A stretch of 31,145 bases of DNA from a virus. Below, one piece after another: positions 1 through 31,145 of this stretch (position 1 is the stretch's first letter; the number at the start of each line of letters is the position of its first letter). The DNA lies in IMG/VR virus record IMGVR_UViG_3300047469_000397, positions 1 through 31,145 of that record; one strand, 5' to 3'. Position numbers and translations under genes: made by a program. The notes beneath the pieces are model-generated. The model was not told the origin of the DNA and did no database searches. It saw nothing but the letters and a program-made list of their open reading frames with translations.

Positions 1-2
1 CG

Positions 3-182
3 TTGCCGATTGCGGCTCCAGCACCTGCTGCTCCGGCGTTGCCGATTGCGGCTCCAGCACCTGCTGCTCCGGCGTTGCCGATTGCGGCTCCAGCACCTGT
101 TCCTCCGGCGTTGCCGATTGCGGCTCCAGCACCTGTTCCTCCGGCGTTACCCATTGCGACGCCAGCTCCTGTGCCTCCAGCT
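3..182 (+). repeat. 36-bp tandem repeat, five copies
   Basis: Five consecutive 36-base units start at 3, 39, 75, 111 and 147. Units 1 and 2 share GCTGCTC in the variable part, units 3 and 4 share GTTCCTC, and unit 5 is the most diverged. The array continues to the left edge, so the copy number is not known. The period is a multiple of three, so gain or loss of units keeps the reading frame. Confidence 0.85.
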
Positions 183-209
183 TTGCCCGTAACATCAACA
201 CAACCTTAA
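3..209 (+). CDS. 3' end of a Pro/Ala-rich repeat protein (partial)
   Basis: This is the last 68 codons of a reading frame that is open to the window edge, so the true start lies upstream. It consists of a 12-residue unit, L-P-I-A-A-P-A-P-(A/V)-(A/P)-P-A, five times in a row, followed by a short tail LPVTSTQP and TAA at 207-209. Low-complexity Pro/Ala repeats of this kind usually form extended linkers or cell-wall spanning segments; no domain is visible to say which protein this is. Because the DNA unit is 36 bases long, all three forward frames stay open, and this frame is preferred for its regular composition and its stop after the last unit. It is probably host or island DNA to the left of the prophage. 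Confidence 0.5.
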   Translation: MPIAAPAPAAPALPIAAPAPAAPALPIAAPAPVPPALPIAAPAPVPPALPIATPAPVPPALPVTSTQP

Positions 210-293
210 GCGCTTTCGATAGATATCAACTCAAACAGTAGAAATGATTGATGTCACGATAGAAGTAATTTCATATTTTAGTGGGGGAAGTGC

Positions 294-1304
294 ATGGATT
301 TGCCTGGCGAAAAGTTAATTATTAGGATGTGGGAAACGCTTTCGGAAAAAGGGATTGGTGCGATTTTCAGGCCGAGCCAAACGCGTCGGGAAGGGATCGC
401 TAACATTGAAGTGCGTAGAGCTGAGATGTTAGTTTTGGCCCAAGCAGAGCATGAGGTAAAAGAAATACAAAGCGGCAATAAAAGCTTGGCTGACTTTTCT
501 CTAAAGATAGAGTTTGCTGGAAAAAATAATAGATCTGATGTCGTTAGTCGAGTAGAGCCTACACTTGATTTTGAATTTCTTGTAAATGATTCTAATAAGC
601 GAAAAGCCGCAGACTCACTTAGAAAAGAGATAAATGTTGTTAAGGCAATTATTCATGCTGAAGAGTTCGTATTGAATGATTCTCAGGAGCCGCCGAAGGA
701 AAAAGTTGACGAAGATTGGTTGTTTAGGTGGCGTGACTACGCAGGTGATGTTTCATCTAATGATATGCAAGGGCTCTGGGGTAGGTTATTAGCTGGTGAG
801 GTAAAGGCTCCGGGGAAGTATTCACTCCGCTGTTTAGAGTTCTTAAGGAACTTATCTCAGTCAGAGGCAAAGCTGATTGAAAGACTTTCATGTCTGTTGG
901 TTGAGGGGCTAGTCTGGAAGGGTGATAGAACTAATGAACTGCTGAGTTTTGATGAGCTTCTTGAATTGGAGAACCTGGGGGTCTTATCCGGTGTTAGCAC
1001 AGGAGGGTTGCAAAATAATACGTCCCTGCAGAAATCGAATGACAGATGGGTGCGAATTATAAGAGCTTCCAAGAAGTGTTTAATTGTAAGGCATGTCGAT
1101 AAGAACGAGAAAATCTCTTTGCTTGGCTATCGAGCGACAAAATTAGGAGAGCAGATAATATCCGTTGGTCGCTTGAGTGATGATGTTAAGTATCTTAATG
1201 AGATGGGGCGTTTTTTAATTTCAAAAGGTTTTAGTGTGTTGCTGGGTGACTATGTTGAAAGTGGAGATGCTACAAATTTTTCCAATGCTACTCAAATAGT
1301 TTAG
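294..1304 (+). CDS. DUF2806-family protein
   Basis: A 336-residue cytoplasmic protein with no signal peptide or membrane segment. The N-terminus (DLPGEKLIIRMWETLSEKGI, then a Q-T-R-R-E-G stretch and an acidic/basic helix with EMLVLAQAEHE) is what I recognise from the DUF2806 family; the biochemical role of that family is not known to me. ATG at 294 follows a GGGGGAAG ribosome binding site at 284-290. The gene is clearly AT-richer than the phage genes, with codons such as AAT, AAA and TTA common, which suggests a separate origin. It sits immediately outside the repressor gene, the place where lysogenic conversion genes are often found, but no terminator or attachment site separates it from either side. 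It could equally be a chromosomal island gene beside the insertion point. Confidence 0.6.
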   Translation: MDLPGEKLIIRMWETLSEKGIGAIFRPSQTRREGIANIEVRRAEMLVLAQAEHEVKEIQSGNKSLADFSLKIEFAGKNNRSDVVSRVEPTLDFEFLVNDSNKRKAADSLRKEINVVKAIIHAEEFVLNDSQEPPKEKVDEDWLFRWRDYAGDVSSNDMQGLWGRLLAGEVKAPGKYSLRCLEFLRNLSQSEAKLIERLSCLLVEGLVWKGDRTNELLSFDELLELENLGVLSGVSTGGLQNNTSLQKSNDRWVRIIRASKKCLIVRHVDKNEKISLLGYRATKLGEQIISVGRLSDDVKYLNEMGRFLISKGFSVLLGDYVESGDATNFSNATQIV

Positions 1305-1333
1305 ATCCGGCATTCAGAGGTAAGTTTGAGAGG

Positions 1334-2065
1334 TTATTCAGGGATGAATGAACCTACAACTTTCCCGCAAATGTGGGTTTCCTCCGTAATGTCAATGATT
1401 GGATATTGCGGATTGATTGGACGTAAGAACTGCCTTCCAGCGTCTTCCACTAGTACTTTGAATGTAGCTTCGTTAGTGCGCGGAACCCTAGCAATCACTC
1501 GATCTCCTGTCTTGGTTTCGGCTTCGGGATCAACAAAGATGATGCAGCCAGTGGGATAGCTTCGTCCCGGCCCGGGATTCGTCATCGAATCGCCGAGAAC
1601 TTTTAGTGCATATCCATGATTGCTGATCGGAACAGGGCAAGATAACCAAGAGTCGGCATCGTAGGATTCGAAATTTGAAACTGCCTCGCACCATGCGCCT
1701 GCTTGAACCCAAGAAATCAAAGGGACCTTGCCAAATCGCTGGTTGATTTCGCTGACATTGCTCTCATCACTAACGACCAACTGGCGCACATTGCTTTCTC
1801 CAATCAGCCCCTTTGGAAGCACGCCATATTCAAGCCATTCCCGACGCACTTTCAGCCAAGAGCAAAGAGCAACCATGCTGTCCGCTTCCGCCATGGCTTC
1901 GCCGTTCAGCCACTTGCTGATCGCCTGAGTAGTCTTATCCACTCCCAAACTCTTCAATTGACGATGGATGTCCACGCCACGACCCCGGCTACGTACGCCG
2001 GCATCGTCGAGAGCTTCGTGTAGGCGCGAGCTAAAAGCAGCGCGTAATACGTTTTTATCAACCAT
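1334..2065 (-). CDS. Phage repressor, LexA/CI type with S24 autoprotease domain
   Basis: This 243-residue repressor keeps the early promoters shut in the lysogen. Residues 1-85 are the DNA-binding part, with a helix-turn-helix around 33-60 (IHRQLKSLGVDKTTQAISKW). Residues 114-243 are a peptidase S24 domain with the Ala122-Gly123 cleavage site in SWVQAGAW, nucleophile Ser160 in GDSM and general base Lys203 in ATFKV. This is the RecA-stimulated self-cleavage apparatus of LexA, lambda CI and the pyocin regulator PrtR, so the prophage should be SOS inducible. The ATG at 2065 is chosen because it begins the conserved N-terminus; the frame is open further upstream through the operator region but nothing there looks like protein. 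No good Shine-Dalgarno sequence precedes it. The gene diverges from the Cro-like gene across the 2066-2144 control region. Confidence 0.9.
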   Translation of the reverse strand: MVDKNVLRAAFSSRLHEALDDAGVRSRGRGVDIHRQLKSLGVDKTTQAISKWLNGEAMAEADSMVALCSWLKVRREWLEYGVLPKGLIGESNVRQLVVSDESNVSEINQRFGKVPLISWVQAGAWCEAVSNFESYDADSWLSCPVPISNHGYALKVLGDSMTNPGPGRSYPTGCIIFVDPEAETKTGDRVIARVPRTNEATFKVLVEDAGRQFLRPINPQYPIIDITEETHICGKVVGSFIPE

Positions 2066-2099
2066 AGGTTGAGAGTGCCACGGAGCTTGCGCAATAGTC

Positions 2100-2130
2100 A
2101 GTTGATGTTTAATATCAACTCCGAGTTGAT
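2100..2130. promoter_or_regulatory. Operator-like repeats between repressor and Cro-like gene
   Basis: AGTTGAT at 2100-2106 and ATATCAACT at 2112-2120 form an almost perfect inverted repeat, and a third half-site, GAGTTGAT, follows at 2123-2130, immediately before the Cro-like gene. In this divergent position they are the natural binding sites for the repressor and the Cro-like protein. Promoter matches overlapping them are weak on both strands (for example TTGATA at 2118-2113 on the minus strand), so exact start points cannot be given. Confidence 0.6.
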
Positions 2131-2144
2131 AAATGGAGGTTGCC

Positions 2145-2405
2145 ATGTTGGACCCCGCAGATTTTCCGAACGCCATTGCGTTTGCTTTTGAGTCAGTCGG
2201 CGGCATTGGGGCCGCGGCTAAGGTTTGCGACAGGAGTTATCAGGCATTGAACAAGTGGCGTCAGGCAGCAAGCCTGCCGCGAACCGACTACACCGGTGAA
2301 ACCCAATATGCTGTGCTTTTGGCAGCAGCCGCAAAGCAGAAGGGCAACTCGTTCGAGTCCACCTGGTTGCTCAATGCATCTGCACCACAGAAGGCTGTTG
2401 CATAG
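2145..2405 (+). CDS. Cro/YdaS-like DNA-binding protein
   Basis: An 86-residue protein encoded opposite the repressor. Residues 10-45 (FAFESVGGIGAAAKVCDRSY followed by QALNKWR) read as a helix-turn-helix of the YdaS/Cro kind: GG-I-AAAKV-D-SYQALNKW is the usual pattern in which a residue series after the glycine pair forms the first helix and QALNKW the recognition helix. By position it should compete with the repressor for the operators at 2100-2130 and commit the phage to lytic growth. The start is taken at ATG 2145, five bases after GGAGG at 2135-2139; an upstream in-frame ATG at 2133 overlaps that ribosome binding site and is less likely. Confidence 0.75.
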   Translation: MLDPADFPNAIAFAFESVGGIGAAAKVCDRSYQALNKWRQAASLPRTDYTGETQYAVLLAAAAKQKGNSFESTWLLNASAPQKAVA

Positions 2406-2477
2406 CATAGTCAGAAAAAAGGCGACCCAAAGGCCGCCCAGTTCCTCCCGGCACGCACCACCACAGCGCTGTCGGGT

Positions 2478-2635
2478 CGCGGTAAAGATAGACGGGCACA
2501 CCACATGCAGACCGTCGTTCTTTACCGCGCTTTCCAAAGCACGGATGCCTTGGTGTTGCTGCCTTTTCCACCACAGATTGGGCAGTTGTTGCGCCAGAGG
2601 TGAACGACGGATCGTTCTCCTCGGCACGGTGCCGG
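2478..2635 (+). ncRNA. Candidate structured RNA in the cro-cII gap
   Basis: The 336-base gap 2406-2741 has no convincing gene but carries three inverted repeats in a row. The first pairs CGCGGTAAAG (2478-2487) with CTTTACCGCG (2520-2529) and nests GACGG (2491-2495) with CCGTC (2512-2516) across a symmetrical 3x3 internal loop. The second is GAACGA/TCGTTC (2603-2608/2613-2618). The third is CGGCAC-G-GTGCCG (2623-2635). They would lie in the leader of the CII-like operon. Whether this is an independent small RNA, a leader structure or chance cannot be told from one sequence, and the strand is assumed from the surrounding operon. Confidence 0.3.
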
Positions 2636-2741
2636 TGTCGATCCTGAAGATCTAGCCGGCGTTTGGGCCCTTTCAAGCCACGCGGCAAATGTATCACCAC
2701 TACATGTCGCGAGGCACTGGCAACCTGTAAGGATTAATGCC

Positions 2742-3260
2742 ATGAGCCGAATCGCTCTGAGTTCTGTAGAACGGGCGCAGCGGGAAATCCTGCCGCTCGA
2801 TTTAGCGCTTTACCATGCTGCCCGGGACTATCCCGGCGGTGCCGCTGCAATCGCCGCCACCACCGGCAGAAACGCCACAACGCTGCAGCACAAACTGTCG
2901 CCAACCCATCCCAGCCACACCGTGAATATTCAGGAATTTGGCGAGATCCTGGAGCTGACCAAGGACCGCCGCATTCTGGATGCGGTGCACGCGTTAGTGG
3001 GGGATACGACTTGGCAGGAACTGGCTGAGGCGTACACCAACGACATGCCTGAAACTTTGACCACCGGCATTGCTGAGTATTTTCGGCAGGTGGCGGACTT
3101 GGCTGAGACTTGGGCCAAGAGCATTGGCGACGGTGTGGTGACTGACCATGAATTGGCCGCGATTCGCCTGCAGGTGTTTCGCGGCATTCAAGGGCTGCTG
3201 GGGATGTTCAACCGCGCGACTTACGTCAACCAGACAACGCGGGGGGCCGACCATGGCTGA
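2742..3260 (+). CDS. CII-like phage regulatory protein (CP76 family)
   Basis: A 172-residue protein matching the phage regulatory CII family found in P2-like and related phages. Residues 18-60 (LALYHAARDYPGGAAAIAAT, then GRNATTLQHKLSP) form the typical start, where the helix-turn-helix lies, followed by a segment on a region TKDRRILDAVHALVGDTTW. The C-terminal half (105-160) is a helical segment probably used for oligomerisation. In the family the role is transcriptional control at the lysis-lysogeny decision. ATG 2742 follows TAAGGA at 2728-2733. The gene heads the early operon and overlaps the next gene by 8 bases, so the two are probably translationally coupled. Confidence 0.8.
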   Translation: MSRIALSSVERAQREILPLDLALYHAARDYPGGAAAIAATTGRNATTLQHKLSPTHPSHTVNIQEFGEILELTKDRRILDAVHALVGDTTWQELAEAYTNDMPETLTTGIAEYFRQVADLAETWAKSIGDGVVTDHELAAIRLQVFRGIQGLLGMFNRATYVNQTTRGADHG

Positions 3261-3480
3261 CATCGCAGACTTTGCGAATGACCTGGTGCAGGAGCGACTT
3301 GACCAGGCGCTGGCTGCTCGAAACGCAGTCAAGCCTGTGACAGCCGCTCACTCTTTCATGTACTGCGAAAACTGCGAGGAGCCTATCCCCGAAGCTCGTC
3401 GTCTAGCTGTGCAAGGGTGCATTTACTGCGTGTCCTGTCAGGCGGTTGATGAAGTGTTGGAGGCTCGACATGCTCGATGA
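3253..3480 (+). CDS. Small C4 zinc-finger protein, TraR/DksA type
   Basis: A 75-residue protein whose residues 38-58 carry the arrangement C-E-N-C-(x)n-C-I-Y-C-V-S-C, the four-cysteine zinc finger of the TraR/DksA family, preceded by EEPIPEARR, also characteristic. Phage TraR-like proteins bind the secondary channel of RNA polymerase and change promoter choice without ppGpp; that role is known for the family and inferred here. ATG 3253 lies within the end of the CII-like gene (8-base overlap), and the next gene starts inside this one (3470), so the three genes form one tightly packed operon. Confidence 0.8.
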   Translation: MADIADFANDLVQERLDQALAARNAVKPVTAAHSFMYCENCEEPIPEARRLAVQGCIYCVSCQAVDEVLEARHAR

Positions 3481-5689
3481 AGTTCTCGGTCAGTTCGCAG
3501 ACTACGGTCTTGAGCCTGAGCAGCCGTTGATCTTCGGCAAGCTGACTCGATGCAAGACCTCCCAAGACAAGGGGAAGGAAAAAAACGGTTGGTACGTTAT
3601 CCACGAGCATCGCACCGAGAAGAATGAAACGCTGATCTTCGGCAGCTTCGGTGATTGGCGTTCGGGCGAGACGCAGAAGATTAAGCTCAAGGCCGGACGG
3701 ATGTCACCCGAAGAGCGCGAGGTCATGCGTGCTCGACAAGAAGACGCTAAGCGCCGCGCTGCTGAGATCGCGGCCAATGCGGCACGTCGAGCGGCGAACC
3801 GAGCTGCGGGGCTGTTCAAACGCATGTCGGAGAAGGGCCGTAGCGACTATCTGGATCGAAAGCAGATCGTCGGTTTTGGCGTTCGTTACGCACCGCGCTC
3901 CGGCGCGTTTTTGGTGCCTATGTGCAATGTGCGGGACCAGATCGTCGGCCTGCAGGTGGTGTTTCCAGCCAAGCAGGAAGACACCGGACGGGATAAATCC
4001 TACTGGCCCTATGGCATGTCGAAAGAGGGCGCCTTTCACTTGGTCGGTCCACACCCGGAGCCGGGCGAGCCGGTGCTGGTGTGTGAAGGCTATGCCACGG
4101 GCGCAAGCCTGCACATGGCGACGTCGCTGACAGTGGCTATCGCCTTCGACGCGGGCAACTTGTTGGTGGTCTGCAAGGCCATGCGTGAGCGTTTCCCGGG
4201 CTGTCCGCTGATTGTCTGTCGCGACGATGACTGGAAGACCAAGCGCCCGAATGGCGATGCCTGGAACCCGGGTGAAGAGAAGGCCAACAACGCGGCGTTA
4301 ATCGTTGGTGGCCAGGTGGTCGCGCCGATCTTTTCCGGTGAGCGAGAAGACAAGTGGACGGACTTCAATGACCTGCATGTTGCCGAAGGCTTGGAGGCTG
4401 TTCGCCGTCAAGTGTTGTCGGTAGTCAAGCCACCGGCAGCAGGTGGTTGGAAAGATCAATTGGCCCGAACCGAAAGCGGCGCCCTGATCGTGCACATGCA
4501 GAATGTCGAGCTGATTCTCGGCAACGACGAACGCTGGGCCGGTGTGATCACTTATAGCGCCTTCAGCTCGAAGATCGTCAAGTTACGATCTGCGCCTTAT
4601 GGCGGCGGTACGGGCGACTGGGCCGACATCGATGACGTTCGGGTGATGAAGTGGCTCGCACAGCAATACAACCTGCGGGTTAAGTCGACTCAAGTGATTG
4701 AGGCGGTGAGCGTTGTGGCCCATGACCATGCGTTTCATCCGGTGCGGGAGTATCTGAGCAAGCTCGAATGGGATCGTGTGCCTAGGCTGGATAGTTGGCT
4801 CACGGATGTCATGGGCGTTCAGGCCAGCGACTACTCGGCCAAGGTCGGTAAGCGTTGGATGTTGTCGGCGGTGGGACGGGTGATGAAGCCCGGCTGCAAG
4901 GCTGACTCGGTGATGATTCTTGAGGGCGCGCAGGGGGCTGGTAAGTCGACAGCGATGAGCATCCTTGGCGGTGAGTGGTTTATGGATACGCCTTTCGCTT
5001 TGGGTGACAAGGACGGGTTTCAGGCGATTCGCGGCAAATGGATTGTCGAGCTGGGGGAGCTGGACAGCTTCAACAAGGCTGAAAGCACCAAGGCCAAGCA
5101 GTTCTTCTCGGCGTCGACCGATACGTACCGCGAGAGCTACGGCCGCAGAACGAACGACGTGCCGCGCCAGTGTGTGTTCGTGGGTACGACCAACCAGGAC
5201 GAGTACCTCAAGGACGCCACCGGCAACCGGCGTTATTGGCCGGTGGCCTGTACCAAGGTTGATCTGGAAAAACTGCGCGAGATTCGCGACCAGCTCTGGG
5301 CTGAAGCGATGTTCTGTTATGAGGCGGGCGACATCTGGTGGGTAACGCCAGGTGAAGCACCAATGTTCGCCGAGGCACAGGACGAACGCTTTGTTGTGGA
5401 CGAATGGGAAGGGCCAATCCTGACATGGTTGGAGGAGTCGCAGATCGGTGAAACCACCTCAGGCAGTGAAGTACTGACCAATGCGCTGAAGCTCGACTTT
5501 GGTCACTGGGGCAAGCCAGAACAAATGCGCGTCGGGGCAATCATGCATCGTCTCGGTTGGCGGCGAACACGTATGCCGCCTTTGGTGAAGAGTGGGCAGC
5601 GTCCGTGGGCTTACAAGAAACCCGCAGGATGGGGCGGCGCTTCGGCGTTGAAGGTGGAACCGATTGAGGAGCCATGCTTCGGTGATTAA
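3470..5689 (+). CDS. Primase-helicase: TOPRIM domain fused to VapE-type helicase
   Basis: A 739-residue replication protein. Residues 80-125 are a long Arg/Ala-rich helix. Around 195-260 lies a TOPRIM primase fold, with the catalytic glutamate Glu206 in LVCEGYATG and an acidic DDD cluster near 251-253 in LIVCRDDDW. From about 380 to 680 there is a virulence-associated-E (VapE/D5-like) superfamily 3 helicase: Walker A GAQGAGKST with Lys492, Walker B ELGELDSF, sensor stretch VFVGTTNQ, and an arginine-finger-like GNRRYW. It should make primers and unwind DNA at the phage origin, like the alpha protein of P4. ATG 3470 follows GGAGG at 3459-3463; the frame is open 24 bases further up but lacks a ribosome site. 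It overlaps the zinc-finger gene by 11 bases and the next gene by 8. Repeats 380 bases after its end may be its origin. Confidence 0.88.
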   Translation: MLDEVLGQFADYGLEPEQPLIFGKLTRCKTSQDKGKEKNGWYVIHEHRTEKNETLIFGSFGDWRSGETQKIKLKAGRMSPEEREVMRARQEDAKRRAAEIAANAARRAANRAAGLFKRMSEKGRSDYLDRKQIVGFGVRYAPRSGAFLVPMCNVRDQIVGLQVVFPAKQEDTGRDKSYWPYGMSKEGAFHLVGPHPEPGEPVLVCEGYATGASLHMATSLTVAIAFDAGNLLVVCKAMRERFPGCPLIVCRDDDWKTKRPNGDAWNPGEEKANNAALIVGGQVVAPIFSGEREDKWTDFNDLHVAEGLEAVRRQVLSVVKPPAAGGWKDQLARTESGALIVHMQNVELILGNDERWAGVITYSAFSSKIVKLRSAPYGGGTGDWADIDDVRVMKWLAQQYNLRVKSTQVIEAVSVVAHDHAFHPVREYLSKLEWDRVPRLDSWLTDVMGVQASDYSAKVGKRWMLSAVGRVMKPGCKADSVMILEGAQGAGKSTAMSILGGEWFMDTPFALGDKDGFQAIRGKWIVELGELDSFNKAESTKAKQFFSASTDTYRESYGRRTNDVPRQCVFVGTTNQDEYLKDATGNRRYWPVACTKVDLEKLREIRDQLWAEAMFCYEAGDIWWVTPGEAPMFAEAQDERFVVDEWEGPILTWLEESQIGETTSGSEVLTNALKLDFGHWGKPEQMRVGAIMHRLGWRRTRMPPLVKSGQRPWAYKKPAGWGGASALKVEPIEEPCFGD

Positions 5690-6047
5690 GCGAATTGATG
5701 AAATGCTCAAACTTTGGGCCGAGGATCTGCACTCGCCGATGACCACGTCCTTCGGTGGGGCGAGCGGCGGCAACATGATCGCCATGTTGATGGAGTGCAA
5801 AGGGGAGCTGATTCGGGGTACTCGCGGCAGCCGGGTGCTGCTGGATGAATCGGCAGACATTGAACTGATCGTAAACAAGCACCTGCCACCGCAGTTGTCG
5901 GTGGTGGTGTGGGAGCACTACTGCAATCACGAGAGCTTCCTGTCGCAGAAAATCACGCATTGCGGCTGCTGCCGTAAAACCTATTACGAGCGCTTGCATG
6001 AGGCTCATGAGTACATTGCCGGCATGTTGATGGGGAAAGCTGCGTGA
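5682..6047 (+). CDS. Sigma-region-4-like protein, possible antiterminator Q
   Basis: A 121-residue protein. Residues 72-115 (LPPQLSVVVWEHYCNHESFL, then a turn and RKTYYERLHEAHEYI) read as a sigma-70 region 4-like helix-turn-helix in which RKTYYERLHEAH is the recognition helix; a CGCC cysteine group lies in the turn. This pattern fits the antiterminator Q proteins of lambda-like phages, which load onto RNA polymerase at the late promoter. Position supports it: the last early gene, followed by a long non-coding region, a terminator and the holin. The start is taken as GTG 5682, 10 bases after GAGGAG (5666-5671) and overlapping the primase gene by 8 bases; TTG 5664 would place the ribosome site inside the gene. 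It might instead be another late regulator. Confidence 0.55.
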   Translation: MIKRIDEMLKLWAEDLHSPMTTSFGGASGGNMIAMLMECKGELIRGTRGSRVLLDESADIELIVNKHLPPQLSVVVWEHYCNHESFLSQKITHCGCCRKTYYERLHEAHEYIAGMLMGKAA

Positions 6048-6071
6048 CCCCAGGCATGACTCCGGCAGTTG

Positions 6072-6350
6072 TTGTCCCACTGGCCCGCCTTGTCCCACTG
6101 CGTTTTAACGTAGTGGGACAAGCGCGGGCCGCGTCGTTGCTGGGCTGTCCCACCGTCCCGCCTGTTGGAGTCTCCCGCCCATGTGAGCGAAGCGGGTACC
6201 AGCACGCGCCCGTGGCGCGCACGCGTGTTATTCAATTCCTTTCTTTACACGAGAAAGAAGATAGAAAAGTAGGACTGTGGGGCGACGCCCCGAATTTAGG
6301 CACTCTCAGGCGTCCCACTTCGATTATGAAAGGTGGGACAGATGGGACAA
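6072..6350. repeat. Bidirectional GTCCCAC repeat cluster with AT-rich core; candidate replication origin
   Basis: The 7-base word GTCCCAC occurs exactly at 6074, 6092, 6147 and 6312, and its complement GTGGGAC at 6113 and 6333. Near copies lie at 6155 (GTCCCGC) and 6343 (TGGGAC). Most copies share the longer form TGTCCCAC. The copies form a left group (6074-6161) and a right group (6312-6348), with an AT-rich stretch between them at about 6226-6270. Iterons around an AT-rich unwinding element beside a primase-helicase gene are the layout of phage and plasmid origins such as that of P4. The function is inferred. Operators or a late-promoter control region are alternatives. Confidence 0.45.
6082..6130. 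repeat. Long near-perfect palindrome inside the repeat cluster
   Basis: GGCCCGCCTTGTCCCACTG (6082-6100) pairs with a downstream complement (CAGCGC-type arm, 6109-6130) around TTTTAA, giving about 20 paired positions with one unpaired base and one mismatch. Two of the GTCCCAC words form the heart of the stem. No T-tract follows on the plus strand, so it is not a standard terminator. It may be a protein-binding cruciform site or an RNA hairpin in the late leader. Confidence 0.7.
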
Positions 6351-6530
6351 CGCCACAGCAACTGATAGCCGAGGTGGTGTATTCACCGACATTGCCTAGG
6401 CGTTCACCCTGCGTTACCCACATATTCACCGGGTGGCATTAAAGTGGGGTTGCTGCCAGTAAATTCGACCTGTAAAAAGTAGTCATCTTCGATAGGTGCG
6501 ACCGCAGAGATCGGCATGCACCACACACCA

Positions 6531-6555
6531 AACCCGGCCATTACGCCGGGTTTTT
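6531..6555 (+). terminator. Rho-independent terminator before the holin gene
   Basis: AACCCGGC (6531-6538) pairs with GCCGGGTT (6545-6552) around a CATTAC loop, and five T residues run 6551-6555. It ends 19 bases before the holin start. If the upstream protein is a Q antiterminator, this occupies the place of the lambda tR' terminator, which Q must override to express lysis and head genes. Confidence 0.75.
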
Positions 6556-6574
6556 GCGTTTATGGGGTAGGGCG

Positions 6575-6919
6575 ATGACGAATGAGCAGCAAGCGCTGGC
6601 AGAGATGCCGATCTGGTTAGTGATCGTCCTGGCCTTGGTAGGCGGTGTATCGGGTGAGATGTGGCGAGCCGATAAGGACGGGGCGCGGGGCTGGGCATTG
6701 TTGAGGCGCCTGGCACTTCGGTCCGGTGCCTGCATTGTCTGCGGAGTGTCAGCGATGATGCTGATGATCGGCGCTGGTATGACGATCTGGACGGCCGGCA
6801 GCTTGGGTTGCCTGACCGCAATGGCGGGTGCCGATGTTGCCATTGGGTTGTACGAACGCTGGGCCGCCAAGCGGTTGGGCGTTTGCGAAGTGCCACCTGC
6901 AGGTGGGGAGCAGGGGTGA
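6575..6919 (+). CDS. Holin
   Basis: A 114-residue membrane protein that would form the lesions through which the endolysin escapes and thereby time lysis. One hydrophobic segment covers residues 11-28 (MPIWLVIVLALVGGVSG), and a longer one covers roughly 52-92 (ACIVCGVSAMMLMIGAGMTI and the Gly/Ala-rich continuation), enough for one or two more helices; the C-terminus is charged. ATG 6575 is 7 bases after GGGGTAGGG, a poor but purine-rich site; an upstream TTG is ignored. The holin is separated from the endolysin by 22 kb, placed at the front of the late operon before the terminase, an arrangement common in Pseudomonas prophages and R-pyocin loci. A terminator lies directly before it. Confidence 0.75.
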   Translation: MTNEQQALAEMPIWLVIVLALVGGVSGEMWRADKDGARGWALLRRLALRSGACIVCGVSAMMLMIGAGMTIWTAGSLGCLTAMAGADVAIGLYERWAAKRLGVCEVPPAGGEQG

Positions 6920-6924
6920 TGCTC

Positions 6925-7080
6925 TGGTCTGGGGCGCCGAAAACTGCCGGGGACCCTGGGGTTATTCGGGGGGTACGGGGTCGGAAACCCGCGGGAAAGT
7001 GTTAGCGACAGGGTTGCCAGCTTACTGAAATTCAATCCATTGAAATTGAAAGGTTTGCATTGAAAAGCCGTTGAAAGGAG
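6925..7080 (+). other. Candidate cos region: G-run cluster plus TTGAAA repeats
   Basis: The 166-base gap before the small terminase gene holds no gene. It has four G-runs (6949-6952, 6958-6961, 6968-6973, 6977-6980) spaced 3-6 bases apart, then a partly symmetrical segment CGGGGTCGGAAACCCGCG (6976-6993), then TTGAAA four times (7040, 7046, 7060, 7071), with CTGAAA at 7025. In lambda-type phages the nicking site and the small-terminase binding repeats lie just here, upstream of the small terminase gene. No end sequence can be proven from the raw sequence. Confidence 0.4.
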
Positions 7081-7085
7081 GGTTT

Positions 7086-7688
7086 ATGACAGAACCAATG
7101 TACCTGTCTAAAAGCGCCTTCGCGGCTCGCATCGGCAGGGCGCCCAGCTACATCACCTGGTTGAAAAACAACAACCGCCTGGTACTCACTGCCGACGGAA
7201 AACAGGTCGACGTCACGGCCAGCGAAGCATTGATTCGCGACACCGCAGACCCGAGCAAAACCGGCGTCGCGGATCGGCACCATCATGACCGGCTACAGCG
7301 TGATGTGTACAGCCAGTTATCCAGTCACGTTGAACCGACTTCAACTGCTGCGCCGCCGCCCACGGTGAGCCCAGCGGCGGCGCTGCCAGATTTTCAAAAG
7401 GCTCGCGCGTTGCGTGAACACAACCTGGCCCAGCTGGCCGAGATCGAGTTGCACAAGGCCAAGGGTTCGTTGGTGTCCGTGACCGCGGTAAAGACGGGCG
7501 CCTACAACGCTGGCCGCATGCTCCGCGATCAATTGCTCGGCATGCCCCCGCAGTTGGCACCCGAACTGGCATCGATGACCGACCCTTGGGAAATCGAGAA
7601 GCACTTGACGGCGGCGATCCGCCGCTCGCTGGAGGACGCCGAGCGCATGTCTTCAGCGGACCTTGTACACGCACTGACTACGAGTTGA
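7086..7688 (+). CDS. Terminase small subunit (Nu1-like)
   Basis: A 200-residue protein. The N-terminus (residues 5-45: MYLSKSAFAARIGRAPSYIT followed by WLKNNNRLVL) is a winged helix-turn-helix like that of lambda Nu1, which recognises the cos site. A Pro/Ala linker at about 80-100 is followed by a helical C-terminal part (105-190) with EIELHKAKGSLVSV, used in this family for binding the large subunit. ATG 7086 is taken because AAAGGAGGG (7074-7082) lies directly before it; a TTG five codons up is within that site. The gene follows the candidate cos region and ends four bases before the large subunit. Confidence 0.8.
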   Translation: MTEPMYLSKSAFAARIGRAPSYITWLKNNNRLVLTADGKQVDVTASEALIRDTADPSKTGVADRHHHDRLQRDVYSQLSSHVEPTSTAAPPPTVSPAAALPDFQKARALREHNLAQLAEIELHKAKGSLVSVTAVKTGAYNAGRMLRDQLLGMPPQLAPELASMTDPWEIEKHLTAAIRRSLEDAERMSSADLVHALTTS

Positions 7689-7692
7689 CCTT

Positions 7693-9714
7693 ATGGCCCC
7701 GGAAATTCCTGACGGCGCAGAGGTGTACCGTGAGGCGTATTTCCGTGGGCTGCGGCCTGACCCGGATGTCTGGATCGACCTGTGGGCCGACGAGTACATG
7801 CGCATCCCGCGCGATACCGGCGCCGCTGAGCCCGGCCAATACCGCACCTCGCGTACACCGTATGCTCGTGAGCCCATGCGCTGCCTTTCGCCGGCTCACC
7901 CCTGCAAGCGTGTGATTACCATGGTCGCGTCGCAGTTGATGAAAACCCAGATCGGCCTGAACTGGATCGGCGGCCTCATGCACATGGCACCGTCGAACAT
8001 TCTGGCGCTACTGCCCAGCCTTGGCCTGGCCAAGCGTGTGTCGTCGAGGATCGGCAAAACGATCAAGGCCACCCCTGTGCTGCGCGAGCGTGTGGCGGCT
8101 AGCCGCTCGCGGGATTCGCGCAACACGATGGACACCAAGGAGTTCGAGGGCGGGACGTTATACGTCACCACGGCAGGCTCGGCGGCCAACTTGTCGGAGC
8201 TGTCTGCGCGCTACATCTACGGAGACGAGATCGATCGCTGGGAAGTGGACATCGGGGAGGAGGGCGACCCGATTGAGCTCGCGGAAACCCGGGGCAGTAC
8301 CTTCGGCCGCAATGCCAAGTTCTACTTTTCCAGCTCACCAACGATCAAGGGCGCCTCGCGGATTTCCGATCTGTTCGACGGCAGCGACCAGCGTCACTAC
8401 TACGTGCCGTGCCCGTCCTGCGGGCATATGCAGACATTGGATTGGGAGCGCCTGCACTACTCGAAAGACTTCAGCGTGGTGCACTACCAGTGCGCCGGGC
8501 CAGATTGTGACGTGCTGATCGAGGAATACCACAAGGGCGAAATGCTCACCAACGGCGAGTGGCGCGCCCATGCCGAAGGTGACGGCGAGACAGTAGGCTT
8601 TCACCTCAACGCGTTGTATTCGCCGCTCGGCTGGATGGACTGGAAGTCGCTGGCCAAGCAGTTCGAGAAAGCGAAAAAGGCTCAAGCCAAGGGCGACCTT
8701 GAACCCATGCAGGTGTTCTATAACACCCGACTGGCCAAGGTTTGGGACGCCGCTCAAGAGCAAACCAAAGCCGATGTGCTGCGAGCACGGGCACGCTCGG
8801 AACTCTTCGGGCTGGGTTCGATGCCGGCGGCGGTGCTGATGATCACGGGTGCTGTCGACGTCCAGGCTAACCGCCTGGAGTTCATGGCCATGGGCTGGGG
8901 CGTCGGCATGGAGCGCTGGGTCATCGACTACCAGATTATCTCGGGCGATCCCGCCGATGAGCGCACCTGGGCCGCATTGGACGAATTGCTCAAGGCCAAA
9001 TATCGCCACCCGTGTGGTGTCGGTCTGGGCATTCTCGCGGTGGCGGTCGACTCCGGTGGTCACCATACCGACGAGGTCTACCAGTTCTGCCGCGTGCGCC
9101 GCTGGCGAAACGTGTTCGCCATCAAGGGGGCGAGCAAACCCGGCAAACCGGTGATTGCTCAGCGGCCGTCCATGGTCGACGTCACCTGGAAAGGTCAGAC
9201 CGAACGCAACGGCGCCGAGCTGTGGTTCGTCGGGACCGACACGGCGAAGGACTGGATCTACAACCGCTATCCGTTCGAAGCCGGCCCGGGGTCGTTGCAC
9301 TTCGCCAATGACCTGCCCGACGACTTCTTTGATCAGTGCGTCGCTGAGCGCAAGGTGGCGCGTTACATCCGTGGTCACAAGCGCATCGAATGGGTCAAAG
9401 GCAAGGCCGAGCGCAACGAGGCACTCGACCTGATGGTGTACTGCCTAGCGATGGCGCATTACCTGGGCCTGAATCGTTACAAGGAACACGACTGGGAGCG
9501 GGTGCGGCAATCGCTGGCGCAGTCTGGATTGTTCGACGAGGCGATGGGTATCAAACCTGTGCAAGGCGAGCGCATCAGCAATCCCGGGCAAGCAGCATCA
9601 GCTGCTGTGGCACAACCGGTTCCGCAATCGGCTGCTGCGGTCGTGCAATCGCGACCGGCGGCGCCGCCCCCTCAACGCCGCAGCTCCAGCAGCGGTTACC
9701 TGAAGAGACGCTGA
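7693..9714 (+). CDS. Terminase large subunit, GpA family
   Basis: A 673-residue packaging motor and cos nuclease of the lambda gpA family. The N-terminal ATPase contains the segment MVASQLMKTQIGLNWIGG (about 76-93) in the Walker A position of this family and Walker B ending in YIYGDEIDRW (about 173-182). A zinc-ribbon-like group, Cys240, Cys243, Cys267 and Cys272, is usual in GpA proteins. The C-terminal half (about 380-590) is the nuclease domain, with GAVDVQANRLEFMAMGWG and VAVDSGGHHTDEV supplying likely metal-binding acids. The last 50 residues are Ala/Pro/Gln-rich and probably disordered. No clear ribosome site precedes ATG 7693, so translation probably depends on coupling with the small subunit that ends at 7688. 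Confidence 0.93.
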   Translation: MAPEIPDGAEVYREAYFRGLRPDPDVWIDLWADEYMRIPRDTGAAEPGQYRTSRTPYAREPMRCLSPAHPCKRVITMVASQLMKTQIGLNWIGGLMHMAPSNILALLPSLGLAKRVSSRIGKTIKATPVLRERVAASRSRDSRNTMDTKEFEGGTLYVTTAGSAANLSELSARYIYGDEIDRWEVDIGEEGDPIELAETRGSTFGRNAKFYFSSSPTIKGASRISDLFDGSDQRHYYVPCPSCGHMQTLDWERLHYSKDFSVVHYQCAGPDCDVLIEEYHKGEMLTNGEWRAHAEGDGETVGFHLNALYSPLGWMDWKSLAKQFEKAKKAQAKGDLEPMQVFYNTRLAKVWDAAQEQTKADVLRARARSELFGLGSMPAAVLMITGAVDVQANRLEFMAMGWGVGMERWVIDYQIISGDPADERTWAALDELLKAKYRHPCGVGLGILAVAVDSGGHHTDEVYQFCRVRRWRNVFAIKGASKPGKPVIAQRPSMVDVTWKGQTERNGAELWFVGTDTAKDWIYNRYPFEAGPGSLHFANDLPDDFFDQCVAERKVARYIRGHKRIEWVKGKAERNEALDLMVYCLAMAHYLGLNRYKEHDWERVRQSLAQSGLFDEAMGIKPVQGERISNPGQAASAAVAQPVPQSAAAVVQSRPAAPPPQRRSSSSGYLKRR

Positions 9715-9715
9715 T

Positions 9716-9922
9716 ATGTCATTTACGCAAAAGCACCTCGATGCGGTTGAAGCGGCCATAGCACGCGGTGAAAAAACCGTGCGCTACACCGACCGAACCG
9801 TGGAATACCGTTCGGTCGATGAGCTGCTCAAAGCTCGCGACGAGATACGCACGTCGCTGATCTGCGCTGCCGGGCCACGCTCTCGCGTCGTTCGGCTGTA
9901 CCACGGAGGCAAGGGACTCTAA
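9716..9922 (+). CDS. Head-tail joining protein gpW (lambda type)
   Basis: A 68-residue protein matching lambda gpW: two helices (residues 4-18, 35-48) flanking a beta hairpin with GEKTVRYTDRTVEYRS. gpW sits in the portal ring after DNA packaging and is needed to retain DNA and attach the tail. It starts two bases after the TerL stop and its own stop shares a base with the portal start, the same order terminase-gpW-portal seen in lambda. Its size is identical to that of lambda gpW (68 residues). Confidence 0.85.
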   Translation: MSFTQKHLDAVEAAIARGEKTVRYTDRTVEYRSVDELLKARDEIRTSLICAAGPRSRVVRLYHGGKGL

Positions 9923-11400
9923 TGGCCCGCTATCCGACGCTCACTCGCAACGGATTCGTGTTGCCGTCGAACATCAAGGCCAGTTACGAAGGCGCCGGTG
10001 AGGGCCGACGCTCGACTGGCTGGGATGCTCCCGACAATGGGATCAACAGCATCAACACCCCGGCGCTGCGCAACCTGCGTTCTCGTTCCCGGGCGGCGGT
10101 GCGCAACGATCCGTATGCCTACAACGTGATCGACAAGCGCGTCAGCAACCTGATCGGCACCGGTATCACGCCCAGGCCGAAGACTGACGACGAAACCCTG
10201 CGCAAGTTGCTGCAGGAACTGTGGGACGACTGGGTCGATGAGTCAGATGCGGATGAACGCACCGACTTCAACGGCCAGCAGGCGCTTGTGGCACGCACGG
10301 TCGAAACCTCAGGCGAATGTTTCGTGCGGCTCCGGCCGCGCAGCCTGAGCGAAGGCCTCGCTGTGCCACTGCAGCTGCAGATTCTGGCCCCGGAGTTCGT
10401 GCCGCACGACAAATTCGAATGCACAAAAAACGGCAACGTCATCCGCGCCGGGATCGAGTTCACACCCGATGGCAAGCGCGTGGCGTACTGGATGTACCTG
10501 GCGCATCCGCGCGACGCCTCGTCGCTGAACGCCGGCTACAACCGATTGGTTCGCGTGCCAGCGGCGCAGGTGCTGCATATCTTTGAACCAGTCGAGCCAG
10601 GTCAATTGCGCGGTGTGCCGCGCTTGTCGCCGGTGCTCAAACGCCTGCGCAGCCTCGACAATTACGATGACGCGGTGCTGTTTCGTCAGGAAGTGGCCAA
10701 CCTGTTTGCCGGTTTCATCAGCCGGCCGGCGCCGGATTCCGGTCCCGTGCCACGTGATCCGGTCACTGGACAACCGCTGAGTATGGATCGTGATGGCTTC
10801 ACGCCGATGGTCGCGCTGGAGCCCGGCACCATGCAGGAGCTCGGGCCAGGTGAAGAGGTCGAGTTCTCCAAGCCACCGGACGCCGGCAACAACTATCCGG
10901 ACTTCATGCGGCAGCAACTGATGGCGGCGGCAGCCGGTACCGGCACACCGTACGAAATCCTCACCGGGGACATGCGTGAGGTGAACGACCGGGCGCTGCG
11001 GGTCGTGCTCAACGAATTCCGCCGGCGCTTGGAGCAGCTGCAATTTAGCGTGTACGTGCATCAGCTTTGCCGCCCGGTCCGTGCGGCCTGGATGGACATG
11101 GCTGTGCTTTCCGGCGTTCTGCAGCTGGACGATTACGCACAGCGTCGACGCGAATACCTGCGAACCCGTTGGGTGCCGCAAGGCTGGGCCTATATCCAGC
11201 CGGTGCAGGACGTTCAGGCGCGGCGCATGGAAGTACAAGCGGGCTTCGCCTCGCGCAGCGAGATGGTCCTGCGTACCGGTTACGACGCGGAAACCGTCGA
11301 CGCCGAAAACGCCGCCGACCTCGCCCGAGCGACGGCGTTGGGCCTCAACTACAACACTCTCGAAGCTTTCGTCCCCACCGACGAAAAGGAGCAACCATGA
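9922..11400 (+). CDS. Portal protein, lambda gpB family
   Basis: A 492-residue portal that forms the dodecameric DNA entry ring at one capsid vertex. Family features include the N-terminal SRAAVRNDPYAYNVIDKRVS, with I-G-T-G-I-T after it, the central R-L-SPVLKRLRSLDNYDDAVL (about 232-252), and TPYEILTGDMREVNDRALR (about 347-365), a hallmark of the lambda-type portals. The ATG overlaps the gpW stop by one base. Length is close to lambda gpB (533). Confidence 0.92.
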   Translation: MARYPTLTRNGFVLPSNIKASYEGAGEGRRSTGWDAPDNGINSINTPALRNLRSRSRAAVRNDPYAYNVIDKRVSNLIGTGITPRPKTDDETLRKLLQELWDDWVDESDADERTDFNGQQALVARTVETSGECFVRLRPRSLSEGLAVPLQLQILAPEFVPHDKFECTKNGNVIRAGIEFTPDGKRVAYWMYLAHPRDASSLNAGYNRLVRVPAAQVLHIFEPVEPGQLRGVPRLSPVLKRLRSLDNYDDAVLFRQEVANLFAGFISRPAPDSGPVPRDPVTGQPLSMDRDGFTPMVALEPGTMQELGPGEEVEFSKPPDAGNNYPDFMRQQLMAAAAGTGTPYEILTGDMREVNDRALRVVLNEFRRRLEQLQFSVYVHQLCRPVRAAWMDMAVLSGVLQLDDYAQRRREYLRTRWVPQGWAYIQPVQDVQARRMEVQAGFASRSEMVLRTGYDAETVDAENAADLARATALGLNYNTLEAFVPTDEKEQP

Positions 11401-12557
11401 GCAAGAAGGCGCGACCGCGCGTATATAACCGGGCTGGTCAGCGCGTACCGGTGCAGGATGAGACCTGGTATGCGCTGCAAACCAGCGGCGAAGCCGCCGA
11501 GCGAGTGATCGAAGTCTTCGTCTATGGCGAGATCGGTACCTGGGGAATCACCGCCAATCAGTTTGTGCAGGACCTGCGTGCGCTGGACGATGGTGTCTCG
11601 CCGGTGATCGCCGCGTTTAACAGCGTTGGCGGCGATCTGTTCGACGGCCTGGCCATGCACAACGCGCTGTCACGATTGGGCGAACGCTGCACCGGTCGTA
11701 TCGATGCACTGGCGGCGAGTGCTGCCAGCGTGGCGGTATGCGGCGCGCACCGGGTGGTGATCGCGTCCAATGCGATGTTGATGATCCACAACCCGTACAC
11801 CTATGCCGGGGGCGATGCTGAGGACTTCCGGCGCGTCGCCGATGTTCTGGATCAGACGCTGGAGGCGATCATCGCGGCCTACAAGGCCAAGGCTCCAGAC
11901 ATCGACGAAGTCGAGCTGCGGCGGATGGTCAACGCTGAAACCTGGCTGACTGCTGGTGAGGCCATCGCGCTGGGCCTGGCTGATGAAATCGGTGACGGTG
12001 TCACGGTCAAGGCTTGCCTTGGTCAAGGCGCCGTGTTGCAGCGGTTCCAGCATGTGCCGGCAGATTTGTTGGCCCAGCTGGACGAGCCCCCCGAAGCGGA
12101 TCCTGATATCGAGCCGACGCAGGACGATCCACCGTTGGTGCCGCCGGTGATCGATTCGGCCAAGTTGGCCCTGATGATCACCCAGCGCTGCACGGCGGCG
12201 GGCATCAGCAACTTGATCGAGCCGTTGCTCAGTTCCACCCGACTCGAAAGCGAAGAAGTCGTGCAGGCCGGTCTGACACGAGCCAAGGCCGTGAATGACC
12301 TGTGCGTGGCCGCCCGCTTGCCAGAGTGCAGCGCCGAATACGTGACGGCAGGCCTGGACGTCAGTGCCGTTCGTGCGCGTCTGTTCGACAAGATCGTCAC
12401 CAGTGGCAAGGGCTTCGAAATCGACAACAGCCTGCCGCTGGACAATGACCCGGCGCCCAAGGTGCTGGCCAAACAACCTGATCCCACTTCGATCTGGGCC
12501 GCTCGCCAAGCTGCTCAATCCGGTACTGCGCGCGGCGCGAAAGGAGCAAGACCATGA
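11397..12557 (+). CDS. ClpP-like head maturation protease / scaffold (S49 or S14 type)
   Basis: A 386-residue protein with a ClpP-fold protease at about 35-215: oxyanion glycines in AFNSVGGDLFDG, nucleophile Ser111 in ASAASVAVCG, His131 in MLMIHNPY, and a final acidic position in the NAETWLTAGEAIALGLADEI region. The C-terminal part (about 230-386) is Pro/Asp-rich then helical and resembles the scaffold extension of lambda gpC/Nu3. By family it trims the portal and scaffold during prohead maturation. It starts inside the portal stop (ATGA overlap) and overlaps gpD by 4 bases. An internal start near 12160 could give a separate scaffold like Nu3, but no strong ribosome site shows it. Confidence 0.88.
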   Translation: MSKKARPRVYNRAGQRVPVQDETWYALQTSGEAAERVIEVFVYGEIGTWGITANQFVQDLRALDDGVSPVIAAFNSVGGDLFDGLAMHNALSRLGERCTGRIDALAASAASVAVCGAHRVVIASNAMLMIHNPYTYAGGDAEDFRRVADVLDQTLEAIIAAYKAKAPDIDEVELRRMVNAETWLTAGEAIALGLADEIGDGVTVKACLGQGAVLQRFQHVPADLLAQLDEPPEADPDIEPTQDDPPLVPPVIDSAKLALMITQRCTAAGISNLIEPLLSSTRLESEEVVQAGLTRAKAVNDLCVAARLPECSAEYVTAGLDVSAVRARLFDKIVTSGKGFEIDNSLPLDNDPAPKVLAKQPDPTSIWAARQAAQSGTARGAKGARP

Positions 12558-12898
12558 CCATTAAAAAAGAACCATTTCACGCCGGTGAGTTTCTGCTGTC
12601 CGAAGGCGCGGGCAACATTTCACGCGAAGCGATCAACGTCGCCGCGGGCGCCGCACTTGAGCCCGGCCAAATTCTCGGCCTGGTCACCGCTACCGGCGAG
12701 TTTGCACCGTACGCTCCAGCTGCCGAAGACGGCAGCGAGACGGCCGTGGCGATCCTCTTCGGTCCGCTCGGTGAATCGGATGTGGTGCGTAGAGGGCGCG
12801 CAGTGGTGCGCCTGGCGGAAGTCAGCGAAGCCCATCTGACCGGGCTGGACCTGGACGCCGAAAAGGCGCTGGCCACTCACTACCTGATCGTTCGCTAA
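12554..12898 (+). CDS. Head decoration protein gpD (lambda family)
   Basis: A 114-residue capsid-stabilising protein that would sit as trimers on the outside of the expanded head. The pattern EPFHAGEFLLSEGAGNISRE followed by a beta-rich body with GQILGLVT and ending HYLIVR is that of the gpD family. It overlaps the protease gene by 4 bases (ATGA), and its own stop is followed by a terminator-like hairpin before the capsid gene. Confidence 0.88.
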   Translation: MTIKKEPFHAGEFLLSEGAGNISREAINVAAGAALEPGQILGLVTATGEFAPYAPAAEDGSETAVAILFGPLGESDVVRRGRAVVRLAEVSEAHLTGLDLDAEKALATHYLIVR

Positions 12899-12919
12899 GT
12901 CGAACAACCTACTTCATGC

Positions 12920-12942
12920 ACCCCGCCTTGAGCGGGGTTTTT
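12920..12942 (+). terminator. Terminator-like hairpin between gpD and capsid genes
   Basis: ACCCCGC (12920-12926) pairs with GCGGGGT (12932-12938) around CTTGA, followed by TTTTT. CTGGAG, the capsid gene's ribosome binding site, comes soon after at 12948-12953. It probably works as a partial terminator or as a barrier to 3' exonucleases that sets gpD and capsid levels apart. Confidence 0.65.
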
Positions 12943-12960
12943 CATATCTGGAGAGTACCC

Positions 12961-13956
12961 ATGGCCGAGATCGCCATTTTTGACGACGAAGCGTTTGCTG
13001 TAACCGCGCTGACCGCTGCAATCAACGAGCAACCGTATCTGCCGGGTCGAATCAGCGCCCTGGGCCTGTTCCGCGAGGAGGGCATCACCACCCTGACCGT
13101 GCAGATCGAAAAGGACGGTGACACCCTGGCGCTGGTACCGGCAGGCGAACGCGGAAGTTCTGGCCTGGTGGTCGGAGCCAGCAAGCGCAATCTGATTCCG
13201 TTCAACACCGTGCACCTGCCGGAGCGTTTCACCATCAAGGCCGACGAGATCCAAGGCATTCGCGCATTCGGCACTCGCACGGAACTTCAGGCGGTACAGG
13301 ACGTGGTCAACGCGCGCCTGGCCAAAGCGCGCCGTCAGCTGGACGCGACTCATGAATTCCAGCGCATGGGTGCACTCAATGGTCTGATCCTTGATGCCGA
13401 TGGTTCGACGGTGCTGTTGGACCTGTATGACCGCTTTGGCGTACAGCGTCAGAAGCTGCCGATGGGGTTGGCTGACCCCAGCACCGAACTCCGGGTGAAA
13501 TGCGGCGAAGCGCTGGATATGCAGGAGGATGCGCTCGGCAGTGTCACCAGCACCAGTTCCCGCGCTTTCTGCGGCAAGAACTTCTGGAACAAGCTGATCG
13601 TTCACAAATCGGTCAAAGAGACTTACCTGAACAGCCAGCAAGCCGCGGCGCTGCGCGGTGATGCCCGCGAAAGCTTCGAGTTCGGCGGCATTATCTGGGA
13701 GCGCTACCGTGGCAAGGTGGCCGGCGTGTCGTTCGTGCATGACGACAAAGCGTTGCTGATCCCGGAAGGCGTGCCGGATCTGTATATCTCTGTGTTTGCC
13801 CCAGCGGACTACATGGAAACGGTCAACACTCAGGGCATCCCGTACTACAGCAAGATCGAGCCAATGCAGTTCGGCAAAGGCATGGCGGGTGAGGCTCAAT
13901 CCAACCCCCTGCACCTGTGCACGCGACCGCGCGCGCAGATCCTACTCGAGCTCTGA
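12961..13956 (+). CDS. Major capsid protein (lambda gpE family)
   Basis: A 331-residue coat protein of the major capsid protein E family (lambda gpE is 341). The N-terminal stretch FAVTALTAAINEQPYLPGRI, the middle AFGTRTELQAVQDVVNARLA and the C-terminal segment VPDLYISVFAPADYMETVNT are typical. Start: ATG 12961 after CTGGAG (12948-12953); the frame is open through the preceding hairpin, which is not coding. It is preceded by its own hairpin/ribosome-site module, which may allow the high expression a coat protein requires. Confidence 0.92.
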   Translation: MAEIAIFDDEAFAVTALTAAINEQPYLPGRISALGLFREEGITTLTVQIEKDGDTLALVPAGERGSSGLVVGASKRNLIPFNTVHLPERFTIKADEIQGIRAFGTRTELQAVQDVVNARLAKARRQLDATHEFQRMGALNGLILDADGSTVLLDLYDRFGVQRQKLPMGLADPSTELRVKCGEALDMQEDALGSVTSTSSRAFCGKNFWNKLIVHKSVKETYLNSQQAAALRGDARESFEFGGIIWERYRGKVAGVSFVHDDKALLIPEGVPDLYISVFAPADYMETVNTQGIPYYSKIEPMQFGKGMAGEAQSNPLHLCTRPRAQILLEL

Positions 13957-13958
13957 CC

Positions 13959-14279
13959 ATGGGCTTTCGCGATCTGGTCGCCGAGGTCGATGCAGTGGTA
14001 TTCGAAACCTTGGGCGACAGCGCGCGGATCGAGGGTCGCGAAGAGCCAGTGCTCGGCATGTTTGCCGCGCCCTGGCTGCAGCCGAAGTTCGGCAAGCTCA
14101 ACACCGGGTTGCGTGAGCCTCGCTTCGAGATCCGCGTCAGCGATTCGCACGGCTTGCAGCAAGGCCTGTTGGTCAGTATCGACTTGCCGGCTTTGGATGG
14201 CGGCGGCGATTACGATCTGCTGCAGCTGGAGCCGGGCGGTGACGGCTTGGTTGCCTTGATCTTGAGGTTACGCCCATGA
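13959..14279 (+). CDS. Head-tail joining protein, lambda FII-like
   Basis: A 106-residue protein starting MGFRDLVAEVDAVVFETLGD, the usual opening of the phage head-tail connector family related to lambda gpFII (often listed as ATP-binding sugar transporter-like protein). It would cap the connector after gpW to form the tail-binding surface. The start is two bases after the capsid stop, and it overlaps gpZ by 4 bases (ATGA). Confidence 0.75.
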   Translation: MGFRDLVAEVDAVVFETLGDSARIEGREEPVLGMFAAPWLQPKFGKLNTGLREPRFEIRVSDSHGLQQGLLVSIDLPALDGGGDYDLLQLEPGGDGLVALILRLRP

Positions 14280-14941
14280 GTGTCGGCAGCTATTTCAAAC
14301 CCTCGGCTGGCGGCGGGATGATTTCTATCCAGTCCTCGGCCACAGACCTGCAGGCGTTTCAGGATTTCGCCAAGCTGGTGCCCAAGGCGGCCGCCACGGC
14401 GCACCGGCGTGCAATCAACAAGACGTTGGGCTGGCTGCGTACGCACATCGCTCGGGCTGTCAGCCGGCAGGAACGCATCGCTGTTGCGGCGGTGCGTCAG
14501 CGGTTGCGTAGTTATCCGGTGTCCGGTGGCGCGACCAGCGGGAAGCTGTGGTTTGGTTTGAACGCGATCGAATCCAGCCGCATCGGCCGAGCCCGGCAGA
14601 CCGGCAGCGGTGTGTCGGTGGCCGGTCGCCGTTACCAGGGGGCGTTCCTGAAGAAGGTCTACGGCAACAAACCGGACATCTGGATCCGCACGGCGAGCAA
14701 GCATTTCAATGCGGACGACTATCCAGACAGCGAGGTGTCGCCGGGGCGGGGCCCGAGTTCGGGGTGGGTGGCGGAAAATGGCAGTCGCTTTCCCTTGGCC
14801 AAAGCGAAAGTCTCACTGGAGCAAGCGCGACCGCACTTCGACAGTTGGGTGAAAAAGGCGGATGAACGTCTGCTGGAAATCCTGAAACAAGAGCTCAACT
14901 TTGAGCTGCAGAAGTACCTCAAGAGGATAGGCAATGTCTGA
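14276..14941 (+). CDS. Minor tail protein gpZ-like (lambda family)
   Basis: A 221-residue basic protein. The segment LVPKAAATAHRRAINKTLGW (about 36-55) followed by RTHIARAVSRQERIAV is characteristic of the prophage minor tail protein Z family. In lambda, gpZ acts at the last step of tail completion, positioning DNA in the tail. It sits at the junction between the lambda-type head genes and the P2-type tail genes, so it may be the adaptor that lets the two modules work together. It overlaps its neighbours by 4 and 8 bases. Confidence 0.75.
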   Translation: MSVGSYFKPSAGGGMISIQSSATDLQAFQDFAKLVPKAAATAHRRAINKTLGWLRTHIARAVSRQERIAVAAVRQRLRSYPVSGGATSGKLWFGLNAIESSRIGRARQTGSGVSVAGRRYQGAFLKKVYGNKPDIWIRTASKHFNADDYPDSEVSPGRGPSSGWVAENGSRFPLAKAKVSLEQARPHFDSWVKKADERLLEILKQELNFELQKYLKRIGNV

Positions 14942-15449
14942 TGAGCCCTTCAACCTGGACCAGCTCTATCAGTCGGTCGAACGACACCTGACTGCCCATC
15001 TCCCCGGGGTCAGATCGGTGGCAGCCTGGCCAAGCATCTCCGACCGGGTCGCGTTGCCAGCGGTGTTTATCGAACTGGCCGAGATCGAGCCGGGTACCGA
15101 CATTGGTACCGGCGAGACAACGCTGATCTGCAAGTTCGAGGCGCGAATTATCGTCGATCCAATCCAGCCTCACCATCAACGGCAGGCGGTGCAGCTGGCG
15201 ACCCAGCTCGCGGTGCTGCTGCGCGCACAGACCTGGGGTTTGCCAGTCGAGCCCGCCGAGTTTGTCCAGGCGCTGCAAGACTGGACCCGCCCCGAGCTGG
15301 ATGGCTATGTCGTCTGGCTGGTTGAATGGACGCAGCAGGTGTACCTCGGTCAGGAGGAGTGGCCGTGGCCGGATGAACCGCCGGGCTCGCTTTGGATCGG
15401 GTTCAACAACGATGTCAAAGAGGACTTTGTCCCGGCGGAGCAGCTGTGA
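14934..15449 (+). CDS. Conserved phage protein, probable tail terminator/head-tail adaptor
   Basis: A 171-residue protein without a motif I can name with certainty. It is mostly beta with a central helix (HHQRQAVQLATQLAVLLRAQ, about 76-95) and has an aromatic C-terminal region (YLGQEEWPWPDEPPGSLWIG). Its place between gpZ and the baseplate spike gene, and its size, match the small tail-terminator or neck proteins found at this point in comparable Pseudomonas prophages. The reading frame overlaps gpZ by 8 bases and shares GTGA with gpV. The function is inferred from position only. Confidence 0.55.
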   Translation: MSDEPFNLDQLYQSVERHLTAHLPGVRSVAAWPSISDRVALPAVFIELAEIEPGTDIGTGETTLICKFEARIIVDPIQPHHQRQAVQLATQLAVLLRAQTWGLPVEPAEFVQALQDWTRPELDGYVVWLVEWTQQVYLGQEEWPWPDEPPGSLWIGFNNDVKEDFVPAEQL

Positions 15450-16012
15450 GCGGCTACGTCCCCGCCCAGCATGACCGTATGCTCGCCGGCGTGGTCAAGG
15501 CTTGTTACGTCGTGGCTGTCGATCTGGCTGCCTCGCCTCCGGCGTGTCGTGTTTCGGATGGCGAATGGACCAGCGCCTGGGTGCGCTGGCACAGCATCGC
15601 CGCCGGCAAGGCCAGGCACTGGCGGGCGCCGTCTTTGGGCGAGCAGGGCACCCTGGTCAGCGCCAGTGGTGATGTGTCACAGGGTACTTTCATCCCCGGC
15701 TTGTACGGCAATGCCGGACGGCCGCCGGATAATCGCGACCATGTCGAAGTCTGGCGCTTCGATGATGGCGGCTCGCTGATCTACGACTGGCAGGCCAAGA
15801 GTTACAGCATCACTTTGCCCAACGGTACGGTGACGATCAAGGTGGCCAGCACGGAAGTGGTTGTAACCGACAGCGCCGTCAACGTCACAACCGGCAACAT
15901 CAACCTGAAAGCGGCGGTCACCATCGACGGTGCGTTACACGTCACAAAAGGCATCACCAGCGCCGGTGCAATCATCGATGCCGGTGGCAACAGCAACCAC
16001 CACACGCACTGA
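15446..16012 (+). CDS. V: Baseplate spike protein gpV (P2 type)
   Basis: A 188-residue membrane-piercing spike at the tip of the contractile tail. The N-terminal half is an OB-fold-like domain (about 10-110); the C-terminal half is a repetitive beta-helix (SITLPNGTVTIKVASTEVVV, DSAVNVTTGNINLKAAV) that ends in GNSNHHTH. In P2 and phi92 spikes, His-x-His residues in the last turns of three chains bind an iron ion at the needle tip; the terminal HHTH here supplies that motif. The start is GTG 15446, preceded by GGCGGAG (15434-15440) and overlapping the previous stop. This gene opens the baseplate module. Confidence 0.88.
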   Translation: MSGYVPAQHDRMLAGVVKACYVVAVDLAASPPACRVSDGEWTSAWVRWHSIAAGKARHWRAPSLGEQGTLVSASGDVSQGTFIPGLYGNAGRPPDNRDHVEVWRFDDGGSLIYDWQAKSYSITLPNGTVTIKVASTEVVVTDSAVNVTTGNINLKAAVTIDGALHVTKGITSAGAIIDAGGNSNHHTH

Positions 16013-16026
16013 TTCCAATCCACGAC

Positions 16027-16050
16027 AGCCCGCTCAATGCGGGCTTTTTT
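16027..16050 (+). terminator. Terminator-like hairpin after gpV
   Basis: AGCCCGC (16027-16033) pairs with GCGGGCT (16039-16045) around TCAAT and is followed by six T (16045-16050). CTGGAG of the next gene begins four bases later at 16055. Confidence 0.75.
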
Positions 16051-16066
16051 ATGCCTGGAGAATCAC

Positions 16067-16318
16067 ATGGCCAAGATCGTCGACACGCTTGTCAGCGACG
16101 AACAAGCGTCGGCAGAACCGATGCGCGAACCGCTCCCTGTCGCGGCAGCAGAGCATTTGAAATTTCGCGACAAGGTCTACACGTCGCGCCAGTTGATCGT
16201 GCCTGACACCGATCACATGTTGCCGGTGAGCAAAGGCGTGGTGTCGGTTCCGGCATCCGATACCGAGGCCGTCAAGTTCCTGAAAGCCAATGAAGAGTTC
16301 GAACTGCTGAAGGAGTGA
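16067..16318 (+). CDS. Small conserved phage protein between gpV and gpW
   Basis: An 83-residue, acidic, soluble protein with no motif that I recognise. The C-terminal part (YTSRQLIVPDTDHMLPVSKG followed by a segment ending LKANEEFELLKE) looks like a compact beta-alpha domain. ATG 16067 has CTGGAG at 16055-16060. It lies between the spike and the gp25-like baseplate protein, and its end carries the ribosome site of the next gene, so a role in baseplate assembly is likely but not shown. Confidence 0.65.
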   Translation: MAKIVDTLVSDEQASAEPMREPLPVAAAEHLKFRDKVYTSRQLIVPDTDHMLPVSKGVVSVPASDTEAVKFLKANEEFELLKE

Positions 16319-16323
16319 TGCAG

Positions 16324-16650
16324 ATGATCGGAATGGATCGCCACACCGGCCAACCCATTTCCGGCATCGAGCACCTGCGTCAGTCCATCCCGGACATCTT
16401 GGGGACGCCCTTGGGCAGCCGTCGGCAGCGGATGGATTATGGCAGCAAGCTCCGACGGTTTGTTGACCTGCCCGTAAACGAGGGTTGGAAAAGCGCCGTA
16501 CAGGCGGAAGTTGCTCGCGCCTTGGGTCGTTGGGAGCCGCGTTTGAAACTGGATCAGGTGCGCGTCGTTTCCGTGATTGGCGGGCAAATCAACCTGAAGG
16601 TCGTCGGCGAGTACCTGGGCGACGGCGTCACGTTGGAGGTAGCGGTATGA
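16324..16650 (+). CDS. W: Baseplate protein gpW (P2; gp25-like)
   Basis: A 108-residue wedge protein related to P2 gpW and T4 gp25, containing MDRHTGQPISGIEHLRQSIP and the family signature I-L-x-TPLGSRR-x-R-x-DYGS (about 22-45). It starts sheath polymerisation at the baseplate. Three starts are possible in frame (GTG 16315, ATG 16318, ATG 16324); 16324 has the best spacing, 8 bases after AAGGAG (16310-16315). It overlaps gpJ by 4 bases. P2 gpW is 115 residues. Confidence 0.88.
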   Translation: MIGMDRHTGQPISGIEHLRQSIPDILGTPLGSRRQRMDYGSKLRRFVDLPVNEGWKSAVQAEVARALGRWEPRLKLDQVRVVSVIGGQINLKVVGEYLGDGVTLEVAV

Positions 16651-17528
16651 GTATTGTGGATCTGTCGTCGTTGCCGGCGCCGACTGTGTTGGAGCCTCTG
16701 GACTTTGAAGAGACCTACCAGGAAGGCCTGGGGATTTTTCGTGGATACATGGGAGGTAACTGGACCGCAGCGCTTGAAAGCGACCCGGTGGTGAAGGTGC
16801 TGGAGGTCGGCGCTTATATCAAAGTTGGCAACCGTGCCCGGGTCAATGATGCGGGCAAGGCTGTATTGCTCGCGCACGCTATTCGCGGCGACCTCGATCA
16901 CCTGGGGGCCAACGTCAACCTGAAGCGACTGGTCATCCAGGCGCCGGATCTGCTGGCGGTGCCGCCGGTACCGGAGGTTATGGAAGACGACGACCCGTTT
17001 CGTGAGCGTATCCAGTTGGCCTACGAAGGGCTGACCACGGCAGGCCCGCGCAACAGTTACATCCTGCATGCCCGTAACGCCTCGGGGCTGGTGGCGGATG
17101 CCACGGCTGAAAGCCCGGCGCCTTGTTACGTGACGGTCACGGTGCTGGGGTTGGAGGGGGAAGGCGAGGCGCCACCTGCGCTACTGGCCACGGTAGCCGC
17201 CGCTTTGAATGACGACGACGTGCGGCCGGTGTGCGATCGGGTGACGGTGCAGAGCGCTCAGGTGATTCGTTACCAGATCGACGCGATTTTGCACATGGTC
17301 AGCGCCGGACCCGAGGCGGATGCCAGTCTGGCCGAAGCTAAAAGCCGGTTGGCTGCCTGGATCAATCCACGCAAGCGGCTCGGCATTGAGGTTGCCCGCT
17401 CTGGTGTAGACGCTCAGTTGCACGTCGCCGGCGTGTCCCGGGTTGAACTGGTCGGATGGCAAGATCTGGCTCCGACCAAGGCCCAGGCGGTGTTCTGTAC
17501 GGGTTACTCCGTGAAGCTGGCGGGCTGA
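16647..17528 (+). CDS. J: Baseplate wedge protein gpJ (P2 type)
   Basis: A 293-residue baseplate protein of the gpJ/gp47 family (P2 gpJ 302). Typical elements are VDLSSLPAPTVLEPLDFEET at the start, VKVLEVGAYIKVGNRARVND near 50-70, NVNLKRLVI, and DDDPFRERIQLAYEGLTTAG near 115-135. The C-terminal portion includes VNPRKRLGIEV-like and Ala-rich segments. It forms the wedge with gpW and gpI. The ATG overlaps the gpW stop (ATGA). Confidence 0.9.
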   Translation: MSIVDLSSLPAPTVLEPLDFEETYQEGLGIFRGYMGGNWTAALESDPVVKVLEVGAYIKVGNRARVNDAGKAVLLAHAIRGDLDHLGANVNLKRLVIQAPDLLAVPPVPEVMEDDDPFRERIQLAYEGLTTAGPRNSYILHARNASGLVADATAESPAPCYVTVTVLGLEGEGEAPPALLATVAAALNDDDVRPVCDRVTVQSAQVIRYQIDAILHMVSAGPEADASLAEAKSRLAAWINPRKRLGIEVARSGVDAQLHVAGVSRVELVGWQDLAPTKAQAVFCTGYSVKLAG

Positions 17529-17529
17529 C

Positions 17530-18138
17530 ATGAAAAGCCTATTACCGATCAACAGCACGCAATTGGAACGGGCCATGGAGGCCGCGTTCTACGAGAAAAC
17601 GATTGTCCCGCTACGAGACCTCTACAACGCCGATACCTGCCCGGTGCACTTGTTGCCGCATCTGGCCTGGGCATGGTCGGTGGATCGCTGGGATTACCGT
17701 TGGACCGAGGCGACCAAACGCGCCGCCATCAAGGCCTCTTACTTCATCCATGCGCACAAGGGGACCATCGGCGCACTGCGGCGTGTGGTTGAGCCGCTGG
17801 GTTACCTGATCGAAATCATCGAGTGGTTCAACATGGCGCCGCAAGGCGTCGCGGGCACCTTTGCGCTCAAAGTTGGCGTCCGGGATGAAGGGATCACCGA
17901 GGAGATGTATCAGGAGCTGGAACGGCTGATCGACGACGCAAAACCGGTCAGTCGCCAGCTGACGGGGCTGGCGATCAGTCTCGAAACCCATGGCGTCTTG
18001 AGCATCGGCGTCGCCCTGTACGAAGGCGACGAAATCGACGTTTACCCGCCTGTGATGCGCGACATCGAAATCACCGGAACGATCGGCGTGGTGGGTCGCG
18101 AACATTCCATAGACACCCTGGACGTTTATTATGATTGA
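17530..18138 (+). CDS. I: Baseplate/tail protein gpI (P2 type)
   Basis: A 202-residue protein of the tail protein I family. The signature CPVHLLPHLAWAWSVDRWDY (about 36-55) and the following helix RAAIKASYFIHAHKGTIGAL are clear. gpI is part of the wedge and carries the tail fibre attachment. It begins one base after the gpJ stop and overlaps the fibre gene by 8 bases. P2 gpI is 176 residues. Confidence 0.9.
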   Translation: MKSLLPINSTQLERAMEAAFYEKTIVPLRDLYNADTCPVHLLPHLAWAWSVDRWDYRWTEATKRAAIKASYFIHAHKGTIGALRRVVEPLGYLIEIIEWFNMAPQGVAGTFALKVGVRDEGITEEMYQELERLIDDAKPVSRQLTGLAISLETHGVLSIGVALYEGDEIDVYPPVMRDIEITGTIGVVGREHSIDTLDVYYD

Positions 18139-20479
18139 TGCGAATTCGCAGTTTTTCGCGATCCTCACGAATGTGGGGATGGCCAAGCAGGCGAACGCCG
18201 ACGCGCTCGGTGTTCCCTGGAAGTTCACGCACATGGGGGTCGGTGATGCCAACGACACCGACCCGATTCCCAACGCGACACAAACCAGCCTGATCAGAGA
18301 GTGGCGTCGCCGCCCGCTGAATCAAGTGCGCGTCGATCCGGTCAACCCGGCGGTGATCATCGCCGAGCAGATTATCCCTGCCGATGAGGGCGGTTTCTGG
18401 ATTCGCGAGATCGGACTGTACGACGCCGACGGCGATCTGGTGGCGGTGGCCAACTGCGCGCCGAGCTTCAAGCCGGTGCTGTCGCAAGGCTCGGGCCGCA
18501 CGCAAGTGGTGCGGATGAATTTCATCGTCGCCAGTACCGGTAATATCACGCTCAAGATTGACCCGGCGGTGGTGCTGGCGACTCGCGAGTATGTCGATCA
18601 ACGCATTCAGGAAGAGCTTTATAAGCTCGACAGCAAGCAATCGGTGTTGGTGGCCACCACGGCTAACATTGCGTTGGCGGGCTTGCAAACGATCGACGGG
18701 GTGGCGGTGCCGGCGGGTGCGCGGGTGCTGGTGAAAAACCAGACCGTGGCCAAGGACAATGGCATTTACATTGCGGCCGCTCCGGCCTGGACCCGGGCGC
18801 CGGATGCCGACACCAATGCCGAAGTGACGTCGGCGTTGCTGACGTCGGTCGAGCAGGGCGCCACCCTGGCCGACACGCGTTGGCAACTGGTCACCGATGG
18901 CTTGATTGTCGTGGGCACCACGGCGCTGACGTTCCAGAATGTGACGCAAGGTTTTGCGCCGATCAACACGCCGGCGCTGATCAGCCCCACGGCGAACACC
19001 CCGGGGCAGTTCGATAGCAGTCAGTTGCTGGTGAATAGCGCGTTTGTGCGCCGGCAAGGTTTGCAGTATTCGGGCTTCCTGTCGTTGGCCGTGAACACGG
19101 CTTTGACGTTGGCTGAGGTGGGTGGACTGGTCAGCTTTTCCAGTGCCTCAATGCTGACGTGTACGCTACCCGCCACCAACACCATTCCGGCCACGGCGTC
19201 GGCCATTATCACCGTGGCTTGTGCGGGCAATGGTGGGCTAACCGTGTCGCCAGCGGCTGGCGGCGATACCGTCAACACTTCGACAGGCGCTGTCGGCTCA
19301 ATCGTCATGGCGTTGGGCGAAACGGCGGAGTTTATCCGGCTGGGCGGTCAATGGCGCTTGATCGGCGGGACGGTCGCGGTTAGATACGCGGTCGCCACGC
19401 TGCCGTTGTTTGACGATACGGAAGGGGTGGCCACGACGAAATTTATTCGCCGGGCCAGTGGCAACTATCGCGGGTTTACTAATGCCGTGGCTGCCGCCAC
19501 GCTGACCACGGGCGCAGTCGGTACGCTGGTGACGACCATCGGGGAATTCACCCTAACCATGCCAGCCGTCAACGCGGTGCCATCGGGTGGCGCGATCCAC
19601 TTTCGCAACATCGGCAATGGTGTCGTGACGGTGGTTTGTGCCGGCGCTGACGCGATCAACGCCGGTAACGGCAACCAGCCGACCAGCATCGCGCTATATC
19701 CTGGCGCGACCCTGGAGCTGGCCGGTAACGGGGCGAATGCCTGGTGGGCGTCGGGCTCGGCGCAACTGCAATTTGCCAAAGTGCTTGGCTTTACCCCGCC
19801 TCAGTTCGATGCCAGCAAGTTGCTGGTGAATGCTGAGTTTTTGCAGCGGGCGCTCGGCAATCTCAGCGGCATGTCGATCTATACCGCTAACGCCGCCCTG
19901 GTGGTAACGGATTTTGGTCGTATTGTTTTGGCAAACTCCGCGCTCCCGGTAACACTCACTCTTCCGGCCATTGGTAGTGTGCCGACTGGATCGACAATTT
20001 ATATCCGAAACGTCGGAAGTTCACCGGCCACCGTGGTGCCGCCAGCGGGCGGCAGTATGTCGGTCATTGCCACAGTAAATATCCCGAGCGTTGTCCTGCA
20101 GCCCGGCGCATCGCTGATGGCGACCGTACAAGGGAACAACTATTTTCTGGATGGCTCGGCATCGTTAAAGCACACCACTGACTTTGGCGCCTCGTTAACT
20201 GGCCCGAATTGCTATCAAAAGTTGCCGGGCGGCGATATTGAACAATGGGGGGTCTACGTTTCGGCGCCTTCCGGTTCGGAGACGGTAATCACGCTGTCTG
20301 TCGGCATGTTGGCCGCGCCGACCGGCGTTGAGCTGACCTTTGCCGATCAAGGAAGCAGTCTTGGTGTCGGGCAGTCGCCGACAATACAGGTGAGGGCTGT
20401 CGCGGCTGGAAGTATTACGGTGCGCAATCTTTACACAAGCAGCGTGTCATTTTACTGGAAAGTTAGGGGGCGGGTATGA
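18131..20479 (+). CDS. Tail fibre / receptor-binding protein with three internal modules
   Basis: A 782-residue fibre. Residues 1-160 are the conserved base-plate-attachment region of P2-like fibres (FFAILTNVGMAKQANADALG, FTHMGVGDAN, then GGFWIREIGLYDADGDLVAV). Residues 175-290 contain a carbohydrate-binding-like stretch starting VATTANIALAGLQTIDGV with GARVLVKNQT and DNGIY, a repeat common in phage fibre proteins. Then three homologous modules of about 132 residues begin at Phe294, Phe427 and Phe559, each with a (Q/L)F-D start, a leucine/serine-rich strand, TLP or TMP, and a glycine-rich end. Residues about 690-782 form the distal tip. It should set host range. It overlaps gpI by 8 bases and its chaperone by 4. 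Confidence 0.88.
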   Translation: MIDANSQFFAILTNVGMAKQANADALGVPWKFTHMGVGDANDTDPIPNATQTSLIREWRRRPLNQVRVDPVNPAVIIAEQIIPADEGGFWIREIGLYDADGDLVAVANCAPSFKPVLSQGSGRTQVVRMNFIVASTGNITLKIDPAVVLATREYVDQRIQEELYKLDSKQSVLVATTANIALAGLQTIDGVAVPAGARVLVKNQTVAKDNGIYIAAAPAWTRAPDADTNAEVTSALLTSVEQGATLADTRWQLVTDGLIVVGTTALTFQNVTQGFAPINTPALISPTANTPGQFDSSQLLVNSAFVRRQGLQYSGFLSLAVNTALTLAEVGGLVSFSSASMLTCTLPATNTIPATASAIITVACAGNGGLTVSPAAGGDTVNTSTGAVGSIVMALGETAEFIRLGGQWRLIGGTVAVRYAVATLPLFDDTEGVATTKFIRRASGNYRGFTNAVAAATLTTGAVGTLVTTIGEFTLTMPAVNAVPSGGAIHFRNIGNGVVTVVCAGADAINAGNGNQPTSIALYPGATLELAGNGANAWWASGSAQLQFAKVLGFTPPQFDASKLLVNAEFLQRALGNLSGMSIYTANAALVVTDFGRIVLANSALPVTLTLPAIGSVPTGSTIYIRNVGSSPATVVPPAGGSMSVIATVNIPSVVLQPGASLMATVQGNNYFLDGSASLKHTTDFGASLTGPNCYQKLPGGDIEQWGVYVSAPSGSETVITLSVGMLAAPTGVELTFADQGSSLGVGQSPTIQVRAVAAGSITVRNLYTSSVSFYWKVRGRV

Positions 20480-20907
20480 CGGTTTTTTATTGTCCAGAGA
20501 CTGGGTTTTTCTACGACGACACGGTATGCAGTTTCGTTCCTGGTGGCGCTCTTGAGTACAGCGCCGAGGAGCGTGACGCCTTGCTGGCGCTTCAGACCCA
20601 TGGTCGACGCATTGTGGCGGGGGAAGATGGTTATCCGGTGTTGGTTGATCCTCCGCCGCTGACGCTGGAGGAAGCCGCCGAAATCGAGCGCGTCTGGCGT
20701 GACGCCACGCTGGCCGCTACGGATGGTGTCGTAAGTCGACACCGTGACGAGGTGGAGGCGGGCGCCGCCACGACCCTGACGCCTGAGCAATACAGCCAGT
20801 TGCAGCAATACCGCCAGGCGCTGCGCAACTGGCCGGAGTCCGGCGAGTTTCCGTTGCTCGATCACCGTCCGCCGGCGCCGGCTTGGCTGGCTGATCAACT
20901 CACCTAA
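20476..20907 (+). CDS. Tail fibre assembly chaperone
   Basis: A 143-residue protein opening with FYCPETGFFYDDTVCSFVPG (residues 3-22), the typical start of fibre assembly proteins of P2 gpG/DUF4376 type in Pseudomonas, with YPVLVDPPPLTLEEAAEIER in the middle and a helical C-terminal part (TLTPEQYSQLQQYRQALRNW) ending in a proline-rich tail. It would fold the fibre encoded immediately upstream. Cognate pairs usually move together, and this one overlaps its fibre gene (ATGA). It closes the baseplate/fibre transcript segment: two terminator-like hairpins follow. Confidence 0.82.
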   Translation: MTVFYCPETGFFYDDTVCSFVPGGALEYSAEERDALLALQTHGRRIVAGEDGYPVLVDPPPLTLEEAAEIERVWRDATLAATDGVVSRHRDEVEAGAATTLTPEQYSQLQQYRQALRNWPESGEFPLLDHRPPAPAWLADQLT

Positions 20908-20908
20908 A

Positions 20909-20936
20909 GCCCCGCACTGACGGGGCGTTTTCTTTT
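20909..20936 (+). terminator. First of two hairpins after the fibre chaperone
   Basis: GCCCCG (20909-20914) pairs with CGGGGC (20921-20926) around CACTGA, followed by an interrupted T-rich run GTTTTCTTTTCC. It begins one base after the chaperone stop codon. Confidence 0.65.
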
Positions 20937-20967
20937 CCGTTATTCGCAATCTGAACACACCACACAG

Positions 20968-20989
20968 CCTCGCTTTTGCGGGGTTTTTT
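20968..20989 (+). terminator. Second hairpin, directly before the sheath ribosome site
   Basis: CCTCGC (20968-20973) pairs with GCGGGG (20978-20983; one G-U pair) around TTTT, followed by six T (20984-20989). CTGGAG of the sheath gene follows at 20995-21000. Together with the hairpin at 20909 it forms a double barrier between the fibre and sheath segments. Confidence 0.65.
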
Positions 20990-21010
20990 CGTTCCTGGAG
21001 ATTGAACGTT

Positions 21011-22177
21011 ATGAGTTTCTTTCACGGCGTCACCACCACCTCGGTCGATACCGGCGCACGCACGATCTCGTTGCCGTCGTCGTCGATCATTGGCCTCTGC
21101 GACACCTTCACCCCGGGCGTTCTCGGCGGCGGCACGGCCAAGGCTGGCGAGCTGAAGCTGATCACCACCGAGCGCGAAGCCATTGCCGCCTTCGGCCCTG
21201 ATTCGGCGATCACCAAGGCCTGTCAGGCGATCTACACCAAGGCCAAAGCGGTGATCATCGCCATTGGCGTGCCCAAGCTCGAAGACGCTGCCTTGCAAAC
21301 CTCGGCGATCATCGGCGGCGTGTTGGTCTCCGGACAGCGCACCGGCCTGCAGGCGCTGCTCGATGGCAAAAGCCTGTTCAACGCCCAGCCACGGCTGCTG
21401 ATCGCGCCGGGGCATACCGCCACCCAGGCCGTGGCCACGGCGCTGGATAGCCTGGCGCAGAAGCTGCGGGCTATCGGCATTATCGATGGTCCCGGCACCA
21501 CGGACGAGGAGGCCATGGCCTACGCCGACAACTTCGGCAGTCGCAACCTGTTCATGGTGGACCCAGGCGTGCAGTACTGGGACACCGAGCTCAGCAAGAC
21601 GGTCGACGCGCCAGGTTCGGCCTGGGCGGCGGGCTTGTTTGCCTGGACTGACGCGGAATACGGCTTTTGGGCCTCGCCGTCGAACAAGGAGTTCACCGGC
21701 ATCACCGGCACGACCCGCGCCGTCGAATACCTGGACGGTGATGCGACGTGCCGGGCCAACCTGCTGAACAACGCCAATATCGCGACGATCATCCGCGACG
21801 ATGGCTATCGCCTGTGGGGCAACCGCACGCTGTCGAGCGATTCCAAATGGGCATTTGTCACCCGCGTTCGCACGCTGTTCATTCTCATGGACGCGGTGCA
21901 GGCCGGTCACAAGTGGGCCGTCGACCGTTCGATCACCAAGACCTACGTCAAGGATGTGACTGACGGGTTGGACTCGTTCATGCGCGACCTGAAAGCCCAG
22001 GGCGCGATCATCAATTTCGAGGTGTTCCCGGACACCGAACTGAACACGGCCAGCCAGATCGCGCAGGGCAAAGTCTATTGGCGCATTCGCTTCACCGACG
22101 TGCCGCTGGCAGAAAACCCGAATTTCCTTTTCGAAGTCACCGATCAATGGATGACCGAAGTTCTTGAAGCCGCCTAA
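21011..22177 (+). CDS. FI: Contractile tail sheath protein gpFI (P2 type)
   Basis: A 388-residue sheath subunit (P2 FI 396). The N-terminus SFFHGVTTTSVDTGARTISL, the segment STIGLCDTF-like SSSIIGLCDTFTPG, the central YWDTELSKTV and W-A-S-PSNKEFTGITGTTRAVEY, and the C-terminal region WKVDRSITKTYVKD-like AVDRSITKTYVKDVTDGLDS are diagnostic for the FI family. It contracts on adsorption to drive the tube through the envelope. ATG 21011 follows CTGGAG at 20995-21000. Confidence 0.93.
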   Translation: MSFFHGVTTTSVDTGARTISLPSSSIIGLCDTFTPGVLGGGTAKAGELKLITTEREAIAAFGPDSAITKACQAIYTKAKAVIIAIGVPKLEDAALQTSAIIGGVLVSGQRTGLQALLDGKSLFNAQPRLLIAPGHTATQAVATALDSLAQKLRAIGIIDGPGTTDEEAMAYADNFGSRNLFMVDPGVQYWDTELSKTVDAPGSAWAAGLFAWTDAEYGFWASPSNKEFTGITGTTRAVEYLDGDATCRANLLNNANIATIIRDDGYRLWGNRTLSSDSKWAFVTRVRTLFILMDAVQAGHKWAVDRSITKTYVKDVTDGLDSFMRDLKAQGAIINFEVFPDTELNTASQIAQGKVYWRIRFTDVPLAENPNFLFEVTDQWMTEVLEAA

Positions 22178-22189
22178 GGGGCCCAGCCA

Positions 22190-22693
22190 ATGATTCCTCA
22201 AACTTTGTTCAACACCAATCTGTTCGTTGACGGGATGAACTTTGCCGGCGACGTCCCGAGCTTGACGCTGCCCAAGTTGACCAGCAAGACCGATGAATAC
22301 CGCGGTGGCGGTATGGCCGGGCCCATCGAAATGGACCAGGGTCTGGAAAAAATGGAAGCGTCCTTTGTCACCAAAGGCGTGCGCCGTGAGTCGCTGAAGT
22401 TCTTCGGCCTGGCCGATGGCACGGCCTTCAATGGGAGTTTCCGAGGCGCGTTCAAGGGGCAAAAGGGGGCCGTAACGGCGGTGGTTGCCACCTTGCGCGG
22501 TCGACTGAAAGAGGTCGATCTGGGGGACTGGAAGGCCGGCGACCCCGCCGAGATCAAACACGCGGTTGCGGTCACCTACTACAAGCTCGAAATCGACGGC
22601 CGCCTTATGTACGAAATCGACATGGTCGCCGGCGTTCAGGTGATCGACGGCAAAGACCAACTGCTCGAAGTGCGGAACGCGCTCGGCCTTTAA
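22190..22693 (+). CDS. FII: Tail tube protein gpFII (P2 type)
   Basis: A 167-residue tube subunit (P2 FII 172). The N-terminus QTLFNTNLFVDGMNFAGDVP and the segment KTDEYRGGGMAGPIEMDQGL are the family signature. The tube is the rigid inner channel for DNA. It follows the sheath gene after 12 bases with AAGGGG in the gap. Confidence 0.93.
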   Translation: MIPQTLFNTNLFVDGMNFAGDVPSLTLPKLTSKTDEYRGGGMAGPIEMDQGLEKMEASFVTKGVRRESLKFFGLADGTAFNGSFRGAFKGQKGAVTAVVATLRGRLKEVDLGDWKAGDPAEIKHAVAVTYYKLEIDGRLMYEIDMVAGVQVIDGKDQLLEVRNALGL

Positions 22694-22707
22694 GGGAATA
22701 GATCCAG

Positions 22708-23307
22708 ATGATGATTCAAGCTGAAAAAGTCGCGCCGTCCTGGTTGTCCCTCACCACCCAGCACGCGGTTGTGATGCTCTCACGGCCCAGCGAAGCCAAC
22801 GGTGTGAAGGTCGACAAAATCACCCTGCGTTCGCCGACGCTGCGCGATGAACGCGCGGCCGATCGGGCGGCTCAAGGTGACGCCGAACAACGCGAGCTGA
22901 TGTTGTTCGCCAGCCTGACTGAGGTGGGGCTGAAGGATCTTGAAGGTCTGAAGCTGTTGGACTACCACCGTTTGCAGGAAGGCTATTCCCGTCTGGTGCC
23001 TCAGTTTACGGATCCGACGTTGCTGCCGGCCTGGCTGTCGGTCACGGCTGACAACGTACAGGTGACGCTGTCGGGTCCGAGCGAGGTCAACTCGGTGCAA
23101 GTCGATACGCTGAATCTGCGGTCGCCGACCGTACGTGAAGTGCGAGCGGCGGACCGAGCGTCCAATGGCAATGCCGAGCAGCGCGAGCTGACGTTGTTTG
23201 CTGAGCTATCCGGTGCCGGCGTTGCCGATCTGGAGGGCCTGAAGCTGGTGGACTACTACCGCTTGCAGGCCGGCTATTTTCGCCTGGTGCACGACGACGG
23301 GATTTGA
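22708..23307 (+). CDS. E: Tail assembly chaperone gpE, internally duplicated
   Basis: A 199-residue protein of the phage tail assembly chaperone E/41/14 family, which normally has about 85-110 residues. Here the family domain occurs twice in one chain: residues 10-97 (PSWLS to SRLV) and 107-194 (PAWLS to FRLV). By eye some 56 of 88 positions are identical, including LRSPT-R, RAADRA, AEQREL-LF and DLEGLKL-DY-RLQ-GY-RLV. The chaperone binds the tape measure and recruits tube subunits during tail assembly. ATG 22708 has AAGGGA at 22692-22697. The next frame (E') is read by recoding in P2; see the E' entry. Confidence 0.85.
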   Translation: MMIQAEKVAPSWLSLTTQHAVVMLSRPSEANGVKVDKITLRSPTLRDERAADRAAQGDAEQRELMLFASLTEVGLKDLEGLKLLDYHRLQEGYSRLVPQFTDPTLLPAWLSVTADNVQVTLSGPSEVNSVQVDTLNLRSPTVREVRAADRASNGNAEQRELTLFAELSGAGVADLEGLKLVDYYRLQAGYFRLVHDDGI

Positions 23308-23317
23308 TCCCGCGGTC

Positions 23318-23419
23318 ATGAAGGTAGCGGCGAAACGATTGGCGGCGGAGACCGGATTCTCATTGGCCGAGATTCAGACAATGCCATTTGCCGAGATGGT
23401 GTGGTGGCTCACGGATTGA
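23318..23419 (+). CDS. gpE' (GpE-family tail protein), probable frameshift extension of gpE
   Basis: A 33-residue frame, MKVAAKRLAAETGFSLAEIQ through MPFAEMVWWLTD. The helix with LAAETGFSL, then MPF-E-VWWL, is the GpE/E' signature of P2-like phages. In P2 it is translated only as a gpE-E' fusion by -1 frameshifting. Here the frame lies +1 (or -2) from gpE, stays open upstream across the gpE stop (GGA TTT GAT CCC GCG GTC before the ATG), and the ATG at 23318 has no ribosome site. This suggests it is also expressed as a fusion, though by a different shift; separate initiation at 23318 remains possible. Confidence 0.7.
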   Translation: MKVAAKRLAAETGFSLAEIQTMPFAEMVWWLTD

Positions 23420-23457
23420 GCCGCCACCGGTAATGCTGTGTAACTGGGAACCATGAC

Positions 23458-26418
23458 ATGGCGAACAAAATTGCCCTCGGGCTGGTCATCGGCGGCGCCG
23501 TCAGTTCGACGGTCGGCGCGGCCTTCAAGGATGTCACGGGGCGCATCAAGCGCCTCGAGGCAGAAGGCAACAAGGCGCGCGTGCTGCAGCGCACGATTGG
23601 CGACACCATTCGCTTGCGCGATGAGTGGAAAAAGGCGCATGACAGCGGTGCCGCCGGGGCGTCGAAATTGCTCAACCGCTTGAACTCCAACCTCGACAGC
23701 CTGAAAAAGCAGGGCGTCGAGGTCGGCCGATTGGATAAGGCCTATCGGTCTTTGGGCCAGGCAGCCAATAAGGCCGAATTCAAAGCCAAAGGATTTCAGC
23801 AACTCGATGCCGGAAAAAACGGCATGAAGAGTACGGTGGGCGCGGCGGTTGTCGGTGTCGCAGGCATGGCCATCCCGACCAAGGTCAGCGCCGACTTCGG
23901 CGCCATTGTTCGTGATATCGCGATCAAGGCCGGCATTGCCAACAAGCCACAAGAGCAGGAGATGTCGCGCAAGATCATCGACACCTCACGCGATACCGGT
24001 ATGGCGCGCAATGACGTGGCCGATGTCGTCAACCAGTTGGTTGGCGCCGGCATGGAACTGAGTAAGGCCCTGGAGTACGCGCCGGTCGCCGCCAAGTTTG
24101 TCGTTGGGCAGGGGTCGAGCGGTGTCGATACCGCGAAGATGATCAACGCGCTGGGACAAAACGCCAAGATCACCGATCCCAAACAAATGCAGCAGGCACT
24201 GGAGGCCATCGCCTTTCAAGGGCAGGCGGGCAGCTTCGAAGCGGCCGACATGGCCAAGTGGTTTCCAGAGTTGTTGGCCAACATGGGCAGCATTGGCATC
24301 ACCGGCATGGATGCGGTCACGCAGTTGGGCGCCATGCTGCAGGTGCAGATGAAAACGGCCGGAAGCTCGGATGAGGCGGCCAACAACCTGAAAAACTGGA
24401 TGGGCAAGATCGGTTCGACCGATACCGTCCAGGCCTACAAAAAGGCCGGCATCGACTACAAGGGCTCGATGCAGACCGGTTTGCAGAACGGTATGTCCAC
24501 GCTGGAAACCAGCATGGCTCTAGCGCAGAAATACATTCAGGCCACCGACCCGAAACGGGCGGCGGCCATGGCCGAGGCTACGGCGCAAATCAGCAAGGAA
24601 GCGGATCCGGAGAAGGCCAAGACCATGATGGCCTCGCTCGAGGAGTCGTTGCGCACCGGCGACCTGTTCGCCGACATGCAGGTCAAGGCCGCGCTGTCGG
24701 CCTACATGCAGAACAAGGCGCTGTACAGCCAACTTAAAAACGATTCGCGCAATGCCACGGGAATCCTCGACAAAAACCTCAGCGAACGGCGTGAGTCGTC
24801 TTCGCAGAAGTGGGCCGAAATGGCTCAGTCGATGGATGATGCGATGCGCAGCGTGGGCGACGCTTTGCGTCCGGTCACCGATACCGTGGCCACGGCGCTG
24901 ACCACCGTTACCAAAAGCATTACCTCATTGTCTGACAGCGCACCCGGGGTGGTGTCGGGAATCGCCTTGGTCGGTGGTGGATTGATCACGCTGAAGGGTT
25001 TGCTCAGTTCGTTCAAGATGGGCAAAGGTTTGTTCAATCTGGCGCGCGGATCGTTGGGCGGCGGCAAGGCCGCCGGGGTGCAAAAGGTCTTTGTCACCAA
25101 TCCCGAGGACGGCCGTGCGGTCGTGGGGGCTGACCCCAAGGGCAAAACCGGCAAAGCGCTGTCGCTGGTGGAGGCCGGGCTCAAAACGGTGGCGGCCTTC
25201 AAGGGCCAACCGGTCGATGGCAACGACGACAAACCGGACGGCCAAGAAGATAAGAAGGTCGGCAAGTTCGATCTGGTCGCAACGGGCCTGAAAGTGGTTT
25301 CGCTGGCGCAGGAAGCAACCAGTGGCGGCGATGAGGCTGGGGCAGATGGCGACGGCGTCCGGAAGGTATTTGTGGTCAATGCAGCCGACCTTGGCAGGGT
25401 CACCGGCAGCGTGGTAGGGCCGGGCGAAACGCGCCGTCGCGGGCGCAGTGCCAGGCGCAATCCTTCGCGTCGTCGCGTTTCGGCGCCGCCTCGGCCAGCC
25501 AGTCCGGCCAGGCCGTTCGTGCCGCGCCCAACGCCGCCGGCGTCACGGCCAGCGGTACCGTTATCGCGCCCGCCGGTGCCATTGCCACGGCCGTCAATGC
25601 CACTGACGCCGGCTGCAACCGGTGTGATGCCCAAGCTTGGTACGGCGATGAGCGTGGTTGGTAAAGTTGGCAAGGTCGGCAAAATGATTCCCGGTGGTTC
25701 GCTCATGGAAGCCGGTGCCATGGCGTTCGAAACCTACCAGAACGCCAATACCAAGGATGAAAAGGCAGAGGGTTATGGAGCCGCAGCCGGGTCGTTGGCG
25801 GGCACCATGGCCGGCGCTGCGGCGGGGGCGGCCATTGGCTCGGTGGTGCCGATTATTGGCACCGCCATTGGGGGCTTGATCGGCGCCTATCTCGGCAGTC
25901 AGGGCGGTGCGGCGGTAGGCGGCAGGCTGAGCAAATCGCTGTTTGGTGGTGAAGATGACAAGCCTCACGACAAGCCCGAAGCGAAGCCGGCGGCGCCTGT
26001 CGCTCCGCTGCTGATGGCGCCTCGTCCTGGTCCGGCAGTCCCCAGCTTCGCCACCCAGGCCCAGCCAGTCATCGCAGCGAATAGCGCACCCGGCGCCGGG
26101 AACGGTTCAGGTGCCTTGCTCATGGTTCGCCCGCCGTCTCCGCAGACGCCGGTGCCGGGTGATGTCGCCCGTTCACTGGCGGTGGCTGCACCGACCAAGC
26201 CGCCGGCTGTAGCAATCCAGCCCAAGGCGCCGGAGAAGCCTATGTCGGCGAAAGTGGAGCAGCAATTTCAGTACTCGCTGAGCATGCCGGTCACGGTGCA
26301 GGGCGATGTCAAGGACCCGCAACGCCTGGCGCAGGACCTGATGCCGCACATGCAGCGGATGATGGCGGATGCGGCAAAACAAAACGCAACCAAGCTGTAT
26401 GACGAACCGCATCTGTAA
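23458..26418 (+). CDS. Tail tape measure protein
   Basis: A 986-residue tape measure that sets tail length. The N-terminus GLVIGGAVSSTVGAAFKDVT, the coiled-coil region to about 115, and the TP901-like core (about 150-440; DTSRDTGMARNDVADVVNQL and AKWFPELLANMGSIGITGMD) are typical. A hydrophobic helix lies at about 498-517 (VVSGIALVGGGLITLKGLL). Residues about 655-720 are very rich in Arg and Pro, an unusual linker. Residues about 775-823 are a Gly/Ala zipper (AAAGSLAGTMAGAAAGAAIG) that could insert in the inner membrane during DNA entry. The C-terminus (KVEQQFQYSLSMPVTVQGDV) is conserved. ATG 23458 follows GGGAA. Confidence 0.9.
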   Translation: MANKIALGLVIGGAVSSTVGAAFKDVTGRIKRLEAEGNKARVLQRTIGDTIRLRDEWKKAHDSGAAGASKLLNRLNSNLDSLKKQGVEVGRLDKAYRSLGQAANKAEFKAKGFQQLDAGKNGMKSTVGAAVVGVAGMAIPTKVSADFGAIVRDIAIKAGIANKPQEQEMSRKIIDTSRDTGMARNDVADVVNQLVGAGMELSKALEYAPVAAKFVVGQGSSGVDTAKMINALGQNAKITDPKQMQQALEAIAFQGQAGSFEAADMAKWFPELLANMGSIGITGMDAVTQLGAMLQVQMKTAGSSDEAANNLKNWMGKIGSTDTVQAYKKAGIDYKGSMQTGLQNGMSTLETSMALAQKYIQATDPKRAAAMAEATAQISKEADPEKAKTMMASLEESLRTGDLFADMQVKAALSAYMQNKALYSQLKNDSRNATGILDKNLSERRESSSQKWAEMAQSMDDAMRSVGDALRPVTDTVATALTTVTKSITSLSDSAPGVVSGIALVGGGLITLKGLLSSFKMGKGLFNLARGSLGGGKAAGVQKVFVTNPEDGRAVVGADPKGKTGKALSLVEAGLKTVAAFKGQPVDGNDDKPDGQEDKKVGKFDLVATGLKVVSLAQEATSGGDEAGADGDGVRKVFVVNAADLGRVTGSVVGPGETRRRGRSARRNPSRRRVSAPPRPASPARPFVPRPTPPASRPAVPLSRPPVPLPRPSMPLTPAATGVMPKLGTAMSVVGKVGKVGKMIPGGSLMEAGAMAFETYQNANTKDEKAEGYGAAAGSLAGTMAGAAAGAAIGSVVPIIGTAIGGLIGAYLGSQGGAAVGGRLSKSLFGGEDDKPHDKPEAKPAAPVAPLLMAPRPGPAVPSFATQAQPVIAANSAPGAGNGSGALLMVRPPSPQTPVPGDVARSLAVAAPTKPPAVAIQPKAPEKPMSAKVEQQFQYSLSMPVTVQGDVKDPQRLAQDLMPHMQRMMADAAKQNATKLYDEPHL

Positions 26419-26427
26419 GGGGGCCTT

Positions 26428-27273
26428 ATGGCTTATATGGAACAGCTGCTGTCAGGCCTCAAATACCTGGTAGAGGCAGGGGAAGCCGGGCGACGCAGTG
26501 CTGACGGAATGCTGGGACCGGTCAACGGTGCGATCAGAGAATTAACCGGTGCCACCTCCGAACTGGAAAACATCCCGTTTGTGGGGCCGGCGATCGGCGC
26601 CAAACTGCAGCGTGTCATGCGCGGTGTGGACGCAGCGCAGGCCAAGGTCGGGCAAGTTGCAGCGGTCTATGGCCGCGCGACACGGGCCGCCTCGGAAATA
26701 CAGGATCGCATGGGCCCATTGAAGGAACAGGCGGGCAAGGCAGCGACGGCAATCAACAACGTCGCCGGCAAAGTCAGTCCGTCGTTGGCCAACATTGTGC
26801 CTACCGGTTCCTTTGCCGCGGATGCCACTCCGGCACCGGAAGCGGTGAAGCCGTTCCCGCATTTGCTGATCATTCAGCCCCGCGATCCCAAGGTTCAGCC
26901 GTATTACTTCAACCTCGATACGGCCGCGTTCGACGAGCTCAGCCGCTCCACCGAATTTCGCTGGGCCTCACAAGAGCGACTTTCGCGCCGCCCGGCGCAG
27001 CAGGCCGTGGGCATGGGAGAGGAAAAGTTGACGCTGAAAGGGACGATTTACCCAGGCTTCAAGGGTGGCCTCAAGCAACTCGAAACGCTACGCAGCATTG
27101 GCGCCAGGCTTCAACCGCTGACGCTGACCACGGGTTACGGCGAAGTGATGGGGACCTGGTGCCTGAAGAGCATCGCCGAGGAACAGGGCGCGCTGCTGCA
27201 CGGCGGTATCCCACGAAAACAAGGGTTCACTCTGGAGTTTGCACGCTATGGCGACGATATGCAGAACGTCTGA
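26428..27273 (+). CDS. U: Tail completion protein gpU with N-terminal extension
   Basis: A 281-residue protein whose residues 142-281 (PFPHLLIIQPRDPKVQPYYF, then STEFRWASQERLSRRPAQQA and YPGFKGGLKQLETLR) match the P2 gpU family, which is about 150-160 residues. The first 141 residues are an added Gly/Ala-rich helical part (about 60-115: LQRVMRGVDAAQAKVGQVAA) that may interact with the tape measure, encoded just upstream. gpU terminates tail assembly. GGGGGCC precedes ATG 26428; the gene overlaps gpX by 26 bases. Confidence 0.85.
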   Translation: MAYMEQLLSGLKYLVEAGEAGRRSADGMLGPVNGAIRELTGATSELENIPFVGPAIGAKLQRVMRGVDAAQAKVGQVAAVYGRATRAASEIQDRMGPLKEQAGKAATAINNVAGKVSPSLANIVPTGSFAADATPAPEAVKPFPHLLIIQPRDPKVQPYYFNLDTAAFDELSRSTEFRWASQERLSRRPAQQAVGMGEEKLTLKGTIYPGFKGGLKQLETLRSIGARLQPLTLTTGYGEVMGTWCLKSIAEEQGALLHGGIPRKQGFTLEFARYGDDMQNV

Positions 27274-27454
27274 TGGGGACATGCTCGATGTCATCTGCCA
27301 CAACGTATACGGCCATCTGAACGGCAGCACCGAGGCGGTACTGGATGCCAATCAGGGATTGGCGGACGAACCTCAACCCTACCGCGTAGGTGTGCTGATC
27401 AGACTTCCGGATCTGGCAGCACCTGCCCAGGAACAAGTCACGCTGTGGGATTGA
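27248..27454 (+). CDS. X: Tail protein gpX (P2; LysM-like)
   Basis: A 68-residue protein (P2 gpX 67) with the LysM-like pattern RTSDGDMLDVICHNVYGHLN, followed by VLDANQGLAD and GVLIRLPDL. ATG 27248 is preferred to the earlier TTG: it starts the conserved N-terminus MATICRTSDGD and follows GGAG (27234-27237). gpX in P2 lies among the lysis genes; its place here between U and D is that of R-pyocin clusters. Confidence 0.88.
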   Translation: MATICRTSDGDMLDVICHNVYGHLNGSTEAVLDANQGLADEPQPYRVGVLIRLPDLAAPAQEQVTLWD

Positions 27455-27500
27455 TGGTCTACACTCGTGTCGCTTGATTCATCAAGCTCCTTACTTTCCT

Positions 27501-27526
27501 AACCCGCCTTGTGCGGGTTTTTTTTT
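27501..27526 (+). terminator. Terminator-like hairpin before gpD
   Basis: AACCCGC (27501-27507) pairs with GCGGGTT (27513-27519) around CTTGT and runs into nine T (27518-27526). Just upstream is another inverted repeat, GCTTGAT-TC-ATCAAGC (27472-27487). The gene that follows lacks the CTGGAG site seen after the other hairpins. Confidence 0.75.
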
Positions 27527-27538
27527 GAGCAACTATTC

Positions 27539-28585
27539 ATGACGCCAACTTTTCGCATTGTTGCCGACGGCGCCGATATCACGGCCAACATCAACGATCG
27601 GCTGTTATTGCTGCGCACCTCTGATAAACCGGGCATGGACTCGGACGAATTCGAGTTGCGCATCGATGACCGGGACGGCCAGGTGGTGCTGCCTCGGCGC
27701 GGCAGTTCTATCGAAATCTACCTCGGCTATGCCGAGACCGCTTTGGCGCGGCTGGGGCGCTATGCGGTCGACACGGTCGAGGTGTCGGGTCCGCCGGATA
27801 CCATTGTGATCAAGGGCAAAGCCAGTGACATGCGCGGCAGTGGCAAGACCATTCGTAGCGGAAGCTGGGAAGATGTGCCGCTGTCGAAGATTGTCGCCGA
27901 CATCGCGGCGCGCAATGGCTGGCAGCCCGTGTGTCCGGTATCGACAAAAGTCGCCCGGGTGGATCAGCTCAACGAGTCCGATTTTAACTTCATCACGCGC
28001 CTGGCCAAGCAATACGACTGCACGGCCAAGGTCGCTGACGGCAAGTTGCTGGTGATGCCGCGTCAAGGTGGCCAGACCGCCAGTGGCAAGGCCTTCGGCG
28101 CGATTACCCTGACGCGCAGTGACCTCAGTCGCTGGCAGTTCAGCCTCGGCGATCGCAACTCGCACAAGGCCGTGTCCACCAAACATCAGAACAAGAAGGA
28201 CGGCAAGCTCACTGTCGTCACCGTGGACAACGACGACGCACCCGATGGTTTGCCGGCCGTGCATACCGACCGGCATATCTATCCGAACAAGACTGCCGCC
28301 GAGGCGGCTGCCAAGGCCCGCTTGGCGGCGTTCAACCGCTCGACCGCTGATGTGCGTTTTGAGATGCCCGGCCGGACAGACATCTTTGCCGAGCGGCCGA
28401 TCAACGCCCTGGGCTTCAAGATCGGTCTCGATGGTGAATACCTGGCGGACTCGGTCGAGCAGGTGTTCACCCAGTCCGGATGGTCGACCACGGTCGAGTG
28501 CAATGCCGGCAAGAACGGCAAATCCAAGGGCAAGAAAAAGCAAGAAACGAAGCCACTCAAGGTTGTGAGTGTCGAGAAGCAGTAA
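27539..28585 (+). CDS. D: Late control / baseplate hub protein gpD (P2 type)
   Basis: A 348-residue hub protein (P2 gpD 387; T4 gp27-like fold). MTPTFRIVADGADITANIND at the start, DEFELRIDDRDGQVVLPRRG, and the middle segment RVDQLNESDFNFITRLAKQY are diagnostic. It joins the spike gpV to the tube. The last 25 residues are Lys-rich (NGKSKGKKKQETKPLK). ATG 27539 is taken as it opens the conserved region; the ribosome site is weak (GAG at 27527). Confidence 0.9.
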   Translation: MTPTFRIVADGADITANINDRLLLLRTSDKPGMDSDEFELRIDDRDGQVVLPRRGSSIEIYLGYAETALARLGRYAVDTVEVSGPPDTIVIKGKASDMRGSGKTIRSGSWEDVPLSKIVADIAARNGWQPVCPVSTKVARVDQLNESDFNFITRLAKQYDCTAKVADGKLLVMPRQGGQTASGKAFGAITLTRSDLSRWQFSLGDRNSHKAVSTKHQNKKDGKLTVVTVDNDDAPDGLPAVHTDRHIYPNKTAAEAAAKARLAAFNRSTADVRFEMPGRTDIFAERPINALGFKIGLDGEYLADSVEQVFTQSGWSTTVECNAGKNGKSKGKKKQETKPLKVVSVEKQ

Positions 28586-28596
28586 CGAAAACCTCG

Positions 28597-28617
28597 CCGC
28601 CTCAGTGCGGTTTTTTT
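28597..28617 (+). terminator. Weak terminator-like hairpin before the endolysin gene
   Basis: CCGC (28597-28600) pairs with GCGG (28607-28610) around CTCAGT, followed by seven T (28611-28617) and then CTGGAG (28622-28627), the endolysin ribosome site. The stem is short, so its strength is doubtful; AACC/GGTT can add flanking pairs. Confidence 0.5.
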
Positions 28618-28633
28618 ACGTCTGGAGTTCGCT

Positions 28634-29197
28634 ATGTCTGTCACGGAACAACAGCTGCAACGCATCATGCCAAACGCCCGCCGCCAAGCGGGCGTTTTTG
28701 CGTCCGCCCTTACCGCCGCCATGGCGCACCGGCAAATTAATACGCCGAAACGGCAGGCCGCTTTTCTTGCTCAGGTCGGGCACGAGTCCGGCCAGCTGCA
28801 GTACGTTCGTGAACTGGGTGGCGATCAGTACCTCAGCAAATACGACACGGGCAGTCTGGCCGTGAAACTGGGCAATACACCGGACGCCGACGGCGATGGC
28901 CAGCGCTATCGCGGTCGCGGCCTGATCCAGATCACCGGACACAGCAACTACCTGCGTTGCAGCCTGGCACTGTTCGGTGACGAACGTTTACTGCGCACGC
29001 CCGAGCTGCTCGAACTGCCGCAATGGGCTGCCGAATCGGCGGCGTGGTTCTGGTGGGTGCGCGAGCTGAACGCGTTGGCGGATCGGGATGAGTTCGAGGC
29101 GATCACCCGCAAGATCAACGGCGGGCTGAATGGCTTGGCGGATCGGATGCAACTCTGGGAGCGGGCGAGGTTGGTGTTATGCGTTTCGTCGATCTGA
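28634..29197 (+). CDS. Endolysin, glycoside hydrolase family 19
   Basis: A 187-residue cell-wall hydrolase. AAFLAQVGHESGQLQYVREL (about 37-56) contains the family 19 glutamate in HES, followed by YRGRGLIQITGHSNY (about 92-106) and the C-terminal helix ITRKINGGLNGLADR; all are typical for phage lysozymes of this family. No signal peptide or signal-anchor is seen, so it should depend on the holin at 6575 for export. ATG 28634 follows CTGGAG at 28622-28627. A strong hairpin with a T-tract lies inside codons 13-22. The gene overlaps Rz by 19 bases. Confidence 0.9.
   Translation: MSVTEQQLQRIMPNARRQAGVFASALTAAMAHRQINTPKRQAAFLAQVGHESGQLQYVRELGGDQYLSKYDTGSLAVKLGNTPDADGDGQRYRGRGLIQITGHSNYLRCSLALFGDERLLRTPELLELPQWAAESAAWFWWVRELNALADRDEFEAITRKINGGLNGLADRMQLWERARLVLCVSSI
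28672..28699 (+). terminator. Terminator-like hairpin inside the endolysin gene
   Basis: AAACGCCCGC (28672-28681) pairs perfectly with GCGGGCGTTT (28688-28697) around CGCCAA, with a T-run at 28695-28699. At ten pairs it is the longest uninterrupted stem among the terminator-like elements here, yet it lies 39-66 bases inside an open reading frame. It might attenuate endolysin transcription or be a by-product of the encoded residues. Confidence 0.5.
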
Positions 29198-29721
29198 TAC
29201 CGGCGCCGTATCGAATGATCGCTGTCGGTGGACTGCTGGTTGCCATCGCGGGTGGTGCTGCCGCGTTGGCCTGGCAGGTCCAGGACTGGCGCTATGGCAA
29301 GGCGCTGGCAGACCAGGCTCGATTGCACAGCGATGACCTCGCCTCCATCAGCAATGCGACCGCCGCGCAGGTGCGCGCCGATCAGGCCAAGCGTCTCGAG
29401 CTCGAACAGCGCCTGTCGGTCAGCGAACAATCCCACTACAAGGAACTGAGCGATGCTCAAACTAACCAGGCTCGCCTGCGTGATCGTCTGGCCACTGCTG
29501 ATTTGCGGCTGTCAGTCCTACTCGACGCCACCGATTCAGCCAGTGGCTGTTCAGTGTCAGCCGGTACCGGCGCCGGCAGCGTGGTTCATGTCCCCACAAG
29601 AGCCCAACTTGACCCAGCGCATGCTCAACGAATTATCGGCATCACCGATGCCGGCGACCAAGGGCTGATCGCCTTGGCGGCCTGTCAGGCCTACGCCAAA
29701 GAAGTCTCAATACCGAAGTGA
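29179..29721 (+). CDS. Rz-like inner-membrane spanin (i-spanin)
   Basis: A 180-residue protein with one N-terminal transmembrane segment (about 14-32: MIAVGGLLVAIAGGAAALAW) and a periplasmic helical region at about 45-110 (RADQAKRLELEQRLSVSEQS), as in Rz/DUF2514 proteins. With Rz1 it bridges the inner and outer membranes and fuses them at the end of lysis. ATG 29179 is inside the endolysin gene, 19 bases before its end; Rz1 is encoded in another frame within it. Confidence 0.82.
   Translation: MRFVDLIPAPYRMIAVGGLLVAIAGGAAALAWQVQDWRYGKALADQARLHSDDLASISNATAAQVRADQAKRLELEQRLSVSEQSHYKELSDAQTNQARLRDRLATADLRLSVLLDATDSASGCSVSAGTGAGSVVHVPTRAQLDPAHAQRIIGITDAGDQGLIALAACQAYAKEVSIPK
29453..29668 (+). 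CDS. Rz1-like outer-membrane spanin lipoprotein (o-spanin), nested in Rz
   Basis: A 71-residue reading frame entirely inside the Rz gene. It has a signal peptide (MLKLTRLACVIVWPLLICGC) with the lipobox ending at Cys20, then a short Pro-rich mature part (PPIQPVAVQCQPVPAPAAWF), both hallmarks of Rz1. The mature protein would be lipid-anchored in the outer membrane and bind Rz. Nesting in the other frame is the usual lambda-like arrangement. Confidence 0.85.
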   Translation: MLKLTRLACVIVWPLLICGCQSYSTPPIQPVAVQCQPVPAPAAWFMSPQEPNLTQRMLNELSASPMPATKG

Positions 29722-29723
29722 AA

Positions 29724-29806
29724 AAGAGCGACCGGTCTGGATGCGTCAACATCCAGCTCGGCCGCCGTCCCTGCAGATGGTCCCTGCAAGTCCAGCCAAG
29801 GCTCTT
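29724..29806 (+). other. Candidate RNA leader structure after Rz
   Basis: AAGAGC (29724-29729) can pair with GCTCTT (29801-29806), enclosing a hairpin CTGGATG/CATCCAG (29737-29743/29750-29756, loop CGTCAA) and a repeated TCCCTGCA (29769 and 29781). No gene lies here. It sits upstream of the LexA box; its function is not known. Confidence 0.3.
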
Positions 29807-29838
29807 GTTCCGTGCACAAAGCGAGGCGAGACTAGTGC

Positions 29839-29854
29839 CTGTTTACATATACAG
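29839..29854 (+). promoter_or_regulatory. LexA box (SOS operator)
   Basis: CTGTTTACATATACAG fits CTGT-N8-ACAG exactly, the LexA operator shared by E. coli and Pseudomonas. It lies 17 bases before the methylase ATG, and TATACA (29848-29853) within it may be the -10 element, so LexA would block transcription directly. The downstream gene would be induced by DNA damage together with the prophage. Confidence 0.75.
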
Positions 29855-29871
29855 TAAAGGTCTTGCTTTCT

Positions 29872-30000
29872 ATGTCTACTCCTATCATCCCTTGGATGGG
29901 TGGCAAACGCCGCCTGGCCGACCGCCTCATTCCGCTTTTTCCGCCTCACGAGTGCTACGTCGAAGTCTTTGTCGGCGGTGCCGCAGAGACTCGGATTTAA
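29872..30000 (+). pseudogene. Truncated DNA adenine methylase (D12 class), N-terminal fragment
   Basis: A 42-residue frame, [19 protein letters not shown] and on to [11 protein letters not shown], matches the first 40 residues of phage D12-class adenine-N6 methylases (normally 230-290 residues). It retains the [10 protein letters not shown] motif and the AdoMet-binding FxGG region, then changes to ETRI-stop. The catalytic DPPY motif is missing, so no activity is expected. AAAGG (29856-29860) lies before the ATG. The break in homology, at about 29985, coincides with the change to AT-rich DNA, so the right end of the phage was cut or replaced here. Confidence 0.75.
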
Positions 30001-31145
30001 ATATTAAAAGGGACATATGGTAGATCCCAATAACAGGTATGAAACAAGTAAGGAGTTGGCCAAACTGAAAACTCCTCAACCTCTAGCCCCTCAATGTCCT
30101 CATGAGATGAAAAAACCACACCGCTTTTTCCAGAAAAATCCACTTTGTTCTGCCCACAGAAAACTGGTTCATCCTCAATAAAGACCCTGATATTTCCAGA
30201 CCTCGATGCCAAACTTACATAAACATCGATAGTATAGAACAATTTATTTCTAATATATTGTGATATGTTTTTCCCATCCAATACCACCGTGTAATCATTT
30301 GGACTTTCATCGCTTACAGCGCGAATAAATAATTTTTGATCACCATTGATCACAACTTCGAGGCGAACATCTCTTTCAATTCCATTTGTCCGACCAAGAG
30401 TGGCGTTATACAGAACCAATCCAGCGTAACACCTTTCACTAAAGCAGTTAGGTGACATCCTTATCTGAAAGTGCCTTCCATCCCAGAATATTGCCCCTTT
30501 TTTATTATTAATAACATCTCCATCAAAAAGACTAATCCATGCTTGGCCGCGAGTATCCCCGCTCACGTTGTACTTGCCAGGAGAGGAACTCCAGTTCCCA
30601 ATGCCATTTTTAGGCTTCCACTCTGGTATGTCGCCACTAAAGTTTGAGTATATATTTTCGACAATTGAAAATTTAGACACGAAATTACTGATCTGCTCAT
30701 TCGATGATTTCATCCTAAGTGTTAACGTATAGTCACCTGGCGGCAACCCACCATAAGCTGAAGTTGCATACCTGATACAACCTTTTTCCTTGCAAGGAGG
30801 GAACGGCTTCAAGGGTGGGATAATTTTTTTCGCAAGATGTTGTTGCGCACTGCTTCCACAGCGATTTGACCCAACCCTTCTTATGGGGGCCCAAGATATA
30901 TCCATTATCTGGTTACCAGTCCGATCCTCAATCAAGTTGAATGCTACCGAAGCATCGGGCGTGCAGCCCCAAGATAGTTCTGGTGTAGAGCTTTCGTTAA
31001 CTCTCCCTTTTGGAGCCAAACTAATATCGATAGGATCATCAGCCAGTGCGCCTCCCTCAAAAAACACCAGAATCAGTACTCCGAAACAGAGGCCGAGTAC
31101 ATTCAAAAAAAAGCCTTCTATATATTTAAATTTGTGCAAATTCAT
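29997..31145 (-). CDS. Secreted protein of unknown function
   Basis: A 382-residue protein; the ATG is the last codon of the window, so the gene could extend further. The N-terminus is a signal peptide: positive [11 protein letters not shown], hydrophobic [18 protein letters not shown], and likely cleavage after GGALA before DDP. A first domain (about 38-160) has several cysteines and [15 protein letters not shown]; a second beta-rich one (about 195-370) has [41 protein letters not shown] and resembles a jelly-roll or lectin-like fold, which is only an impression. The gene is AT-rich and runs toward the phage. Its stop (29997-29999) overlaps the stop of the methylase fragment on the other strand, so its own end may also have been reshaped at the junction. 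Confidence 0.65.

Follow-up and report, generated by a model that had tools for sequence, protein, structure and literature searches.

A mirror-image iteron array near a TOPRIM-VapE primase-helicase gene is very probably the replication origin of a temperate tailed phage

The DNA analyzed (the window) is the whole 31,145-nucleotide stretch of IMG/VR virus record IMGVR_UViG_3300047469_000397. It is a Pseudomonas-type prophage of a temperate tailed phage, in which genes for a CI/LexA-like repressor, CII, and a DksA-like protein are followed by a gene for a TOPRIM-VapE primase-helicase (3446 to 5689, plus strand), a PA0613-family gene, a repeat array, and then holin, terminase, portal, and tail genes, with a terminase small subunit (PHROG), a lambda-type portal, and a tail tape measure present. 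The array starts 385 bp past the end of the primase-helicase gene. It is thus downstream of that gene, as the first-pass annotation of this DNA had noted, but does not follow it directly because the PA0613-family gene (phrog_4300; 5664 to 6047, plus strand), which overlaps the end of the primase-helicase gene, lies between. The PA0613-family protein, located between replicase and holin, also occurs in prophages with another replicase. Beyond the array there is a hairpin terminator at 6530 to 6553, and the holin and structural operon starts at 6554. Adjoining the repressor gene, at 294 to 1304, is a gene with a DUF2806/TIGR03899-like domain that had no PADLOC match; a PADLOC run on the unknown flanking genes also gave no match. 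Tandem repeats at the edge of the window (1 to 209) have a proline/alanine-rich coding unit, GTTGCCGATTGCGGCTCCAGCACCTG, and a 382-amino-acid open reading frame on the minus strand (29997 to 31145) matched nothing in Pfam, PHROGs, NCBIfam, or PADLOC.

The six exact copies of GTCCCAC/GTGGGAC described initially were all found again, at 6074, 6092, 6113, 6147, 6312, and 6333, with those at 6113 and 6333 in the opposite orientation. Permitting one mismatch added four sites rather than the two near copies first reported, at 6155 (GCGGGAC), 6269 (GTAGGAC), 6277 (GTGGGGC), and 6342 (ATGGGAC), which enlarges the array to ten sites. The suspected excess over chance was real: 150 windows were simulated with matching dinucleotide frequencies, and five was the most copies that any 7-mer attained within 279 bp. 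The 31-kb window holds only two further copies of the exact motif and no second array of it.

The sites form two arms. Those of the left arm that read GTCCCAC on the plus strand, and hence GTGGGAC on the minus strand, are the exact iterons L1 (6074 to 6080), L2 (6092 to 6098), and L4 (6147 to 6153) and the one-mismatch iteron L5 (6155 to 6161), whose slot is occupied in relatives; exact iteron L3 (6113 to 6119) has the GTGGGAC orientation on the plus strand and forms a palindrome with L2. In the right arm the plus strand carries the GTGGGAC orientation at R5 (6269 to 6275), R4 (6277 to 6283), and R1 (6342 to 6348), each with one mismatch, and at exact iteron R2 (6333 to 6339), which forms a palindrome with exact iteron R3 (6312 to 6318, minus strand). 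From the outside in, site spacings are 18, 21, 34, and 8 in the left arm and 9, 21, 35, and 8 in the right arm. Because these spacings nearly match, the two five-site arms are near mirror images. The palindrome proposed earlier around two of the copies exists, in imperfect form, with 16-nucleotide arms (6089 to 6104 and 6107 to 6122) that match at 94% and extend further in the predicted fold. As had been noted, an AT-rich block lies between the two clusters. This core (6226 to 6272, 47 bp), the proposed melting site, is 70% AT, compared with 31% and 42% in its flanks, and its position is kept in relatives. A change in the sign of GC skew, suggested earlier as a check, was not seen at the array. 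A protein-coding explanation of the region was rejected; the length of the gap in relatives takes all three remainders of 3.

The product of the primase-helicase gene, the proposed initiator, has Pfam Toprim_3 and VapE domains and belongs to PHROG 2249 (DNA primase). It scored 267 bits against the VapE-like helicase profile (PF05272), for which the curated cutoff is 25. Residue numbers follow the 747-amino-acid open reading frame; the likely start is the ATG at 3470 (residue 9). In a sequence search of the PDB the sole strong match was 7pds (E value, 4e-87), an entry that labels its protein PriRep1, "similar to D. nodosus vapE," and which we take to be the SaPI1 protein. An AlphaFold model of residues 318 to 747 (mean pLDDT, 83) matched the same entry with a Z score of 32.5 over 390 residues, compared with 14.0 for the next entry. 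SaPI1 PriRep1 is the nearest solved relative of the window's primase-helicase.

The AlphaFold models, including one of residues 630 to 747 (pLDDT of about 90 across the winged-helix part), end in a helix-helix-helix-strand-strand order. The C-terminal model alone matched winged-helix proteins moderately (Z up to 7.6; 6.6 for PriRep1), and therefore the assignment of a winged-helix fold rests on the order of secondary structure elements and on the longer model. A winged helix usually contacts DNA through the region of its third helix and first wing strand. The model and the residue-letter association described below place the putative recognition helix at residues 690 to 702 and the first wing strand at 706 to 709 (codons 690 to 709, 5513 to 5572, plus strand), with residues 694 and 697 predicted on the third helix and 707 and 709 on the first wing strand. 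The window's protein has M694, G697, R707, and R709 at these positions.

Whether the repeats stay with the primase-helicase among relatives was a check that the first-pass annotation had proposed, and the result was strongly positive. About 160 relatives were collected with the primase-helicase, and not the array, as the query. In most of them the array lies in the gap between the PA0613-family gene and the holin gene, and motif copies are nearly absent elsewhere in the locus, which is usually about 9 kb long. The slots of the left arm are rigid, at -39, -21, 0, +34, and +42 in 60 loci. Relatives that are poor in GTGGGAC mostly have ATGGGAC or GTAGGAC in the identical slots. Ten loci appeared weak, and in eight of them the slots are clearly occupied by one-mismatch sites; of the other two, locus L269 has five sites and locus L238, in which the gap is incomplete, has none.

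The association was also recovered in the reverse direction. A blind scan of IMG/VR that used only the GTCCCAC palindrome, as the pattern TGTCCCAC-N2-30-GTGGGACA, returned VapE helicases in 28 of 120 loci, compared with 0 of 120 when the letters were scrambled. Many of these 28 VapE proteins are only about 38% identical to that of the window. Their loci have no PA0613 gene, carry up to 11 copies right after the VapE stop codon, and share the mirror layout of the window. In several second-family phages (loci L313 to L322, L335, and L349) the array is about 2 kb, at most about 2.2 kb, downstream of VapE.

The sites of one array change their letters jointly, in fixed slots, and in step with residues 694, 697, 707, and 709. 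In the window's family, switches were scored on a tree built without the C terminus. K707 in place of R707 went with a third base other than G in five of six independent switches, with none against; the sixth, in locus L166, which has a mixed array, showed no difference. I694 in place of M694 went with ATGGGAC (five independent switches, none against). Columns 707 and 694 ranked first of 746 for their respective traits. In a second VapE family, S697 went with T as the first base (seven independent switches), Q709 with GGTGAC replacing GGGAC (four), and K707 again with A as the third base (three), with none against in each case. All 52 rows of that family fit, over 14 independent switches, with one row (L348) that has A697 scored together with S697. 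Of 854 columns, 709 and 707 alone tracked their traits perfectly, and 697 was one of two that did so for its own. Over both families, 24 independent switches were concordant, none was discordant, and one was without difference. The rules for 694, 697, and 709 were picked after the data had been viewed; for 707, the second family reproduced a rule already found in the first. The exceptions are loci L060 and L269, which carry I694 without ATGGGAC, loci L166 and L142, which have mixed arrays, and locus L238, which has no array.

An out-of-sample set was provided by 21 second-family proteins with S697, R707, and R709 for which the array was absent from the fetched flank. When these records, many of which are fragments, were searched in full, the predicted TTGGGAC palindrome was found in 11 of the 21, and neither the reversed palindrome nor the GTGGGAC palindrome in any of them. 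The co-variation points to the putative C-terminal winged helix as the part of the helicase that reads the iterons. If recombination moved the C terminus and the array together, this could inflate the association between residues and letters, and such joint exchange would itself mean that the two belong together.

The array (6074 to 6348) is thus in all likelihood the origin from which this temperate tailed phage replicates, with the C-terminal winged helix of the initiator as its putative reader. The first-pass annotation had offered an origin as a possibility; linkage and co-variation now support it, and the firing itself we infer. It had also drawn a comparison with P4 alpha, a fused primase-helicase that binds iterons. 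P4, with its ori and crr, is like the window in having a fused primase-helicase and iterons, and the comparison fits by type; P4 is a satellite, and alpha-binding sites (crr) are also found away from its ori. Among the relatives found, however, SaPI1 PriRep1 is the closest, and the most similar origin layout described so far belongs to SaPI/PICI satellites, making this an origin type known from phage satellites. PICI origins consist of an AT-rich region between two iteron sets and directly adjoin the 3' end of the initiator gene (PMC6092414), and SaPI-type helicases are described as using the C-terminal domain to bind the iterons that lie downstream of the helicase gene (PMC7581432). The window likewise has paired iteron sets around an AT-rich stretch, located 3' of the initiator gene beyond one small intervening gene (absent in the second family), and its initiator is homologous to the VapE-type Pri-Rep helicase, including the C-terminal domain. 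The likeness is one of layout and initiator. Unlike SaPIs and PICIs, which lack the structural genes of a complete phage, the window holds a complete tailed phage that encodes terminase, portal, and tail proteins. The primase part of its protein is TOPRIM, a PA0613-family gene separates initiator and array, and the layout is a near-fixed five-plus-five mirror. A further likeness is to SCCmec Cch2 with its putative origin, in which a self-loading initiator helicase binds downstream repeats through its C-terminal domain (PMC7581432); that system differs in having three AAGTG repeats, a helicase of another subfamily, and a separate primase-polymerase.

The alternative that survives best is that the primase-helicase binds the array for copy control, autoregulation, or incompatibility, like P4 crr, and that replication does not start there. 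The location of P4 alpha-binding sites away from the origin would agree with this, as would the distance of up to about 2.2 kb between gene and array in some second-family phages. However, the two arms around an AT-rich core match PICI origins whose pri-rep-ori function was tested through plasmid maintenance (PMC6092414), and the window has no other array of the motif. We regard a purely regulatory role as improbable.

Still less probable is that the repeats are operators for the holin and structural operon, read by a late-gene activator such as the PA0613-family protein. The array is just upstream of the holin and terminase genes and beside the PA0613-family gene, and some PA0613 columns in the first family track the ATGGGAC type nearly equally well (4.63 vs 4.91). 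Natural replicase swaps contradict this alternative, which the first-pass annotation had also raised. When holin genes were gathered from 149 Pseudomonas genomes, the array, scored as exact variant sites, was present in 33 of 35 loci with a VapE primase adjoining the holin; exact sites are few in the remaining loci, L497 and L500, which come from the same genomes as weak loci L244 and L254. By comparison, no more than one site lies upstream of the holin in each of 25 Pseudomonas loci that share the holin family but are without a VapE primase. Two of these 25, the prophages at loci L553 and L554, have the matching gene order, a holin 94% identical, a TerL 84% (L553) or 65% (L554) identical, and a PA0613 relative, but their replicase is AEP PrimPol-DUF5906 and they lack the array. 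Because the replicase-swapped prophages lack it, the array travels with the replicase rather than with the late genes. Furthermore, in the distant VapE family no PA0613 gene is present and the array comes right behind VapE. PA0613 was rejected as the reader of the repeats: it had no consistent tie to the array across families, none of its columns matched R707 for GTAGGAC, and the gene is missing from the second family.

In L553 a different two-arm array, GTGTTGGGTTT/GTGTCGGGTTG, at 7010 to 7312, surrounds an AT-rich stretch, in the same place behind the replicase. It differs in being directly after the replicase gene, before the PA0613-like gene, and in being paired with another primase. It is probably the own origin of the AEP PrimPol-DUF5906 module.

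That the array region encodes a structured RNA such as an attenuator, leader, or terminator, the other earlier alternative, is scarcely credible: the plus strand folds much better than its own shuffles (z score, -6.0), but inverted DNA repeats fold anyway, a search of Rfam matched no family, and an RNA element is unnecessary because direct copies, which need no pairing partner, change jointly with inverted ones and follow the residues of a protein.

For the probable origin at 6074 to 6348, a full sequence of events can be proposed in which we place high confidence. The C-terminal winged helix of the TOPRIM-VapE primase-helicase would recognize GTGGGAC, and each five-site arm would load one helicase ring, so that two rings flank the AT-rich core. 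This core would then melt, the two rings would launch forks in opposite directions, and the fused primase would prime both forks.

It is likely, though with somewhat less assurance, that satellite-type origins are a widespread class in complete temperate phages and that recognition follows a simple winged-helix code. Under such a code, M694 with G697 would specify G as base 1, I694 would specify A, and S697 would specify T; residue 707 would set base 3 (R for G, K for A), and residue 709 would set GGGAC (R or K) versus GGTGAC (Q). If this is true, the origin of a VapE phage is predictable from its protein sequence, and the name virulence-associated protein E conceals a replication initiator. 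Prophages commonly encode VapE proteins, which annotations still describe as virulence-associated or auxiliary, and the VapE domain has been termed a typical AMG (PMC8424206). The concrete job proposed here for VapE is that of an initiator that marks its own origin. This origin type would now extend to complete tailed phages and to VapE helicases that share only about 38% identity. The correspondence between residues and bases would serve as an origin predictor, as a ready set of point changes for in vitro tests, and as a means to study origin exclusion between coresident prophages and satellites. The open-licence papers searched contained no report of such an origin in complete tailed phages or of a recognition code, and a text search for the motif strings found no relevant paper, the other matches concerning SaPI, PICI, or SCC only. 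Within that literature, both the recognition code and the use of such an origin in complete tailed phages appear to be new.

A clear array downstream of VapE was not seen in the phages Mano, Murka, Bas97, PPpW-3, Persinger, and BU183P1, and thus the array rule is not universal. Other repeats were found in both orientations downstream of VapE in three further phages, namely CTGCAACA in a Paenibacillus phage (locus L370, 3728 to 3909), CAGTGCAACC in an Acinetobacter phage (locus L371, 4570 to 4817), and GTGGGGTGACC in a Marinobacter phage (locus L284, 6190 to 6450).
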